From contig JABCZH010000008.1 of assembly GCA_013289795.1 (NCBI GenBank), positions 1 to 64,000 on the forward strand: a stretch of DNA of 64,000 nt, written 5' to 3'. Each line of letters begins with the position of its first letter. The first letter of the stretch is position 1. The DNA is from Acidobacteriota bacterium. GTDB lineage: Bacteria > Acidobacteriota > Terriglobia > Terriglobales > Acidobacteriaceae. The notes under the pieces were generated by a model, which saw only the letters and a list, made by a program, of their open reading frames with translations, ran no database searches and was not told the origin of the DNA. Position numbers and translations under genes: made by a program. Shown one piece after another: positions 1 to 64,000 of this stretch.

Positions 1-1
1 C

Positions 2-229
2 GAGATGACGCAACCCGCAATCTCCCAGCACCTGAAGGTGCTTGAGGATGCGGGACTAATCGTTCGCCGAGTCGAGGGTACGAAGCGCCCTCGCCGGCTC
101 GCAAAAGCGGGCATTGAAGCGATGGACCAATGGCTCGCAATGCTGCGAAAAGCCCTTGAGACAAACTACGACCGGCTGGACGAAGTTCTGGCGGGGATGG
201 AAAAACACAAGAAAGGAAAAAAGCAATGA
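2..229 (+). CDS. ArsR-family transcriptional regulator, C-terminal part
   Basis: Only the C-terminal part of the protein is in the window; the reading frame is open to the left edge, so the true start lies upstream. The recognition helix and wing of an ArsR winged helix are visible (MTQPAISQHLKVLEDAGLI, then a basic stretch), followed by a helical Lys-rich tail. ArsR proteins of this type (no metal-binding cysteines are visible here) often control neighbouring SRPBCC genes. The stop overlaps the next start in an ATGA arrangement, so the two are probably co-translated. The identity as ArsR is secure; the signal it senses is unknown. Confidence 0.85.
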   Translation, partial: EMTQPAISQHLKVLEDAGLIVRRVEGTKRPRRLAKAGIEAMDQWLAMLRKALETNYDRLDEVLAGMEKHKKGKKQ

Positions 230-690
230 GCAAGATGACGCTGAAGACCGAAGGAGATACCCACGTGATTGTGATAAGGCGCTTCGCCGCGCCTCCAGAA
301 GCCGTGTACCGCGCCCATACCGATCCGAAATTAATCCAGAAATGGTTGCTTGGTCCAGAAGGTTGGACGATGCCGGTCTGCATCAACGAGGCAAAGGCCG
401 GCGGCAAGTTCCGTTACGAATGGACAAATGGCAAAGGCGGTGGGTTTCACATCACTGGCGAATACTTGGAGTTGGAGCCTTATAACAGGATCGTACATGT
501 CGAGCGCATGCACCTGCCGGATCCCACGCCAGACAACCATATTGAAACGCGCTTTGAAGCCGACGGCGCAGGAACGCTGATGACCATGCGAATGACGCTG
601 CCCGATGGTAAGACGCGCGCGGCGATGCTTGCAACAGGTATGGAACGTGGAATGGAAGCGAGCTACGTTCGGCTGGAAGGAATGCTCTAG
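226..690 (+). CDS. SRPBCC (AHSA1-type) domain protein
   Basis: A 154-residue protein of the START/Bet v1-like fold, AHSA1 subfamily. Family hallmarks are visible: an N-terminal strand with RRFAAPPEAVYRA, then WLLGPEGWTMPV, a glycine-rich GGKFRYEW turn, and a C-terminal helix with the GMERGMEASYVRLEGML end. Such proteins have a hydrophobic cavity and probably bind small lipophilic ligands; no enzyme activity is established for this type. It overlaps the upstream ArsR gene by four bases, and ArsR-AHSA1 pairs are a common arrangement. The start is the overlapping ATG, with a purine-rich stretch (AAAGGAAAAAAGC) just upstream. Confidence 0.85.
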   Translation: MSKMTLKTEGDTHVIVIRRFAAPPEAVYRAHTDPKLIQKWLLGPEGWTMPVCINEAKAGGKFRYEWTNGKGGGFHITGEYLELEPYNRIVHVERMHLPDPTPDNHIETRFEADGAGTLMTMRMTLPDGKTRAAMLATGMERGMEASYVRLEGML

Positions 691-741
691 CCCTTACCAG
701 CTAGGGAGGAATGTCAAGGCCGAATATTAGGGAGGTTCAGC

Positions 742-1269
742 ATGATTTACAAAATATCGGGCAGTATCACATTGATGTTGGCCCTGTTGGTCCTCGGTGC
801 ATGGAACTTCCACACGACCGTCCGCGTGGAACGGACCTTCAACGCCTCGGTAGCGGACGTATGGAGGGTTTGGAACGATGCGGACTCTATTAAGAAGTGG
901 TGGGGGCCCAAGGGCTACACCGCACTCGTCGTCCGGAACGACGTGCGAGAGGGTGGCAGCTATCTTTGGGCGATGAAATCTGAGCAAGGAAGGATGTTTT
1001 GGAGCACCGGAACCTACAAGGAAGTCGTCGCAAACAAGAAAATCGTGTCAACCATGTCTTTCTCTAACGAGAACGGGAAAACAATTCCCGGCTCGCAAGT
1101 ATCGGTTCCCGGGCAGTGGCCTAACGAGATCACTGTTATCGTTGAATTCAGTGAGTCTGAGGGGAAGGCCAGAGTCACTGTTGCAGAAGTAGGCATTCCG
1201 CTCATCGTGTACGCCCTGTCGAAGATTGGTTGGGCTCAGCAGTTTGACAAGATTCAATTGTTGCTCTGA
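742..1269 (+). CDS. SRPBCC-domain protein with N-terminal membrane segment
   Basis: A second AHSA1-like protein (175 aa), but with an N-terminal hydrophobic segment (residues 5-22, ITLMLALLVLGAW), so it is probably membrane-anchored or exported. The domain body shows VERTFNASVADVWRVW and WWGPKGYTA, typical of the family. The C-terminal third (GIPLIVYALSKIGW) departs from the usual closing helix and may form a second membrane-associated segment. A strong ribosome binding site (GGGAGG) lies about 6 bases before the ATG. It follows the other SRPBCC gene by about 50 bp and is probably in the same operon. Confidence 0.75.
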   Translation: MIYKISGSITLMLALLVLGAWNFHTTVRVERTFNASVADVWRVWNDADSIKKWWGPKGYTALVVRNDVREGGSYLWAMKSEQGRMFWSTGTYKEVVANKKIVSTMSFSNENGKTIPGSQVSVPGQWPNEITVIVEFSESEGKARVTVAEVGIPLIVYALSKIGWAQQFDKIQLLL

Positions 1270-1489
1270 AGAAGGCTGACTCGTCTTTTGCCAACTCCCG
1301 GTTGGTCGGCCACTCGAAAGTTACCGACCAGAAACTGGCCGGAAGGATCAACCTCTCGCTTGACGTCCTTAAGTTAGCGCTTATGGGACCGTGTCCCCAA
1401 AATCCAACTGAACGGCTGATGGCTGATGGCACTCTGTGTGGCGCAGATTGCATCCAACCCGTAGAATAGACAATTCTGTCCAAGATCAT

Positions 1490-2800
1490 ATGTCGAACCG
1501 CATCGCACGGCCGATGTCAAGAACGACGGCCCGCCGGGCCCATGCCCTGACGGTGGGAATTCTTTTCCTGCTCTGCCTCGGTTGCGGCGAAACCTACCGC
1601 CCGGTGGCCAATCCCGTCATTCCCAACCAGCCCAACCCCGCCTTTACTCACGTAGTCATGGTGATCAGCGACAATGGCGTCAACAATCCCGGGGCCAGCA
1701 CCACCATTGACGTTTCCGGAGACACCGCCACGTCACAGTCGCAAACCGGTCTGGGCCCGGTGCACGCCGCGCTGACAAGTGGGACCCAGGTTTTTGTCGC
1801 CAATAGTCTGGAAGACACAGTCTCGGAGTTTAGCGTTGCCGGTCCGGCTCCGGTCATCACTATCAGCTTGCCATCCTTCTGCGGTTCGCCGCCGTGTTCG
1901 ATGCCGGTTTTCATCGGCGGCACCGAGACTGGCACGGTTTACGTTGCCAACTCGAAGGGCAATACGGTTTCGGCAATCGCCACCGCAACCGACTTGGTCA
2001 CCAACAACATCACCGTGGGAACCAGTCCGGTTTCCCTTGCGGAGACGCCCGACACTCAGAAGGTGTACGTGGCCAATCAGGGGACGAATGGCAGCGGCGG
2101 TTCAGTCACCGCCATCAACACTGTGGACAAGAGCGTGGTTGTAAATCCTCCGCTGGCGAATTTCGGATGGGTTTCGCCGGCGTGGGTCGTCGCCCGATCC
2201 GACAGTCAAAGAATCTATGTGCTCGATCAGGGAAGCGGCCTGGTGGCGGCGATTGATACCTCTTCCGATGCCGTCGTCAGCAGCTTCTCAGTTGGCATCG
2301 GGGCCAATTTCATGATCTACGATTCCCGTCTCAACCGTATTTACGTGGTCAACCCAGCCGCCAACACCGTAACCTCCCTCGATGCCAGCACCGATACTCT
2401 CCCGGCCACGCCGATATCCGTCGCCAATCCGAAATCGGTGGCGGCGCTCCCCGATGGCACGCGGTTATATATTTCCAGCGGCACGGTCAGCGGTGCAACC
2501 GTGACCTCAAAGGTGACGGTAATCAACGCCGCCAATTTCACCGTCAAGACGACGATTCCGATTACATCTGTTAAGGCGTTTTGTACAGTGAAAACCTGGG
2601 CCGAACTCTCGGTTGCGGCAGCCGCGGATAGTTCGAGGGTTTACGTTGGGAATTGTGATGCGGGGGATACGGCGATTATTCAGACTTCCAATGACACCTT
2701 AGTGACGCAGATGCCGGCGCCCTTCAGCGCCCGCAAACCGTCAACCGACGGTGGAACTCCTCCGCCACAGAATCCGGTGTTTGTTCTGGCCGGGCCATAG
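1490..2800 (+). CDS. YVTN-type beta-propeller lipoprotein
   Basis: A secreted protein of about 436 aa. After a basic N-terminus, a hydrophobic stretch ends in LCLGC, a good lipobox, so the mature protein probably starts at that Cys as a lipoprotein. The body is built from repeats of the YVTN/cytochrome-D1-like propeller type (for example VYVANSKGNTVSAI, KVYVANQGTNGSGG, RIYVVNPAANTVTSL), about seven blades. The ATG at 1490 gives a normal signal sequence; the longer frame starts at a GTG at 1436 and adds residues that do not look like a signal. Function is unknown; such proteins often mediate surface interactions or scaffold complexes. It runs convergent to the chemotaxis operon with only about 12 bp between stops. 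Confidence 0.75.
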   Translation: MSNRIARPMSRTTARRAHALTVGILFLLCLGCGETYRPVANPVIPNQPNPAFTHVVMVISDNGVNNPGASTTIDVSGDTATSQSQTGLGPVHAALTSGTQVFVANSLEDTVSEFSVAGPAPVITISLPSFCGSPPCSMPVFIGGTETGTVYVANSKGNTVSAIATATDLVTNNITVGTSPVSLAETPDTQKVYVANQGTNGSGGSVTAINTVDKSVVVNPPLANFGWVSPAWVVARSDSQRIYVLDQGSGLVAAIDTSSDAVVSSFSVGIGANFMIYDSRLNRIYVVNPAANTVTSLDASTDTLPATPISVANPKSVAALPDGTRLYISSGTVSGATVTSKVTVINAANFTVKTTIPITSVKAFCTVKTWAELSVAAAADSSRVYVGNCDAGDTAIIQTSNDTLVTQMPAPFSARKPSTDGGTPPPQNPVFVLAGP

Positions 2801-2812
2801 AATTTATCGACC

Positions 2813-3313
2813 CTACTGTCCGACTGCTGCCGCGTGCTCAGATCGATGGGACTGCCCATAACGCAGCGCGATGTTCATGAAAACCTCGCCGATGCCGGTC
2901 TCGAAGCAAATGACTAACGCTTCCGTGTCCTCGCTGCTCTTGGGGCCGTCGTCGGAGGTGTGCAGCACCGGAGGATGGACGCGAAAATGGAATCCTTCAT
3001 TATTGAGCACGGTCACGGCGTTGCCGATCACCTGATTGGCAAGTTCAAAGACGGTTTCCCGCACCAGTGAATCGGTTTCAGGCAGTTCTGTGCCCGCGAA
3101 CTTGCTGGCTACGCGCACCGCGGTCTCGGGATCGAGGTCCAGGATGATTCGGCCTTCGATGTCCCCGGTCACCCAGATCAAAGCCGCGATTCCTTTCCGC
3201 CGGTAAGCCTCCGCCTCCATGCTGAGGTTGCCGATGGACATGGAACATTGCAGGCCCTGCGCCAGCACGGCGTCCGCCGCGTTGATGAAAGGCTGGATCA
3301 ACTCCATCTTCAT
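2813..3313 (-). CDS. cheX: CheX-like chemotaxis phosphatase-fold protein
   Basis: A 166-residue protein matching the CheX/CheC/FliY fold: an N-terminal helix with IQPFINAADAVL, a strand region (GRIILDLDPETAVRVASKF), and the helix ETVFELANQVIGNAV. In the family this last region carries the E-x2-N phosphatase motif, here E-L-A-N. CheX dephosphorylates CheY-P. The chosen ATG is preceded by CAGGAG and lies one base after the cheY stop, so the two are translationally coupled. It is the last gene of the chemotaxis operon, next to its likely substrate CheY. The family assignment is good; activity is inferred. Confidence 0.8.
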   Translation of the reverse strand: MKMELIQPFINAADAVLAQGLQCSMSIGNLSMEAEAYRRKGIAALIWVTGDIEGRIILDLDPETAVRVASKFAGTELPETDSLVRETVFELANQVIGNAVTVLNNEGFHFRVHPPVLHTSDDGPKSSEDTEALVICFETGIGEVFMNIALRYGQSHRSEHAAAVGQ

Positions 3314-3314
3314 T

Positions 3315-3755
3315 TTAGACTCCTGCGGTCGCGCTGTTGGCCACGGTGCCGTCATCTCCCATCACGTACTTGATGACTTCGTACAGCACCTCGGGCTTGA
3401 CCGGTTTCTGCACGAAATGGCGCGCACCACGCTGCAGGGCCGCCACAATGTTCTCCTGATATCCCACCGACGACACCATGACCACGCGCGCTTCGGGATG
3501 CTTCTGCACGATTTTCTCGGCAGCCTCGATCCCCTCCATCTGCGGCATGGTAATGTCCATCAGCACAATATCGGGATTGGTTCGGTCGTATTCGGTGATG
3601 GCGGACATACCGTCTCCGGCTTCGCCGCAAAGCTGGCCCCCGAAGGTCTCGATCATGCGGGCCAGATTCTTGCGAGCGAAAACGGAGTCATCCACCACCA
3701 GGTAGCGGACTGGCTGACCGTCCTTGCTGCGTTTTACTGGTACAAACTGCTCCAT
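3315..3755 (-). CDS. cheY: CheY-like single-domain response regulator
   Basis: A 146-residue protein that is essentially one receiver domain. The acidic pair DD is in VVDDSVFARKN, the phospho-acceptor is Asp67 (IVLMDITMP), the Thr/Ser site is in VMVSS, and the conserved Lys117 is in VQKPVKP. The ATG chosen (second Met of MEVVMEQF) has GGAGG six bases upstream. In the operon it follows cheB and precedes cheX, consistent with a soluble CheY that carries the signal from CheA to the flagellar motor or another output. A longer frame upstream has no ribosome binding site and looks non-coding. Confidence 0.9.
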   Translation of the reverse strand: MEQFVPVKRSKDGQPVRYLVVDDSVFARKNLARMIETFGGQLCGEAGDGMSAITEYDRTNPDIVLMDITMPQMEGIEAAEKIVQKHPEARVVMVSSVGYQENIVAALQRGARHFVQKPVKPEVLYEVIKYVMGDDGTVANSATAGV

Positions 3756-3805
3756 AACAACCTCCATCTGCTGATTAGTCCGGAGCATCGCCCCGGACTT
3801 ACAAC

Positions 3806-4909
3806 TCAACTCTTGCCCGCTCCAGCGGCGCGGCCGTCTGCGGGATCGGTATTCTTGCGCTCCGGCATGCACTGCGCCTGCAAAGTATTGGCCAGCGCTT
3901 CTAATCCGACCACGCGAATCGCATAGCCGCGTTCAATCGCCGCCTTGGGCATGCCGTACACCACGCAGGACTCCTCGTTCTGCGCGATCGTCATTGCCCC
4001 AGCTGCTTTTAACTGGCCCAGGCCCTGCGCGCCATCTTCTCCCATGCCGGTCATCAGTACGCCAAGGCTGTCTTTGCCGAATTCTTCCGCCACACTGCGG
4101 AACAGCACATCCACCGACGGGCGGTGGCCATTGACCCGCGGCTCATCGCTCAGGACGACAACATCCCCCAGCGGCATGCGCTTGACTTTCAAATGACGGC
4201 TGCCGGGACAGACCAGGGCGCGGCCCGCCAGCAACAGATCGCCCGACTGCGCTTCCTTGACCTTGATGGAGCAGATTTCGTCCAGCCGCCGGGAAAACAT
4301 CTCGGTGAATCCTTCCGGCATATGCTGCACTACCAGAATCGTGCCCGCGAAGTCCTTGGGCAATTGCGGCAGCAGATACTGCAAAGCCTGAGGCCCGCCG
4401 GTGGACACGCCGATGGCGACCACGCGAGTGGGGCGCTGCTTGGTGTTGGGCGCCGCCTTTTCAACCGGTCTGGCAGCAGACTGAGACGGCGTCGACACCC
4501 GAATGCCCCGGCTCTGGGCGGCTGCTTTAATCTTAGAGATGAGTTCGTGGGCGATTTCCGGCATGCGCGCGGAAACATCGCTGGGCTTGGCAACGAAATC
4601 AAAAGCCCCCATGGACAGCGCTTTGAGCGTCACCGATGCTCCCTCGGTGCTATGGGAGCTGACCACGATCACCGGCAAGCGGTGCCTGCGCGTGATTTCT
4701 TTCAGCATGTCCAGACCGCCCATGCCCGGCATTTCCAGGTCAAGAGTAATTACCTGGGGCCTTAATTCTTCGATCTTCTTCAGACCGAAGTTGCCATCCA
4801 TGGCCGTGCCCACCACCTGAATCGAGCTATCGGTGGCCAGGATCTGCGGAATCAGCTTGCGCATCAAAGCCGAATCATCAACCACCAGCACGCGGACGGG
4901 TTCGCTCAT
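3806..4909 (-). CDS. cheB: CheB protein-glutamate methylesterase/deamidase
   Basis: A complete CheB of 367 aa. The N-terminal receiver has Asp57 (ITLDLEMPG) and Lys108 (VAKPS). A flexible linker (about residues 130-160) leads to the C-terminal methylesterase domain, where the catalytic triad is visible: Ser169 in GVSTGG, His196 in VQHMPEGF, and Asp292 in GMGEDGAQG. CheB removes methyl groups from glutamates of chemoreceptors and deamidates glutamines when phosphorylated by CheA. Its start overlaps the cheA stop (ATGA), as expected for a tightly coupled chemotaxis operon. Confidence 0.97.
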   Translation of the reverse strand: MSEPVRVLVVDDSALMRKLIPQILATDSSIQVVGTAMDGNFGLKKIEELRPQVITLDLEMPGMGGLDMLKEITRRHRLPVIVVSSHSTEGASVTLKALSMGAFDFVAKPSDVSARMPEIAHELISKIKAAAQSRGIRVSTPSQSAARPVEKAAPNTKQRPTRVVAIGVSTGGPQALQYLLPQLPKDFAGTILVVQHMPEGFTEMFSRRLDEICSIKVKEAQSGDLLLAGRALVCPGSRHLKVKRMPLGDVVVLSDEPRVNGHRPSVDVLFRSVAEEFGKDSLGVLMTGMGEDGAQGLGQLKAAGAMTIAQNEESCVVYGMPKAAIERGYAIRVVGLEALANTLQAQCMPERKNTDPADGRAAGAGKS

Positions 4910-7089
4910 AGCTGCCCTCCCGTCCCCGCCTGCGCGGCTCGCGCCCGTTCGGAATGAGACAGCAACAGCCCCATCGCCGGGCCGGCCCCGGTTCCGGGCC
5001 GTGACTTGGTGAAACGTTCGACGATGGCAGCCAGATTCAGAATCAGTACCACCCGCCCATCGCCGAGGATGGAAGCGCCGCTGACCAGATCGCTCTCAAC
5101 CGTGCGATCGTCGAGCGCCTTGATCACCAGTTCCTCTTCCCCCTCCAACTCATCCACCAAAAGCCCCAGCTTGCGCTCTCCCAGGTTGGTGACCAGTACG
5201 AAGATCTTGCCGTGACGGCGATCGGAAGGGTGATGTTCGGAGATCTCGGTGGTGCGGTTTCCCAAACGGATCACCGGCAGCGCGCGGTTGCGCAACTGCA
5301 AGACCTCGCGATTGTCCACCTGGTGCAGGTCAGACTCCTGCACCCGCGCAATTTCGGCGACGGCGTTCAGAGGAATGGCATAGAGACGCTGCTCCACGCG
5401 GAACAGGAGTGCCTTGATAATGGCCAATGTCAACGGGAGGCACAATCGGAACGTGGTTCCTTGACCGGGTCGAGTCTCAATCTGGATAGTGCCCTTTAGC
5501 CGCTGCAGAATGCTCTGCACTACGTCCAACCCGACGCCGCGTCCTGAGATTTCCGTGATCTCATCGGCCGTGCTGAATCCTGGCCGGAATATGAGGTTGA
5601 GGGCAGTGGCTTCGTCGAGCGTGCCGGATTCCTGCTCGTTCCATAGCCCCTGCTCGAGAGCGCGTGCCTTCACTTTTTGTACGTCGATGCCGCGGCCATC
5701 GTCGCTGATTTCGACCATAACCTGGTTGCCCTGGTGGTAGGCACGCAGATGGATGGTTCCCTGCGCAGGCTTGCCCACGCGCGCGCGCTCCTCCGTACTC
5801 TCAACCCCATGGCTGACCGCGTTCCGCACCAGGTGAGTGAGTGGCTCGGCGATGCCATCGAGCAGTCCCTTGTCGAGGTCCGTGTCCTGTCCGCTCAGCC
5901 GCAGCTCCACGTCCTTGCCGCACTGTTTGGCGACGTCGCGCACCATCCGCGGAAACCGCCGGAACAGTTGCTCCACCGGAACCATGCGGACCTTCATCAC
6001 CGAGCGTTGAAGATCGGTCAGGACCCGCGACTGGAACGCCATGGCATCCGCGAAACGGCTGCGCGTCGAATCCTTGGGATGCTGTCGGGCGAACTCGTTC
6101 AGCGTCCGCTGCAGCATGGATTTGCCAATGATCAGTTCGCCCACCAGGTTGAGCAGGTTATCGATGCGCTCCGCGTCCACTCGCAAAATGTTATCCACAT
6201 GCGAGGGAGCCGCTCTGCCGGCACTTTCATCGTCGTGAGAAGAAGCCCCGGCTGTTTCCTCAGCTTCCGATTGTCGGCATTCCACGCCGGACTCGACCGC
6301 ATATTCGGTGGCCGGCATTTCCGATGGCGTTGCCGCCTTCTGGGCAGGGAGTTCGATGGCGTCAACCTGCGCTTTTGAAACGATGGTAGGAATCTGGCAT
6401 TTCGCAGACAGCAACTGGGCGGTCTTATCGCTCGCCAGCAGCACTTGGATCTGCTTGACCGCTTCTACGGATCCGGCTTCAGGCCGTGACCCCAAAACCT
6501 CTCCTGCTTCAGCCAGCGCCTTGAGCACCAACTGCCGGGCGGCAATGGGCATGGCGCATGCAGGGTCAACCTGAACGCGAATGTGATACAGAAGCTTGCC
6601 CTGGTTAGCCGCCCGCTGCATGGAAAGCTTTTCATACTCAGTCCACACCGCCTGTGCAGTGCTCGATGGCTTGCCTTTCTCGGCGCGAGAACCCCCTGTC
6701 TTGGGACCCCGGGCAAGGTCGCGGACCATTTTTTGCAAGGGCGCAGTGGAGGGAAGCTTGGTCTCGTCACGATACGCGCTCAACATCTCGCTGAACAGGT
6801 CGGCCGCCCGGAAGGCGATTTCCGCCAGCGAACCGTGAGCCGCGGTGGCGTCATCGGCGAGGGCATCTTCCAGCTTGTGTGCCACTTCACTGAGTTCCTG
6901 AAATCCGGTCGCAGCCGCGTCTCCCTTGAGGGTATGCACGATGCGCCGGATGCTGCGCACGGTTTCGCTGTCGCCCGGCTGCTTCTCCAGTTTCAGTGCG
7001 TCTTCATTCAGCGCCTGCAGCAATTCCTGGGAGCTTTCAAAGAACAGCGCCCGCAGTTCTGCTCCGCGCTCGTCCGGGACCCGGCTCAT
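4906..7089 (-). CDS. cheA: CheA chemotaxis histidine kinase
   Basis: A 727-residue CheA. Domain order: N-terminal Hpt with phospho-acceptor His52 (VHTLKGDAAATGF); a variable linker of about 200 residues in place of a clear CheY-binding P2 domain; the dimerisation helices (VDAERIDNLLNLVGELIIGKS); the ATPase domain with N box (HLVRNAVSHGVE), DDGRGID and GRGVGLDVV; and a C-terminal CheW-like domain (LFRVEQRLYAIPLNAVAEI). It phosphorylates CheY and CheB on receptor command. ATGA overlaps on both sides (with cheR and cheB) tie it into the operon. The conserved motifs are intact. Confidence 0.97.
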   Translation of the reverse strand: MSRVPDERGAELRALFFESSQELLQALNEDALKLEKQPGDSETVRSIRRIVHTLKGDAAATGFQELSEVAHKLEDALADDATAAHGSLAEIAFRAADLFSEMLSAYRDETKLPSTAPLQKMVRDLARGPKTGGSRAEKGKPSSTAQAVWTEYEKLSMQRAANQGKLLYHIRVQVDPACAMPIAARQLVLKALAEAGEVLGSRPEAGSVEAVKQIQVLLASDKTAQLLSAKCQIPTIVSKAQVDAIELPAQKAATPSEMPATEYAVESGVECRQSEAEETAGASSHDDESAGRAAPSHVDNILRVDAERIDNLLNLVGELIIGKSMLQRTLNEFARQHPKDSTRSRFADAMAFQSRVLTDLQRSVMKVRMVPVEQLFRRFPRMVRDVAKQCGKDVELRLSGQDTDLDKGLLDGIAEPLTHLVRNAVSHGVESTEERARVGKPAQGTIHLRAYHQGNQVMVEISDDGRGIDVQKVKARALEQGLWNEQESGTLDEATALNLIFRPGFSTADEITEISGRGVGLDVVQSILQRLKGTIQIETRPGQGTTFRLCLPLTLAIIKALLFRVEQRLYAIPLNAVAEIARVQESDLHQVDNREVLQLRNRALPVIRLGNRTTEISEHHPSDRRHGKIFVLVTNLGERKLGLLVDELEGEEELVIKALDDRTVESDLVSGASILGDGRVVLILNLAAIVERFTKSRPGTGAGPAMGLLLSHSERARAAQAGTGGQL

Positions 7090-7991
7090 AGGGCCACCTC
7101 GAGTTTTTGATATGCGGTTCCGGTGTCGCGGTAAACCATGTTGAATTTGTCGGTCAGCCCCAGCAGGCTCTCGGCGTGTCCCACAAACAGATAGCCGCTG
7201 GGATTCAGGCAGCGGCAGAACTTTTCGATCAGCCGTCTTTGTTCGGCTTCATCGAAATACATCATCACGTTGCGGCAGAAAATCACGTCGTAGCGCTGCG
7301 GCAGATACTCAGTCTTCAGATTGTGGAAGTCGAAGTGGACCATTTCCTTCAGCGATTTCTTCACCGCGTAGCGATCGCCAACTTTGTCGAAATGACGCAA
7401 TCGATAGCTGTAGTCCACCGAAGACATCTGATGCTCGCTGTAAGTGCCTTCCTGGCCGGCCCGTAGCACGGAGTAACTGATATCGCTCGCCAGAATTTCC
7501 ACTTTCCACGGCGGTGGGATGAGCGGTTTGGGCACTGGCGGCTCTTTCCCTGAGGGATTGCGCAGGCAGTGGTAGGACACTGCATCCGCTACCAGCATGG
7601 CCATGGTGTAGGCTTCCTGGCCGGTGGAGCATCCCGCGCTCCATAACCGCAGCGAGAAGTCATGCCGTTCCTGCTTGCTGCGCAGCATTTGATCGAGAAT
7701 GTGCTTGTGAAACAAATCCAGCTGTGCCTTGTTACGAAAGAAGCTGGTTTCATTGACGGTGAGGTTTTCCAGCAGCTTGGTGAGTTCTTCCTTGCCCTCG
7801 TGGCTGATCAGAAGGCGGTAGTAGCTGTAGAACGAATCCAGGTGGCATTCCTTGAGACGGCGCTGCAAACGGTCTTGCAGGAAATGGGTGCGGCGTGAAT
7901 CGAAATGCATGCCACACTCCTGATAGACGAGCGTCTGCAGCAGCTTCAATTCGGGTTCCGTAAGTGGCATCTGCACGCCGGGGCTAGCCAT
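7086..7991 (-). CDS. cheR: CheR chemotaxis receptor methyltransferase
   Basis: A CheR of about 301 aa from the ATG at 7991. The N-terminal helical domain (LTEPELKLLQTLVYQECGMHF, read in parts) is followed by the SAM-binding domain with LWSAGCSTGQEAYTMAML, then DISYSVLRAGQEGTY and FCRNVMMYFDEAEQ, all typical of CheR. It methylates glutamates on chemoreceptors and opposes CheB. The start is placed inside the window between the cheW stop at 8017 and the conserved domain; the ribosome binding site is weak (GGAGAAAGAG, rather distant). The 3' end overlaps cheA by four bases. Confidence 0.93.
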   Translation of the reverse strand: MASPGVQMPLTEPELKLLQTLVYQECGMHFDSRRTHFLQDRLQRRLKECHLDSFYSYYRLLISHEGKEELTKLLENLTVNETSFFRNKAQLDLFHKHILDQMLRSKQERHDFSLRLWSAGCSTGQEAYTMAMLVADAVSYHCLRNPSGKEPPVPKPLIPPPWKVEILASDISYSVLRAGQEGTYSEHQMSSVDYSYRLRHFDKVGDRYAVKKSLKEMVHFDFHNLKTEYLPQRYDVIFCRNVMMYFDEAEQRRLIEKFCRCLNPSGYLFVGHAESLLGLTDKFNMVYRDTGTAYQKLEVAL

Positions 7992-8016
7992 GAATTGATT
8001 GGTACTCTTTCTCCAT

Positions 8017-8562
8017 CTATTTGGACGCCGCCGTACCCCGCGCCTCGGTCGCACTCGTTTTTGCTTTGTGCTCGGTCTTGCCGTCGGCCTTGGCTTCGGT
8101 CTTGCCCTCGCCGGACGCGCTATTTCCGCCCTGAACGCTGAAGTCCAATAACTTTGTCATGTCGAGCAGAATGATCAGCCGCCCTTTGTGTTTCCCCAAT
8201 CCAGTCACGCACTTCAGCCCGCCCTCAAGGAATTCTGTTGGAGAGGGTTCCACATCCGCGGCCGGAATCTTCAGCACTTCCGACGCAGAATCGACAATCA
8301 AGCCGGAAAGCCTGCCGTTGTGTTCGAGCACCAGAATCCGGTTGCGGCGGTTAGGCACGACGTTGCTTTCCCCCAGCCGCTTCCTCAAGTCCTGCACGGA
8401 TACGATCTTGCCGCGCAGATTGATCACGCCTTCCATATACGCAGGTGCGTCGGGGACGGCGGTGATTTCCGGAACTCGCACGATTTCATGCAGCGAAGTG
8501 ATGGGCGCGCCATAGGTTTCGCGTCCCACCCGGAAGCCGACAATGTGCAGTTCGCGGTTCAT
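8017..8562 (-). CDS. cheW: CheW-like chemotaxis coupling protein
   Basis: A 181-residue CheW. The SH3-like core is clear: FRVGRETYGAPITSLHEIV, the central MEGVINLRGKIVSVQDLRKRL, and LIVDSASEVLKIPAADVEPS. CheW links chemoreceptors to CheA. The last 30 or so residues are a Lys/Glu/Ala-rich tail (SGEGKTEAKADGKTEHKAK) that is not part of the fold. The ATG at 8562 is preceded by GGAAAG and lies 16 bp after the receptor gene stop. An upstream extension of the frame overlaps the receptor gene and is not coding. Confidence 0.93.
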   Translation of the reverse strand: MNRELHIVGFRVGRETYGAPITSLHEIVRVPEITAVPDAPAYMEGVINLRGKIVSVQDLRKRLGESNVVPNRRNRILVLEHNGRLSGLIVDSASEVLKIPAADVEPSPTEFLEGGLKCVTGLGKHKGRLIILLDMTKLLDFSVQGGNSASGEGKTEAKADGKTEHKAKTSATEARGTAASK

Positions 8563-8578
8563 CGCAGTTCTTTCCGTT

Positions 8579-10567
8579 TCAACCCTGCGCCCCGGCAGCC
8601 GCCTGGCGCGCGTTGGCCAGTGTGGATTTATCCATGCGCCTTCCCGTGACCCGTTCCAGTTGTTCCAGCGCAAAGCGATCCATGGAGTCAAGCAAGTCGC
8701 GGGACATCTTCGACATCTGCTCGGCGGAGGCCGCCAGTTCAGTCGATCCCGAAGTAGTCTGCTGCACCAGTTCCCGCATCCGCTCCATGGCTTTGACCAC
8801 CGCGTGCGCTCCCGAGGCCTGCTCTTCCACCGCAGAATTGATCTCGTGGGTGATTTCGTTCAAGCGGGTGGTGGCGCGGGCGATCTGCGCCGAGCCATGT
8901 GACTGTTCATTGGTAGCTGCGCCAATTTCCTGCGCGAACTTGTACACCTCGGTGACCACGTTGGAAATTTTGCGCAACGCGGTGTTGAGTTCCTGCCCCA
9001 GACCCAGTCCTTCGTTGACAATCCCGGTGCTACGGTTCATGTTCTCAACCGCTTTGCGCGCCTCTTTCTGGATGCTTTGAATGAGGTCGGAAATCTCCTT
9101 GGTGGATTGGGCGGATTTTTCCGCCAGCTTGCGAACTTCATCCGCAACCACGGCAAAGCCCAATCCGTGCTCGCCAGCGCGTGCGGCTTCGATGGCCGCG
9201 TTGAGCGCCAGCAGGTTGGTTTGTTCGGCTAGGTCGTCGATCACCTCGATGATCTTGCCGATGTCGTCCGCTCTTTGGCCCAACACGTCGATGATTTCGC
9301 CGGAAGACTGAATCGTGGTGTTGATCCGGTTCAATCCATCGGTCGCCTTGTCCATGGTCGAGATGCCGCTGTGCACCTCCTCGCGGGAGCGGTTCGAGAT
9401 GTCCAGCAGCACTTTCGCGGTGTCGGCCACGCGCTGAATGGAGGCCACCATCTGATCGATGGAAGCTGAGGTCTCGCTGACGCTTGACGCCTGGGTTTGC
9501 GTGCTCTTAACCATGTTCTGCACGTTGACGCTCATTTCGTGCATGGTGCTGGTGACTTCGTCGATGGCCGACGAAGTCTGCAAACTGATCTTGGCGGATT
9601 CGTCGGAGGCCCCGGCCACTTGATTGGAGGCGCTGGCCACTTGCGAGGCAGCGTCCCGCACGTTGCGCACCAGGTTCCTGAGGCCTTCGATCATGCTCAC
9701 GAAGGCTTTGCCCAGAGTGTCATTCTTCGATCGCGGTTCGACTTCGACGTTCAGGTTCCCGCCGGCGATCGCTTCCGAGACCGCTGCCATCTCCTTGAGG
9801 TAGGTCACCATGGCCGCAAAGCTCCGCGACAACTCGCCGATTTCATCGCGGCGGCCGAGGTCGATTTCGTGGTCCAGATCGCCGGCATTGCCGATCTGCC
9901 GCGCCACTTTCATCAGATTGCGCAGCGGCTCCGTGATCGACCTGGAGGTGGAGTAGGCGATGGCGATGCCCAGGGCCAGTGCCAGAAGAGTGCTGATCAA
10001 CGCGATGACGATGGTGGCGGTGGCGGCGGTTTCATCCGACTTTCGCCGGAGTTCGAGGACCTTGGTGTTTTCCAGATCGGCTACTTCCAGAGAATCGGTG
10101 GCGGCTTTGACCCAGGAGGACGCATCTTTTTGCAGGTAGAAAATCTGCAGCTCAGCCACTGTGGCATTGCCACTGTCCACGTCTTTGCGTTTCTCGATCA
10201 ACGTTGCCGCAAAATCCCGTCCCCAGTTCTGCTCGCTGGTTTGCACCTTTGCCAGAGCGGCTTTCTGCTGCTCCGAATTGGCCAGGTTCTGGGCCGTTTG
10301 CAGGGATTCCTGTAGGATGCGCAGGCCGTCGTTCAGCCTCTCGACTTCACGGGTATCTCCGCTCAGCAGATAGTTGCTCAAATACAACCGGTTCTGCATC
10401 ATCTGAAACCGGATCTTGTCGTTGGTCTGCGCCATCTGCAACGCCTGCGATGCCGCAGCCTTGGCGCTGTGTTCCCGCTGCACGGCGACCAGATTGACGA
10501 GGAACAGCACCACCACCATCGCAAGCACCGCGCCAAAATTCACATAGAGCTTCTTGCCAATCGTCAT
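8579..10567 (-). CDS. Methyl-accepting chemotaxis protein
   Basis: A 662-residue chemoreceptor. A first membrane segment (about residues 8-28, VLAMVVVLFLVNLVAV) is followed by a helical periplasmic sensor domain of roughly 150 residues, a second membrane segment (about 183-205, TIVIALISTLLALALGIAIA), a HAMP domain, and a long signalling coiled coil. The highly conserved hairpin tip is present (ALNAAIEAARAGEHGLGF and VVADEVRKLAEKS). No C-terminal CheR-docking pentapeptide of the NWETF type is visible. As first gene of the che operon it is the likely dedicated receptor; the sensor region resembles four-helix-bundle types and its ligand cannot be told. Confidence 0.93.
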   Translation of the reverse strand: MTIGKKLYVNFGAVLAMVVVLFLVNLVAVQREHSAKAAASQALQMAQTNDKIRFQMMQNRLYLSNYLLSGDTREVERLNDGLRILQESLQTAQNLANSEQQKAALAKVQTSEQNWGRDFAATLIEKRKDVDSGNATVAELQIFYLQKDASSWVKAATDSLEVADLENTKVLELRRKSDETAATATIVIALISTLLALALGIAIAYSTSRSITEPLRNLMKVARQIGNAGDLDHEIDLGRRDEIGELSRSFAAMVTYLKEMAAVSEAIAGGNLNVEVEPRSKNDTLGKAFVSMIEGLRNLVRNVRDAASQVASASNQVAGASDESAKISLQTSSAIDEVTSTMHEMSVNVQNMVKSTQTQASSVSETSASIDQMVASIQRVADTAKVLLDISNRSREEVHSGISTMDKATDGLNRINTTIQSSGEIIDVLGQRADDIGKIIEVIDDLAEQTNLLALNAAIEAARAGEHGLGFAVVADEVRKLAEKSAQSTKEISDLIQSIQKEARKAVENMNRSTGIVNEGLGLGQELNTALRKISNVVTEVYKFAQEIGAATNEQSHGSAQIARATTRLNEITHEINSAVEEQASGAHAVVKAMERMRELVQQTTSGSTELAASAEQMSKMSRDLLDSMDRFALEQLERVTGRRMDKSTLANARQAAAGAQG

Positions 10568-10617
10568 CGCTATTCCTCCACTAAATCGCAGCTTCTCCTC
10601 GTGCCCTGGGGCGCGGC

Positions 10618-10983
10618 CTACTCCGCCGGACGCTTAGGCTGGAAATCGAATTCCAGCGTCACTGTGCTTTCGTCCGCCGCCGGTTCAAACTTCCATTTCT
10701 TCACTGCGTCCAGCGCGGCATTCACCAGAACCGGATTTCCGCCCACCACCCTGGCGTCTTTCGTATTACCGTTGGCGGCAACCACCACAACCACCTTCAC
10801 CGTGCCGCGGATGCTCAAACGGCGCGCCAGATCGGGGTAGCTGGGAGAGACCCTGGTCTTCACCTTTCGCACCACTTCCGCTTGAGCGAAGGCGTGCCCC
10901 GGGACAATCGCTCCTGGCGAGAGAAAGAACGCCCATAATGCCAGTACGGCGATCAGTCTCCATTTAGGCTCCTGGAAGCGCAC
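10618..10983 (-). CDS. Small secreted TonB-C domain protein
   Basis: A protein of about 121 residues consisting of a signal peptide (WRLIAVLALWAFFLSPGAIV, cleaved near AFAQ) and a single TonB C-terminal domain (SPSYPDLARRLSIRGTV, VVGGNPVLVNAALDAVKKWKF). The chosen GTG has a GGAGG four bases before it and gives a normal signal sequence; longer in-frame starts as far as 11079 would bury the signal. Lone TonB-C domains of this sort are abundant in Acidobacteriota and usually lack the membrane anchor needed to energise outer-membrane transport, so a periplasmic binding role is more likely. It lies upstream of, and in the same direction as, the chemotaxis operon. Confidence 0.75.
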   Translation of the reverse strand: MRFQEPKWRLIAVLALWAFFLSPGAIVPGHAFAQAEVVRKVKTRVSPSYPDLARRLSIRGTVKVVVVVAANGNTKDARVVGGNPVLVNAALDAVKKWKFEPAADESTVTLEFDFQPKRPAE

Positions 10984-11320
10984 GACCCCTCCGCCAGACA
11001 CATCTGGTCGTAAGTTCAGGTGCAATGCCTCTGCCAACCTTGAGACCTGTGAAGTTACCGTAGGGAATTGATCTAACATCAATATGTATCAACCACTTAG
11101 GGTGATTCGGCTTGAATCCGCGGGCTGTCTTCTTAGGAGATTCCTGTCTCAGGGGAAGACCCCACTCTCACTGTGAGACGGAGAATGAGGGCACGGCGGG
11201 AACTTCCCATTCGAGGTTCATAATTGGGCACTCCCACACCTAATAGTCTTGACTCAAATTGAGATTGTGGACTATTTTTCCATTATATTCAATTACTTGT
11301 AGTTGGCACTGTTGCTCACT
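10984..11320. other. Intergenic region between divergent genes
   Basis: A 337-bp stretch between the minus-strand TonB-C/chemotaxis unit and the plus-strand kinase operon, so it should hold two divergent promoters. It is more AT-rich near 11250-11310 (CATTATATTCAATTACTTG), a plausible promoter for the kinase operon, but I could not pick a convincing -35/-10 pair. No gene or RNA is evident. Confidence 0.4.
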
Positions 11321-14300
11321 ATGCAAACCGGACACATCACGCCGACCGAGGTTCCCCTTCACCATCATGGGGAGGAGGCTTTCCAAAGACTGCTGTTGCA
11401 GTTTTCCGAAGCCATGGCGGATGGCACGCCTTCCGGTTCCGTGATTCAACTGTTCTGCCGCAGCACCCGCGAATTTTTTCAGGTCGATGGCACGTATTTT
11501 TGGCGTGTGAGTCCGCCGGATGAACTGGTCGCCGCCGAAGCGGACGGTTTGCTGGCGGAGGATTTCCGCGGCCAGCGCTTGCAGGCACGCGACAGTGCAG
11601 TCGCCATCGAAGCTGTCCGGCATCGCCGGACGGTTTACGTCAATCGTGTGGATCCCAACCGCTATCCCGTGGCCGGCGAGTTCCACGCCAAGTCACTCAT
11701 GGCGGCGCCGCTGGTGGTGGCCAACGAAGTGATCGGCGCGGCCGTCTTCCTCAGTGCCTCCGATCCCGATTTCTTCCACGATGATCTGGCCATCAAGGCC
11801 ACCATTCTGGCTGGACAACTGGGCAGCCTGCTCGAGGCCAACCGTTTAACTCAGCTCTCCCGCGAGGAGCATCGCCGGGCGGAGATTCTGACCGAGGTTG
11901 CCCAAGCCGTACATGGCATGCCGGACACTTCGACCGTGGCCGAGGCCGTCGCCGCACATCTGCGGATGCTGCTGAACACCCGGCTGGTTTGCATCCTCTT
12001 GCGGGAAGGAACCACAGTTCAGTTGCACGCCGTGGCCGCGGAGTCGCCTCAACTGGCGGCTTCCGTGCGTGCCCGCTACGACCGCAAGGCGCTGCAATTC
12101 GCCGCTGATCTTACCGCCCGAGCCATGGCCGCGGGCGAAGTCATTGCTGTGGCCATCGATCCCCACACCCACGCTCTGGGAGAATTGGTTCCGGCCGGCA
12201 TGTTGCTCGCGGCTCCGATTCGCACTTCCCGCGCCCAGGGCGCCATTCTGGTTTATCCGCGGCACCAGGGTCCCTTCCGCGCCGAAGAGAAATCCTTGCT
12301 GGCAGCGGTGGCGGGCTTTGGCGCGGTAGCCATAGCCAATGCGGAACTCTGCGTGACCGCGCGCGCCCAAGCCCAGGAGTTGCAGCAACTGCTCGACATA
12401 TCGTCGGAGCTGGGATCGATCGCTGATCTTGATCAGTTCATGCAACGCTTCGCCTTGCGCGCCGCCGACCTTCTGGGGTTCGACCGCGCATTCCTTGGTC
12501 TGCTGGAAGATGGTGTATTTCGCGTTCGCTGGGGAGCAGAGCACGGCAGAACTGAACGCCTCGAACTGGTTCTGCCGGAAGGGCCCACCACACGCGCTCT
12601 CATGAACCGGGAGGTTTTCTGGTCCGACGATGCCACCCAGATCCCCGGAGCCAACCGCGAGGCCCTGGCCACGTTCAATGTCAAGCAAATGTTGACCGTG
12701 CCGCTGTTGAACGCGCGAGGCGAAGTCCTGGGCATGTTCGGCGTACTCGATCGCCTGGATCGCACCGGCATCTCGCAGTCGGACATTCGTTCCGCCCGCA
12801 TTCTGGCCGCCCAGGTCGCGGTCGCGCTCGAGTCCACCCGCAACCTGCATTTGTCGGAGCAGCATCGCCGCCGCGCCGAGTCTTTGATGGGCCTGGCACT
12901 CGAGCTGAATTCCCAACTCCAGCTTCCCGAGTTTGCCAGAAGCTTCGTCACCCGGGCCGCCGACCTGATGGAAGCTCCCATGGCTGCCCTGGCAGTAAAG
13001 CAAAATCAGGGATTGGAAATCGTCGCGCTCCACGGGACCTCGGTCCCCGACGGCCGCCAGGATGCTCTGCTGCATAACCTACAAGATGCCCTCACCAACA
13101 GCCTGTCCCGCAGCCCAGAGGCTGTAATATGTGGCAACGCTCTCGATCTTCTCGGCGATGACGTCAGGTCCGCACTTGGCTGGAAGGACTGCAGCCTGAT
13201 CCGTCTTCAGGGATCATCCGGAGAACTGGTTGGAGTCCTGTGCCTGGCCAACCGGCAAAAGCCTTTGGAGCGCACCGACCAGCAGTTGCTGCAAGCCGTG
13301 GCCGCGCACGCCTCCATTGCCCTGGAAAACGCCCGGCTATTTACGCGCATGCACCAGGCCAACCGCCACTGGATCGAGATCTTCGACGCCATCTCGGACT
13401 TCATTGTGGCCCACGACCAAGCCGACAAGGTCTTGCGCGTTAATCGCTCGCTCGCCGACTTCATCGGAGTTCAGCCGCAGGAACTGATCGGCGTCAACAT
13501 GAGCGGGCTGATGGTGACCAACGATGAAACCCCGGTGCACTCCTGCCCCTTCTGCCGTTCCCCTATGGATGACGCGGTCGCCGACGAGTACGTCCTCCCA
13601 GTGCTCGACCGTACCTACATTGTCTCCAGTTCCCGTGTGCACAGCGCCACTAGCGAAGGCTTGCAGATCATTCACGTCCTGAAAGACATCACCGACCGCC
13701 GGGAGGCCGAGCGCCGCTATCGCGAATTGTTTGACAACATTCAGGAAGGCGTGTTTTTTGCCACCCCGGATGGCCGCTTCGTCGAAGTCAACGACGCGCT
13801 GGTACGAATGCTCGGATATACCAGCCGCGAGGAACTCTTGCAGGCGGACATCCGCTCCCAGGTCTGCTTCTCGCCGGAGCAGTATGAAGAGTTCACCCGC
13901 CAGATGCAGCAGCATGGCGCTGCTCGGAACCAGGAGCAGACCCTGCGCCGTCCCGACGGCGCCCCCGTACACGTTCTGGTCAACGCCTTCGCGGTTCGGG
14001 ATGCCCAAAGTCGCAACCTGCAGTACCGCGGCGTCATGCTCGACATCAGCGGCCTCAAGACGTTTCAGTCCGAACTCTATCGCGAACGCGACTTCTCGGG
14101 AAAGATCCTGAACCATACCCAAAGTCTCATCCTCGTGGCCGATACCAGCGGCCTGATCAGTTATGCCAACCGCCGCTGGTATGAAATGGGATACCAGCAG
14201 CATCAGCTTCTGGGACGGCCCTTGGAGGACCTGATCGCCCCCCAGCGTCGGCAGGCTCTGGCCGAGGCTTTCTCCACCACACTGACCGGCCAGCAGGTCG

Positions 14301-15160
14301 ACAACCTGGAAATCCAGATTGCGCGCGGGCAGGAAGTCGGACGTTTTTCTGTGAACCTGAGTCCCATGCGCGACGAACAGGGAACCGTCACCAGCATTGT
14401 GGTCGTCATGAGCGACATCACTGACGCCGCCACGCTCCAGGCCAAGCTGATGCATGCGGAAAAGATGGCCGCCGTCGGCCAGTTGGTTTCAGGCGTTGCC
14501 CACGAAGTCAATAATCCCCTGACTGCGATTCTCGGCTTTGCCGATCTGTTGCTTGAAAATCCGGAAATGCCCGAGACCGCTCGCAAAGACCTGCGCGTAA
14601 TCCTGCAGGAGGCGCAACGCACCAAGCAGATTGTGCAGAACTTGCTGAGCTTTGCGCGGCAGATGCCGCCGCAAAAGAGTCCGGTGCAACTCAATGCCAT
14701 TCTCCATCGCACCGTGCAGTTGCGCGCCTACGATTTCCGCAGCCGCGGCGCGGAAGTCATCGAGCATCTCGACGAGAATCTTCAACAAGTGATCGGCGAT
14801 TCCCAGCAACTGCAGCAGGTGTTTCTCAACATTCTCAACAATGCTTATGACGCGATGCGCGACACCGGCCGCCCCCCGCGGGTTGAGATCACGACCACCA
14901 ATTGCGGCAATCTGGTGGAAGTCACTTTTCGTGACAACGGTCAGGGCATCTCATCTCCCGAACGCATCTTCGATCCGTTCTTTACTACTAAAGACGTCGG
15001 CAAAGGCACCGGCCTCGGTCTCAGCATCTGCTACGGCATCGTGCATGAACACGGAGGCGAAATCGCTTGCCAGAACAATCCCAATGGCGAGGGCGCGACC
15101 TTCACCGTGCGCCTACCGGCCCTCGCGATTGGCGCGATTACAGGAGTGACTCGGCCATGA
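11321..15160 (+). CDS. Multi-GAF, multi-PAS sensor histidine kinase
   Basis: A very long (about 1279 aa) soluble-looking histidine kinase without membrane segments. By repeat structure there are four GAF-like domains (roughly residues 20-170, 185-345, 360-520, 530-675), then three PAS domains (about 680-790, 795-910, 915-1035), then HisKA with the H box VAHEVNNPLTAILGF, and a C-terminal ATPase domain (N box QVFLNILNNAYDAM, DNGQGI, FFTTKDVGKGTGLGLS). The first PAS carries a CPFC motif that could bind metal or respond to redox. The ATG at 11321 is preferred to a TTG 18 bp upstream. The stop overlaps the next gene, a lone receiver, so the two probably form a phosphotransfer pair. Confidence 0.95.
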   Translation: MQTGHITPTEVPLHHHGEEAFQRLLLQFSEAMADGTPSGSVIQLFCRSTREFFQVDGTYFWRVSPPDELVAAEADGLLAEDFRGQRLQARDSAVAIEAVRHRRTVYVNRVDPNRYPVAGEFHAKSLMAAPLVVANEVIGAAVFLSASDPDFFHDDLAIKATILAGQLGSLLEANRLTQLSREEHRRAEILTEVAQAVHGMPDTSTVAEAVAAHLRMLLNTRLVCILLREGTTVQLHAVAAESPQLAASVRARYDRKALQFAADLTARAMAAGEVIAVAIDPHTHALGELVPAGMLLAAPIRTSRAQGAILVYPRHQGPFRAEEKSLLAAVAGFGAVAIANAELCVTARAQAQELQQLLDISSELGSIADLDQFMQRFALRAADLLGFDRAFLGLLEDGVFRVRWGAEHGRTERLELVLPEGPTTRALMNREVFWSDDATQIPGANREALATFNVKQMLTVPLLNARGEVLGMFGVLDRLDRTGISQSDIRSARILAAQVAVALESTRNLHLSEQHRRRAESLMGLALELNSQLQLPEFARSFVTRAADLMEAPMAALAVKQNQGLEIVALHGTSVPDGRQDALLHNLQDALTNSLSRSPEAVICGNALDLLGDDVRSALGWKDCSLIRLQGSSGELVGVLCLANRQKPLERTDQQLLQAVAAHASIALENARLFTRMHQANRHWIEIFDAISDFIVAHDQADKVLRVNRSLADFIGVQPQELIGVNMSGLMVTNDETPVHSCPFCRSPMDDAVADEYVLPVLDRTYIVSSSRVHSATSEGLQIIHVLKDITDRREAERRYRELFDNIQEGVFFATPDGRFVEVNDALVRMLGYTSREELLQADIRSQVCFSPEQYEEFTRQMQQHGAARNQEQTLRRPDGAPVHVLVNAFAVRDAQSRNLQYRGVMLDISGLKTFQSELYRERDFSGKILNHTQSLILVADTSGLISYANRRWYEMGYQQHQLLGRPLEDLIAPQRRQALAEAFSTTLTGQQVDNLEIQIARGQEVGRFSVNLSPMRDEQGTVTSIVVVMSDITDAATLQAKLMHAEKMAAVGQLVSGVAHEVNNPLTAILGFADLLLENPEMPETARKDLRVILQEAQRTKQIVQNLLSFARQMPPQKSPVQLNAILHRTVQLRAYDFRSRGAEVIEHLDENLQQVIGDSQQLQQVFLNILNNAYDAMRDTGRPPRVEITTTNCGNLVEVTFRDNGQGISSPERIFDPFFTTKDVGKGTGLGLSICYGIVHEHGGEIACQNNPNGEGATFTVRLPALAIGAITGVTRP

Positions 15161-15558
15161 GCGTGCCCGCGATGAAACCTGCGTTCTTGCCCGTGCTGCT
15201 CATTGAAGATGAGCCGGCGGTGATGGCCTATGTCCGCGCCGCGTTAGAACGCAGCGGCTACAGCGTGGTCTGTACAGAATCCGGGGCTGAAGGGCTGCGG
15301 CTGCTGGCGTCGGAGAAATTCCTGGGCGTGGTTTCCGACATGCGCACCCCAGGCGGAGTTGACGGAGCCGACGTCCATGCCTGGTTGGCACGGAACTGTC
15401 CCGACCTCGCTCACCGGATTGTGTTCATCACCGGGGACATTGCCAACGACGACACTGTCGCCACTCTGCGCAAGACCGGCGCTCCCTGCGTGGAGAAGCC
15501 GTTCCGTGTGCAGCAATTTATTTCAGTCGTGGAAAAGACCATGGGGAAGGCGCCGTGA
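15157..15558 (+). CDS. Single-domain response regulator
   Basis: A 133-residue receiver domain with acidic pair ED in LLIEDEPAV, phospho-acceptor Asp61 (VVSDMRTPGGVDG), Thr in FITGD and Lys in VEKPF. It has no output domain. Its ATG overlaps the stop of the large kinase (ATGA), and its own stop overlaps the next GTG start (GTGA). Being sandwiched between a hybrid-free kinase and an NtrC-type activator, it may act as a phosphate sink or as an intermediate in the signalling chain; that is inference from position. Confidence 0.9.
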   Translation: MSVPAMKPAFLPVLLIEDEPAVMAYVRAALERSGYSVVCTESGAEGLRLLASEKFLGVVSDMRTPGGVDGADVHAWLARNCPDLAHRIVFITGDIANDDTVATLRKTGAPCVEKPFRVQQFISVVEKTMGKAP

Positions 15559-16964
15559 GCGAAGACCTGCGAATTCGACTTTTGATTGTGGATGATGAGC
15601 AGAGTATCCGCAAACTCTGCATCACCGTAGGCGAAGCCCTGGGGTTCACCTGCCTCGAGGCCAACAGCGGCGAGACCGCGCTGGCCCTGCTCGAAGAGCA
15701 GCCCGCCCACATGGTGCTGACCGACATGGTAATGCCCAACATGTCCGGAATTGAATTTCTGGAGAAAGTGAAGAAGCTGCTTCCCCGCACCGAAGTAGCA
15801 GTGATGACCGGCCACGGTTCGGTCGAAACCGCGGTGCAGGCCATGAAGCTCGGCGCCTACGATTACATCGGCAAACCCTTTTCGCCGCTCGAAGAGTTGC
15901 GTCTCTTCCTGCGCCGCATGGCCGAAAAGGTGCGCCTGGTGGAAGAGAACCAGTTTCTCCGCGAACGCGTCGACACAGAAACTGATCTGCACGGCATTGT
16001 CGGATCTTCCACCAAGATTCAAGACGTCTTGCGCGTTGTTTCGCGCTTGAAAGACACTCGCACCCCGGTCCTGATCGCGGGCGAAAGCGGCACCGGCAAA
16101 GAATTGGTGGCCCGCGCGATTCATTTCCGCGGCTCGTTCGCCAGCCGGCCGTTCGTTGCTGTCGATTGCGGATCGCTGGTCCCGACACTCATCGAAAGCG
16201 AATTGTTCGGCTACGAAAAGGGAGCTTTCACCGGTGCGCTGAGATCGAAGACTGGCTTGTTCCAATCAGCCAGTGGTGGCACCATCTTCCTCGACGAAAT
16301 CGGCGAATTGCCTCTGGAAATGCAGGCAAAACTCCTACGAGTTTTGCAGGAGAAAGAAGTCCGCCCGGTCGGCAGTAATCAGAGAACCAAGGTCGACGTG
16401 CGCGTGATCGCCGCCACCAACCGCGACCTCGAAGCCGAATATCGCAACGGAACCTTCAGCCAAGATATTTACTTCCGGCTCAACGTTGTGACTGTGCATC
16501 TGCCGTCACTGCGCGAGCGCCGCTCCGATATTCCCATGCTGGTGCATTGGTTCCTGGATCGCTACGCGGGCGGCAGTGCCATGCAGGTTACAAATTCCGC
16601 GATGAAATGCCTGCTGCAATATGACTGGCCGGGCAACGTGCGCGAACTGGAGAACTGCGTCGAGCGTGCGGTGGCGCTGGGTGACTCGCGGACGATTGAC
16701 ATCGGCGACCTGCCGCCAACCATCGCCTCAGCATCGCCCACGCAAGAAACCAGCGGCATGGGCAACTCGAGCGGATTGTCTTCCAACGATCTCGAAGACA
16801 TCGAACGCGCCACTATCGAGCGTGTGTTTGAACAAGTGAAAGGCGACAAAGTCATGGCCGGCAAGATGCTCGGTATCAGCCGCGCCACCCTCTACCGCAA
16901 GCTGAAGCGCTACAACATCGGCGGAAGGCACGAAATGCCGACGGGCAGCTCGGCGCTGCAATAG
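15555..16964 (+). CDS. NtrC-family sigma-54-dependent response regulator
   Basis: A 469-residue activator with three domains: receiver (acidic DD in LLIVDDEQ, Asp57 in LTDMVMPN, Lys in IGKPF), AAA+ domain (Walker A GESGTGKE, the sigma-54 contact loop GAFTGA, Walker B region TIFLDEIGELP, arginine-finger region LRERRSDIPML) and a C-terminal Fis-type helix-turn-helix (GDKVMAGKMLGISRATLYRKL). It should activate sigma-54 promoters after phosphorylation by the upstream kinase. The GTG start overlaps the preceding gene by four bases. All key motifs are intact. Confidence 0.96.
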   Translation: MSEDLRIRLLIVDDEQSIRKLCITVGEALGFTCLEANSGETALALLEEQPAHMVLTDMVMPNMSGIEFLEKVKKLLPRTEVAVMTGHGSVETAVQAMKLGAYDYIGKPFSPLEELRLFLRRMAEKVRLVEENQFLRERVDTETDLHGIVGSSTKIQDVLRVVSRLKDTRTPVLIAGESGTGKELVARAIHFRGSFASRPFVAVDCGSLVPTLIESELFGYEKGAFTGALRSKTGLFQSASGGTIFLDEIGELPLEMQAKLLRVLQEKEVRPVGSNQRTKVDVRVIAATNRDLEAEYRNGTFSQDIYFRLNVVTVHLPSLRERRSDIPMLVHWFLDRYAGGSAMQVTNSAMKCLLQYDWPGNVRELENCVERAVALGDSRTIDIGDLPPTIASASPTQETSGMGNSSGLSSNDLEDIERATIERVFEQVKGDKVMAGKMLGISRATLYRKLKRYNIGGRHEMPTGSSALQ

Positions 16965-17003
16965 GTCGCTGCAAGTGCCGAGTGCTTCCGAGGAAGATGT
17001 TCT

Positions 17004-17427
17004 ATGAGTTTCAGAACTGTCGTTGCTATCTTGATCTGTTCAGTCAGTCTGGCGGGTTCGATTTCGGCCCAGGATCGGAACGATCTTCACCCGTTCCCTG
17101 TAAGCTTGATTCGCCTAATAGCGAACCCAAAGCTGTTGGATGGTCGCCGCGTGCGGGTTGCTGGATACCTCGACAACAACGGCCCTGACCAGTCTTTCGG
17201 AATTTACGTGAACGAATCCGACGGCCGCAATTTCATTATCTCGAATTCGATTGATCTCCACGCCGACCGATCAATATACAAACAGCACAAAGGTCAGTAC
17301 GTGATTTTCAACGGTACCTTCCATGCTCCCCCCCCACGGCCCCTTAACAGACTACTTGAACGGATACATCGATCACGTCGACGGCGTTAGAACTTGGAGC
17401 CAAGGTGACGTTGCAAAGCAGCCCTGA
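17004..17427 (+). pseudogene. Small secreted protein with apparent frameshift
   Basis: The reading frame from the ATG at 17004 (ribosome binding site GAGGAAG) encodes a signal peptide (VVAILICSVSLAGSISAQ) and a small beta-rich domain typical of an OB-like family (PVSLIRLIANPKLLDGRRVRV, read in parts, then AGYLDNN and YVNESDGRNFI). At 17328-17335 there is a run of eight C, after which the frame becomes Arg-rich and stops at 17390. Reading one base fewer gives APPHGPLTDYLNGYIDHV and a sensible end at 17427. So either the genome or the assembly has one C too many. Function of the family is unknown. Confidence 0.65.
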
Positions 17428-17549
17428 GATCCTATATCAGGCGGCCGACACCGGTTGTAGGCGAGAGTTTCACTTTGCGGTGGCTCCGTGGATCCCTCGT
17501 TTTCCATATGAGACAGATGAGTATTGGACAACCGTCTCTCAACTAACCT

Positions 17550-18113
17550 TCATTTCCTCTCCACAAGCTTGACAAATCCAGGGACAGAATTTCTCAAGCT
17601 CGAGATCACGAACGCCCGGTCCTGCGAGATACCTGCACCCTGATCGTCAAGCTTGTCCAGCACAAGCTGTTCCGATAGGTGGTACTGATGAACCAGGAAA
17701 TCGTCCGCCGTCTGACAAACTACGCCGTATCGATCAAGGCATTGTTTCGGGAAATGCCTCGTGTTTTGGGTAATGATCGCGTTCGCGCGCGCTATGACTG
17801 CGGCAGCCAGCACATGCCTGTCGTCCCTGTCGGGAATACATTCGACCGTCCGAAGCAATTCAGGTGGCACTGAAACGATTGCCTCCGGGAACGCGACATT
17901 CATTTGTTTGCGGCGATATTCTACTTCGGACACGGTACGACCGAGCTTTGTTCGCAAAGCCTTGCTCATTTCTGCCATGATCTGCTCGCTCCACAGCGGT
18001 CGGTACATCGCGGGTTCTTCCGCCAGCCGCAATAGGAGATCGCAAAGTGAGGCTGGCACCAGGACACATGCATCCAGCACCGCCGAGTATTCATTTTCCT
18101 GGGTGAAAATCAT
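17550..18113 (-). CDS. PIN-domain protein, probable toxin
   Basis: A 187-residue protein with a PIN nuclease fold: the first acidic residue in AVLDACVLVP, a glutamate in the WSEQIMAEM helix, the DRDDRHVLAAAV segment with the third acidic position, and a last strand ANAIITQNTRHFP. PIN toxins cut RNA with a Mg2+ ion held by these residues. It overlaps the end of the upstream DNA-binding gene by 23 bp, the usual arrangement of an antitoxin-toxin operon. The C-terminal 50 residues (LSEQLVLDKLDDQGAG) are an extra helical tail. Toxicity has not been shown. Confidence 0.8.
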   Translation of the reverse strand: MIFTQENEYSAVLDACVLVPASLCDLLLRLAEEPAMYRPLWSEQIMAEMSKALRTKLGRTVSEVEYRRKQMNVAFPEAIVSVPPELLRTVECIPDRDDRHVLAAAVIARANAIITQNTRHFPKQCLDRYGVVCQTADDFLVHQYHLSEQLVLDKLDDQGAGISQDRAFVISSLRNSVPGFVKLVERK

Positions 18114-18555
18114 CTGGGACTTTGTCGTAATCCCCTTTGGCGAATTCTCGTTTGGCTAATTGATTGAGGGTGTCTCTGCGTGCACTGTCACGTTTCGCCT
18201 TGTACGCGATTACATCGCGCACATACATGCGTCGGTGCGTGCCGACCTGATGAAAGGGGATTTCGCCCTTCTCTAGCAGAGTAACCAGGAACTGCCTTGA
18301 CATCCCCAAAATCTTGCTGGCTTCAATAGTCGTGAGTTGATGCTTGCTCTGCAAGATGGTTATCGAGTTACCTGCCCGCAGATCGGCCAGCAATCGAAGC
18401 AGAAATGAGTAGAGATTGTTGGGCAGAACCTCCGTCCTGCCATCCGGCCCGATCAGCTTCGCTTCTGCTGCGCGAAGCTTTGCATAAATCTCGCTAATTT
18501 CCCGTTGCTCTTGCGGAGAAATTGCGATGGTTGGCGCTTCGCTGTTTTGGACCAT
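18091..18555 (-). CDS. Excisionase-type helix-turn-helix protein, probable antitoxin
   Basis: A 154-residue protein with a MerR/excisionase-like helix-turn-helix (LTTIEASKILGMSRQFLVTL, then EKGEIPFHQVGTHRRMYVRDV) in the middle, and helical flanks. This combination upstream of a PIN gene is a known antitoxin type: the N-terminal part binds DNA to autoregulate and the C-terminal part wraps the toxin. A good AGGAGG is 11 bp before the ATG. The AT-rich region upstream carries an inverted repeat that could be its operator. The antitoxin role is inferred from pairing and overlap. Confidence 0.78.
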   Translation of the reverse strand: MVQNSEAPTIAISPQEQREISEIYAKLRAAEAKLIGPDGRTEVLPNNLYSFLLRLLADLRAGNSITILQSKHQLTTIEASKILGMSRQFLVTLLEKGEIPFHQVGTHRRMYVRDVIAYKAKRDSARRDTLNQLAKREFAKGDYDKVPDDFHPGK

Positions 18556-18952
18556 ATCGCAGACCGACCTCCTACGTGAGGTTAGAAACTACGGATATCC
18601 TAATTCAATATATGCTATAAATGCAAGTATATTGTTGCATATAATTGGACATCTATTATGTACTTCCTGATCTTTGCAGCGTTTACATCCGACTACCACT
18701 CATCGAGCCGGGATCCCTTCCCTGAGACGCCATATCAATGTGAGACGCCAAGCTTTCCGAGACTGGTGACAGCCCGGAACTGAACGAAAGCCTATCCTAT
18801 TGTCACATAGCAAGTTAACTCCAAAGCTCCCAGATCACACTTTGGCTCCACTCGTGCACTCTCTTTCTCCGCGATGCGGTCCGGGTCCTTGAGTCCACGC
18901 TAACCGGCAGACTCAGGAACCCCGGCCTGCATTGGCATTTCTGGGGGAACCG
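18556..18952. other. Intergenic region, AT-rich on the toxin-antitoxin side
   Basis: About 400 bp between divergent genes. The part next to the antitoxin gene (18590-18665) is strongly AT-rich in an otherwise GC-rich context and includes a minus-strand candidate promoter (TTGCAT, 18 bp, TAGGAT) and inverted repeats listed separately. The rest, to about 18930, shows no convincing gene or structure. Confidence 0.5.
18609..18643. promoter_or_regulatory. Candidate operator of the PIN/HTH module
   Basis: Two nested inverted repeats: TATATGC (18609-18615) with GCATATA (18637-18643), and inside them ATGCAA (18621-18626) with TTGCAT (18635-18640). They lie 50-90 bp upstream of the antitoxin start, at the candidate promoter, where an autoregulating antitoxin would bind. 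No binding data exist; this is pattern only. Confidence 0.45.
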
Positions 18953-19300
18953 GTGTCCAGACCAGCCGCAGCCGCCGCACTAACTCGCGAAAGCTCGACC
19001 ACCAAGCTGGCCAAGTTTTTCCCTAATGCCACGCCGGTGCGGATCCCTGTACGACTCACTCGCCTCGGCGATGCCACCAGCACCACCAGCGAAAGCACCG
19101 TGATTGAATTCGGCACATCGCAGGAGGTGCTCTTCGCTTCGACCCTGCCCCTGGAATTCGCCGACAAACTGCGCTTGCGCAACTCCGACGGCTCGCTCGA
19201 TACCGAGGCCTGCGTGGTCGCCCTGCAATGTAACGGAGCACACCGCGCGGTTGCGGCTCGCTTTACGCGGGAAGTTGCCAACTGGATCGTGAAACCATGA
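18953..19300 (+). CDS. PilZ-like small protein
   Basis: About 115 residues. A conserved beta-rich stretch (TVIEFGTSQEVLFASTLPLE, then DKLRLRNSDGSLDTEACVV, then AVAARFTREVANWI) resembles divergent PilZ-like domains common in Acidobacteriota, but the classic RxxxR and D/NxSxxG c-di-GMP motifs are not clearly visible. The GTG at 18953 has GGGGGA five bases upstream; a TTG at 18932 is the alternative. It overlaps the next gene by four bases (ATGA), so the two are co-translated. The domain call is tentative. Confidence 0.5.
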   Translation: MSRPAAAAALTRESSTTKLAKFFPNATPVRIPVRLTRLGDATSTTSESTVIEFGTSQEVLFASTLPLEFADKLRLRNSDGSLDTEACVVALQCNGAHRAVAARFTREVANWIVKP

Positions 19301-20337
19301 CATCACCATCAAATGATCTCGCCACCGAGTGGAAAGATGCGCTTCAGCTTTATCCCTTGTACGCAGCCTTGGCCCGGGAGTTCGTGATCGAACTGCCGGT
19401 CTGCAACGATCTCGAAGCCGGCCAGAACACGCCGCCGCAGGAATCCGTGGAACAAGCCCGCCAGTGGTTCGCGGACATGGACCAGCGCATCCAGGTCTAT
19501 CAACTTCGCCAATTCCTCCAGACCAGCGCCTTGGCCGGCGAAGACGCCCTGCGAAATCTGCTACAGCATCACCTGCGCAAGCCGCAGCACTCTGATACCG
19601 ACCGCGATAAAGTCGATTTCTTGCTGGTGCAGTATTTCTCGCTGGCCGCGCCCTCCCGTTTGGAAGACACCGATGTCGATGTGCAGTACGTAGCCCAGGT
19701 TCTGGAGCCAGTCTTGGGATTCGCGGACATTACCCTGCCAGATTGGCTGGCGCCCCTCGCTGATTTGATGACCGAGGCCAACGCCTGCAAGACCTTAAGC
19801 GAGTTGCTCGGCAGTAAGGTCCTGGAAAAAAGCCGCAAGCTCAAGACTTCTTCCCAGGAAAACTATTACACCCCAGCCGCCATGGTGTCCTTTACCCGCT
19901 TCAGCTTTCTGATGCGGCGTGTGTTCTTCCGCCTGATGCATGGCGATCTGAATGCCATTTCCGATGGCCTGCGTGAACTTGAAGCAAACGGGGTCGCAAC
20001 CCTCGACTGTCGCCGCGCGCAATTCTCCGCCGAAGAGCCCATCGCTCGCCTGCGCATGATCTGCCAATCCTGGAAAGTAATGTTCCACGCCGAATATTCG
20101 TCCGGACAGCCGTTGCGGATGTTGGTTGACCTGCGTAACGTGATTGACCATGCTCTGGAAAAAAGCCAGAAGGGAAGCAAGCAGCCGGAGAAGACCAAAT
20201 CTGCCGCGGCCGGTGTTCAGTCTGCAACCTCTGGCTCGGATGCTCCGGAATTCGAAGTCTCGCGTCAGACTGCGGATTGGAGTGAAGACGCTTTGGCCGA
20301 TCCGCACGCCGGCCCAGACGACAGTACCGAATCATAG
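19297..20337 (+). CDS. Conserved hypothetical protein, helical
   Basis: A 346-residue soluble protein that I do not recognise. It is predicted largely helical (for example EQARQWFADMDQRIQVYQLR and SFTRFSFLMRRVFFRLMHGD), has no signal peptide or membrane segment, and ends in a Ser/Ala/Asp-rich low-complexity tail (about residues 285-346). It is translationally coupled to the upstream PilZ-like gene and followed 22 bp later by a HisKA-only protein, so the three probably act together, perhaps in signalling; that is inference from the operon only. Confidence 0.7.
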   Translation: MTSPSNDLATEWKDALQLYPLYAALAREFVIELPVCNDLEAGQNTPPQESVEQARQWFADMDQRIQVYQLRQFLQTSALAGEDALRNLLQHHLRKPQHSDTDRDKVDFLLVQYFSLAAPSRLEDTDVDVQYVAQVLEPVLGFADITLPDWLAPLADLMTEANACKTLSELLGSKVLEKSRKLKTSSQENYYTPAAMVSFTRFSFLMRRVFFRLMHGDLNAISDGLRELEANGVATLDCRRAQFSAEEPIARLRMICQSWKVMFHAEYSSGQPLRMLVDLRNVIDHALEKSQKGSKQPEKTKSAAAGVQSATSGSDAPEFEVSRQTADWSEDALADPHAGPDDSTES

Positions 20338-20359
20338 GCGGCCTCATCGAGAAGAAATC

Positions 20360-21037
20360 GTGGATCAACCCACCGTACTCATCATCTCCGACGACTCCGA
20401 TTTCCCCGTCGTCATCACCAGCCGCTGGCAATCCGAGCGCAAGATGCCGGCCTTCACGCTGATGAGCAGTGACGTCTGCCTTAACTTCGATCCCAACAAT
20501 TTTCAGCTGGCCATCGCCGGACGCATCCGCCCGCAAGCGCTCGCCGTAGTGATGGAAGCCATGGACGCCGCCGGCAAGCGCGTGCTCTTCGTCTCCGACG
20601 ACGCTCGCGCCATTCAATCCGTCCGCGATCGCTGGCCCGGAGTCGTCGTGGTGCGGCAACAGGAAAACTGGCTGGAAACGCTGGTGCTGGTCGCAGGAGA
20701 AGTGCTGCACCGCGCGGCAGCCGAGTTCCACGCCCGCCGCGCCGAACAGCAGAACACGCTGCTCGAGCGCCAAGCCACTCTCGGCCGCTACATCCTCGAG
20801 ATGCAGCACACGCTGAATAACACTCTGACCTCGATGCTGGGAAACTCCGAGTTACTGCTGCTCGAACCGGGATCACTGTCGGCAGAGGCCCGTTCGCAGA
20901 TCGAAACCGTCCGCAATATGGCGCTACGCATGCACGAAATCCTGCAACGATTTTCTTCACTCGAAAAGGAATTGCGCGTGGTCGAACGCCAATCCGGCCA
21001 GGAAACCAAAGCACGTCTCCACGCCGCCGCGGTCTAA
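20360..21037 (+). CDS. Receiver-like / HisKA-like protein lacking an ATPase domain
   Basis: A 225-residue protein from a GTG with GAGAAGAAA upstream. The first 120 residues look like a degenerate receiver (VLIISDDSDFPVV, VLFVSDDARAIQSV). The C-terminal half is a two-helix dimerisation domain closely resembling HisKA: MQHTLNNTLTSMLGNSELLL has the H-x-L-N-N pattern of kinase H boxes, followed by a second helix (QIETVRNMALRMHEILQRF). There is no catalytic ATPase domain, so it may be a phosphotransfer protein phosphorylated by another kinase. That role is inferred. Confidence 0.6.
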   Translation: MDQPTVLIISDDSDFPVVITSRWQSERKMPAFTLMSSDVCLNFDPNNFQLAIAGRIRPQALAVVMEAMDAAGKRVLFVSDDARAIQSVRDRWPGVVVVRQQENWLETLVLVAGEVLHRAAAEFHARRAEQQNTLLERQATLGRYILEMQHTLNNTLTSMLGNSELLLLEPGSLSAEARSQIETVRNMALRMHEILQRFSSLEKELRVVERQSGQETKARLHAAAV

Positions 21038-21121
21038 CTCGTTCACAACTTTTTACTTGTTTTTACTTCGGATTGGCACTTCCGTTTGCCGGTTCGCCTA
21101 TGCTTTCCCGCGGAGGCAGTG

Positions 21122-22252
21122 ATGACCCTCAAATCCCTTCGGACTTGTCTCATGATGTGCAGCTTGTCGTTCGTCTTGCAGCCTCTTCACGCACAGCAGA
21201 CTCCCGACGCAGCCAAACCCGCCGAGCATGACGGCCAGCACGACTTCGACTTCGAAATTGGCCGCTGGAAAACTCACCTTTCCCGCCTCCAGCATCCTTT
21301 GACCGGCTCCCGCTCCTGGGTGGAATATGACGGCACGACGGTAGTCCGCAAGCTTTGGAATGGCCGCGCCAATCTGGTCGAACTCGAAGTCACCGGCCCA
21401 GCCGGTCGCATTGAAGGTTTGAGCCTGCGTCTGTATAACCCCACAGCGCGGCAATGGAGCCTCAATTTCGGAAGCAGCAGCGGCGGCATTCTGACCCAGC
21501 CCACAATTGGCGAATTCAGGAACGGCCGCGGTGAGTTTTACGATCAGGAGAAATTCAACGACCGCACCATCCTGGTTCGATTCGTCATCTCCGAGATCAC
21601 CGCCAATTCCTGCCACTTCGAACAGGCATTCTCCGATGACGGCGGCCACACCTGGGAAGTCAATTGGATCGCTACCGATACACGGGTCACCGACACAGGG
21701 GTCAACGAGGAATCCGCGCAAGCGAACTCCGAATCATCGCAAGCCAGCCTCGCCGCCGCTGACCGCGATGGCGCTCACGACTTCGATTACGAAATCGGCC
21801 ATTGGGATATCCCCTTGCAGCGCCTCGTCGACCGCCTCGCCAATTCCCATACCTGGGTCAAATTTGACGGCACTTCCGTCACTCGTAAAGTCTGGAACGG
21901 CCGTTCCCAGATCGAGGAGTTTGAGGCCGACAGCCCCAGCGGCCACATCGAAGGCTTGACCCTCCGCTTGTACAATCCGGAAACCCATCAATGGCGCCTC
22001 TATTGGGCGAACAGCAAAGTCGGCGTGCTCGACCCGCCCCAAATCGGCCAGTTCAAGGACGGCGTCGGCGCGTTCTATGCGCAGGACACCTGGAAAGGCA
22101 AAATGGTCATCGTCCGCTTCCTCTGGACTAAGACGACCACGAACCAGCCCCACTTCGAACAGTCCTTCTCCGATGACGGCGGCAAGACCTGGGAAGTCAA
22201 CTGGATCACCGATCAAACCCGTGTCCCGGACAAATCTGACAATGCCCGCTGA
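21122..22252 (+). CDS. Secreted protein with an internal domain duplication
   Basis: A 376-residue protein with a signal peptide (MMCSLSFVLQPLHAQ). After it come two copies of one domain of about 160 residues, at about 38-200 and 215-375: HDFDFEIGRWKTHLSRL and HDFDYEIGHWDIPLQRL open the copies, and FEQAFSDDGGHTWEVNWI and FEQSFSDDGGKTWEVNWI close them. The fold is probably a small beta-barrel of a family common in soil bacteria; function unknown. GGAGG lies five bases before the ATG. Single-copy versions are more usual, so the tandem duplication stands out. Confidence 0.75.
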   Translation: MTLKSLRTCLMMCSLSFVLQPLHAQQTPDAAKPAEHDGQHDFDFEIGRWKTHLSRLQHPLTGSRSWVEYDGTTVVRKLWNGRANLVELEVTGPAGRIEGLSLRLYNPTARQWSLNFGSSSGGILTQPTIGEFRNGRGEFYDQEKFNDRTILVRFVISEITANSCHFEQAFSDDGGHTWEVNWIATDTRVTDTGVNEESAQANSESSQASLAAADRDGAHDFDYEIGHWDIPLQRLVDRLANSHTWVKFDGTSVTRKVWNGRSQIEEFEADSPSGHIEGLTLRLYNPETHQWRLYWANSKVGVLDPPQIGQFKDGVGAFYAQDTWKGKMVIVRFLWTKTTTNQPHFEQSFSDDGGKTWEVNWITDQTRVPDKSDNAR

Positions 22253-22450
22253 CTCACTGACGGCCTGCTAAAGTGTCGGCCTAAGCACCGGATTGCCCTA
22301 TAACTCGTGCTTTTCCTGAAATCCTGTCAATAGCAACTTAGTAACTAATTCCCCACAAACGCATGATCCCATTCCAAATATAAACTTCCAAACCGTGTCT
22401 CACTTACCCCCTCCAAAATGCTATTCTGGATATACAGACCTTAACTCACA

Positions 22451-22476
22451 GGCGCGGCGCGCAGCCGCGCCTTTTC
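22451..22476 (+). terminator. Intrinsic terminator-like hairpin in a gene leader
   Basis: A perfect 8-bp GC-rich stem, GGCGCGGC (22451-22458) and GCCGCGCC (22464-22471), with loop GCGCA, followed by TTTTCT. It ends about 18 bp before the start codon of the nuclease-like gene at 22494, so it could act as an attenuator in that gene's leader as well as ending upstream transcription. Confidence 0.65.
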
Positions 22477-22493
22477 TATTGGGAGAAACAACA

Positions 22494-23012
22494 GTGAAGA
22501 CTTCCGGTATGGACATTCGCAACCACAAAAAGCGCGGCCAATGGGCCGAACTCCGTTTCATGGCCAAAGCCACCGAACTCGGCTTTCAAGTCGCCAAGCC
22601 CCTGGGAGATAGCGCCCAATACGATGTGGTCCTCGACGTCGGCGGACGCTTCATCAGCGTTCAGGTCAAATCGACTTTCCACGCGGTGGCCGACTCAAGT
22701 CCCGGCTGCTTCGAAGCTAGCTTGGCCCATCCGTCCGGACCCAACCGTCGCTACCAGCAATCCGATTTCGACTACCTGGCCGTTTACTATATTCCCAAAG
22801 ACATATGGTACATCATCCCCTCAGCCCAGGCGGCCGGACATGCCTCCATTCGCGCCGTCCCCGGCGACAAACACAATCAGTGGGAGCAGTACCGCGAAGC
22901 CTGGCACCTTCTCCAAGACCGCGCCCCCGCCCCAATCTCCAAGCGCGGCTGCTTCGACCTCTACGGCATCATCGAAGACGACTACTCCCCGCCGCCCCGA
23001 GTGCGAAGATAG
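22494..23012 (+). CDS. PD-(D/E)XK nuclease-fold protein, intron-endonuclease-like
   Basis: A 172-residue protein. The N-terminal helix KKRGQWAELRFMAKATELG carries the conserved Glu; then YDVVLDVGGRFISVQVKST gives the D...(Q)VK core of a PD-(D/E)XK nuclease, close to the group I intron-associated endonuclease family. The rest (FDYLAVYYIPKDIWYIIP) is typical of the same family. The GTG start has GGGAGAAA upstream; an ATG five codons later is possible. It stands alone between a secreted protein and a toxin-antitoxin pair. No intron or methyltransferase is visible nearby, so a defence or mobile-element origin is only a guess. Confidence 0.7.
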   Translation: MKTSGMDIRNHKKRGQWAELRFMAKATELGFQVAKPLGDSAQYDVVLDVGGRFISVQVKSTFHAVADSSPGCFEASLAHPSGPNRRYQQSDFDYLAVYYIPKDIWYIIPSAQAAGHASIRAVPGDKHNQWEQYREAWHLLQDRAPAPISKRGCFDLYGIIEDDYSPPPRVRR

Positions 23013-23026
23013 AAAGCCGGGTACCA

Positions 23027-23503
23027 TCACAGTACAGATTCTGGATCACGCAGAAACGGATTCACCACTTCGATTCCGTCCAACTTTTGCCCGGGCTGTA
23101 GATCTTCCGTAAGCAGGTATCGGCAGGAGGCGACTTTGGCCGCCGCCACAATCAGGGCGTCCCAATACGAGAGCCCGTAGCGGTCTTGCAGCTTCCATCC
23201 CCGCTCCAGCAAGGCCGCATCCGCGACCACCGGATTCCACGACAGCAGATCGCGAACTTCCGCGCGTGCCTCTTCGCGGGCGGCAGGCCGTTTGCGCACC
23301 GCGTTGACGTAAAACTCCCCCAGAACCTGAAAGCTGATACGTCCCCGGCGATTCTTCCATAACTCCGAGCGCCATTTTCTCGCAGCCGCTTGTTTGCGGG
23401 GATTGGCTTCGTCCACGGCATAGAGGAATACATTCGAATCCACAAACACCGGCGGATCGGTCCCGGACGGGACCGGCGGATCAGCGAGGCCGGCCGCGGT
23501 CAT
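23027..23503 (-). CDS. vapC: VapC-type PIN-domain toxin
   Basis: A 158-residue PIN protein with the expected acidic residues: Asp in FVDSNVFLYAVD, Glu in LGEFYVNAV, Asp in SYWDALIVAAA and Asp in LLTEDLQ. VapC toxins are site-specific RNases that act on tRNA or rRNA. It overlaps the 3' end of the upstream antitoxin gene by 23 bp. The first 18 residues (VPSGTDPP) precede the core and an internal start is possible. The fold and pairing make a VapBC-like module likely. Confidence 0.85.
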   Translation of the reverse strand: MTAAGLADPPVPSGTDPPVFVDSNVFLYAVDEANPRKQAAARKWRSELWKNRRGRISFQVLGEFYVNAVRKRPAAREEARAEVRDLLSWNPVVADAALLERGWKLQDRYGLSYWDALIVAAAKVASCRYLLTEDLQPGQKLDGIEVVNPFLRDPESVL

Positions 23504-23738
23504 GGGCCTCCTCGCGCGTCAGGTAGCGGCCATCGCTGTCGAGAAAAGGCTTGCGCCCCAAAGCTCTGCGCATGGCTTTCGCGTAGTCATCGTGCGCTGC
23601 CATGCGCTCCTTCAGGATCTCTCCCAGCAAACGCGACATGCTGGTATCCCGCCGCGCCGCCTCAATGCGGGCCCACCGCGCGACGTCTTCTTCCAGGGTC
23701 ACGGTGACGTTGCGCAATTGATTGTTATTGGGTGACAC
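23481..23738 (-). CDS. vapB: Ribbon-helix-helix antitoxin
   Basis: An 85-residue protein starting with the RHH pattern: a strand NVTVTLEEDVARWARIEAA followed by RRDTSMSRLLGEILKERM. The C-terminal tail (DSDGRYLTREEAHDRGR) would contact the toxin. It is first in the operon, overlapping the PIN toxin gene. The start is a GTG; a good promoter ends only six bases before it, so translation may be leaderless. DNA-binding and antitoxin roles are inferred from fold and context. Confidence 0.82.
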   Translation of the reverse strand: MSPNNNQLRNVTVTLEEDVARWARIEAARRDTSMSRLLGEILKERMAAHDDYAKAMRRALGRKPFLDSDGRYLTREEAHDRGRPR

Positions 23739-23744
23739 GAAAAC

Positions 23745-23773
23745 AGTGTAACACGAATTCAGTGTACTCTCAA
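23745..23773 (-). promoter_or_regulatory. Sigma-70-like promoter of the vapBC module
   Basis: Read on the minus strand: TTGAGA (23768-23773), 17-bp spacer, TACACT (23745-23750). The -10 ends six bases before the GTG of the antitoxin, so the transcript would start at or next to the start codon. A GTGT-A-ACAC palindrome (23746-23754) overlaps the -10 and could be the operator. Confidence 0.55.
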
Positions 23774-23808
23774 ATGCCGGCTTGGCCGCTGACCGGCGGT
23801 GCTACATG

Positions 23809-23846
23809 ACATCCTATTGACAACCTACAGTAGGATGTACTATATT
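23809..23846 (+). promoter_or_regulatory. Promoter with overlapping operator, leaderless-type
   Basis: A very good plus-strand promoter: TTGACA (23817-23822), 18-bp spacer, TATATT (23841-23846). An inverted repeat ACATCCTA (23809-23816) / TAGGATGT (23831-23838) brackets the -35, and a palindrome CCTAC-A-GTAGG (23824-23834) lies in the spacer. The next ATG (23856) is only ten bases after the -10, so the mRNA would have almost no leader and no ribosome binding site. Confidence 0.65.
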
Positions 23847-23855
23847 TCCATCACA

Positions 23856-24941
23856 ATGGACGAGGCAAGAACATTTCGGCTGGGCGGCAAGGACTATGAG
23901 CTCTCAAAGAAGAAGGTGGAGCAGGCCATGGAGGACTTGCTTCCGTACCAGCTCGGCAAATATCGAGTCCGGGTGAACGACACGGACTTTCCGCCCAAGC
24001 AAGTCATCGCACAAAGCCTTGGCAGGGAGCTCACTAGCTTCACTACTATGGACGCCACTCGAATCCTGAGCGCCTTGGGCTTTGAAATTAAGAGCACGAC
24101 CGAAAAGAAAGAGCCTGCCCGAAACAAGTCTGAGATTCTTTTCGAGCAGTACTTGGCGCTGAGCGGGTTACTTGACGTCACGTTCGAGCCACAGTTCTCA
24201 GGGACGAGTCAGACGCCAGACTTTCTAGTAAGCCTTCCCGACAAGAAGAACCTCTTGTTCGAGGTCAAGGAATTTAGAGCTACAGCCGAGGATTTTCGGT
24301 CCGGCGGTGGGGCTTACGACCCGTATGTTCGTATTCGCGAGAAAATCGACCAAGGTCGTGAGAAGTTTAAGTCGTTTAAGAACTTCTGCTGTTGCCTTGT
24401 TCTGTTCAATGACGGAAAACCATTGGTTGATCTGTCCTGGCAAATGGTTTACGGGGCGATGCTAGGGAACCTCGGATTTCGTTTCTATGTTGAAAAAGAC
24501 GGAATCAGGGATGGGCGTCCGACGGAACAGGTTCTTACCACTGGCGGCAAGATGGTCAAATATCAGGAAGGTGTGCCGGTGCGTCCCCAAAACCAGACCA
24601 TCAGCGCGATTCTCGCGCTCAGTTTTCTTCCAGTGGGTAGGATTCGATTCGACGCCTACATTGATGAACTTGAAGAACAGCGCGAGCAGCAGGTCGGGGT
24701 AGAGGAGTACACGACGCTAATTGAAGAGTTGAGGGGAACTGAGCGCGATACGAGCCTGCTGCAGCTACGCGCTGTTCTTCACGAGAATCCCTATGCGCGC
24801 GAAGGGCTGGAGTTTCCAAAGGAACTGTGTCGAGGCCCCTATGACGAAAGGTACGGCGCGAAGGATGGCACAATCCAGCGCCTGTACGCAGGCAAAGGCC
24901 TCTTGGGTCTCCCACCTAAGAACCTTCGAAACTACAGATAG
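23856..24941 (+). CDS. PD-(D/E)XK nuclease-fold protein with ScoMcrA-like N-terminal domain (tentative)
   Basis: A 361-residue protein. The N-terminal 75 residues (YRVRVNDTDFPPKQVI, MDATRILSALGFEIK) resemble the head domain seen in some modification-dependent restriction enzymes such as ScoMcrA; this match is from memory and tentative. The middle has a clear nuclease core: Glu in EILFEQYLALSG, TPDFLVSL and LLFEVKEF, i.e. E, PD and ExK. The rest (about residues 200-361) is unrecognised. It has its own operator-promoter and no partner methyltransferase, so a solitary restriction or defence enzyme is plausible. The ATG at 23856 fits the promoter and the domain start; a frame extension to 23799 overlaps the promoter. 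Confidence 0.65.
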   Translation: MDEARTFRLGGKDYELSKKKVEQAMEDLLPYQLGKYRVRVNDTDFPPKQVIAQSLGRELTSFTTMDATRILSALGFEIKSTTEKKEPARNKSEILFEQYLALSGLLDVTFEPQFSGTSQTPDFLVSLPDKKNLLFEVKEFRATAEDFRSGGGAYDPYVRIREKIDQGREKFKSFKNFCCCLVLFNDGKPLVDLSWQMVYGAMLGNLGFRFYVEKDGIRDGRPTEQVLTTGGKMVKYQEGVPVRPQNQTISAILALSFLPVGRIRFDAYIDELEEQREQQVGVEEYTTLIEELRGTERDTSLLQLRAVLHENPYAREGLEFPKELCRGPYDERYGAKDGTIQRLYAGKGLLGLPPKNLRNYR

Positions 24942-25073
24942 GCGGTTTACCTTGGCACCTCATGAGTGGGAACGTCGCGTCTATTCAATCGGCCTTACGA
25001 TTCTAGGCACCCTTACAGTACTGAGGGTGATCGTCCTGGAGCTTCGCGATCTATGGCGCTAATGATCATCTTG

Positions 25074-25580
25074 TTAAGTACCGCGATCCGCTTTGCCGAA
25101 AAGCCTAGTGAGCACTTCCGCCATCGTCTGAAGTTCTTCGAACCTTCGGCCCGAAACCAGGCGGTGATTTCGGCGGGGCGGACGCACCCCTGCTTTGTTG
25201 TGAGCCGCACGCAGAGGAATTTCGCAATCGTCGATTAGGGGTAATCGTTCACCCGGTGGCCCTCCGAACCAGAAGAAAGGCCCCATTTCGAGGTGCTCGT
25301 TTACCCGAATCCAGATCACACATCCGCTCGGCTTCTCAGCCAAAGCTAGCGACACGGACACGTCGCCAGGTTTCTTCGAGGTTCCTGTCTTGAACTGAAT
25401 GTGGCGGACAACTCGACCCTGCGTCATCACAAGATCATAGCCGTGAGCATCAAATTCGGAACGCAGCACCTCCACGTCGACAACCCCATTTCGCCACAAA
25501 AGGCGGAGTGCGTCACCAACGAACGCATGTTCTACAATCCGCTCTCGGAGCGTCGAATGTAGCGAGTCTTTTTCCGGCAT
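25074..25580 (-). CDS. Small PD-(D/E)XK-like protein
   Basis: A 168-residue protein. The segment VLRSEFDAHGYDLVM followed by VVRHIQFKTGTS gives the E...D...QxK layout of a PD-(D/E)XK nuclease core. The C-terminal part contains a basic loop (RPPRRNHRLVSGRRF) that could touch nucleic acid. It is convergent with the other nuclease-like gene (133 bp between stops) and lies 9 bp upstream of uvrB in the same direction, though a functional link to repair is not shown. It is the third nuclease-fold gene in 3 kb. Confidence 0.55.
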   Translation of the reverse strand: MPEKDSLHSTLRERIVEHAFVGDALRLLWRNGVVDVEVLRSEFDAHGYDLVMTQGRVVRHIQFKTGTSKKPGDVSVSLALAEKPSGCVIWIRVNEHLEMGPFFWFGGPPGERLPLIDDCEIPLRAAHNKAGVRPPRRNHRLVSGRRFEELQTMAEVLTRLFGKADRGT

Positions 25581-25589
25581 CTCCCACCC

Positions 25590-27581
25590 TCACGCAAACA
25601 AAAACTCCTTCGTCCTCAACTCCTTAACCGTATCCCGTAACTTCGCCGCTTTCTCAAACTCAAACCGCTTGGCAGCCTCGCGCATGTCGCTTTCTAACTT
25701 CCCGATATAGACATCCAACTCTTCCTGCGACTTGAATTCGGGGATGCCTTCGACCTCGCCTCCGGTGAGATCGGTGTAGTCGGCTTCGATAATGCGCACC
25801 AGCGTCATATCCAGCGGCCGGATGATCGACTCCGGAGTTATACCGTTCTCCACGTTGTAAGCTTCCTGAATAGCGCGCCGGCGATTGGTCTCGTCCATGG
25901 CTTTCTTCATGGAGTCGGTCATGCGATCCGCATAGAGAATCGCCCGCCCGTTCAGGTTGCGGGCGCAGCGGCCAATCGTCTGAATTAACGATCCGCTCGA
26001 ACGCAGGAAGCCTTCTTTGTCGGCATCGAGAATCGCGACGAGGGAAACTTCCGGCAAGTCCAGGCCTTCACGCAGCAAGTTGATGCCGATCAGCACATCG
26101 AATTCGCCCTTGCGCAGGTCGCGCAGAATCTTGATGCGTTCGAGCGTCTCGATCTCTGAATGAAGATAGCGGCACTTCACCCCTACTTCGCTGTAGTATT
26201 CCGCCAAATCTTCCGACATGCGCTTGGTAAGGGTGGTCACCAGCACGCGCTCGCCCCTCGCCACGCGCTGGCGAATCTCGTGCAGCAGGTCGTCAATCTG
26301 TCCCTTAACCGGGCGAATGTCCACCGGAGGATCGACCAGGCCGGTGGGCCGGATGATTTGCTCGATGACCACGCCGGCAGATTTCGTCAGCTCATACGGC
26401 CCCGGCGTGGCCGAGACATAGATCGACAGGTTCATGCGGTGCTCGAATTCTTCAAACGTCAGCGGACGATTGTCGAGCGCCGAAGGCATGCGGAAGCCAT
26501 ACTCGACCAGCGTCTCCTTGCGCGAGCGGTCGCCATGATACATGCCATGCAACTGCGGCACCGTCTGATGGGATTCGTCAATGAACGTCAAGAAGTCGCG
26601 CGGGAAATAATCCAGCAAAGTCGGCGGAGGCTCGCCCGGCAGCCGCCCGGTGAAATGCCGCGAGTAATTCTCAATTCCATGGCAATGGCCCATGGCCTTG
26701 ATCATCTCAATGTCATACATCACCCGCTGATGCACCCGCTGCGACTCCACCAGCCGCCCCTGCTTTTCCAGTTCCGCTTCCCACCACTTGAGCTCTTCTC
26801 GGATCGAAGTAACCGCCTTCGACCGAGTCTCCGGCTTCATCACATAATGTGTCTTGGGATAAATCGGCAAGCGCATGTACTTCTGTTTCACAGTCCCAAA
26901 CAAGGGATCGATCTGTGAGAGAGAGTCAACCTCATCCCCAAAGAGCTCAACCCGATAAGCCATGTCATCATAAGTAGGAAAAATCTCGATGACATCCCCC
27001 CGAACCCGAAAAGTCCCCCGCCGAAAGTCCCCATCAGTCCGCTCGTAGAGGACCTCCACAAGCTTGCGAGTAATGTCCTCCCGCCGAATCTTCTGCCCCT
27101 TCTCAAGGAAAAGCATCATCCCGTAATAAGCCTCCGGCGACCCAAGTCCATAAATACAACTAACCGAAGAAACAATCAGAACGTCTCGCCGCTCAAACAA
27201 AGACCGAGTAGCCGAAAGCCGCAACTTGTCGAGTTCATCATTGATCGTCGCCTCTTTTTCAATGTAGAGATCGGCAGCCGGAACGTACGCCTCCGGTTGA
27301 AAATAGTCATAGTATGAGACGAAGTACTCTACGGCGTTGTGGGGGAAGAAGTTTTTAAATTCGTGATAGAGCTGGGCGGCGAGGGTTTTGTTGTGGGCCA
27401 TCACGAGCGCGGGGCGGTTGGATTGCTCGATGACCTTGGCCATGGTGTAGGTCTTGCCGGATCCGGTTACGCCGAGGAGGACCTGGTGCTGCTCGCGGTC
27501 GAAGACACCTCTCATGAGGGAGTCTATGGCGTGGGCCTGATCGCCGCGCGGGGTGTAATCGGAGACGAGTTTGAAGTCCAT
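25590..27581 (-). CDS. uvrB: Excinuclease ABC subunit UvrB
   Basis: A full-length UvrB (663 aa). Visible are Walker A (GVTGSGKT), the beta-hairpin region ([15 protein letters not shown]), the DEAD-like motif FIDESHQTV, helicase motifs V and VI ([19 protein letters not shown] read in part; [12 protein letters not shown]), and the C-terminal UVR motif ([21 protein letters not shown], read in part). UvrB hands damage from UvrA to UvrC in nucleotide excision repair. The ATG fits the conserved start [15 protein letters not shown]. No uvrA or uvrC is in the window. Unrelated to its neighbours as far as can be seen. Confidence 0.98.
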
Positions 27582-27694
27582 GGGAAGCTTTCAGCCGTCA
27601 GCACTCAGCCTTCACCTTGAAACAGAAGCCACCGCTGACAGGCTGCAATTTCGGCTGGTGAGCAATTCTTTATTATAAACGGGCGCGAGGAGCT

Positions 27695-27726
27695 AACCAC
27701 AGAGGGCATAGGGAGCACAGAGGAAA
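27695..27726. repeat. CACAGAGG-type intergenic repeat, copy 1
   Basis: AACCACAGAGGGCATAGGGA and a following GCACAGAGG are one copy of a short purine-rich repeat family seen four times in this window (also near 37327, 38818 and 62094). It lies between uvrB and the receiver-TonB gene, about 100 bp past the stop of the latter. Confidence 0.6.
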
Positions 27727-27823
27727 GCGGGCCACGGATTCTCACGGATAGGCACGGATCTGACAAAGTTAATCGCGGAGATCGCTGAGAAGCACCCCCG
27801 CATAAGGAAAAAGGACTGAGCCC

Positions 27824-29545
27824 CTACGGCAGGGTGAAGTTTACGGTGATCTGAGTTTGGATTTCCGTGGGCTGGCTGTTCAGAAGATACGGTTTGTATT
27901 TCCACTGTTTGACCGCGTCCATGGCGGCGTGCGCCAACACCGGCTCACCCTTGAGCAACTTGACGGCGGTGATGTCGCCGTCTTTGCTGATGGTTGCCAG
28001 CAACAGCACCGAGCCTTGGGTGTGTGACTTCATGGCTCGCGGAGGATAGACGGGAGCGACTTTCTTAATCAGCAGTCCCTGCGATACTCCCTGCGATACT
28101 TTGAGGGTCTCAGGACCGGGCTGGGGAACCGAGTTCGGCATATTCATTAGGCCGGAAATTGCGCTGTCGTTTGACTGCGAGTCGGCGGTCACGGAGTCGG
28201 GAGCGGCGGCGTCTACGGTTTCTACGGGTGCGGGTTTGGATGCGGCCGGTCTCGGACTTTTGGTGTCGACGAAGACCGTGCCCTCGCCGATCTCCTTTAC
28301 CACTCCGGGCGGCGTGGCCGGATCGAACGAGGTGGCGTTCACCGTGGATCTTTTGGGAGCGGGCGCGAGCACAATCGTTTCAGTGGCGGGTGAAGGTTTC
28401 TGGGGAATTGCTGTCGTCGTGGTCGAACTCTGGTTGGGATTCTGTAGGACGGTCGTGGCCCCACTTGGTTGCAAGAGCGCGCCGGTCACTGCGGCGGGAG
28501 AGGCCGCCGCCGGCTTTGCAATTTGTGGAGTTGCAGCAGCGGATGTGCGTTGCAGCAGAGATGATACTGGCGGCATGTGCCAGTGCATCTGGGTTCCGGC
28601 GCGATAGATGGCACCGCCGGCCGCGGACACCAGAATGATGGCGGCGATGCGGCCCCAATTGACGGACGACCCACCGGTGCGCGGCTTCACCACAGCTACG
28701 GCGCTCGAGCTGGAGTGATGAGATTCTTCCTGGTCAAAGTCTGGTTCCCTCGCGGGCGCAACCGCGGCACCGTGGCCGACGCTGATGCTGGAGTCGGGTC
28801 TGCCGGTGGCCTCGGCGGCGTGCTTGAGCGCCGACGTCATTCCTTCGGCCATGGGTTCGGCCATGGGCTTGCGAACCGGCTGCCAGGGATATTGTTTGGG
28901 CGCCGATATTCCCGCTTCTGGGGCGTGAATTGGGCCGGCCTGATCCGACACAGACTCGAGGAACGCGGCTTCCGCCGGCTCGGGTTCGGGAGTGGGCTCT
29001 TTCTCCAGTTCAAAGGCTGAGCTGGACGAGGCCATGACTGCCGGCGCCAGCGGAGGCGCCGCGTGAGTCAAAAATGCGGGCTTTGCGGAAAGCACAGGGG
29101 CGGAAACAGGCTGCGGCGAAGATGCAAACGGAGAGCGCGGAGCTTCGGGCGCTTTTCCCGATGTCTTGGCGGCTTCGTTCTTGCGTAACAGGCCGCGCGC
29201 TACCCGCAACGTGCCTTTGGACTGCTCTACATTAATAGGTTTGGTGAGCACCAAGTTAGCGCCGATGCGGAAAGCCTTGGCCACTCCGCTTTGTCCCTCG
29301 ACCACCGCGACCGAGAGAGACGCCTGATTGAACTCGGAATTGCGCGCGCTCTTGAACAGCAGAGTCGCATTCTGCTCATTGTCACAATCGACCACCACGG
29401 CGTCGAAGTGCCCCGCCATCAGCTTCTTAACGGCGGCGAAAGGCTCATTGCAGGCTTCCACCTGAAATTCCAGTTCACTCAGGACCTGGGTCACCGTCTT
29501 GGCAGTTCTTTCGTCGGGACAGAATAAGAGGGCCTTATAGCTCAT
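27824..29545 (-). CDS. Receiver-like domain fused to TonB C-terminal domain
   Basis: A 573-residue protein with unusual architecture. Residues 1-125 form a CheY-like receiver (ALLFCPDERTAKTVTQVL, Asp in AVVVDCDNEQ, Lys in VLTKPIN). A Pro/Ala/Ser-rich region follows, then one membrane segment near residue 300 (GRIAAIILVSAAGGAIY), another long linker, and a C-terminal TonB domain (VAPVYPPRAMKSHTQGSVLL, AMDAVKQWKYKPYLL). This puts the receiver in the cytoplasm and the TonB domain in the periplasm, suggesting signal control of a TonB function. Similar proteins may be common in acidobacteria, but the role is unknown. Confidence 0.8.
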   Translation of the reverse strand: MSYKALLFCPDERTAKTVTQVLSELEFQVEACNEPFAAVKKLMAGHFDAVVVDCDNEQNATLLFKSARNSEFNQASLSVAVVEGQSGVAKAFRIGANLVLTKPINVEQSKGTLRVARGLLRKNEAAKTSGKAPEAPRSPFASSPQPVSAPVLSAKPAFLTHAAPPLAPAVMASSSSAFELEKEPTPEPEPAEAAFLESVSDQAGPIHAPEAGISAPKQYPWQPVRKPMAEPMAEGMTSALKHAAEATGRPDSSISVGHGAAVAPAREPDFDQEESHHSSSSAVAVVKPRTGGSSVNWGRIAAIILVSAAGGAIYRAGTQMHWHMPPVSSLLQRTSAAATPQIAKPAAASPAAVTGALLQPSGATTVLQNPNQSSTTTTAIPQKPSPATETIVLAPAPKRSTVNATSFDPATPPGVVKEIGEGTVFVDTKSPRPAASKPAPVETVDAAAPDSVTADSQSNDSAISGLMNMPNSVPQPGPETLKVSQGVSQGLLIKKVAPVYPPRAMKSHTQGSVLLLATISKDGDITAVKLLKGEPVLAHAAMDAVKQWKYKPYLLNSQPTEIQTQITVNFTLP

Positions 29546-30067
29546 AGTGGCATGGTAGGTACCTACGTGCAGAGCTACAAGTTACGGAGGTCATTGGACT
29601 TGCAGGGGGTTAGGGAGCCGCGGCCACCAATGCCTTCAGGATGTACACACGATTGGCTAAACGTGCGCTGAGCCATTGACCGGCTTGCATCGCCTGGACT
29701 ATATCTGACGCGAAGGAGACCCTAAAACAGTCGGCCCAAGACTGTCCACGTGCGATCTTGCAAGAAAAGGAATGGTACGACTTAAGGGCAGATAATCGCG
29801 CCGCACCTCAGCGGTAATTGGCTGTCACTTGCTTGCTTCCGAACTATTCTCCCGACTTACCTTGATGCCAGTATCTCGTTCATTTGCAACAACGGCTCTG
29901 GCCTGAATTGTTGCTTGACACCTTCAGGGGCTAGCCTATACTGGCCGTGCCACACTGACTAGCGTTCGCTTCGTCCCACAGCGCTGGTTGATGTTCCAAT
30001 TCTCCACTTGTAAACGACGTTCTTACCTAGCCGTTTATTTCTGGACCGACCGCAGGAGTAGAAAGTC
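29546..30067 (+). promoter_or_regulatory. Intergenic region with strong promoter at 29915-29942
   Basis: A 522-bp region between divergent genes. It contains a near-consensus plus-strand promoter: TTGACA (29915-29920), 16-bp spacer, TATACT (29937-29942), about 125 bp before the next gene, which leaves a long leader. I see no gene or clear riboswitch fold in the rest. Confidence 0.6.
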
Positions 30068-31093
30068 ATGAAGACTCGAATCGTGATCGGCGTGTCTCTG
30101 AGTGTGGTAGTTCTGGCGATGGCGAACTTATTCGTAAGCCATGCGCAGCAGGCGGTCATCCGACCGTCACAGGCCCAGCCAGAATCGCAGATGATCCAGC
30201 CTCCTAAGTTGGATGTGGGAGCGCGGCTGAATCCGCTGAAGATTGCGCTGCTGCACTGGTACTTGGCCGACACTTCGACTTCAGTGACTGTGGGGAGCCA
30301 GCCCTACGGCGTGTGCTTTGATGGAGCCAATATCTGGACGGCGAACTCTGGCGATAACACCGTCACCAAGGTGCAGGCTAGCACCGGCCAGGTTTTGGGC
30401 ACATTCAAAGTAGGAGGTCTGCCCTATGGGGTCACTTTTGACGGAGCCAATGTTTGGGTATCGAATCAGGCCGACGGCACGGTCACCAAGCTGCGGGCCT
30501 TCGACGGCAAGAACCTCGGGACCTTCGCCGCAGGTACATTTCCCAGTTGGATGGCCTTTGACGGACAGAACCTTTGGATACCGAACAGTCCAAGTGTGGG
30601 TGCAGGCACTGTCACAAAGTTGCGGGTGGGCGATGGGAAGATCCTGGGGAGCTTCGGGGTGGGGGTCGGGCCCATTGCTACGGCATTTGACGGTTCAAGC
30701 GTATGGGTGACGAACTATGGGTCTGCCACCGTGACCAAGCTGCGGGCCTCTGACGGCACAGTTCTAGGAACGTTCGGGGTCGGTAATGGGGCGCTGGGTA
30801 TCGCCTTCGACGGAGCGAATATGTGGATCGCCAACCGGAACGGCGGCACTGTGACCGAGTTGCGGGCCAGTGATGGCGCGGTGCTGGGCAGTTTCTCTAC
30901 GCCCGACGGCCCATACGGGATCGCTTTCGATGGCACGTACATTTGGGTAACGGGCGATGTTTACATCTTTGTGCTGCGGGCGAGTGACGGCGCTCAGGTA
31001 ACCTTCCGACAGTTGCAGAGCGAAGGTGTTGCCTTCGACGGAGCCTACATTTGGACTGCTGCGCAAGGCGGAAGTCGTCTGCTGAAATTCTAG
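30068..31093 (+). CDS. Secreted beta-propeller protein (NHL/YVTN-like)
   Basis: A 341-residue protein with a signal peptide (VIGVSLSVVVLAMANLFVSH, cleaved after HAQ). The rest is seven to eight repeats of about 42 residues, each with FDGANIW or FDGTYIW, then a TVTKLRASDGxVLGTFxVG pattern, forming a propeller. This type is often predicted to bind or scaffold outside the cell; no catalytic residues are evident. AGGAG lies nine bases before the ATG. It is followed by another secreted propeller and a pqqA-like gene on the same strand and probably shares their transcript. Confidence 0.8.
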   Translation: MKTRIVIGVSLSVVVLAMANLFVSHAQQAVIRPSQAQPESQMIQPPKLDVGARLNPLKIALLHWYLADTSTSVTVGSQPYGVCFDGANIWTANSGDNTVTKVQASTGQVLGTFKVGGLPYGVTFDGANVWVSNQADGTVTKLRAFDGKNLGTFAAGTFPSWMAFDGQNLWIPNSPSVGAGTVTKLRVGDGKILGSFGVGVGPIATAFDGSSVWVTNYGSATVTKLRASDGTVLGTFGVGNGALGIAFDGANMWIANRNGGTVTELRASDGAVLGSFSTPDGPYGIAFDGTYIWVTGDVYIFVLRASDGAQVTFRQLQSEGVAFDGAYIWTAAQGGSRLLKF

Positions 31094-31145
31094 TGAAGGA
31101 CCAACCGCCTCCGCGGGGGCGGGCTCCAAGACGGGGAGGAGAAAT

Positions 31146-33212
31146 ATGGGAAAGTACCGTAACACTACGCTAGGCTTCTGTGTGTTGGTGTTGCTCACAA
31201 TCGCATCGCAGTACTCGGCGGGTCAAACTTACACAACCAACGTGACAACCTGGCATCAGGACATCCCTGCGATCTGCACGGGTTGCGTCTATCGCACTGG
31301 GCAGAACCTGAGCGAAGGCGCAATCACAATTGCCAACGTTCCAGACACTACCTTCGGCCAGCACTGTTCCTACGATCTGCTGGACGGTCAGGTCTACGGA
31401 CAGCCGCTGGTGGTGACAAACGTCACGATCAACGGTGCGAATTACGGGATCGTCGTCTACGTGGTCACGATGAACGGCACAGTGTACGCATTTGATGGCG
31501 ACCCGCAGGCGCCCATAAGCTGGCCAGCAGGCCAGTGTACCTACGGTACAAGCCACACTGTCGGTCCGATCGCGTCGCAGAGCGTGCTTGGGAGCGCTAG
31601 CCCCGCGAGCTGCGCCAACCTAGGCGGAACAAACTGCCAGACCATAGCGCCTAATGTAGGCATTCTCGGCACGCCGGTCATTAGCACAAAAACCCTCGGC
31701 GACGGCAGTACCGGCGGCACACTTTATCTCGTGGTGGAGTCGCAGTCGGGAACTCCGATTACTTGGAGTCATAAGCTGTGGGCGCTGGACATAACTTTTG
31801 GTGCAGCCGCAGTCCAAGTATTGATATCCCCGCCGAGCGGCGCTTCGCCTGGCTGCTATGGCTTTAACTTCTCGCAATTGCACATTCAGCGTCCGGCGCT
31901 TCTGCTGGGTGGAGATAACTACCTGTACATCGCGTTCTCCATGATGGATGGGTATCCAGCCCCCTTGCCGAATGGAATGATGCTCGCCTACAACACCGTC
32001 GGGCTGAGCGTATCGTCATTGCCGCTCTGCCTGCCTATGTCCGAAGGTAATCCTAACGCTGACGGCGCGGGCATCTGGGGAGGGGGCGGGGGACCGAGTT
32101 ACGGCACTGACAGTGCTACCGGCCACAATTACTTCACCTTCTTCAACACGGGGAACGGTGTTTTCGATCTCAACACTACTGGTGGCATCGACGCGGGCGA
32201 CAGCTTCATCAAGATGTCGAACTCCGGCAGCGCACTATCTATAGCTGACTACTTTACTCCGGGCGACCAATACTGGCGGTCCAACAAGGACAGCGTGCAC
32301 GCAGGTTGCAGTGCCGATGGCGATGTCGATGTGGGTTCGGGAAGCCCAATGCTCGTACCCGACGTCGAGGACAGTAGTCATTCCTTTCTGGCGGTAAGCG
32401 GAGACAAGGAGGGCGGCATCTGGTTTGTGGATCGAGCCAGTCCTGGGAAGGGTGGTACTACGGCGACGTGTACAGGTTCGCCAAACACCAACTTGCAGAC
32501 GTATCCGATCAACGGCACCGCTTTCGCTCTGAAAACCGGTCCTCTCATCCACACGAACCCCGCATTTTGGGAAAGCGGCGACACGACCGGGACGAATTAT
32601 CTTTTCCTTGGCTCATCGGCCGTCTTCTCCGTCGCTGGGGCGGGCGAACTGATGCGCTATCAGATTTGCAACACGGGCCTGCCGATCAATACATCGACCG
32701 GCTGCACAAAGACGGCGGCTTACGCATACGAAGTGTCAGGCACGCCGTTGGTATTTCCATGGGGAACTACGCCCTCGGTATCGCGGGACATAACCACCGA
32801 TACGGATGCCATTGTCTGGACAATCTGGGCCGATGGCAGCGTGATACCAAACAGCGCCGCGTTCACCTGGGATAACAACAACAACCCGCTCCCACACTTT
32901 CCCGCTGCAACGCCCGGCCAACTGATAGCTTTTGAAGCGGCGAAGAGCGGGGACCCGAACATGCCGAAGCTTTATAGCAGCGAGGATTGCATTATTGGGG
33001 GAGTGAACGTAGATCGGATCAATCCGGCAACGAAGTATTCCGTGCCAACCGTGGCTGACGGTCACGTCTATGTGGGAACGCAGGGCCCGCTGGTAGACCC
33101 TGCAAATAACACACAATGCAGTCCCATAAAGAACCCGACTGCCGCCTGCTTCAACCGAGGAACGTTTTACGTGTTTGGAAACATCGGCTTGACCGTGAGA
33201 ACGTGCAGCTAA
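31146..33212 (+). CDS. Secreted PQQ-type beta-propeller protein
   Basis: A 688-residue protein with a signal peptide (LGFCVLVLLTIASQYSAG). Propeller blades of the PQQ-enzyme-like type are visible (VYGQPLVVTNVTINGANYGI, then VYVVTMNGTVYAFD, and VADGHVYVGTQG near the C-terminus). Many Cys residues (for example AICTGCVY, CQTIAPN, CYGFN) suggest disulphides. Whether it binds PQQ cannot be told: the usual catalytic Asp and Ca ligands of quinoprotein dehydrogenases were not identified. A strong GGGAGGAG precedes the ATG. The next gene, 26 bp downstream, encodes a pqqA-like peptide, which makes a quinoprotein role worth testing. Confidence 0.75.
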   Translation: MGKYRNTTLGFCVLVLLTIASQYSAGQTYTTNVTTWHQDIPAICTGCVYRTGQNLSEGAITIANVPDTTFGQHCSYDLLDGQVYGQPLVVTNVTINGANYGIVVYVVTMNGTVYAFDGDPQAPISWPAGQCTYGTSHTVGPIASQSVLGSASPASCANLGGTNCQTIAPNVGILGTPVISTKTLGDGSTGGTLYLVVESQSGTPITWSHKLWALDITFGAAAVQVLISPPSGASPGCYGFNFSQLHIQRPALLLGGDNYLYIAFSMMDGYPAPLPNGMMLAYNTVGLSVSSLPLCLPMSEGNPNADGAGIWGGGGGPSYGTDSATGHNYFTFFNTGNGVFDLNTTGGIDAGDSFIKMSNSGSALSIADYFTPGDQYWRSNKDSVHAGCSADGDVDVGSGSPMLVPDVEDSSHSFLAVSGDKEGGIWFVDRASPGKGGTTATCTGSPNTNLQTYPINGTAFALKTGPLIHTNPAFWESGDTTGTNYLFLGSSAVFSVAGAGELMRYQICNTGLPINTSTGCTKTAAYAYEVSGTPLVFPWGTTPSVSRDITTDTDAIVWTIWADGSVIPNSAAFTWDNNNNPLPHFPAATPGQLIAFEAAKSGDPNMPKLYSSEDCIIGGVNVDRINPATKYSVPTVADGHVYVGTQGPLVDPANNTQCSPIKNPTAACFNRGTFYVFGNIGLTVRTCS

Positions 33213-33237
33213 ACAGGATTAGAATAAGGAGGAAACT

Positions 33238-33315
33238 ATGGAATGGACCACGCCGCAATTTGAAGAAATCAAGCTAAACTGCGAAATCAATTCATACGCC
33301 AGCGCAGTGATGTAG
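33238..33315 (+). CDS. pqqA: PqqA-like precursor peptide
   Basis: A 25-codon gene with an excellent ribosome binding site (AAGGAGG, six bases before ATG). The peptide reads MEWTTPQFEEIKL then NCEINSYASAVM. It has the PqqA pattern: an N-terminal W-x-x-P-x-F/V-x-E-I leader and the E-x3-Y pair (Glu16, Tyr20) that PqqE cross-links to make pyrroloquinoline quinone; the EINSY stretch matches known PqqA peptides. No pqqB, C, D or E is in the window, and the 400 bp downstream hold no gene, so it is an orphan copy beside a PQQ-type propeller gene. Other radical-SAM peptide families are a possible alternative. Confidence 0.8.
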   Translation: MEWTTPQFEEIKLNCEINSYASAVM

Positions 33316-33712
33316 GGGCTTGAGCAACTTCGAGGGGGACTTCTTTGCACGGCCAGATGCGGGGAGTCCCCATTTGTTGATTGACAGCCATCCGTGGCCA
33401 GGCTGCGACTCCGTGCATTTCACCGCGTAGCCTCGCTTGTGTCGTCGAGACTCCTGGCTTCGTCACCTGTGCTCTCCAGCAACACATTCGCCATATCGTC
33501 AAGAGATAGTGCAAAGCGTGCTGTTCGGAGTGAAGCACATCAGTGCTGCGCCGGTGTGGGCTGCGCCTCTTTGCGGCCAGCAGTTTCAAGCTTCCCCCGG
33601 ATCAACCGAAGGCGATGAGCGCAAAGGCGATTCTTGAAGCAGCGAACCCCAATGGTAAGGTAAGATCTCCAGCGTCTTCGCATCAGAATGGATGAGCAAG
33701 GGAGCGTTCCAA
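33316..33712. other. Intergenic region after the pqqA-like gene
   Basis: About 400 bp with no supported gene. Frames of up to 100 codons exist on both strands but have no ribosome binding site or recognisable domain. I looked for a degraded pqqB start here and did not find one. Confidence 0.5.
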
Positions 33713-34084
33713 ATGCATACTGCCTACCTCGTGATTACTCCCTTCTTCGCAATCCTGGTGGTGTTTTCCGGTCTCGGGAAGATTCGCGGTGATCCGCGCA
33801 TCGTGAAAGTAATCCACGAAACGGTAGGCGTACCGATGAAGTATCTTCCCCTGCTGGCCGCTTGTGAGTTTGCCGGCGCATTAGGCCTGGTGCTTGGAGT
33901 CTGGTGGCCGCCACTGGGGGTGGTAGCAGGAATAGGACTCGTTCTCTACTTCGCCGGCGCGGTGGTGTCGCATCTGCGCGTAGGCGATCTCAAAGGCATT
34001 GGACCTGCCACTTTCATGCTTGTGGTCGCCGGGGCAGTGCTCGCCTTGCGAGTCCTGACGGGTAAGCAGGGCATCTCAGGCTAA
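33713..34084 (+). CDS. DoxX-like small membrane protein
   Basis: A 123-residue protein with four membrane segments (LVITPFFAILVVFSGLGKI; YLPLLAACEFAGALGLVLGV; GVVAGIGLVLYFAGAVVSHL; ATFMLVVAGAVLALRVL) and the layout of the DoxX-like family, including SGLGKIRG after helix 1. Such proteins are inner-membrane; their biochemical role is mostly unknown, with links to redox stress in some species. GGGAG lies nine bases before the chosen ATG. It stands alone on the plus strand. Confidence 0.75.
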   Translation: MHTAYLVITPFFAILVVFSGLGKIRGDPRIVKVIHETVGVPMKYLPLLAACEFAGALGLVLGVWWPPLGVVAGIGLVLYFAGAVVSHLRVGDLKGIGPATFMLVVAGAVLALRVLTGKQGISG

Positions 34085-34230
34085 ACATCATCCGGGCTTA
34101 CCCACCTCAACTCGTCCACGGAGCCGCACTCAATGACCGTGAATGGCAAGTTGCGGAAAGGTTGAGCCAGCGAAACCACCCCGGCGCGCGGCTTACCTTG
34201 GCCCTCATGCCAGGCGGAGATGTTTCATTT

Positions 34231-35055
34231 CTATTTACCCATCGGCTTGTGCGCCCATGCCCCGACGATCGGCACAAAACTCACCACCGTGTTCGAGGCG
34301 GTCACCTCAGCCTGGATTCGGTCGGAAAGCGTATCGAGATTCCCCAAGGCGTCGAGCGAGACTCCGTGCTGCTGGGCTAATGGCTGCAGACTGCGGATTA
34401 TGTCGCATATCAGGCCAATAAGATTCGCATCTCTCCCCATCGGTGTCTCCATATGCATGGCCGGTGCGGGCAAACCAACTTCCTGAAACAAGCGATAGAG
34501 ATCAGGGCCCATTTCCAGGTTCATACCGGAGCGCAAGAAAGTCTCATGGATGGCGGAGAGAAGTTTGGACCACAGGGGCAGCCGCGCACCAAAAGCGAGA
34601 AGAGGAATCCATGTAGGCTCTTGAAAGGCGATAACGCCACCGGGCCGGACCAACCGAGTCAAAGAGCGCAGCACTGATGCCGGGTCGGGAAGAAACATTA
34701 GAATAAATCGGCCTACGGCCGCGTCGAAGGGCTGGTCACTGACGAACTGGCTCACGTCGGCTTGAGTGAAGCTTATGTTGCGCAATCCAGCCTCAGCTAC
34801 GCGAGCTTTAGCCTTTGTAATTGAGTGAGCATCCCGTTCGATACCCACCACTTCGCCCGACGGACCAACGATTCGGGCCACCAGCATAGCGACGTCACCC
34901 ACACCTGAACCGAGATCGAGGACACGCTGGCCCGGGCCAATGCCGGCCTCGCGGAATAGCCGCTCGGTGTAGGGTGCAATCCGGGTGGCTTGCCGGATCA
35001 AACGATCGTGCTCGGAGCTGGTGTAGCCCAATGCGTAACCGGGGGGTGTTGGCAT
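34231..35055 (-). CDS. Class I SAM-dependent methyltransferase
   Basis: A 274-residue protein. The N-terminal half is a Rossmann methyltransferase: motif I in RVLDLGSGVGDVAML, the acidic residue of motif II in VVGIERDAHS, FTQADVSQF, and motif IV near FDAAVGRFILMFLPD. The C-terminal half (about residues 150-274) is helical and probably holds the substrate site. The substrate cannot be told; small-molecule, UbiE/COQ5-like types are closest in pattern. The ATG follows an in-frame GTG directly, and either could start. No operon partner; the next minus-strand gene upstream is a convergent-independent transcript. Confidence 0.85.
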   Translation of the reverse strand: MPTPPGYALGYTSSEHDRLIRQATRIAPYTERLFREAGIGPGQRVLDLGSGVGDVAMLVARIVGPSGEVVGIERDAHSITKAKARVAEAGLRNISFTQADVSQFVSDQPFDAAVGRFILMFLPDPASVLRSLTRLVRPGGVIAFQEPTWIPLLAFGARLPLWSKLLSAIHETFLRSGMNLEMGPDLYRLFQEVGLPAPAMHMETPMGRDANLIGLICDIIRSLQPLAQQHGVSLDALGNLDTLSDRIQAEVTASNTVVSFVPIVGAWAHKPMGK

Positions 35056-35164
35056 CACTTCATCTCATATAGGTCGGTTGCTTTGATTGTGCGCTTTGCC
35101 GCGGTTTCAAACTCCCTTGGTTCCGTTTGCAAATGTCATGTCCGCGCAACGGGCGGGGCTGCAA

Positions 35165-37267
35165 TTACTTTGCCGCGGCCAAGGCGTTCCTGGTCGCTTC
35201 CAACAGGCTTTCTGGTCCCACCGGTCGGCCGGTGGCGTTTTCCATCCACAGGTCGGGAATGACGCGGCCCTCCTTGGCCATGCGCTCGAACTCGGGGCCG
35301 ATGCTGCCGGCTTTCTTCATTTGTTCTTCAATCTGGAAGGCGATCATGTGGCCGATGGGGTAGTCGGGCAGGTAGAGGAACGAATCGATCATGTGCGAGT
35401 AGACGCCGAGCAAAACGACGTCTTTTTGATGGAAGACGGGAGCGTAGTAGCGGTTCCAGATGTCTTTTGCGGTTTGGACGGTGGCGTCGTTCAGTTGTTT
35501 AGGCGTGGCCTGGGGATGATCGTACATCCAGTGCCAGACGCCCATATCGACCAGCGCCACGCCGGCGATTTCGTAGGTGCCCCAGAAGTCGTTGAGCGTC
35601 TTTTCGGCTTGGGCTTTTGCGTCGCTTGCGGGCAGGCCGAGCAGTTCGAGATCGTGTCCCTGGAACACGAATGCCAGGGCTTCAGTAAAAGCCGTGTTGG
35701 GCACGCCGCTCAGGAGTGTGTAGTCGACGTCGTTCAGCGAAAAAGTCTCTTCCACGTTGTGACCCATCTCATGCACGGCGATGTTGAAGGCCTTGTAGTT
35801 CATGCCGGTTTTTTCCACGCGAGTGCGGAGGTGGGCTTTCTCGGAACGCATCTGCGCTCCCATGGCGTGGCCGGATCCGCGAGCGGGATCGACGATGATG
35901 TTGTTGGCGACGTACTGGGCGCGCTCGGGCGAGAAGCCAAGATGCATCAGCAAATTGGGAATATCTTTTTGATAAGCCTCGGCAGTCGGGTACTTCTTCG
36001 CGACCATTTCATCGAGCTGGGCTTCGGTGAATTTGCTGCCGGGACGGAAACCGTTGTACCAGACGTCGAAGGGTTCGAGCGGCCGGCCGAGGCGGGATTC
36101 GATCAGCTTGCCAGTCTGCGCTGCCAGCGGCGAACTCAGTACCTGCTCGAGCATAGCTTTGACGCGAGCTTCGGGGATTTCGCGGTCTTCATTGAAGCGG
36201 CGATCGATTAATGTCGGCGCGGTTGGAGAATAGGGATCAGCTTTTCTTGAAGCTGCGTATGTCTTCCACAGCATGGCGTAACGCGTGTCGGGCTCGCGGG
36301 CGTTGGTGAGGTTGGCGATCACGTGCGACAAGTCGGAGTCTTTGGCAGCTGCCGGTTTCACTTCGTTGGTGACGGGGTTCCAATCCACGGCAGGATTATC
36401 GATGACCACCTGCGGAATGGTCTGAGTGACGATACGTTCCATCACCTGCTGGATGGCCCGCTGCTTGGCGAGGCCGGTCTGGGGGTCGGAGTAGTCGGCC
36501 TTGATTTCATCGCGGAGGTTCCAGTGGCTAAGCAAGCGCATCTTGGGCGGGAAGATACGCTGACCTTGATCGTTGACCACGTGATACATCCAGATGTTGT
36601 ATTGCGAAATGTACTGACCGGCTTCGGACTCGGCTCCGGAGATAGCAAGCTTGACGTCGGCGGGAATGCGTTTGTCGAACTGTTGCGCGAGGCGGACTTC
36701 GGCCCACTGGCGGCGCGTCCAGGTGGGGCCGTTCTTGAGGCAATCGTCGAGCGTGGCCAGGGGAAAGTTGAGCAGCACAGTGAACGCGAGCTTATTGTTG
36801 AAGAAGTCGTCGAGCACGTGGGCGGAGGGATCGTAGCCGCCGAAGGCCTCGTCGAAGGGGAGGACGGCGCCGTAGTCGAGATCGAGTTGCTGACGGAAGG
36901 CGCGATTGATTTCGTGCATGTGGCCGCCGAGTTGCTCGAGCAGAGACTGGAAGCGGGTGAACATGGTGTCGAGAGTCGGCTGATCGCCGGCGAAGTTGGC
37001 GCGGACGAAATCTTCGAATGCAGCGGCGTCGCCATCATCAGAGCGCCAGAATTCGGCGACTTGATGGAGGCCGCGCTGGGCGCGAGGGCGCTGGGCCTCG
37101 CCGTATTTGGCGACTAGGTCGGTTTCCAGTTTGGCCGCGGAGGCGTTCATCCATGCGGGCTGGATGGCTGCGGTGGTGGCTTTTGAGGAACTCTGCATCG
37201 GCATCTCCTGCGCGGCGAGTGGTAGGACGAGAACGAGACACATTAATAATAGGTGAGTCCGGCGCAC
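35165..37267 (-). CDS. Secreted zinc metallopeptidase, gluzincin type
   Basis: A 700-residue protein with a signal peptide (HLLLMCLVLVLPLAAQ). The zinc-binding HExxH is HEMGH at about residues 499-503, and a likely third ligand Glu lies in TEALAFVFQ about 30 residues later, which fits the M3/M32-like gluzincin superfamily. The large helical body, with many Trp/Tyr/Phe residues, resembles oligopeptidases with a deep substrate channel. It is probably periplasmic and cuts peptides. There is no obvious partner gene; the lpd gene upstream ends about 115 bp away, across a CACAGAGG repeat. Confidence 0.75.
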   Translation of the reverse strand: MRRTHLLLMCLVLVLPLAAQEMPMQSSSKATTAAIQPAWMNASAAKLETDLVAKYGEAQRPRAQRGLHQVAEFWRSDDGDAAAFEDFVRANFAGDQPTLDTMFTRFQSLLEQLGGHMHEINRAFRQQLDLDYGAVLPFDEAFGGYDPSAHVLDDFFNNKLAFTVLLNFPLATLDDCLKNGPTWTRRQWAEVRLAQQFDKRIPADVKLAISGAESEAGQYISQYNIWMYHVVNDQGQRIFPPKMRLLSHWNLRDEIKADYSDPQTGLAKQRAIQQVMERIVTQTIPQVVIDNPAVDWNPVTNEVKPAAAKDSDLSHVIANLTNAREPDTRYAMLWKTYAASRKADPYSPTAPTLIDRRFNEDREIPEARVKAMLEQVLSSPLAAQTGKLIESRLGRPLEPFDVWYNGFRPGSKFTEAQLDEMVAKKYPTAEAYQKDIPNLLMHLGFSPERAQYVANNIIVDPARGSGHAMGAQMRSEKAHLRTRVEKTGMNYKAFNIAVHEMGHNVEETFSLNDVDYTLLSGVPNTAFTEALAFVFQGHDLELLGLPASDAKAQAEKTLNDFWGTYEIAGVALVDMGVWHWMYDHPQATPKQLNDATVQTAKDIWNRYYAPVFHQKDVVLLGVYSHMIDSFLYLPDYPIGHMIAFQIEEQMKKAGSIGPEFERMAKEGRVIPDLWMENATGRPVGPESLLEATRNALAAAK

Positions 37268-37326
37268 GAAACCTCCTGGATGAGAAGCAAACCAGTATAG
37301 CTGTTGGGCTGATTACGAGAAACCTC

Positions 37327-37354
37327 AACCACAGAGGACACAGAGGAGCACAGG
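37327..37354. repeat. CACAGAGG-type intergenic repeat, copy 2
   Basis: AACCACAGAGGACACAGAGG followed by AGCACAGGG, in the same orientation as the other three copies. It lies about 30 bp past the lpd stop codon. Confidence 0.65.
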
Positions 37355-37384
37355 GAATAGCGGCACAGAGATTGTTCGCTTGCT

Positions 37385-38806
37385 CTATGTCTTGGGGCGG
37401 TAAACGTGGGTGCTGGTGCCGAAGAAGACTTCGGCGGACTCCATGACGGTTTCGGAAAGCGTGGGATGAGGATGGATGGTGAGCGCGATGTCTTTGGCGA
37501 CTGCACCCATCTCGATGGCTAGAACGCCTTCAGCGATCAGTTCACCTGCGCCTGCTCCCACGATGCCGACGCCCAGCACACGTTCGGTTTGGGGATCGAT
37601 GACGAGTTTGGTCATGCCCTCGGGGCGGTCGAGGGTCATGGCGCGGCCGGATGCTCCCCAGGGGAACTTGGCGACTTTGATTTCGCGATTTTCTTTTTGC
37701 GCCTGAGTCTCGGTCAGACCGGCCCAGGCGATTTCGGGGTCGGTGAAGATTACCGCGGGAATTGCGTTTGGTTCGAAGGCGACTTTGTGTCCGGCGATGG
37801 CTTCGACGGCGGTGCGGCCTTCGTGCGAGGCTTTGTGCGCCAGCATGGGTTCGCCGACTACGTCGCCGATGGCGTAAATGGCGGGGTGATTGGTTTGCAA
37901 TTGCTTGTTAACCTGGATGAATCCGCGAGGGCCGAGTTTGGCCTGGGTCTTGTCGAGGCCGGGGATTTCGGAATTGGGTTTGCGGCCAACGGAGACTAGA
38001 ACTTTGTCGAAGAGTTTTTCGCGTTCTTTGACTTCGGGGCCGTTGAAGGTCACGCGAAGGCCGCTGGCTTCTTCTTTTACTCCAGCCACCGTGGTGTTCA
38101 GCATGATCGCGGCGAAGGCTTTCTCCAGACGCTTGTGCAGAGGAAGGACGAGATCGCGGTCGGCTCCGGGCAGGAGGCCGGGCAGCATTTCGACGACCGA
38201 CACTTTCGATCCTAGCGCGGCGTAAACGCTGCCGAGTTCGAGGCCGATGTATCCACCGCCGACTACGAGAAGACTGCCGGGAACGTCGGTGAGGTCGAGG
38301 GCGGAAGTGGAATCCAGCATGCGCGGGGTGTCGAGCTTGAGAGTTGGAACGATTGCTGGACGTGAGCCGGTAGCGATGATGATGCGGTCGAAGCTGCGGG
38401 ATTCCTCGGCGGCGTTGGCGCGAGTGATATGTAGAGTGGTTGGGTTATCAAAGGATGCCCGGCCCTGGATGTATTCGATTTTGCGTTGCTTGGAGAGTTG
38501 GCCGAGGCCGCCGGTGAGCTTCTTGACGACGCCTTCCTTCCACGAGCGGAGACGGGCGAGGTCGATCTGCGGAGCGGCGAAAGCGATGCCCCAATCTTTG
38601 GCGTGGCGCGATTCGTCGATCAGCTTGGCGACGTGCAGCAGGGCCTTCGAGGGGATGCATCCGCGGTACAGGCAGACGCCGCCGGGGTTGGCTTCGGGAT
38701 CGATCAGCGTGACTTTCATGCCGAGGTCGGCGGCCAGGAAGGCTGCTGCGTAGCCGCCGGGGCCGGCTCCGATTACTGCGAGGCTGAGATTTGCGGTGTC
38801 TGTCAT
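37385..38806 (-). CDS. lpdA: Dihydrolipoyl dehydrogenase (E3)
   Basis: A 473-residue flavoprotein. FAD site GAGPGGYAAAFLA near the N-terminus, redox-active disulphide Cys45/Cys50 in GGVCLYRGCIPSK, NAD site GGGYIGLELG, and the C-terminal HPHPTLSE with the catalytic His-Glu pair. It reoxidises dihydrolipoamide of the E2 subunit and reduces NAD+. It is downstream of aceE and aceF in the same direction, completing the pyruvate dehydrogenase complex. The ATG directly follows an in-frame TTG. Confidence 0.97.
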   Translation of the reverse strand: MTDTANLSLAVIGAGPGGYAAAFLAADLGMKVTLIDPEANPGGVCLYRGCIPSKALLHVAKLIDESRHAKDWGIAFAAPQIDLARLRSWKEGVVKKLTGGLGQLSKQRKIEYIQGRASFDNPTTLHITRANAAEESRSFDRIIIATGSRPAIVPTLKLDTPRMLDSTSALDLTDVPGSLLVVGGGYIGLELGSVYAALGSKVSVVEMLPGLLPGADRDLVLPLHKRLEKAFAAIMLNTTVAGVKEEASGLRVTFNGPEVKEREKLFDKVLVSVGRKPNSEIPGLDKTQAKLGPRGFIQVNKQLQTNHPAIYAIGDVVGEPMLAHKASHEGRTAVEAIAGHKVAFEPNAIPAVIFTDPEIAWAGLTETQAQKENREIKVAKFPWGASGRAMTLDRPEGMTKLVIDPQTERVLGVGIVGAGAGELIAEGVLAIEMGAVAKDIALTIHPHPTLSETVMESAEVFFGTSTHVYRPKT

Positions 38807-38817
38807 CAAGAACCTTT

Positions 38818-38848
38818 AACCACAGAGGGCACAGAGTCTCACAGAGGA
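38818..38848. repeat. CACAGAGG-type intergenic repeat, copy 3
   Basis: AACCACAGAGGGCACAGAGT followed by CTCACAGAGG. It fills almost the whole gap between aceF (stop at 38853) and lpd (start at 38806), so it is transcribed within the operon unless there is a separate promoter. Confidence 0.65.
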
Positions 38849-38852
38849 AGTC

Positions 38853-40562
38853 TTATCCCTGCACTGATAACAAAAACGGTTGCTCGAAGGCTTCGGCGAT
38901 CCAGCGCAGGAAGCGGGCGGCGTCGGCGCCGTCGATTAGTCTGTGGTCATACGACAAAGACAGCGGCAGCACCAGGCGTGGCTCGAACTTCCCGCCGACA
39001 AATACTGGCTGCATGCTGGAACGTGACAGGCCGAGGATGGCGACTTCGGGATGATTGACGATAGGTGAAAATCCGTCGCCACCGATGCCGCCGAGGTTTG
39101 TAATGGTGAAGGTCCCGCCTTGCATTTCTTCCGGCGTCAGTTTCTTCTCACGGGCTTTCAGGGAAAGCTGAGTGAGTTCGGTGGCTAGTTCGACGATGTT
39201 CTTCTTGTCCACGTCGCGGATCACGGGAACCAGCAGACCGCGGTCGGTGTCGACCGCGACGCCGATGTTGATGTACTGCTTGTAAACGATTTCTTCCTTC
39301 GCCATGTCGATGCTGGCGTTGAACTGGGGAAAGATTTTAAGCGCCGAGGCGCAGACTTTCAGGGCGATGGCGGTGACCGTCATCTTGCCGCCAGCTTCCT
39401 GGGCTTTGGGAGCAAAGCGGGCGCGTAGCTGTTCGAGTTCAGTGATGTCGGAGTGATCCTGCTGGGTGACGTGAGGGATGGTGGTCCAGGCCTGCCACAG
39501 GTGTTCGGCGGTCTTGCGGCGGACGCCACGGATGGAAACACGTTCGACCTTTCCCCACTTGGTGAAATCGGGGAGATCTGGTTGCGCGAATTGCGTGCCG
39601 CGAGGGGCCGCGGTAGCGGAGGCCAGCAGCGACTTGGAGTAGTTCTTGACGTCGTCTTCACTGATGCGGCCGCCGGGGCCGGAGCCCTTGACGCCGTGAA
39701 TGTCGAATCCGAGTTCCCGAGCGAGTCGTCGCACGTGCGGGGCAGCGGGCACGGGTTCGCCGTGGTCGCTTCCGGCAACTTTGCCCAACTGCGCTGGCAT
39801 GGTGAATGACGGGGGCAGCGCTTGAGGCTTATCGGGCGGCAGGGCCTGTTCTTCGGTTTTGCCTTCGGCTTGGATGGCAGCCTGGAAGGTCTGACGAGCG
39901 GCAGTCTGTTCGGAGAAATGTTCGACGGGAACGTGCCTGGGCTTTTCGGCCGGCGGAGGTGCGCCGCCTTCAAGCGTGAAGATGACTTGCCCGACTTTGA
40001 TCTTTTCGCCCTGCTTGACCCGGATGTCTTTCACGACTCCGGTGACGGAGGACGGAACCTCGACCACGGCCTTATCGGTTTCGAGTTCCATCACCGGCTG
40101 ACCTTCGGAAACCTTGGAGCCGGGAGAAATCATGAGCCGGACCAATTCGCCTTGTTCGATGTTTTCGCCGAGTTCAGGGAGCTTGAATTCGATGGAAGCA
40201 GATGTGTCTGATGCACGACGCGCGGGCGCTGGGGCGGCTGCCGATTGGGCCGGGGCAGCAGCGGGGGCCGCTTTCGGGACGGGCGCTGCGGTTTGCTTGG
40301 CCGGCGACGGTGCCTGGGTGCCGGCGCCGTTGTCCACGGTGAAGATTACCTGGCCGACTTTGATCTTTTGTCCTTGTTTGACGTGAACCTCCTTTACTGT
40401 CCCAGTCACTGATGAAGGCACTTCGACGACGGCCTTATCGGTTTCGAGTTCCATCACGGGCTGGCCTTCGGTGATGCTGGAGCCGGGCGAGATCATCAGC
40501 CGGACGAGTTCTCCCTGGTCGATGTTTTCGCCGAGCTCGGGTAGTTTAAATTCGGTCAACAC
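38853..40562 (-). CDS. aceF: Dihydrolipoamide acetyltransferase (E2)
   Basis: About 569 aa from a GTG (a TTG one codon later is possible; GGGAG precedes both). Two lipoyl domains lie at about 1-80 and 125-205, each with the lipoylated lysine in ELETDKAVVEV. They are joined by Ala/Pro-rich linkers. A peripheral subunit-binding domain follows (APHVRRLARELGFDI, GSGPGGRISEDDV), then the catalytic domain with the active-site motif DHRLIDGADAARFL near the C-terminus. It transfers acetyl from lipoamide to CoA. Its place between aceE and lpd fits. The double-lipoyl design is common in complexes with a homodimeric E1. Confidence 0.95.
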   Translation of the reverse strand: MLTEFKLPELGENIDQGELVRLMISPGSSITEGQPVMELETDKAVVEVPSSVTGTVKEVHVKQGQKIKVGQVIFTVDNGAGTQAPSPAKQTAAPVPKAAPAAAPAQSAAAPAPARRASDTSASIEFKLPELGENIEQGELVRLMISPGSKVSEGQPVMELETDKAVVEVPSSVTGVVKDIRVKQGEKIKVGQVIFTLEGGAPPPAEKPRHVPVEHFSEQTAARQTFQAAIQAEGKTEEQALPPDKPQALPPSFTMPAQLGKVAGSDHGEPVPAAPHVRRLARELGFDIHGVKGSGPGGRISEDDVKNYSKSLLASATAAPRGTQFAQPDLPDFTKWGKVERVSIRGVRRKTAEHLWQAWTTIPHVTQQDHSDITELEQLRARFAPKAQEAGGKMTVTAIALKVCASALKIFPQFNASIDMAKEEIVYKQYINIGVAVDTDRGLLVPVIRDVDKKNIVELATELTQLSLKAREKKLTPEEMQGGTFTITNLGGIGGDGFSPIVNHPEVAILGLSRSSMQPVFVGGKFEPRLVLPLSLSYDHRLIDGADAARFLRWIAEAFEQPFLLSVQG

Positions 40563-40580
40563 TTGCTCCCTTTTGATTTT

Positions 40581-40643
40581 CGTGCCGCAGCGCCTAAAGG
40601 CGCGGTTGAAAGGCCAGGTTTGCGGCACGCCTGAAGGCGTGCC
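40581..40643. repeat. REP-like inverted repeats between aceE and aceF
   Basis: Three overlapping stems. CGTGCCGCA (40581-40589) pairs with TGCGGCACG (40621-40629) around an inner hairpin GCGCC-TAAA-GGCGC (40590-40603). GGCACGCC-TGAA-GGCGTGCC (40624-40643) is a perfect 8-bp hairpin that uses part of the same bases, so the large stem and this hairpin exclude each other. It lies in the aceE-aceF spacer and would be in their mRNA. Confidence 0.75.
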
Positions 40644-40683
40644 CTGATACGAATCTTTCGTTTTCAACAACCGCGCTACTCTT

Positions 40684-43362
40684 CTAACTGAATGCAGGGT
40701 TTGGTTTCTCCGGATCGATGCCGAGATCGCGAACTGCTTTCTGAGCCTCCTCCGGGGCGATTTGTTTCTCCGTGGCCAACGCGTTCAGGGTTGCCAGGAC
40801 AATGTGCTTGGCGTCAACCTCGAAGAAGTTGCGCAGCGAAGCGCGACTCTCGCTGCGGCCGAAGCCGTCCGTGCCTAACGCAACCAGCGGCCCGGGCACC
40901 CAGCGCGCGATGGATTCCGGCAGAATCTTCATGTTGTCGGACGCGGCCACAAACACACCCTTGGCGTCTTTCAAGCACTGGCTCACAAAGGGTACTTGCG
41001 GCGGCTGGCCGGGATGCAGCATGTTCCAGCGGTCGCAGTGGTTGGCTTCGCGGTAGAGACGCTTGTAACTGGTAACGCTCCAAACATCGGCAGCCACGTT
41101 GTACTTCTCTTCGAGAATCTGTTGGGCCTTGAGCACTTCGTACATAATCGCTCCGCTGCCAAAGAGCTGAGCCTTGAGTTTTGCGTCTTTCTTCTCGGAC
41201 GCTTTGAAACGGTAGAGGCCACGCAGGATACCGTCGCGCACGCCTTCTCCTTGAGGCATTTCCGGCATGGGCAGCGGTTCGTTGGTGACCGTCAGATAGT
41301 AGAAAACCGACTCCTGATCGATGTACATGCGCTTGATGCCGTCCTGAATAATGACGGCGATCTCGTAAGCGAACGCCGGATCATAAGCAAGAATGTTGGG
41401 CACAGCGAGCGCCAGCACGTGGCTGTGGCCGTCCTGATGTTGCAGACCTTCGCCGGCGAGTGTGGTGCGTCCGGCGGTGCCGCCGATCATGAAGCCGCGA
41501 GTGCGCATGTCGGCCGCTGCCCAGATCAGGTCGCCGATCCGCTGGAAGCCGAACATGGAGTAATAAATAAAGAAGGGAATGGTGTTGATGCCGTGAGTCG
41601 CGTAGGCGGTGCCGGCGGCGATAAACGAGCACATGGAGCCGGCTTCGGTGATGCCTTCTTCGAGAATTTGTCCGTTCAAGGCTTCTTTGTAATAGAGAAG
41701 CGTGTCCATGTCGACTGGCTCGTAGAGCTGGCCGACGCTGGAGTAGATGCCGATTTGACGGAACAGGGCTTCCATGCCGAAGGTGCGGGCTTCGTCGGGA
41801 ATGATGGGAACGATGAGTTTGCCGATTTCCGGGTCGCGCAGTAACTTCCCCAGCATTCGCACAAACACCATGGTGGTGGCGACATCGCGGCCTTCAGTGC
41901 CTTTGTAGAACTCTTCAAAATGCGATTCCCAGCCTGAGGCGATGGGCCTGGAGCGAACTTTCCGTTCCGGTAAGTAGCCGCCCAGTTGCTTACGTCGCTC
42001 CTGCATGTAGCGGATCTCGGGACTGTCATCGGCGGGACGATAGAAGGGCGCGTCGTGCAGTTCGGCGTCAGGGATGGGAATTCCGAAGCGCGAGCGGAAC
42101 ATCTGTAACTCGTCGTCGTTCAGCTTTTTCTGCTGATGGGTGATGTTCTTGCCTTCGCCGGCTTCGCCCAGGCCATAACCTTTGATGGTCTTGGCGAGGA
42201 CGATGGAGGGCGCACCCTTGTGATCGACAGCGGCGCGGAAGGCTGCGTGCACTTTGATCGGATCATGGCCACCTAGGCGCATGCGAGCAAGCTGCTCGTC
42301 GGACAAGTGATCCACCATTTTCAGAAGGCGGGGATCGCTGCCGAAGAAGTTCTGGCGGAAATAAGCTCCGCTCTCGACGAAGTATTTCTGATACTGACCG
42401 TCGCTGATCTCTCCCATGCGCTTGACCAGCAACCCGTCACGGTCGTTGCGGAGGAGGCTGTCCCAATCAGTGCCCCAGATGCACTTGATGACATTCCACC
42501 CCGCGCCGCGGAAAATCGCTTCCAGTTCCTGAATGATCTTGCCGTTGCCGCGAACGGGACCGTCGAGGCGTTGCAGATTGCAATTGACTACGAAGATGAG
42601 GTTGTCGAGACGTTCGCGGGAAGCGAGGGTGATGGAACCAAGCGATTCGGGTTCGTCCATCTCACCGTCGCCGAGAAAGGCCCAGACTTTGCCTCCGGTA
42701 GTCTGCTTCAAACCCCGGTTTTCAAGATAGCGCATGAAGCGCGCCTGATAGATGGCCTGAATAGGCCCGAGCCCCATGGAAACGGTGGGAAACTCCCAGA
42801 AATCGGGCATCAGCCAGGGATGCGGATAGGAAGAGAGACCACCCTCGGGCTTCAGTTCGCGGCGGAAATTCTCCAGCTTTTGTTTGGGGATGCGGCCTTC
42901 GAGATAGGCGCGGGCATAGATTCCTGGGGCAGCGTGTCCTTGAAAATAGACCAGATCGCGGTCGCCGCTTTCGGTTCGCGCATGCAGGAAATGGTTGAAC
43001 GCGACTTCATATAAGGTGGCGGCTGAGGCATAAGTCGAAATGTGTCCGCCGATGCCTTCCTGAAGTTTATTGGCCCGGACTACCATGGCCAGCGCATTCC
43101 AGCGGACCAGGCTCTTGATGCGACGTTCCATTTCCTGGCTACCCGGGAAGGGTGGCTGCTGGATGGCAGAAATCGTATTGGTATAAGGCGTGGTTGCGGT
43201 GAACGGCAGGTTTACGCCGGCGGCGCGCTTGGCATGCAGGGAAAGCTGTTGCAGCAATCGTCCAGCGCGCTCCGGCCCACCCTTGGACAAGACATAGTCC
43301 AGGGAATCCAGCCACTCGCGGGTTTCAAGAACTTCTAATCCGTTGGTTTGGGTCTCAGGCAA
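40684..43362 (-). CDS. aceE: Pyruvate dehydrogenase E1, homodimeric type
   Basis: An 892-residue AceE-type E1. The thiamine diphosphate site is clear (GDGEMDEPESLGSI followed by NCNLQRLDGPVRGN), and so are HISTYASAATLYEVAFNHF, KTIKGYGLGEAGEG, and the C-terminal transketolase region (AGEGLQHQDGHSHVLAL). It decarboxylates pyruvate and passes the acetyl group to lipoyl-E2. The start is TTG with GGAGAAAT upstream. It is the first gene of the aceE-aceF-lpd order. Length matches the family (about 890 residues). Confidence 0.97.
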   Translation of the reverse strand: MPETQTNGLEVLETREWLDSLDYVLSKGGPERAGRLLQQLSLHAKRAAGVNLPFTATTPYTNTISAIQQPPFPGSQEMERRIKSLVRWNALAMVVRANKLQEGIGGHISTYASAATLYEVAFNHFLHARTESGDRDLVYFQGHAAPGIYARAYLEGRIPKQKLENFRRELKPEGGLSSYPHPWLMPDFWEFPTVSMGLGPIQAIYQARFMRYLENRGLKQTTGGKVWAFLGDGEMDEPESLGSITLASRERLDNLIFVVNCNLQRLDGPVRGNGKIIQELEAIFRGAGWNVIKCIWGTDWDSLLRNDRDGLLVKRMGEISDGQYQKYFVESGAYFRQNFFGSDPRLLKMVDHLSDEQLARMRLGGHDPIKVHAAFRAAVDHKGAPSIVLAKTIKGYGLGEAGEGKNITHQQKKLNDDELQMFRSRFGIPIPDAELHDAPFYRPADDSPEIRYMQERRKQLGGYLPERKVRSRPIASGWESHFEEFYKGTEGRDVATTMVFVRMLGKLLRDPEIGKLIVPIIPDEARTFGMEALFRQIGIYSSVGQLYEPVDMDTLLYYKEALNGQILEEGITEAGSMCSFIAAGTAYATHGINTIPFFIYYSMFGFQRIGDLIWAAADMRTRGFMIGGTAGRTTLAGEGLQHQDGHSHVLALAVPNILAYDPAFAYEIAVIIQDGIKRMYIDQESVFYYLTVTNEPLPMPEMPQGEGVRDGILRGLYRFKASEKKDAKLKAQLFGSGAIMYEVLKAQQILEEKYNVAADVWSVTSYKRLYREANHCDRWNMLHPGQPPQVPFVSQCLKDAKGVFVAASDNMKILPESIARWVPGPLVALGTDGFGRSESRASLRNFFEVDAKHIVLATLNALATEKQIAPEEAQKAVRDLGIDPEKPNPAFS

Positions 43363-43549
43363 AGCTATTTCTCCGTCTGGCGGGAATCTTCCATCATAGA
43401 CAATTGCGCGGATTTTTGCTGGCAGGGCGGGGTTGAAACTTCATGCGTGGCCGCGCACAATAACGAAATGGGAATCCGTTCCCAGGTGAAGAGCATCTCA
43501 GAGCACGGAGGCCGGAGCCCCGAAGGTGCCTCCACCAACGATTTTCGTA

Positions 43550-43571
43550 GGCGGCCGAAACATCGGCCGCC
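43550..43571. repeat. Perfect GC-rich hairpin upstream of the Dps-like gene
   Basis: GGCGGCCG (43550-43557) and CGGCCGCC (43564-43571) with loop AAACAT. It lies in the divergent region between aceE and the Dps-like gene and resembles REP-type sequences. It has no T-run, so it is unlikely to be a terminator. Confidence 0.6.
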
Positions 43572-43638
43572 AGACTAAGCAACGAAGGCAGCCCAGCCGT
43601 TGCCTGCATTCCAATTTTCAAAGAAGAGGAGATTCCCC

Positions 43639-44256
43639 ATGTCGAAAAGAAATGCTTCTACGCCGCCGTCGCGGGTGAGCGCTCAGCCCCGAATCCATCA
43701 AAGGGCGGGCGCGATCCAGGAGTACGGCACGGTTACGCACGCTTTGCCGTTGGAGCTGGAAGAGCCGATCCGGCTCGAAATGACGGAAAAGCTGAACCAG
43801 TTGTTGGCCGACACCATGACCCTGCGTGATCTGTACAAGAAGTCGCACTGGCAGGTTGCCGGGCCGACATTTTATCAACTGCACTTGCTGTTCGACAAGC
43901 ATTTCGGCGAGCAGTCGGAGTTGGTGGACACCATTGCCGAGCGGATTCAGTTGTTGGGAGGCTTGAGCATCGCGATGGCCCACGACGTGGCGGAACTGAC
44001 GCGGATTGAACGTCCGCCCCGAGGCAGGGAAGAGGTCCCGGTCCAGCTTTCTCGCTTGCTCGATGCGCATCAGTTGATTATCGGGGAGAGCCGGGAGTTA
44101 GCCGAGCGGGCTTCCAAGCTGGGCGACGACGGCACCAACGATCTGGCAGTCAGTGATGTGCTCCGCACCAACGAACTGCAGTCCTGGTTTGTCAGCGAGC
44201 ATCTGGTGAACATGCCGCTGGTGGAAGCGGTACAGACATCGGCGGCGGCCGACTAA
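43639..44256 (+). CDS. Dps/ferritin-like DNA-protection protein
   Basis: A 205-residue protein. The Dps helix bundle is visible from about residue 60, with the ferroxidase site residues spread over HWQVAGPTFYQLHLLFDKHF and EQSELVDTIAERIQLLGG. The N-terminal 40 residues are basic and disordered (KRNASTPPSRVSAQPRIHQR), typical of Dps proteins that bind DNA. Dps stores iron using H2O2 and protects DNA in stationary phase. AGAGGAG precedes the chosen ATG; the longer frame from 43600 is not supported by a ribosome binding site. It is somewhat longer than the usual 160-180 residues because of the tail. Confidence 0.85.
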   Translation: MSKRNASTPPSRVSAQPRIHQRAGAIQEYGTVTHALPLELEEPIRLEMTEKLNQLLADTMTLRDLYKKSHWQVAGPTFYQLHLLFDKHFGEQSELVDTIAERIQLLGGLSIAMAHDVAELTRIERPPRGREEVPVQLSRLLDAHQLIIGESRELAERASKLGDDGTNDLAVSDVLRTNELQSWFVSEHLVNMPLVEAVQTSAAAD

Positions 44257-44291
44257 TGAAGCCGGCAATCGTGGGACGACGCAGGCAACGT

Positions 44292-44804
44292 TCAGAGTGC
44301 TCCGGCGATTTTACCGGTGGGATATTGCAAGCCTAGTAACACGACTTGCCGGGTCATGAGTTCGTAGCTCTCTGCGACGCGCGCGGGGGAAATCCGACGC
44401 CCGGGGAAAAGCATGGCCAGGTAAAGCTTGGGGACTGCCTGGAAGGCATAGCTGCGCAAACGGATGGCATTGTCGATGAGCTTGCCGGCGGCTTGGGCGG
44501 TTGCGGGATCGGGACTGTGACTTGCGGCTTCCGCGAAACGCATCAGCACTGCGGCATTGAACGCAGCGCACCTGACATACTCCACGGCAGCTCGTAGACG
44601 CTCGCGCTGAATACGGCGAAAATCCACTGGCGGCAAGTGACGGCGCAGGTAATCCTCCTCTTCCGGATCCACTAGATTTCGAAACGCCCGGAGATCGACC
44701 GAGCGAATTTGGTCGATCGGCGGCGTATTCCCGTGGCTCTTAGCCAGACGGATGATGACGGGCACGCTCAATGCCAGTACTGCGAGGATGATGGATATGG
44801 TCAT
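44292..44804 (-). CDS. Hypothetical protein with N-terminal membrane anchor
   Basis: A 170-residue protein not recognised. It starts with one membrane segment (ISIILAVLALSVPVIIRLA) and continues as a soluble, helical domain with many Arg and Ala residues. Its start overlaps the stop of the upstream gene (ATGA), which encodes a multi-pass membrane protein, so the two are probably partners in the membrane. No functional motif is visible. Confidence 0.7.
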   Translation of the reverse strand: MTISIILAVLALSVPVIIRLAKSHGNTPPIDQIRSVDLRAFRNLVDPEEEDYLRRHLPPVDFRRIQRERLRAAVEYVRCAAFNAAVLMRFAEAASHSPDPATAQAAGKLIDNAIRLRSYAFQAVPKLYLAMLFPGRRISPARVAESYELMTRQVVLLGLQYPTGKIAGAL

Positions 44805-45565
44805 GGTTGTAACAACCTTTCCAACTCCTGGTTCCAGGTTTCCAAGTCATCCGGCGGCAAGGGGCCGTCGGGTGGTTGCGGGGTTTGCTCGGGTGCGAGC
44901 ATGTAGGACAGCCACACCAGCACGGCGATGAGATAAGTGGAGTCGCTCATCAGCCACACTGTGTACTCGTTCCTCTGAAATACCGCAAGGGGCAGCTGGG
45001 ATTGAATCGCACTGATGGCGAGGCTGGAACTACTGAGAATCGCCAACCCCAGGGCAATGCCGAACGTTCGACTACGCCAGGACAAGCGAAAATAACTATA
45101 GAAAAGGAACAAGAAAACCAATTGTCCGCACTGCAACGTACGCGCAGAACGTTGGATGACAGCGGAGAATGAGGTCCAATACTTTGCCCCCGGCCCAGGG
45201 GCGAGCCAGGCAAGGGCCAGGACGCCGGCCAGGAGAACAATCGTGCTGGCACGGAACGCGGCGCTTCCCAGATCTCTCACTGCAGGATACTGGTGCAGTC
45301 TGAGAGTGAATATTTGATAGATGATTGCAAAAGCCAGTACCGCTTCTACACCGTTGCAAACGGCGACGCCGGTAAAAAACTGATTTCCACTAACGGAGCG
45401 GGCGTAGTTCATAGCTACCACCGCCGTGCCAGTCAGGGCGATCCATGCGCTGTGAACTGTAAACAGCGGAAACTGCTTATAAAGGCGGCATCTAACCGTC
45501 ACTAAGAACAATACGAGCGAAAGCGCGACCCGCGTAAACCAGACTATGTGCCAGGCCAGAAACAT
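44801..45565 (-). CDS. Hypothetical multi-pass membrane protein
   Basis: A 254-residue protein with about seven hydrophobic segments (for example VALSLVLFLVTV, FTGVAVCNGVEAVLAFAII, ASTIVLLAGVLALAWLA, TYLIAVLVWLSYML) and a short Pro/Asp-rich cytoplasmic tail. Proteins with this look are frequent in Acidobacteriota, but I cannot assign a role. It is translationally coupled to the membrane-anchored protein downstream and preceded by a tiny secreted protein gene on the same strand. Confidence 0.7.
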   Translation of the reverse strand: MFLAWHIVWFTRVALSLVLFLVTVRCRLYKQFPLFTVHSAWIALTGTAVVAMNYARSVSGNQFFTGVAVCNGVEAVLAFAIIYQIFTLRLHQYPAVRDLGSAAFRASTIVLLAGVLALAWLAPGPGAKYWTSFSAVIQRSARTLQCGQLVFLFLFYSYFRLSWRSRTFGIALGLAILSSSSLAISAIQSQLPLAVFQRNEYTVWLMSDSTYLIAVLVWLSYMLAPEQTPQPPDGPLPPDDLETWNQELERLLQP

Positions 45566-45627
45566 AGGCTACCGCGTTGAATCATAGCTCTTTCCGCGGT
45601 AGCCCACAAGAATTTCTGGGAGACAGG

Positions 45628-45783
45628 CTACGGGATCAGAACGGCCGGCAGAGCAACGCCTGGCTTAGTGCATCCGGTAACCGGGTCGCAAGGCGGTATA
45701 GGCTCGTCTGCCCACAGATTGGTTGGAACAGACAGGGAGGCAAGAAACAACAAGGAGGCGAACCACAATAGAGTTTTCTTCAC
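45628..45783 (-). CDS. Small secreted protein
   Basis: A 51-residue gene read directly from the sequence. GTG start with AAGGAG nine bases upstream; MKKTLLWFASLLFLASLSVP is a textbook signal peptide, followed by a short mature part with two Cys (PPCDPVTGCTKPG) and a hydrophobic end. The stop is at 45628, 63 bp before the membrane protein gene on the same strand. Its function is unknown; it may belong to the same unit. The signal, ribosome binding site and codon use support it as real. Confidence 0.65.
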   Translation of the reverse strand: MKKTLLWFASLLFLASLSVPTNLWADEPIPPCDPVTGCTKPGVALPAVLIP

Positions 45784-45888
45784 GGCGAAATCTCCTTTTC
45801 AGGTGAATTGCGCCGTGATAATGTGTCAGCCGAAGGCTTTTGGTTTGCGGGGCCTGGATAATTTCAGCGTTCGGAAAACGTAACTGCT

Positions 45889-46308
45889 ATGACCCTCATC
45901 TCAGCTCTGGAAGACCTGCAGGGAACCACGCTGTGTGCCATCGCAGGATGCTTGCGCAAGCTGGAATACGTGGCAGGGCTGCGGAAACAAGGCGGAACTT
46001 ACACGCACTGGGGCTTGGTTCGGGTTCACGGGGAAGGGACCGCGGAAAAGGCGCTGGCACAAGCCCATCGGGCTCTGCTTTCGGACGTATTATCCACTCC
46101 GCTGCGGAGCCTGGAAAAGGATGTGGAGCAATCCAGCGAGTTGGCAGGGGTTCCGGCAAAGCTCTATCTGGAGCAGCTTTCCGGTGCGAACTCCAAACTG
46201 ATGCCACCCAGTCCAGGGGCGGGATCAGCGCGTCATCTTAGTTCAGTGCTTCAGGCGCTTTCGAGTCTGTTGACCCATCGAACATCGCGCGCCATTCCCC
46301 GAGCTTGA
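45889..46308 (+). CDS. Conserved hypothetical protein
   Basis: A 139-residue soluble protein, not recognised by fold. It is Leu/Ala-rich and mostly helical (SALEDLQGTTLCAIAGCL, AEKALAQAHRALLSDVL), with HWGLVRVHGEG and PGAGSARHLSSVLQALSSL as the most family-like parts. The 3' end overlaps the convergent XRE regulator gene by 71 bp. The start has a weak ribosome binding site. Confidence 0.55.
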   Translation: MTLISALEDLQGTTLCAIAGCLRKLEYVAGLRKQGGTYTHWGLVRVHGEGTAEKALAQAHRALLSDVLSTPLRSLEKDVEQSSELAGVPAKLYLEQLSGANSKLMPPSPGAGSARHLSSVLQALSSLLTHRTSRAIPRA

Positions 46309-47047
46309 GCGCGACGCCCACGACTTGACCGATGACTTCGGCCTCCTGGGGATAACGTAAGGCGCGGGCTGCGACCGGCGACAAGGGATGCGGTTGTAAG
46401 ATTAGGCCTTCCTTGGTTAGTGTGCACCAGCAGCAGATGTGCCCGTTGCGAGTCTCGACGAAGTAAATGGGACGTTCGTATTCTGACCTCCAGCGACCCT
46501 CCAACACCTTGTTTCTGGATTCATCCACCTGCACAAAACTGCCCGGGGGAAGAATTGGATACATGGTCAGATCTTCGCTACCGATGTAGCCGTAGGTGTA
46601 CTCATAAGACGCAAAGCGGGCGAGATAGGCCAGCGGAACCAGTCCCCACTGTTCGACCATGCGGCCAAAGTTCACCGTACGGCGGGGATCGAAGCCGGGA
46701 TCCAAGCGCAGGGGCACCTGCACCGCCGAAAGGTTGGCCAAGGCATCGGAGACGTGAGACTTGGGGGGCATGACAAAGTCGAGATCGGATGCCATCCGGT
46801 TCAGGTCCACGCCATACCATGACACAATGTCACGTATGTCCCGCCGGTAGATGGCGGCAAGTGAATAGAAGCGAAAGATGTTGGGAACGACGCCTTTTGT
46901 TTCGATATCCGAAAGCCGGCTGGGAGAGAGGGCGAACTCGTCATTGCCATACTTCAGGGCAATGCGTGCGCTGGCCGTCTCCACATCCCGCATCGTCAAG
47001 CCGAGTTGCTCGCGCAACAAGCGTAGATTCTGTCCGCCCGGACACAT
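46238..47047 (-). CDS. XRE-family regulator with degenerate S24/LexA-like domain
   Basis: A 269-residue protein. The N-terminal helix-turn-helix (LRLLREQLGLTMRDVETASA, LSPSRLSDIETKGVVPN) is of the XRE/Cro type. The C-terminal half looks like an S24 peptidase/LexA fold: SEDLTMYPILPPGSFVQVDE aligns with the usual GDSM-P-x-x-x-G-D segment, but the catalytic Ser position appears replaced (L-T), so autocleavage is doubtful. Such proteins can be ligand-sensing repressors. A G-rich ribosome binding site lies just before the ATG. The region upstream holds two inverted repeats. Confidence 0.75.
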   Translation of the reverse strand: MCPGGQNLRLLREQLGLTMRDVETASARIALKYGNDEFALSPSRLSDIETKGVVPNIFRFYSLAAIYRRDIRDIVSWYGVDLNRMASDLDFVMPPKSHVSDALANLSAVQVPLRLDPGFDPRRTVNFGRMVEQWGLVPLAYLARFASYEYTYGYIGSEDLTMYPILPPGSFVQVDESRNKVLEGRWRSEYERPIYFVETRNGHICCWCTLTKEGLILQPHPLSPVAARALRYPQEAEVIGQVVGVALKLGEWRAMFDGSTDSKAPEALN

Positions 47048-47701
47048 ACCGCCCCCTCTAGCCTGGCCAACAACACCAACCCCAGCAGCGAGTTACCAGC
47101 AAGTGCTGAGCGGGGAGAATCGCAGCCTCCACCGCATTCGACCGTGCGGCAACTCGAGTTGTTTTTCGTCACGCTTCGTGTTCCGGTTTCGGAACAGACC
47201 GCAAAACCCGGATCGCACGGGGTGCCGTCGTTTCCCGAATCGGGAATCCAGCACCCGCAGTCTCACCACCGGTTGGAAATCAGGGATCCGAAATACCGGG
47301 GGACGAGAGCCGCCGATCTAAAGCCGGGTAGAAGAGTACCAGACTAGACTCAGCGCATCCAGGCAATTATCACCAGGACCAGAGGCAGATAAATCACCGA
47401 AGCGTGTACCACTGGCGCACAAGGGTCGCAGAAGCTATTCCGCCTAGTCGATGTGCTCGATGTGGTGCCAAGCCATCCGGTGGGCACGGACCGCGGAGAA
47501 CAACATGCAAAGCAGAGGAGTACGCCTAAACGGTGTGTAAACAATAAGATAAAACAAGTTGGTAATGGGTCGGCCGAATTAACCATCACGGCTAGGTATA
47601 GTCCCGCGAGGGTACTGAGGAGAGGCCGCGGTGCAAGAAGAGAAGGGAATCAGGAAATAATGGGTGCGACCGGGGCCGCACCCGTCTTGCGACCGGGGCG
47701 G
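47048..47701. other. Long intergenic region with two inverted repeats
   Basis: 654 bp without a supported gene. Two inverted repeats lie 130-200 bp upstream of the XRE start: GTTCCG (47180-47185)/CGGAAC (47190-47195) and TTCCCGA (47232-47238)/TCGGGAA (47240-47246). They could be operators, for example for the XRE regulator. A 79-codon frame at 47350-47589 on the minus strand is not supported. Nothing else is evident. Confidence 0.45.
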
Positions 47702-48895
47702 TTAGAACTTCCGCGGTGGAAAGGCTGCGATGGAGAGCAGCCCGTTGCTATTGCTGTCTGTGATCGGTGAGGATGCCGCTTCCGTCAAAGTGCAAGACGA
47801 TCCGCTCCTGGAAACCTCGACGATGCCGATCGAGCCCGGCGTACTGAACTGGTGGTTAGAGCTAGGCGTGCCGAACTCCGCCTCCCACAGCACCGTTCCG
47901 GTGCCAGTGGTGCCGGCGGTTTGAATGACACCATTCCATTCCCACTGCTGGTCATACTTGTTGAGCACGTTGGAGATGCAGCCGAGCGAAAGCGTGCCGG
48001 TGGAGGTATCGAAATTCTCGACGGTGATTTGTCCCGAGTAGGTGTTGCTTACGTAGACCAGGGTATCGTCGGGGCTGAACCACACGGTGTTGGAGTTCGA
48101 TCCGGCCCCCAGGTTGCGGTAGGCGGTGGTTGGTCCTAGTCCGCTGGCGGTGATCGCGGCTACTTCGACGTCGTTGGCGAAAGTAGCGTCGCCAAAGACT
48201 GCCCATTTGCCGTCGGAGGAAATATCTACTCCGGCAGGGACGTCCCCGAAGGCATCACCGGCGGCGATTTGCCGGTCGTTATTCGAAACCGGCGTGCCGC
48301 CGGTGATGTTGAACGACTGGTAGGAGCCGTCGCCATAGGCCACCGCCAAAAGGTTGCCGTGGGTCTTCAACCCATCCAAGGCGCCACCGTTCGATCCGAT
48401 GGCTGAAGTGTCAGATACGAACGTCAACTGGCAACCGGAAGAAATCTTGAAAGTTCCAATCGTGTTCGACGCGGTGAAGGCAGCGTACAAGTAGTCTCCG
48501 CCCAGCACCAGAGCCAAGCCGAGGCTGGTGCTGCTGTCACCGGAAGATCCTGAGAACGGACCGGTGACGGTGTTGGTTTTGGCGTTGTATCCGGTGATGT
48601 TGCTGGAGCCGGAATTGGAAATGTAGGCGCAGACCCCGTTGCTATCGGAAACCACGTTGACACCGACGTTGGCAAAATAGCCGCCGCCGAGTCCTTTCCC
48701 GCCCGTCTTGACCACCCGGACCTGGGTGAGCGACGGGTTCGCCGGCGAGCCCGTGGCCCGGTAGATGGTCGCGGTGTTAGCGGAATCGTTGTCATCGTTT
48801 GTGACCACGTAGTGTTGTGCAGAGCTCACCGCGCAGAACCCAATTACGATTGCGAGAACGGCGAGCAGCCTCGAACTCCTGTGTAGATGTCGCAT
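47702..48895 (-). CDS. Secreted beta-propeller protein
   Basis: About 397 residues from the ATG at 48895 (AGGAGG upstream). Signal peptide RLLAVLAIVIGFCAVSSAQ; the mature part starts HYVVTNDDNDSANTATIY and continues with propeller-like repeats (VCAYISNSGSSNITGYNAKT, YLYAAFTASNTIGTF, TLVYVSNTYSGQITV). This is a 7-bladed lactonase/YVTN-like layout without visible catalytic residues. It is followed by a related protein (49014-50174) upstream on the same strand; the two look like paralogues. Confidence 0.75.
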   Translation of the reverse strand: MRHLHRSSRLLAVLAIVIGFCAVSSAQHYVVTNDDNDSANTATIYRATGSPANPSLTQVRVVKTGGKGLGGGYFANVGVNVVSDSNGVCAYISNSGSSNITGYNAKTNTVTGPFSGSSGDSSTSLGLALVLGGDYLYAAFTASNTIGTFKISSGCQLTFVSDTSAIGSNGGALDGLKTHGNLLAVAYGDGSYQSFNITGGTPVSNNDRQIAAGDAFGDVPAGVDISSDGKWAVFGDATFANDVEVAAITASGLGPTTAYRNLGAGSNSNTVWFSPDDTLVYVSNTYSGQITVENFDTSTGTLSLGCISNVLNKYDQQWEWNGVIQTAGTTGTGTVLWEAEFGTPSSNHQFSTPGSIGIVEVSRSGSSCTLTEAASSPITDSNSNGLLSIAAFPPRKF

Positions 48896-49013
48896 TGACT
48901 TTCCTCCTCGTGCGATTGGCTGGGATGGCGGGAGCCTGCCCAGCTTATGACCCCGGAACCAGAAGTGCAAGGGGAAATTGAGACGGATTCCGCGTCGCTG
49001 ATATCAGCCTCGT

Positions 49014-50174
49014 TTAGGGGCGCTTCGGGTAGGCGCTGATTGAATGAGCGGTTGCCCCGGACAGATTCAAGGAACTGGCCGGAGTCAAAGTAGTTCCGTT
49101 TACCTCGTAGGAGTACAAAACGTTGCCGGACAAATTGGCGATGATTTGCACCAAAGGGCTGCCGGTTCCGCTGATACCGACGGTCTGGACGTTTCCGGCG
49201 ATGAAGGCGGCGGAGTTCGCGACACTGTTGTCAAAGATGATGGCGCCCTGATTGAAGCTAGCCACGATGATGCCGGCGGGATAGCCCTGGCCGAAGCCGG
49301 AAGCTGCCAAATAAAGGTTGCCTACGCCAGTTTTTGCGGCCACAGGGCTGAACCACGGTACTTCCACATTCGTGACCGTACTGCTGGAGTATGTTTGCAG
49401 CGCCGCGTTGGTGAAGCCTTTAGGCGTGAGTGTAGCGCTGAGCGTGGACGATCCGGACGCGCTGGCGTTGCCCCAAACCCAGAAATGGCCGTCATCGGTC
49501 GCGTCCTGCCCGGCGGGGAAACAACTCGTGCTTGAACACTCCGCAATCGCGTCAGCGAACACAAGCGTTGGGCCCAGAGCTGTCAGCACCCCGTTGGAGG
49601 AAGTCGCATAAGCCTGCGCACCTCCGATGCCAGGATAGGAAACGACCAGCACCTGGCCGCCGTGAGCCACGGTAAGGTCGGCTACGACGTCAGGCTCGGT
49701 GATTGGGCTGCCAGTGAGAGACAGAGAGCAATGGGATGCGATGGCCAGAACGGCGATGTTGCCGCTGCCGGACCAGGCAGAGTAAAGAAACTTGCCAGCT
49801 GGATCAACTGCCAGGCCGGTGCCATACAGGCTGCCGTTCAACTGGCTGTTGGTGAAGTTGGGAGTGACTTGGTTGAAGCTCGGTCCCTCGAACGCTGCAA
49901 TATCGCTGCTACCCGAATCGGCGACAAACAAGCAGTGAGCGTTCTCTTCGATAGCGACCCCCGGAAGAGACAAGAATTCCCCGCCTAGACCGTTCCCGCC
50001 GGTATTGAGCGACTTGAACAACGTGATGTTCCCGGCGGCGGCGACTTTGAAGGCCGTCACGCTGTTGCCGGCAGGGTTGTCATGGTTGAGAAGGATGTAG
50101 CCCTGGCCAAAGCTGAGATTGGACAGCATCGCCAGTGTGGCGATGAGGGCGAAAGTCAAAACCACGCTTCGCAT
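49014..50174 (-). CDS. Secreted beta-propeller protein, paralogue of the downstream gene
   Basis: About 386 residues from the ATG at 50174 (AAGGAAAG upstream). Signal peptide VVLTFALIATLAMLSNLSFG; then GYILLNHDNPAGNSVTAFKV and propeller-like repeats (CLFVADSGSSDIAAF, FLYSAWSGSGNIAVL, NVLYSYEVNG at the end). It resembles its downstream neighbour in order of repeats and size, suggesting tandem duplication followed by divergence. A frame extension upstream to 50414 enters the tRNA-Cys fragment and is not coding. Role unknown. Confidence 0.75.
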   Translation of the reverse strand: MRSVVLTFALIATLAMLSNLSFGQGYILLNHDNPAGNSVTAFKVAAAGNITLFKSLNTGGNGLGGEFLSLPGVAIEENAHCLFVADSGSSDIAAFEGPSFNQVTPNFTNSQLNGSLYGTGLAVDPAGKFLYSAWSGSGNIAVLAIASHCSLSLTGSPITEPDVVADLTVAHGGQVLVVSYPGIGGAQAYATSSNGVLTALGPTLVFADAIAECSSTSCFPAGQDATDDGHFWVWGNASASGSSTLSATLTPKGFTNAALQTYSSSTVTNVEVPWFSPVAAKTGVGNLYLAASGFGQGYPAGIIVASFNQGAIIFDNSVANSAAFIAGNVQTVGISGTGSPLVQIIANLSGNVLYSYEVNGTTLTPASSLNLSGATAHSISAYPKRP

Positions 50175-50326
50175 AGGCTTTCCTTTCGTCGGGAAGAATC
50201 GTTCCGGGGCTTTTCCGTTGCGTTGGAAATCAGCCGATAATATTAGTTCTTGGCGACAACTCGCGACAGGGGAGAAGAAAGACCTATGAACAAAGCTCAG
50301 GCAGGGTTTCGTGGGGTTGGGAAGAC

Positions 50327-50375
50327 TTGGAGGCGCGGGTCGGAATCGAACCGACGCATAAAGATTTTGCAGACC
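50327..50375. repeat. tRNA-Cys 3' fragment, candidate att site
   Basis: 48 of 49 bases match the 3' part of tRNA-Cys at 61791-61839, including the T arm, variable loop and part of the anticodon arm with GCA. The sequence beyond (CTGTATTAGCATC) does not match, so no full tRNA exists here. It is in the same orientation as the tRNA gene, as expected of attL/attR direct repeats. Confidence 0.8.
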
Positions 50376-50552
50376 CTGTATTAGCATCTCTAAGTCTTTG
50401 CTGTTCCGCATCAAGCCCGGAGTGTGCTGCTGAATTGTCCGCTTTTTGTCCGCCCAGTCCGCCGTCGTCTACTCCGCAGCCCCCGTTATCCAGGTCGTAC
50501 CCCATCCCCACCGCTTAGCGACCTAGCGCCGCATGAACAGGGAGGACAAGCG

Positions 50553-50951
50553 ATGCAATGCGAGAAAAAGAAGCGAGACGGTAAGCCATGCAGGGCACAA
50601 GCACGCGCTGGCAATAAGCATTGCGCGTTGCACGCCGAGCCCGGCCGGGCCAAGGAACTCGGCAGGCGAGGTGGGCACCGAAGGACGGTGTACCGCCCGG
50701 AAGCGTTGAAGGAATTTGAAGCACCGAAGACCGCCGCTGATGTACGCGATCTGTTGGCAGAGTCGATCATTGAAGTCCGCGCCGGGAAGCTCGATCCGAA
50801 GGTCGCCAACGCACTTGGGTACTTGGGGACGAGCCTGCTGCGGGCTCTGGAAACGGCTGACTTTGAGCGGCAGCTGGACCTGCTCGAGCGGCGAAGCATC
50901 AGGGAGGAGGACATGGTCTTCCAATCTAATGATCCGGCAAGCAACCCATAA
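50553..50951 (+). CDS. Small Cys-rich hypothetical, mobile-element type
   Basis: A 132-residue protein starting after GGGAGGACA. The first 30 residues contain Cys3, Cys13, Cys24 and His27 (MQCEKKKRDGKPCRAQ, HCALH), which may bind zinc, followed by GRAKELGRRGGHRRTVY and a helical C-terminus. Similar small zinc-knuckle proteins occur in prophages and islands. It is the first gene inside the left edge of the tRNA-Cys element and is followed 17 bp later by another small gene in the same direction. Confidence 0.7.
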   Translation: MQCEKKKRDGKPCRAQARAGNKHCALHAEPGRAKELGRRGGHRRTVYRPEALKEFEAPKTAADVRDLLAESIIEVRAGKLDPKVANALGYLGTSLLRALETADFERQLDLLERRSIREEDMVFQSNDPASNP

Positions 50952-50968
50952 GAGAGCGAAGGAGAACA

Positions 50969-51352
50969 ATGTCATCAATTCAGGACCGACTAGAGCGGTT
51001 AGAGAACAGGCGCCGATTCATAGACTGGTTTATGGATCAGCGCCTCCTGGAAGGATTCACCCAAGAGCAACTTCAAGCTCTGGCACGCGAAGGACGATGG
51101 CCAGAGCCATTACCTGAACCACTGCCTAAGGGGAAAAGCCGGCTGCATCGGCTTGACCGGAAGAGCCTTGTCAAATTGTGGGAGGAAAGCGAGCGCCTGT
51201 TTGGGCATCGAAGGCAGGAGGAAGATGCGTTTTTCGGTGAACACGGTTATTGGCCGGAGCAACGAATGCGGCCTCGCTATTACCGGCAAGATGGATGTTT
51301 GTGCGTCGAATGGCAGCTCCAACCTAAAGGAGACCAACATGAAAGCAAATAA
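50969..51352 (+). CDS. Hypothetical protein
   Basis: A 127-residue charged protein without recognisable domain (IQDRLERLENRRRFIDWF, EEDAFFGEHGYWPEQRM). A good AAGGAGAA lies before the ATG. It is between the Cys-rich gene and a 42-codon gene with which it overlaps at the stop, so the three are probably one operon. Typical of island cargo; no function can be assigned. Confidence 0.6.
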   Translation: MSSIQDRLERLENRRRFIDWFMDQRLLEGFTQEQLQALAREGRWPEPLPEPLPKGKSRLHRLDRKSLVKLWEESERLFGHRRQEEDAFFGEHGYWPEQRMRPRYYRQDGCLCVEWQLQPKGDQHESK

Positions 51353-51467
51353 TCAACCGACTTCGTCAAATGCAACGAGAACCAACCAACTAAAACAGGC
51401 ACCCATGTCAAATATGTCGCAGGCAGACAAGAAGTTGAGTGGCGTTTGCTTGGGTACGAGGTGCTGA
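51339..51467 (+). CDS. Very small hypothetical protein
   Basis: A 42-residue frame with AAAGGAG seven bases before the ATG, overlapping the previous gene by 14 bp. The peptide is polar (NNQPTSSNATRTNQLKQAP) and ends GVCLGTRC. In the +1 frame from about 51385 the sequence encodes a hydrophobic stretch (EVLTAFLMALVLVPILV) up to a stop near 51565, so a frameshifted small membrane protein is an alternative reading. Weak evidence. Confidence 0.35.
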   Translation: MKANNQPTSSNATRTNQLKQAPMSNMSQADKKLSGVCLGTRC

Positions 51468-51951
51468 CAGCCTTCCTCATGGCTCTCGTTCTTGTGCCAA
51501 TTCTCGTCCACGAAAAGAACTTCCCGAGGTCCGCCGCCGAGGGAATCCTAGGTGCTCCGCGTTAGCCGTCTTTCTTGTGTCCAAGTACATGGAGCGTCGT
51601 ACCAAGTCCAAGTGACTGTCCTGCCCGAAGAAACCACGGGGTGAAATTTCATGGGTGATGGGGACCAGGCATTGGCACTCAAAATGGCCCTTTCGGGGTC
51701 AATGAGTGATATCGCGATATTTCGCCAACGATTCCGGCTCACACTGCTATTCGCACTCGTTGATCCGCCAATCCGCCACATCGTGCGCCTTTAGCGATTC
51801 GAGATATTCGATGGTGGAAGCCACGTCAATACCCGGCGCAAAATCGAGGGTGTGTGGCCAAGCAACTCTCCAAACTGAAGGCATTCTGCTTCTTTCTCAG
51901 CTCAGCGTCATTGTCAGCATCGTCACCAAGATGGATCAACACTCTGATGCG
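51468..51951. other. Mostly non-coding region with one CACTCATTGACC-type motif
   Basis: 484 bp. GGTCAATGAGTG followed by ATATCGCGATAT (51697-51719) is one copy of the island's inverted-repeat family; I found no clear partner arm. One small frame (51747-51884, minus) is listed separately. Nothing else is supported. Confidence 0.5.
51747..51884 (-). CDS. Possible small protein
   Basis: A 45-residue frame (MPSVWRVAWPHTLDFAPGI, then IEYLESLKAHDVADW) with a weak purine-rich ribosome binding site (GAGAAAGAAG) before the ATG. It looks protein-like in composition but has no recognised family; it lies 70 bp downstream of the large FG-GAP gene on the same strand. Listed with low confidence. Confidence 0.25.
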   Translation of the reverse strand: MPSVWRVAWPHTLDFAPGIDVASTIEYLESLKAHDVADWRINECE

Positions 51952-54900
51952 TCACTGAACTGTCAAACTAAGTTTCATACTATGGGATGCCCCTTCGCTG
52001 ACACCCTTAACGGTTACGAGGTAGGTTCCGGCCGGAGTGCCCGAGCTCGAACCTCCGGGAGGAGTTCCGCCCGGCGGACTTCCTCCGGGCGGGGTTCCAT
52101 TTCCCGTCGCGCTTCCCCCACCACAGGAGCACATGATCAGAATCAGAAACAAGGAAACGGTTGCAGTGATCCTTGAAAACCTCCGCGAACCGCAAACAAT
52201 ACACCCCACCATCACGGTCCCGGCGAGCGCCCAGAAGATCTTTCCTGGCGGCAGATACTTCTTGCGCGAGGGGTAGGTCAATGCGGAGGTGGAGGGCGCC
52301 GTAGTTGTAACCGTCATCTCAAAGCTCGATGTTTGATTTAACGGAACATTCACGCTTGTCGGACTCACGCTGCATTTTGCACCTTGGGGAGCCCCGCTGC
52401 AGGAGAGACTCACGCTGCTGGCAAAGCCATACAAGCTTTCAGCGGTCAATTGATAAGTCGCGCTTTGGCCAGCTTTCACCGTGTCAGAACCGACAGTTGT
52501 GTTCAATTGGAAATCAGAACCGTAACCCATGACGCCTATTCCATACTGGTTGTTGTTCTGACCGTTTACGGTCACTGCGATGCTGACGTTGACTGGTCCT
52601 CCGGTTTGCGAAGGAGTGAAAGTAGCGTTAACTCGGCAGCTCGCACTTGGCGCAAGCGTCCCGCAATCGTTGGTCTGTGAAAAACCCTGACCCGGCGCTC
52701 CCATGGTAATTTGTATCGGGCTGGTTTGTTGATTGGTCAGCACTGCGGTCTGTGGTGCGCTCGTCGTGCCGACCGTTTCGGCGAACGTCAGACAACAGGA
52801 GGGCGTAATCGCCAACCCCAGGCTGAACCCTTCCAGGTCAGCGGACGAAATACCGATTGCACTAAACAGTTGGAGAGTAGCACCTTCCGCGCCCAAGCCT
52901 CCCGCAGTGTATGTCACCTGCACTGCACAGTTTCCGCCCACAGCCAATGTCGAACCGCAGTCATTTGTTTGCTTGAATCCGTAACCAAGGACTGAGAACT
53001 CCGTGATAGCAAGTGGAGCGTTTCCTATGTTTGAGACCGTTAGAGTCTTTGGATCGCTAGAGTCCCCAGAGTTCACTCCCCCAAACAACAGGGCGGTTGG
53101 CTCTATTTCAACCACCGGCATCGTCACCGACGGCATGTAGCCATAGGCGATCGCAGTTGCGGAACCGACTTGTCCTTGAATGGTGAATACCGTGGCCGGG
53201 TTGAATCCGCCACTGATCGAAAATTGGAATTGCTGACTAACACTTCCGGCCGGTATCGTTACACTCGGTAACACCACGTGCGGGTCACTCGCAATCAGCG
53301 AGACTACGGTTGCCGAAGTTGAGGCAAGGCTGAGCGTCACTGTCCCGTACCCTGTACCTCCTGCCAGCGGAGTATTCAGGATTTGCAACTGCAATGCTGG
53401 CGCTCCGGGTACTGACTTTAGAACGTTGAACGATGAAGTGTTATTGTCCTGTTCAATCAGATCGGTCGCGCCGTCTCCGTTCAAGTCAACCGCAAATTCG
53501 GGGACGTAGATCTTATTCAGCCCGTAGGCTGCATAGGTCGGAGTAAACGTCCCATCTCCATTGCCATATAGAATCTGCACAAAGCTCTGAGGAGAACCGG
53601 GAGGCGTTTGAAATACCGCCACATCGGGGTTCCCGTCAGCGTTAAAGTCGCCGAGCAGGGCCTCAAATGGGAAATACTGAATCGCTCCGCCAAAATCATA
53701 GGGCGGCCGCACACTGTCCAGGTATGGCGTGTAACTCGTGCTGTAGATAAATGTGCCGTCCGCTTGACCGAGGAATACTGAAACCGTGGGAACATAAATG
53801 GCAGGGTCCCCGTTCGGCTCGGCAATGGCAACGATGTCTGGCCACCCATCGTGGTTCACGTCCGCCAAGCCGAAGGTGCCGAAGTCGGGAAATAGAAGAC
53901 GAGCTGGTTGGAAAGTGCCGTCTCCATTTCCCAGCAACTCGTAGAGTCCTGCTCCTCCCAGCCCACCTGTAAAATTCGTTCCCAGCAAAACCAGAGCGTC
54001 GAGTTTGCCGTCTCGATTGAAGTCTCCGGCGTACACCCTACTTGAGCTAATGTATTGAACCCCAGTTTCGAAAGTGATGTTTTGTCCGGCCCGGAAGGTG
54101 CCATCCCCATTTCCTAGAAAGACGCTCAGGTTCAGAGCGGAATTGTAATAGCCGATACCGGGCGAAACGGTGACAAAGTCCAGTTTGCCGTCACCATTGA
54201 AGTCCCCCACCGCCGCCGGACCTCCAGCTCCAACCTCACCCGTCATGGTGTACGGTCCAAACTTTCCGCCCCCGATATTGGGCGCAAAAATTATGGACCC
54301 TGCAAGCACAAGTGCGTCGGGGCGGCCCGTATTCCGAAAATCTGCCAACACAAAACCTCCAGGGTTCAAGTTGGTGCCGGTGTTCCACAATGGAGACCGA
54401 ATCGGTGCGGAGAATTTTCCCGTGCCGTCATTTAGCAGGCTGGTAATCTGCTCAGTTCCAGGATACAGCGGTGGTAGTTGAAGGAAGACGATGTCAGGAG
54501 TTCCGTTACCGTCGACATCCGCGATCACAAACTGGCCATCGGGGGAATTTGTGGTCCCAGAACCATAGCCGACCGCTTCTCCCTGAGGGTCACCGAATCC
54601 ACCTTTCTTGTCGTTTAGGAACACGCTCGCCGAATTACTTCCTTGATTCGCGGTGACCACGTCGGGAAATCCATCCCCGTTCAGGTCACCCACCGCCATG
54701 CCGACCATCGTGGGTTCACCTCGATATACTCCGCCAGGACTGAAGTGGCCGGCGCCATCTCCGAACAGAACCGAAATTAGGTTCCCAGCCTGGTCCCCGA
54801 TGCCGGGCCCGCCAGCTCCCTCCAGCAACGCCCCCGAAGTTACGATGTCGAGTTTTCCATCGCCATTGAGATCCACCAGTTGCAACGTGGCTGCAATGTC

Positions 54901-56016
54901 ACCTAGCGCATAACCGGACGTGGACAGATTGAAAGTACCGTCGCAATTGCTGGAATCAACCCATACGAGTCCAAAACTGTCAGTCACCACTGCATCGGCG
55001 CAGCCGTCGTTGTTTAGGTCTACCAGCGCAGCGCTAAAGGCCGTTCCATCTCCAGTGGGGAAGTAGACAAGTTGACCCGCTGAGAACGTACCGTTGCCGT
55101 TGTTCAAATAAATCTCGGCCCCGCCGTGTGGCAATAGATCAAACGGGTCGACCACGATTAAATCGAGTTTGCCGTCGCCTCTTACGTCTCCCGCAGCGAG
55201 CCAAAACCCGTTCGATGGCTGCGCAGCTGGGTTGTATAGCGGGGTCCCAAGATGCCCCTGCCCGTCGCCCGGCAACACGGCGACCGAACCCGTTTGGGCG
55301 GTTCCGTTCAATCCCACCGCAATGTCCAGTTTGCCGTCGGAGTTAAAGTCTCCACCCAACACAAAAAAAGGCGAAACCGTAAGTTGATATTCGACCTCCG
55401 GTTGGAATGTGCCATCGCCATTGCCTAGCAACACCCCTACCGTTCCGCTGTCCGCCTCGGCAACAACCAAGTCCAATGTGCCGTTGCCACGCAAATTTAC
55501 AGCGGTAATCGACAACGGCGCGAGGCCCTTGAGGGGAATAATCGTGGGCATGCTGGCAGTTCCGTCTCCGTGTCCCAGATACAGCCAGAGAGTGTTGTCC
55601 TCGCCATTCGAAACTACCCAGTCCAAATGACCGTCGCTATTGAAGTCTCCCATCGCAGCCGACGTGGGTATGCCTCCCGCAGGCAGCGTGGGCCGAATAT
55701 TAAAACTGCTCAAAGAAGAGAGTGGCGATTGCGAAACCTGTGGACGCCCGATGTCCAAGGGTGCAGGTCTGGCGTGAGAACAGCCCGATCCGCAACTCTG
55801 AAACCGCTCAGGATTGGCTGTGTGTTTCCAGCCGAGAAAGCGTGGCCGGGGTTTGACCACAACCTGGTTCGTTTTGTTGATTGCCTCGGCACCCGGAGGC
55901 GAAGATTGCGGCGGCCACGATGTGTGATAAGAAGCTTGAGCGGAAAGTAAGCTTGAGATAAGTGCAAACGCCAGAACGCTACATGTCACTCGTCCGGTCA
56001 AATAGCAGACTCCCAT
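51952..56016 (-). CDS. Large secreted FG-GAP/VCBS repeat protein
   Basis: A 1354-residue secreted protein. Signal peptide near the start (CSVLAFALISSLLSAQA). Residues about 110-870 hold well over ten FG-GAP/VCBS-type repeats, each with a calcium-binding-like D-x-N-x-D-G-x-x-D loop (for example GDFNSDGHLDWVV, DLNGDGKLDIVT). Then come two choice-of-anchor/Ig-like domains (for example TALLFGGVNSGDSSDPKTLT, and FAETVGTTSAPQTAVLTNQQ) and a C-terminal hydrophobic segment followed by a Gly/Pro-rich tail. It is probably an adhesion or matrix protein on the cell surface. It is the largest gene of the island. AGGAG lies four bases before the ATG. Confidence 0.85.
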   Translation of the reverse strand: MGVCYLTGRVTCSVLAFALISSLLSAQASYHTSWPPQSSPPGAEAINKTNQVVVKPRPRFLGWKHTANPERFQSCGSGCSHARPAPLDIGRPQVSQSPLSSLSSFNIRPTLPAGGIPTSAAMGDFNSDGHLDWVVSNGEDNTLWLYLGHGDGTASMPTIIPLKGLAPLSITAVNLRGNGTLDLVVAEADSGTVGVLLGNGDGTFQPEVEYQLTVSPFFVLGGDFNSDGKLDIAVGLNGTAQTGSVAVLPGDGQGHLGTPLYNPAAQPSNGFWLAAGDVRGDGKLDLIVVDPFDLLPHGGAEIYLNNGNGTFSAGQLVYFPTGDGTAFSAALVDLNNDGCADAVVTDSFGLVWVDSSNCDGTFNLSTSGYALGDIAATLQLVDLNGDGKLDIVTSGALLEGAGGPGIGDQAGNLISVLFGDGAGHFSPGGVYRGEPTMVGMAVGDLNGDGFPDVVTANQGSNSASVFLNDKKGGFGDPQGEAVGYGSGTTNSPDGQFVIADVDGNGTPDIVFLQLPPLYPGTEQITSLLNDGTGKFSAPIRSPLWNTGTNLNPGGFVLADFRNTGRPDALVLAGSIIFAPNIGGGKFGPYTMTGEVGAGGPAAVGDFNGDGKLDFVTVSPGIGYYNSALNLSVFLGNGDGTFRAGQNITFETGVQYISSSRVYAGDFNRDGKLDALVLLGTNFTGGLGGAGLYELLGNGDGTFQPARLLFPDFGTFGLADVNHDGWPDIVAIAEPNGDPAIYVPTVSVFLGQADGTFIYSTSYTPYLDSVRPPYDFGGAIQYFPFEALLGDFNADGNPDVAVFQTPPGSPQSFVQILYGNGDGTFTPTYAAYGLNKIYVPEFAVDLNGDGATDLIEQDNNTSSFNVLKSVPGAPALQLQILNTPLAGGTGYGTVTLSLASTSATVVSLIASDPHVVLPSVTIPAGSVSQQFQFSISGGFNPATVFTIQGQVGSATAIAYGYMPSVTMPVVEIEPTALLFGGVNSGDSSDPKTLTVSNIGNAPLAITEFSVLGYGFKQTNDCGSTLAVGGNCAVQVTYTAGGLGAEGATLQLFSAIGISSADLEGFSLGLAITPSCCLTFAETVGTTSAPQTAVLTNQQTSPIQITMGAPGQGFSQTNDCGTLAPSASCRVNATFTPSQTGGPVNVSIAVTVNGQNNNQYGIGVMGYGSDFQLNTTVGSDTVKAGQSATYQLTAESLYGFASSVSLSCSGAPQGAKCSVSPTSVNVPLNQTSSFEMTVTTTAPSTSALTYPSRKKYLPPGKIFWALAGTVMVGCIVCGSRRFSRITATVSLFLILIMCSCGGGSATGNGTPPGGSPPGGTPPGGSSSGTPAGTYLVTVKGVSEGASHSMKLSLTVQ

Positions 56017-56545
56017 AAACTCCTGAACTCCTGGCCAGCGACGGTCCAGCTCCCCCCTAAGAAACTGGTGGCTGAGAACATATGCGCGCCCGTCCTGGCT
56101 GTCAAGTCAATTTCCGGGAATAAACCGGAGATAGACGGGACGTTTCTGACAGTTAGAGACACCGGCAGCGGAAGTCCGCAGGTAGTCACCTCGCAGGTAC
56201 CGAACACCGCACGGTAGCTTGGATTTTTCCTCCATCCTGAAGCAAGCCGAGGCGGAGTACGCGATTGCAATAGCTCAGTTGTTGTAATCAGGCGATACCG
56301 CTCAAAACCCACGATGAGTGTAACGGCGATGTTACGTCAATAACAGGTCTGGGTTCGGGCTTTGCCATCCGCAAGGCGCGCCACTCCTGACTTCCCAGGC
56401 GCGGGTGGATGTCTAACCCCGAGTCTCTTCACGCCCATCTTCAGGTCGAGACGTTCGGAAAGCACGTCTTGACGCATCAGACCAAATGCGCCTAACCTGA
56501 GAGCTTGATTTTAAGAGGGCACTCCGCTCTGAAAGAGTAATCCTC
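56017..56545. other. Intergenic region between divergent secreted-protein genes
   Basis: 529 bp that must hold promoters for the FG-GAP gene (minus) and the GloVer gene (plus). A copy related to the island repeat family lies at 56311-56335 (GATGAGTGTAACGGCGATGT followed by TAC). No gene is supported, although a 104-codon frame overlaps the FG-GAP gene start. Confidence 0.45.
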
Positions 56546-57775
56546 GTGCGACCGAAGAGACTTTCCGTCAGTTTGACCGCGACCTTGTCGATTCTTGCGA
56601 TGACTGTGTTTGTGACGAGCGCTTGCGCCGCCACGGGGAAACAGTTGTATGCCTTCCGGGGGGGGGCGGACGGCTGGCAGCCCACGGCCGGCCTGATCTT
56701 GGATGCTTCCGGCAATCTCTATGGCACGACCTCCGGTGGCGGCGCTAATCTCAACGGCACGGTGTTCGAGTTGAGGCACAAGGCGGGCGGAGGCTGGACG
56801 GAGAAGGTGCTGCATACCTTCAATGGCAAGGACGGGAACGCCCCCTACGCCGGTTTGATCTTCGATAGTTCCGGCAACCTGTACGGCACGACGACGGTTG
56901 GTGGCGCTTATGGCGACGGCACGGTGTTCGAGTTGATGCCCAAAGCAGGAGGGGGCTGGACGGAGAAGGTGCTACATGATTTCAATGGCAAGGATGGGTA
57001 TTTTCCCCGGGGCGGTTTGATCTTTGATGACTCCGGCAATCTCTATGGTACAACGAACATTGGTGGAGTTTATGGCGTCGGCACAGTATTCGAGTTGATG
57101 CCCAAAACAGGAGGGGGCTGGACGGAGACGGTGCTGCATGACTTCAACAACAACGGCATCGACGGGGAAGGTCCCGACGCCGGTTTGATCTTTGATGGTT
57201 CCGGGAACCTGTACGGCACGACGACCGTTGGCGGCGCTAATCTCAACGGCACGGTGTTCGAGTTGACGCCCAAAACAAGAGCGGGCTGGACGGAGACCGT
57301 GCTGTATAACTTCAACGGCGCGGATGGCTCCCAGCCCGTGGCCGGCCTGATCTTCGACAACATCGGCAATCTCTATGGCACGACCTCCGTTGGCGGCGCT
57401 AATCTCAACGGCATGGTGTTCGAGTTGACGCCCAATACAGGAGGGGGCTGGACGGAGACCGTGCTGCATAACTTCAACTTCAACGGCACGGATGGAGCCG
57501 GCCCACAGGCCGGTCTGATCTTCGATGCCTCCAGCAATCTTTACGGCACAACCGCATTGGGTGGCGTCTATGGCGACGGCACTGTGTATGAGCTGACGCC
57601 CAAAGGCGGGGGATGGACGGAGACGGTGCTCCACAGCTTCTGCCCTCTCGCAGGATGCACGGACGGGTCGACTCCCCTCGCTGGATTGACCAAGGACGCT
57701 GCCGGTAACTTGTACGGCACTACAGAAAATGGTGGTCGGTACGGCCTCGGCACAGTGTTTGAGTTCACACCTTAA
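56546..57775 (+). CDS. GloVer-type tandem-repeat secreted protein
   Basis: A 409-residue protein. A signal peptide (TLSILAMTVFVTSACA) is followed by about eight near-identical repeats of 45-50 residues. Each contains a GLIFDxSGNLYGTT core, then GTVFELxPKxGGGWTE and VLHxFNGxDG. This is the tandem repeat named GloVer after its sequence motif; function unknown, possibly a propeller. The start is a GTG. DNA-level repeats are strong too, so recombination within the gene is likely. A related protein is encoded at 59107-60414 on the other strand. Confidence 0.85.
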   Translation: MRPKRLSVSLTATLSILAMTVFVTSACAATGKQLYAFRGGADGWQPTAGLILDASGNLYGTTSGGGANLNGTVFELRHKAGGGWTEKVLHTFNGKDGNAPYAGLIFDSSGNLYGTTTVGGAYGDGTVFELMPKAGGGWTEKVLHDFNGKDGYFPRGGLIFDDSGNLYGTTNIGGVYGVGTVFELMPKTGGGWTETVLHDFNNNGIDGEGPDAGLIFDGSGNLYGTTTVGGANLNGTVFELTPKTRAGWTETVLYNFNGADGSQPVAGLIFDNIGNLYGTTSVGGANLNGMVFELTPNTGGGWTETVLHNFNFNGTDGAGPQAGLIFDASSNLYGTTALGGVYGDGTVYELTPKGGGWTETVLHSFCPLAGCTDGSTPLAGLTKDAAGNLYGTTENGGRYGLGTVFEFTP

Positions 57776-57981
57776 CTTCGACGGCTCCAGTTTGCTGCGT
57801 TCGGGAATCGGTGATGGTGAAAACAGTCGCCATTAGAACGCGGAACCGCCTCTCCGGCTGGCTGACTCCAGTTTCGACAGCGAGAACAGGAGCGTAAGAT
57901 AAGGGGAAGATTTCCGCCAGCGTGATGCTCGCCGCGACTGAGGACAGTGCTCGGATACTCAGGGAATGCATAGCTGTCGAT

Positions 57982-58176
57982 AACAGGCGTTTACACTCAT
58001 TGACCTAGCCGGTAATTCTCGGTGCCTGGTTGGCTTTTAGCCGAATGTGCCGAAAATCCCCTTGACGCATGGCTTTCCAACCTGTTGATTTGTCCCCTCG
58101 GAAACGACCGATGTTGGAGCGTGCCTAAACCACATGGTTTCTGCACAGCAAGGGTCAACGAGTGTAATCGCCTGTT
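57982..58176. repeat. MITE-like element with 24-bp terminal inverted repeats
   Basis: Left end 57982-58005 (AACAGGCGTTTACACTCATT, then GACC) and right end 58153-58176 (GGTCAACGAGTGTAATCGCC, then TGTT) are inverted copies matching at 22 of 24 positions, 195 bp apart outside to outside. The inside has no gene (an 83-codon frame is unsupported). Related ends occur at 51697, 56311, 58969 and 60592. Confidence 0.7.
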
Positions 58177-58206
58177 TTCAACAGCTATCTTTTCTTTGCG
58201 GCTTGC

Positions 58207-58902
58207 TCAGTACGGAAATGGCTTCGAAAACTGGCACTTTCGAAGGAAATCAAGCGTGATCTTCGGTGGGTAGTGAACCGTCCTGAACAGGTTCCGGGTT
58301 CCCAAGACAGCTAAGGCTTCATCAAGGGTAAGATCGTCCCAGTATTTGCGTTCTTCCTTGTGGTGCGGAGCTACAACGAAGCAGCCCATGTCCGGCTCGC
58401 CAGCAACGTCCAGTGTCAAGGAGCTTTGGCAGCTCGGCACGCGGGATGCCGCAAGGGATGGCAGTCGCGAGTCGATCTGTGATTGAAGTCGCCGAATCAT
58501 TTCCCGAGTCGTCAACTGGTGAAATCCTTTGAGGCTGACATGAATCGCCTGAGCAAGCTGAAATTGGCAGTCAAGCTGGTGTGCTAGTGCCGGGTCTGCA
58601 TCCCCGCGTACTGATTCCCATAACCGATTGAAAATCACAAGGGAGCAAACCTCCGGATTCTTGTCGCCGCACGACTCACGCAAAACCTGATTGTCTCCCC
58701 ACAGGCCGAACTTGTTTCGCACACCTGTGCCGAATGGTCGATATAAAGTCTGAACAACTTGCCATTGGGGGTTGCGAAGTATCCAGTCGAGATCCTTCGG
58801 CTTCAGCCATTTAGCTTTAAGTACTTGAACTGCCTCATCTACAGTCTTCGGCTTTTCTGCCACGGCAACGGCGAGACAGAGCGTCGTGATGATTACTGTC
58901 AA
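58207..58902 (-). CDS. Secreted DUF6794-like protein, start possibly frameshifted
   Basis: A 231-residue protein with a hydrophobic N-terminus (MTVIITTLCLAVAVAEKP) and a domain resembling DUF6794 (KTVDEAVQVLKAKWLKPKDL, FGTGVRNKFGLWGD, CSLVIFNRLWESVRGD). The open frame begins at a TTG right after a stop. Sixteen bases upstream, an ATG at 58918 with AGGA before it reads MRTSSF and would join this frame if a TTT were TT, giving a normal signal peptide. So a one-base frameshift or a TTG start are the two options. Function unknown. Confidence 0.6.
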   Translation of the reverse strand: MTVIITTLCLAVAVAEKPKTVDEAVQVLKAKWLKPKDLDWILRNPQWQVVQTLYRPFGTGVRNKFGLWGDNQVLRESCGDKNPEVCSLVIFNRLWESVRGDADPALAHQLDCQFQLAQAIHVSLKGFHQLTTREMIRRLQSQIDSRLPSLAASRVPSCQSSLTLDVAGEPDMGCFVVAPHHKEERKYWDDLTLDEALAVLGTRNLFRTVHYPPKITLDFLRKCQFSKPFPY

Positions 58903-58968
58903 ACGAACTTGTTCTCATGGGAATTCCTGCAGGAGAAGATGTTACACGGCCAGTAACTGTTGAAAAAT

Positions 58969-59030
58969 CCCCATATCGCTCATTGACCCCCGGAAAGGGG
59001 TTTTGAGTGAATCTCCTGTTACACTCACTG
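58969..59030. repeat. Inverted repeat of the island family
   Basis: Minus-oriented arm CCCCATATCGCTCATTGACC (58969-58988), then a pairing GCTCATTGACCCCCGGAAAG / GGGGTTTTGAGTGAATC region (to about 59014), and a further GTTACACTCACTG (59018-59030). It is a shorter, diverged relative of the element at 57982, upstream of the DUF6794-like gene. Confidence 0.55.
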
Positions 59031-59051
59031 ATGTGTGGTGCGTTACAGGAA

Positions 59052-59074
59052 AAGCCGCCCACACCGGGCGGCTT
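59052..59074 (-). terminator. Intrinsic terminator of the GloVer gene
   Basis: AAGCCGCCC (59052-59060) and GGGCGGCTT (59066-59074) form a perfect 9-bp stem with a five-base loop; on the minus strand it is followed by TTTTCC. It lies about 33 bp after the stop of the minus-strand gene that ends at 59107. Confidence 0.85.
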
Positions 59075-59106
59075 GTGTCTGTTCAGCCCTGCTGCACATG
59101 AATCGT

Positions 59107-60414
59107 TTATTGGATCAGCTTGAACACCACTCCGCAGCCCGTTCCCCCGTTGTGGCAGGCAGGGTTTCCCCCATAAAAGGTGACGCCATAAAAAGCGCCT
59201 GCTCCGTCCCGAATTAACCCACCCCCCGGCTGCGCCCCATCAGCACCCCCCGTGAAGCTCCACATCGGGGTTAAGGTGGCGGTCATAGTATCCAGTTTGA
59301 ACACCACCCCGCAGCCAGCGAGGCCGGTGACCGCGCAGTTGAGATCGCCGCCGATTTCGTTGGTGCCGTACAGGTTGCCGGCGGGGTCCAGTAACAAAGA
59401 GCCGGTGGGATCTGCCCCGTCGGCACCCCCGTCAAAGTTGAACAGTACGGTTTCGCCGGTGTTGCCAAGCTTGAAGACCGTACCTAAACCGAAAGGGCCA
59501 CCTGACACAGTGTTGCCGTAAACATATCCCGCTTTGTCGGCGATCAGGCCTCCGAAGGGGTGCGCCCCATGCGCGTAGTCAAAGCTCAACAGTACGGTTT
59601 CCTTGAGGCTCGTATTCAGCTCGAACACGGTGCCACATCCCACCCCAGCCCCGCAGTTGGCAGAAGCGCCGCCGTCGGCGGTGGTGCCGTAGAGGTTCCC
59701 AGCCGGGTCTCGGAGCAGGCCTGCACTGGGAACATCCCCGTCCGGGGGGCCGGTAAAGGTGTAAAGCACGGTCTCGACTCCAGTCGCCGGATTGAACTTG
59801 AACACAACTCCGCAGCCCGGTGAACCGAAGTAGTGGCAGCTGAGATCGCCGCCGTATTGGGCAGTGCCGTAGAGGTTGCCTGCTCGATCACTGGTCAACG
59901 TTCCGTTGGGGTTTCCTCCATCTGCGCCGCCGGTGAAGGTATACACCACCGTTTCCTTGCCGGTTCGTCCATTAATCTTGAATACGGTTCCGGAGCCGAA
60001 AGCGCCGCCATTTGCAGTGACGCCGTAACCGTTCCCCGCCAGCGCCGCCAAACCTACAATGGGGTCCGCCCCGTCTGCATTACCGGTAAATGCGTGCAGC
60101 ACCGTCTCTTTGCCGGACGCCGACACACCGAATGCCACGCCGCAGCCAGGGATACCGACGAGGACGCTGCAGCTGAGATCGCCACCGTAGTTAGTCGTGC
60201 TGTATAAGTTACCAGCCGCCATCAGCAAATTACCGCTAGGATTCGCCCCGTCTGTTCCGCCCATGAACGAGTAAAGCGGTGTGAGAGTCTGAGCCTGCGC
60301 CGGCCGGGCCGAGACCATTGAAAGCCCAAGCGCCGCCGCCAAGACTGGCGCGGTTCTTGCCGCTCGCCTCAGTGTCACAGAGATCCTGCTCGAGCCTTGC
60401 GATTGATTCGCCAT
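59107..60414 (-). CDS. GloVer-type tandem-repeat secreted protein
   Basis: A 435-residue relative of the protein at 56546. Signal peptide AAALGLSMVSARPAQAQ after a basic N-region; then about nine repeats with GNLYGTTxxGG cores, alternating with GCGVVFKFNPATGVETVLYT-like strands. Many blades carry Cys pairs (SCSVLVGIPGCGV, NCGAGVGCGTV), unlike the other copy. The ATG at 60414 has GGGAGGG just before it. A clear terminator follows the stop. A surface or secreted role is likely; no activity is known. Confidence 0.85.
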   Translation of the reverse strand: MANQSQGSSRISVTLRRAARTAPVLAAALGLSMVSARPAQAQTLTPLYSFMGGTDGANPSGNLLMAAGNLYSTTNYGGDLSCSVLVGIPGCGVAFGVSASGKETVLHAFTGNADGADPIVGLAALAGNGYGVTANGGAFGSGTVFKINGRTGKETVVYTFTGGADGGNPNGTLTSDRAGNLYGTAQYGGDLSCHYFGSPGCGVVFKFNPATGVETVLYTFTGPPDGDVPSAGLLRDPAGNLYGTTADGGASANCGAGVGCGTVFELNTSLKETVLLSFDYAHGAHPFGGLIADKAGYVYGNTVSGGPFGLGTVFKLGNTGETVLFNFDGGADGADPTGSLLLDPAGNLYGTNEIGGDLNCAVTGLAGCGVVFKLDTMTATLTPMWSFTGGADGAQPGGGLIRDGAGAFYGVTFYGGNPACHNGGTGCGVVFKLIQ

Positions 60415-60591
60415 AAACCCTCCCAATTAGGGCAAAGAAATTGTATTCGTTTGAAGCGAATTGGGACAGAGCATTTCGGCCTACCTGCTGAGGCGGCCCG
60501 ACTCACGACAGGCACGGCTCCCGGGCTTCCCCGGCATGGGGTCGCTCCTGTTCCAGTGACAACAGATGTTTCTGTCACAATGGCTGTCGTT

Positions 60592-60654
60592 ATATCGCCA
60601 TTTCACTCATTGACCGAGGATCGGGCAAGTCTCAATGAGTGTAAACGCCTGATT
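60592..60654. repeat. Inverted repeat of the island family
   Basis: Left arm 60592-60615 (ATATCGCCATTTCACTCATT, then GACC) and right arm 60631-60654 (CTCAATGAGTGTAAACGCCT, then GATT) face each other across 15 bp. The left arm is nearly the reverse complement of the motif at 51697; the right arm matches the ends of the element at 57982. It lies upstream of the GloVer gene and downstream of the secreted gene at 60720. Confidence 0.65.
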
Positions 60655-60719
60655 GCGCCATTTAGCAGCGAGTCCTTAGGGGATGCGGTTGTCTGAACCA
60701 CGATAGCGGTGGACTGTCA

Positions 60720-61547
60720 TTAAGGCGGATCGCAGACGAAACTTTTAATGCCAGGCAGATCAAGCACCGATTTTCGAATCAAGTAGTTCACGTACATCAA
60801 ATAGTAAGTCACTCCGGCCCAGGCACCGCCGTCAGTCTTTACGCAGGCGTTGCTGCCTTCTTGATGCCAGTCTGTGACGTGCCACGGACCCTGGCCGCCC
60901 GCAGATCGCAACACAGCTTCGGCTGTGACTCCTATGATGGCATCACGGTCGACCCGCATGACTGTGACTCGATGTCGGACAAGTTTCAGTTTCGGATCAA
61001 ATTTAGAAAGGTTGGAACTGTCCATCGCCTCGCTGACCGCGTTTCCGAGTGCTTGATGGTCCTCCGGTTCCAGTGTTGTCACCAAGGTTTTCAAGGTGGT
61101 CAATCGCACTGGAATTGTGAGGCCAGGCAGATCGGTTTTGCCAGTCGGAACTGTGTAACGGCTCGGACGCAGAATGAGGGTTCCGCTTTCTGATCTTGCA
61201 GGTTTGAAGATGAAATCCTGGATGTGCAAGGTCTTGGTGGGTGAGGAGTCCCTCGTTATGTTTAGATAGTCGTAGGTCGAGGATGATTCCAAAACTCGTG
61301 CGGCGCTGTCGTCTACCTCCCAATCAACTTCGATGTCGTCGGGGGAGTTCACGTGTACATCGATCCTGAAAGGATTGGAAATAAGGGAATGAGCAACTGC
61401 TGGGGAGACACAGATTATTTTCCCCTCATTGCACAGAAGGTCCTTCGAACTTGGGGTCGGCGAGTTCCCAGAGTTGGAGACAGATGGCAAGCCTATCGAT
61501 GGGAGAGCAAGAGCCAAAACCACGGCACAACAGCGGATCACGTTCAC
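60720..61547 (-). CDS. Secreted hypothetical protein
   Basis: A 275-residue protein with a signal peptide ([17 protein letters not shown]). I do not recognise the rest. It is beta-rich ([40 protein letters not shown]) with four or five Cys in the mature part ([28 protein letters not shown]) that may pair. The start is a GTG with AAAGGA upstream. The 5' end touches the integrase remnant, so it lies at the right edge of the island cargo. Confidence 0.65.
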
Positions 61548-61758
61548 ATTCGTCCTTTACGACTTCCGCCATACCTTCGCAACCCGCCTCGCGCAGGCTG
61601 GTATTGACCTTGCCACGCTGGCGGCGATTCTGGGTCACAGCTCGATTCGGCTGGTGCAGCGCTATGTCCATCCGACCGCTGAGCATAAGCGCAGTGCGAT
61701 GCTCCATTATGACGAACTATTGAGGCCCAATCAGCACGAAAGCTCAAATCGGGCCTAA
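61537..61758 (+). pseudogene. Tyrosine recombinase (integrase), C-terminal remnant
   Basis: About 73 codons encode only the end of a phage-type integrase: [20 protein letters not shown] carries the HxxR motif, [20 protein letters not shown] carries the LGH motif and the catalytic Tyr, and a normal C-terminal helix follows. The N-terminal domains and the first catalytic Arg are missing; the frame upstream runs antisense through another gene. It ends 34 bp from the tRNA-Cys 3' end, the usual place for an integrase of a tRNA-targeting element. It cannot be functional alone. Confidence 0.85.
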
Positions 61759-61791
61759 CTGCAATCGAGACAAGCAACTGCAAGGAAAGTT

Positions 61792-61866
61792 TGGAGGCGC
61801 GGGTCGGAATCGAACCGACGCATAAAGGTTTTGCAGACCTCTCCCTTACCACTTGGGTACCGCGCC
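61792..61866 (-). tRNA. trnC: tRNA-Cys (GCA)
   Basis: A complete 75-base cloverleaf on the minus strand: acceptor GGCGCGG pairs with CCGCGCC, the anticodon arm is GAGGT-CTGCAAA-ACCTT with anticodon GCA, the T arm is GTCGG-TTCGAAT-CCGAC, and the 3' CCA is encoded (61792-61794). Its 3' part is duplicated at 50327, marking it as an integration target. Confidence 0.96.
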
Positions 61867-61931
61867 CTGAGAAATAAATTAGCTGTACTGACCGGAAAAG
61901 TCCACCGGTGCCGTGCATCTATAGGAGAACG

Positions 61932-61954
61932 AAAAGCCCCGCCAACGCGGGGCT
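61932..61954 (-). terminator. Intrinsic terminator after tRNA-Gly
   Basis: AGCCCCGC (61935-61942) and GCGGGGCT (61947-61954) with a four-base loop; on the minus strand it is followed by TTTTCG. It lies 12 bp after the 3' end of tRNA-Gly and before tRNA-Cys. Confidence 0.85.
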
Positions 61955-61965
61955 AGTCAAATCTC

Positions 61966-62040
61966 TGGAGCGGGAGACGGGGGTCGAACCCGCGACATCG
62001 ACCTTGGCAAGGTCGCGCTCTACCACTGAGCTACTCCCGC
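61966..62040 (-). tRNA. trnG: tRNA-Gly (GCC)
   Basis: A 75-base cloverleaf on the minus strand: acceptor GCGGGAG/CTCCCGC, D arm with GCTCAGTGGTAGAGC, anticodon arm GACCT-TGCCAAG type with anticodon GCC, T arm CGGG-TTCGACC-CCCG, encoded CCA (61966-61968). All arms pair well. Confidence 0.96.
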
Positions 62041-62093
62041 TCGGCTCCGAAGATTATAACATTGCATCCGGCTACCCCAAATCCACCACAGAG

Positions 62094-62111
62094 GCACAGA
62101 GTCACAAAGGG
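62094..62111. repeat. CACAGAGG-type intergenic repeat, copy 4
   Basis: CACCACAGAGGCACAGAGTC followed by ACAAAGG. Same orientation as the other three copies; about 60 bp past the stop of the tryptophan dioxygenase gene. Confidence 0.6.
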
Positions 62112-62169
62112 AATCTTGCAACAAACCGATTGGTCGAGAGCCGCACGAGCGAGGACGCTCGCGCCTACA

Positions 62170-62880
62170 TCAGCCCTTCTGCATGGCCTCGTTGGCTTTG
62201 GCGGTGATACGGTTGCGTACGTCCCATAGGTCTTTGTAGAAGAAATGTTCCATGCGCTGGTGCAGGACTTCGACCGGCGTGCCCATGGTGCCCACGACTC
62301 CGCCCCCGATGATTCTTTGCGCCAGCTTGAGGTGGTGAAAACGGAAAATGTGGGCGCGCTCGTCAAAATCCAGCAGACGCTCGGCCGTGTCATGCAGACC
62401 GAAAAGCTCCGCGTGCCGGCGATAGACGTCGTCGACGGTTACGCCGGCTTTATGAAGCTGGGCGTGGAATGCTTCCCCGAGGCGCGGGCCAATATGCAGC
62501 AGGCTCAGGAAGCCGGGCGAGTCCAAGCCGCTGCCGTGTCCCAGGCCGGCGCGGATGATGTGATAGTCATAGGGCGTGATCGTCTCCAGCACGTGCAACA
62601 TGGAGACGGGATATTCCAGCATCTGGTTGGCGCGACGGATCAGGCGGCAGGCGTTGGCGAAGTCGCCTTCCTCGATGAGGGTGCGAGCGCGGCCCAATTC
62701 GAAGGCGACGCCCTTCAGCAGGATTTCCGAACTCTGGTGGATGACCTGGAAAGTCATTTCATCTTTGTGCAGGAGTTCCTGGTCAGGCTTTTGCAGAGAC
62801 AGAAGTTCGTCGGTGCGCAGGTAGCGCTCGTAGTCGGAGTTGCCTTTGCCGGGCAGAATCGGTTTTTTCAGGTCGTCCAT
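62170..62880 (-). CDS. kynA: Tryptophan 2,3-dioxygenase
   Basis: A 236-residue heme dioxygenase of the bacterial TDO type. YLRTDELLSLQKP near the start, MTFQVIHQSSEILLK with the N-terminal active-site helix, the central LGHGSGLDSPGF, and FRFHHLKLAQRIIG with the proximal heme His region. It opens the indole ring of tryptophan to N-formylkynurenine, the first step of the kynurenine pathway. The usual GTGGT motif reads GTMGT here, a small departure near the active site. It begins seven bases after the stop of the ABC ATPase gene, so the two are co-transcribed although no functional link is known. Confidence 0.93.
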   Translation of the reverse strand: MDDLKKPILPGKGNSDYERYLRTDELLSLQKPDQELLHKDEMTFQVIHQSSEILLKGVAFELGRARTLIEEGDFANACRLIRRANQMLEYPVSMLHVLETITPYDYHIIRAGLGHGSGLDSPGFLSLLHIGPRLGEAFHAQLHKAGVTVDDVYRRHAELFGLHDTAERLLDFDERAHIFRFHHLKLAQRIIGGGVVGTMGTPVEVLHQRMEHFFYKDLWDVRNRITAKANEAMQKG

Positions 62881-62887
62881 AGGAATT

Positions 62888-63595
62888 TCAGTGGTGGCCG
62901 GTCCATTGCGGATCTTTTTCCGGCGGCACGATCTCGCCGTCGCGCATGTGGATCATGCGATCGCCATAGGCGGCTGCTTCCGGGTTGTGCGTAATCATGA
63001 GCACAGTCTGGCCCAGTTCCCGGTTGGAGTGCCGCAACATGTTCAGAACGGTTTCCGAGTTGGCCGAATCCAGGTTGCCGGTAGGCTCGTCGGCCAGCAC
63101 AATCGCCGGCTTGTTGATGAGCGCGCGGGCCAGCGCTACCCGCTGCTGTTCGCCGCCAGAGAGTTCCGATGGGCGATGCGGCAGCCGCTTCTCCAGCCCC
63201 AGCAGTCCCACGATCTTATCGAAGTAGGCAGCATCGCGCTTGCCGTTGGCACCGGCAATATCGAGAGCAATGTCGATGTTGGAGCGGGCATCGAGTGTGG
63301 GCAACAAGTTGAACTTCTGAAAGACGAACCCGATCTTGCGTTTGCGCAGGCGGGTGCGTTCGGCGTCGGAAAGTTGGGCAAAATCGTCACCGTCAACGGT
63401 GACGTGGCCGGAGTCAGCCCGGGTCAGTCCGCCGAGCAGGTAAAACAGCGTGGATTTCCCGCTGCCCGAGGGGCCGACGACGCTCACAAACTCGCCTTTT
63501 TGAATGCTGAAAGAGATGCCGCGCAGGGCCTGAACCTCGATTTTTCCCACGTGGTAGGTCTTTCGCACATCCACGGCTTCAATGAAGGCATTCAT
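62888..63595 (-). CDS. LolD/MacB-type ABC transporter ATPase
   Basis: A complete 235-residue ATPase: Walker A GPSGSGKST, Q loop region FVFQKFNLLPTL, signature LSGGEQQR, Walker B IVLADEPTGNLD and H-loop MITHNPEAA. The sequence is of the LolD/MacB/FtsE-like group, which works with FtsX-type permeases in lipoprotein release, efflux or cell-wall control. No permease gene is in the window; it may be upstream, beyond the window edge, or elsewhere. The start ATG is at 63595. Confidence 0.92.
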   Translation of the reverse strand: MNAFIEAVDVRKTYHVGKIEVQALRGISFSIQKGEFVSVVGPSGSGKSTLFYLLGGLTRADSGHVTVDGDDFAQLSDAERTRLRKRKIGFVFQKFNLLPTLDARSNIDIALDIAGANGKRDAAYFDKIVGLLGLEKRLPHRPSELSGGEQQRVALARALINKPAIVLADEPTGNLDSANSETVLNMLRHSNRELGQTVLMITHNPEAAAYGDRMIHMRDGEIVPPEKDPQWTGHH

Positions 63596-63648
63596 GCGAA
63601 GCTTCGATCTTACACGAAGCTACGCGGACGGTGGAGGCTAGGAAAGGC

Positions 63649-64000
63649 TCACGCAGCGGTGGTGTGGGACGGTGGTGGATGCGGCGTCGGTGGTTGCAGC
63701 CGTTTGGGGCCCCGCTTGCGCACCAGCAGCACACGGATGCGTTCCAGGATCTCTACCGGAGCGGACATGCCTTTGGGAAGAAAAACGTCAGCGCGAGTGT
63801 CCTGGTCGTAGGTCTTCACCTTGCTTGAAAGCAAGATGGCTGGAGTATGGGGAGAGAACGCCTTGACCGACTGAATCAGCTGGCCGCCGTCGACCCCGGG
63901 CATGGTCAGATCGGCCAGCACCAGGTCAATCCCGCCCTTTTTGAAAATCTCCATCGCGTCGGCGCTGGCGGCGCAGGCTATTACACGGTAGCCGCGGGTT
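63649..64000 (-). CDS. Response-regulator receiver domain protein, partial
   Basis: The end of a receiver domain protein; its frame is open through the right edge of the window (TRGYRVIACAASADAMEIF continues upstream of the first Met seen). Phospho-acceptor Asp is in LVLADLTMPGVDGG, Ser in AILLSSKV, and Lys in FLPKGMS. The last 20 residues are a Pro-rich tail (TPHPPPSHTTAA). It is probably a single-domain regulator of PleD/CheY type. The N-terminal start lies outside. Confidence 0.85.
   Translation of the reverse strand, partial: TRGYRVIACAASADAMEIFKKGGIDLVLADLTMPGVDGGQLIQSVKAFSPHTPAILLSSKVKTYDQDTRADVFLPKGMSAPVEILERIRVLLVRKRGPKRLQPPTPHPPPSHTTAA

Follow-up and report, generated by a model that had tools for sequence, protein, structure and literature searches.

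An extra pqqA gene behind a gene for a secreted-looking propeller in an Acidobacteriota genome

Multi-copy and detached pqqA genes are already known in methylotrophs. The accessible parts of the published reports describe (i) 3–12 pqqA copies in the Methylophilaceae, most strains having the remaining pqq genes as a single set (PMC4109929), (ii) multiple pqqA genes that respond to different stimuli in Methylovorus strain MP688 (PMC6520949, citing Ge et al. 2015), (iii) a single pqqA in Methylosinus trichosporium OB3b that was missed by annotation, lies away from pqqBCDE and is expressed like mxaFI, the other pqq genes being low (PMC3615186), and (iv) a second pqqA-pqqE-pqqD set in Hyphomicrobium denitrificans, in which the extra pqqA sits inside an unrelated operon (PMC12423496).

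The locus considered here lies in a 64,000-nucleotide stretch of DNA from a soil-dwelling member of the Acidobacteriaceae, which was analysed whole and is called the window below. It resembles the Methylophilaceae and Methylovorus MP688 in having several pqqA copies and one set of the other genes, OB3b in having a pqqA that is detached and easily overlooked, and H. denitrificans in having an extra pqqA within an unrelated, here probable, operon. There are also differences. The Methylophilaceae and Methylovorus belong to another phylum, and the accessible text states no link of their copies to secreted propeller genes (PMC4109929, PMC6520949); OB3b has one copy, expressed at the mxaFI level, against at least five copies here (PMC3615186); and the extra pqqA of H. 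denitrificans has its own pqqE and pqqD, whereas the window gene comes alone (PMC12423496). In the open-access papers searched, as far as their text was accessible, no description was found of a pqqA behind a propeller gene in Acidobacteriota. By analogy, what is reported of OB3b, the Methylophilaceae and Methylovorus would lend support to demand-like expression of pqqA.

The peptide gene and its neighbours

The open reading frame at 33238–33315 is a real PqqA peptide gene. It and the features around it are as follows, all on the plus strand:

33238–33315, plus strand: pqqA, putatively accessory, encoding a 25-aa PqqA peptide (open reading frame translation, Pfam and NCBIfam models, pN/pS, shuffle test)
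33226–33232, plus strand: ribosome binding site AAGGAGG, five bases ahead of the pqqA ATG (read directly)
31146–33212, plus strand: gene for a 688-aa protein with a signal-peptide-like N-terminus (by eye), a predicted divergent beta-propeller of the PQQ-dehydrogenase/BamB kind (open reading frame, family profile, models)
30068–31093, plus strand: gene for a 341-aa protein whose propeller repeats are of the YVTN/NHL type and whose N-terminus looks like a signal peptide by eye (open reading frame, NCBIfam search, paralogue loci)
29915–29942, plus strand: sigma-70-like promoter match TTGACA-16-TATACT, 11/12, upstream of the probable unit (such sites were found no more often than in shuffles)

The gene translates to MEWTTPQFEEIKLNCEINSYASAVM and a stop, 25 aa with a Glu-x3-Tyr pair at E16 and Y20. 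The initial annotation, a 25-codon gene with a strong ribosome binding site and the PqqA-type E-x3-Y pair, is thus borne out; it had also placed a propeller gene directly upstream, which is correct, at a spacing of 26 bp, which measures 25 bp from the propeller stop. It had further proposed alignment with the PqqA families, and the peptide exceeds the cut-offs of both curated models (PF08042 in Pfam, 25.1 bits against 21.1; TIGR02107 in NCBIfam, an equivalog model, 26.5 against 20). A degenerate pattern of the PqqA core has a single match in the window and none in 100 shuffles, and a PF08042 search that returned the window copy over cut-off in its own genome gave matches in 0 of 14 control genomes. 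Between the window gene and four other copies in the same genome there are 3–5 amino-acid-changing and 5–11 silent differences (pN/pS 0.06 for the copy on contig C2, 0.12 for C17, 0.15 for C15 and 0.13 for C4); because these differences are mainly silent, the peptide is under purifying selection. With both curated models passed, pN/pS low and no match among the shuffles, a chance open reading frame can be rejected.

In its length, its W-x2-P start, its E-x3-Y pair and its curated scores, the peptide is like other PqqA. It departs from the typical case in position, pqqB not following directly and the gene sitting behind a propeller gene, in being one of at least five copies, and in its acidobacterial core, LNCEINSY. 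Only 52 bp separate the 341-aa gene from the 688-aa gene, and the two, with pqqA last, probably form a unit: 341-aa propeller, 688-aa secreted propeller, pqqA. The promoter match ahead of this unit is suggestive only.

Further upstream, the minus strand carries at 27824–29545 a gene for a 573-aa protein of unusual make-up: its C-terminal domain is of the TonB kind (66 bits), and its N-terminus gives a weak response-regulator match that stays below cut-off.

The PQQ pathway and the other copies in the genome

Within the window no gene of the pqqB–E set was noted, and those neighbours that were tested lie outside the PQQ pathway. The pathway is encoded elsewhere in the genome (4.67 Mb, 33 contigs, completeness 99.91): pqqA and pqqB lie together on C2 and pqqC-D-E on C3, and PqqB, PqqC, PqqD and PqqE all exceed their NCBIfam cut-offs. 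The description of the peptide as an orphan therefore holds for its neighbourhood and fails for the genome, and the accompanying idea of a spare precursor able to feed a distant pathway stands; a genome lacking PqqE and PqqD, named there as a refutation, is not what was found. There is a single PqqD (C3:29831–30022) and a single PqqE over cut-off (524.5 bits, C3:28776–29816); the PqqE model finds seven matching places in all, the other six being weak radical SAM matches below cut-off. The second idea of the initial annotation, a peptide made for another radical-SAM enzyme, finds no support in this result, and a separate radical SAM pair is rejected as far as one genome search tells. The genome also encodes, on C9, a genuine PQQ dehydrogenase of the methanol/ethanol family (TIGR03075, 569 bits against a cut-off of 480), adjoining a gene for a protein in which cytochrome-c-like CxxCH motifs can be seen by eye.

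A search for further copies brought the total to at least five, on the window contig, C2, C15, C17 and C4, at least four of them thus additional to the window gene. Four (window, C2, C15 and C17) are over the PF08042 cut-off. The fifth, MEWTTPQFEEISPNCEINSYASAVM on C4, was missed by PF08042 at E 0.001, in keeping with the claim that such genes are easily overlooked, and came to light with a home-made PqqA profile that was run on selected loci only, which makes five a minimum. The window peptide is identical at 23 of 25 positions to the C2 PqqA, whose gene precedes pqqB.

The C2 copy apart, each of the five has a secreted-looking propeller or BNR gene immediately upstream. The C4 copy repeats the window order of 341-aa gene, propeller and pqqA; on C17, a 621-aa propeller and a 485-aa BNR protein (PF13088, 36.7 bits against a cut-off of 31.4) come before pqqA, and on C15 a propeller remnant and a 481-aa BNR protein. 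The window and C4 loci are paralogous, as are those on C15 and C17: the four propeller- or BNR-linked copies are related pairs, arisen by duplication, and not four independent events. The C4 locus may be decaying, since its PqqA has Pro in place of the conserved Leu13 (L13P) and the propeller ahead of it is frameshifted.

This C4 paralogue (stretch C4:58000–70000, at ∼7230 and 6440–6516 of that stretch, minus strand) has the split propeller and Pro13 behind an homologous 341-aa gene.

The propellers themselves are more numerous than the linked pqqA genes. The 688-aa query gives 11 matches at 9 distinct places in its own genome, and pqqA lies behind the propeller, or behind the next gene, at 3 of the 9; the profile built from 12 members of the family gives 15 matches. 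Homologues of the 341-aa gene precede paralogous propellers at four further places, the C4 pqqA locus, C5, C7 and C4:17.7k, the last, like the C15 propeller, a fragment, and at C5, C7 and C4:17.7k no pqqA was found within the 12 kb examined.

On C5 (C5:50000–62000, at ∼5850–10290 of that stretch), three tandem BNR genes and a fragment of a fourth follow the paralogue of the window propeller, and this fragment shares 97.7% identity over 43 aa with the beginning of the C15 BNR protein.

pqqA and propellers across the Acidobacteriota

A genome collection was scanned with the degenerate core pattern that had been tried on the shuffles, E-E-[IV]-x-L-x-C-E-I-N-x-Y, which was built from acidobacterial PqqA and so finds only such PqqA, the scan being no survey of other phyla. 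It returned 102 stretches, all acidobacterial by record title. In 50 of them pqqA stands before pqqB, in 39 it is stand-alone, in 4 it is linked to a propeller or BNR gene, in 1 it is divergent from pqqB and in 1 it precedes pqqC; 7 are of other kinds. In 3 of the 50 pqqB-type stretches, from three genomes, a propeller gene is divergent from pqqA, the propellers being 79–100% similar. The four linked stretches are L088 and L123 (propeller, then pqqA), L146 (BNR gene, then pqqA) and L091 (pqqA, then propeller). Another order, pqqA, a 1263-aa gene and then a propeller, is found in L028 and in L137; the latter is one of the seven unclassified stretches, and its propeller comes ∼4 kb on, as seen in L028. 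Two more of the seven are L052, with pqqA divergent from a PQQ-dehydrogenase-like gene (2734–4404, minus strand; TIGR03075 80 bits, below the cut-off of 480), and L085, with a glutathione-independent formaldehyde dehydrogenase ∼0.7 kb on.

The stand-alone class (39 loci, e.g. L049, L070, L081, L101 and L150) occupies a conserved position, with a divergent GAF-type gene on one side and a WecA-like gene on the other. Its peptides are near-identical, M[QET]WTAPAFEEVCLNCEINSY[AV]SAKL in 27 of 39, and within the stretches examined none of the 39 has a propeller within 3.5 kb. A rule that each detached pqqA goes with a propeller is rejected: 39 of the 102 stretches are syntenic and stand-alone and 7 are unclassified.

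Genomes with a pqqA in a non-canonical place mostly encode PqqE. At E 1e-60 it was matched in 36 of 40 (35 over cut-off), the 40 comprising those of 39 of the 52 non-canonical stretches plus G006; at that threshold there was no match in four assemblies, G146, G150, G155 and G158. G146 (QIAW01) has two similar pqqA genes, one before pqqC at a contig end (L143) and one in L105. In G006, pqqBCDE (L158) has no pqqA within the 13 kb examined, and copies lie elsewhere, one stand-alone (L027) and one before the 1263-aa gene and propeller (L028).

Looked at from the side of the propellers, a search of 150 relatives found 26 homologous places, and within the stretches examined pqqA occurs at 1 of the 26 (L163). 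Among the propeller matches outside the own genome it ranks first (E 5.5e-58); it has the same DNA as L088, and pqqA lies right behind it. At 23 of the 26 places at least 200 bases are readable behind the gene, and 22 of those have no pqqA. Conservation of the peptide in relatives that keep the upstream gene, the lack of which had been named as a refutation, therefore gives a mixed picture: it holds for the closest outside homologue and fails for these 22. A rule that each such propeller has a pqqA is likewise rejected (3 of 9 own places, 1 of 26 in relatives).

Rough estimates can be made of how often such linkage would arise by chance; they take the number of propellers as 12 or 15 in the own genome and as 5 or 13 per 5 Mb in others, and treat the cases as independent, an assumption that duplication breaks. 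A random place in the own genome lies near a propeller with p ∼0.013–0.029 per pqqA. Four linked copies of four would then have a probability of ∼1e-7 if independent; because the own copies are related in pairs, counting them as two events gives the fairer figure, 2e-4 to 8e-4. For the named genomes, in which 3 of 11 pqqA are propeller-linked, the rough estimate is P 1e-4 to 2e-3. The link between propeller and pqqA is real, but it is confined to propellers of the window type and a few others.

The propeller protein and the role of the extra pqqA

Neither Pfam at E 0.1 nor NCBIfam at E 1 returns a match for the 688-aa protein, hence TIGR03075 and TIGR03300 (BamB) are both unmatched, and searched singly against the sequences of solved structures it gave 0 matches at E 1. 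The label of a PQQ-type propeller is thus borne out only in part, and what likeness there is to PQQ enzymes appears in family profiles and structural models. The 12-member profile, searched against solved structures, places the quinohemoprotein alcohol dehydrogenase 1yiq first with a weak E of 0.026, and the five matches listed also include GH43 enzymes and BamB. PF13360 matches 3 of the 12 members (best E 7.8e-7) and PF01011 2 of the 12 (best E 0.00098). Aligned by hhalign with the PQQ dehydrogenase on C9, the family scores a probability of 82 (E 1e-5, 141 columns), with a gap over the D-x-D motif. In this motif the second Asp is invariant in 12 of 12 members and the first is present in at least 90%; a Lys is also invariant in 12 of 12. 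The weak 1yiq alignment (E 0.026) pairs the D-x-D and the Lys with WDY and PKNG of 1yiq, which we take to be quinoprotein active-site positions. The PQQ site of the PQQ-dependent dehydrogenases, which have an eight-bladed propeller, contains a catalytic Asp with a Lys or Arg near it.

The AlphaFold model of the window propeller is poor (pLDDT 47.7, pTM 0.61); Foldseek matches it first to the lanthanide-dependent dehydrogenase PedH (1.6e-7). A relative from L061 gives a better model (pLDDT 62.1, pTM 0.74), for which Foldseek puts PQQ alcohol dehydrogenases in the first three places (5.6e-11 to 1.5e-10) and BamB in the fourth (2.3e-10). With VIA-align, designed propellers and BamB lead for the same model (Z 25–28), BamB being first among natural proteins, and no PQQ dehydrogenase is among the best 50 matches. 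Similarity in profiles and models thus speaks as much for cofactor-free BamB as for PQQ dehydrogenases. With the PQQ-dependent dehydrogenases (TIGR03075, PF01011) and BamB (TIGR03300) the family shares a predicted propeller fold and weak profile similarity; unlike them, the 688-aa protein gives no match to TIGR03075 or TIGR03300 at E 1. To our knowledge, BamB binds no PQQ. PQQ binding by the 688-aa propeller may be considered likely enough to test.

The reading preferred here, with a probability of about 0.65, is that the window gene is an accessory pqqA, used by the shared PqqD and PqqE and probably sharing its transcript with a secreted propeller, itself a possible user of PQQ. Within it, that the gene is a functional PqqA feeding PQQ synthesis is highly probable; whether it stands behind the propeller in order to supply a client that uses PQQ is a nearly even matter, tilting slightly towards no. 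The identity of the peptide, its purifying selection, the presence of PqqB–E in the genome, the five copies and their position behind propeller or BNR genes are observed. What we infer is co-transcription, translation, use by PqqE, PQQ use by the propeller, and a supply matched to demand. The 341-aa gene, the propeller gene and pqqA would be transcribed as one unit with pqqA last, and the peptide would be bound by the one PqqD of the genome, and cross-linked at Glu16–Tyr20 by the one full PqqE, after which PqqB and PqqC would complete the cofactor. Each PQQ made costs one PqqA, and PqqB–E act catalytically; because of this, a spare precursor behind the gene for a secreted PQQ user would raise supply as demand rises. 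This reading draws on the linkage to propeller or BNR genes in and outside the genome, the rough chance estimates, PqqE in most genomes with a non-canonical pqqA, the PQQ dehydrogenase on C9 and the family profile and models; it is weakened by the lack of a Pfam or NCBIfam match for the propeller, the equal nearness of BamB, the many propellers without pqqA, the 39 stand-alone pqqA and the relatedness of the own copies in pairs.

The strongest rival, which we nonetheless consider unlikely, is plain gene dosage: a precursor needed in bulk, pqqA scattered by duplication, and propellers that hitch-hike without using PQQ, as BamB-like or sialidase-like surface proteins. The paralogy of the window and C4 loci and of the C15 and C17 loci would fit this, as would the propellers without pqqA (most in the own genome, 25 of 26 in relatives within the stretches examined), the C15 and C17 copies that follow a BNR gene and not a propeller directly, and the Methylophilaceae, whose 3–12 copies, with one pqqBCDE set in most, come with no client link in the accessible text (PMC4109929); yet propeller or BNR linkage recurs elsewhere with distant propellers (L088, L091, L123, L146, L028), above the rough chance estimate, and the family profile and models carry a PQQ-dehydrogenase-like signal. 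It is very improbable that the window gene is a decaying duplicate, a relic no longer needed: its paralogues do decay (the frameshifted C4 propeller, the L13P change in the C4 pqqA, the propeller fragments at C15 and C4:17.7k), but the window copy is intact, with a strong ribosome site, pN/pS of 0.06–0.15 and a full-length 688-aa gene ahead of it. Least credible of all is a PqqA-like peptide cross-linked for another product, e.g. a signal or a different RiPP cofactor, which would suit a window without any noted pqqB–E and with tested neighbours outside the PQQ pathway but has against it the one PqqD, the one PqqE over cut-off with six weak further matches, the TIGR02107 equivalog score and the 23 of 25 residues shared with the PqqA encoded before pqqB.

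If the preferred reading of an accessory pqqA with a PQQ-using propeller is extended, the propellers may, though this is less likely than not, be a new divergent family of secreted quinoproteins in Acidobacteriota, some of whose operons would carry their own pqqA, as a cassette of client plus precursor, and draw on one shared PqqBCDE set. Were this so, stand-alone and client-linked pqqA genes would be separately regulated taps into one pathway; and if the propellers bind PQQ, pqqA would be a genomic marker pointing to unknown quinoproteins.

For a cofactor made from a ribosomal peptide, the precursor gene can thus lie far from its pathway: in these acidobacteria pqqA is found ahead of pqqB, by itself at a conserved position, or following genes for secreted propellers. 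Among 120 relatives, the own genome counted, 11 show pqqA when searched with the less sensitive Pfam model. Models for short genes overlook some copies, and surveys that require a pqqABCDE cluster will miscount which soil Acidobacteriota make PQQ.
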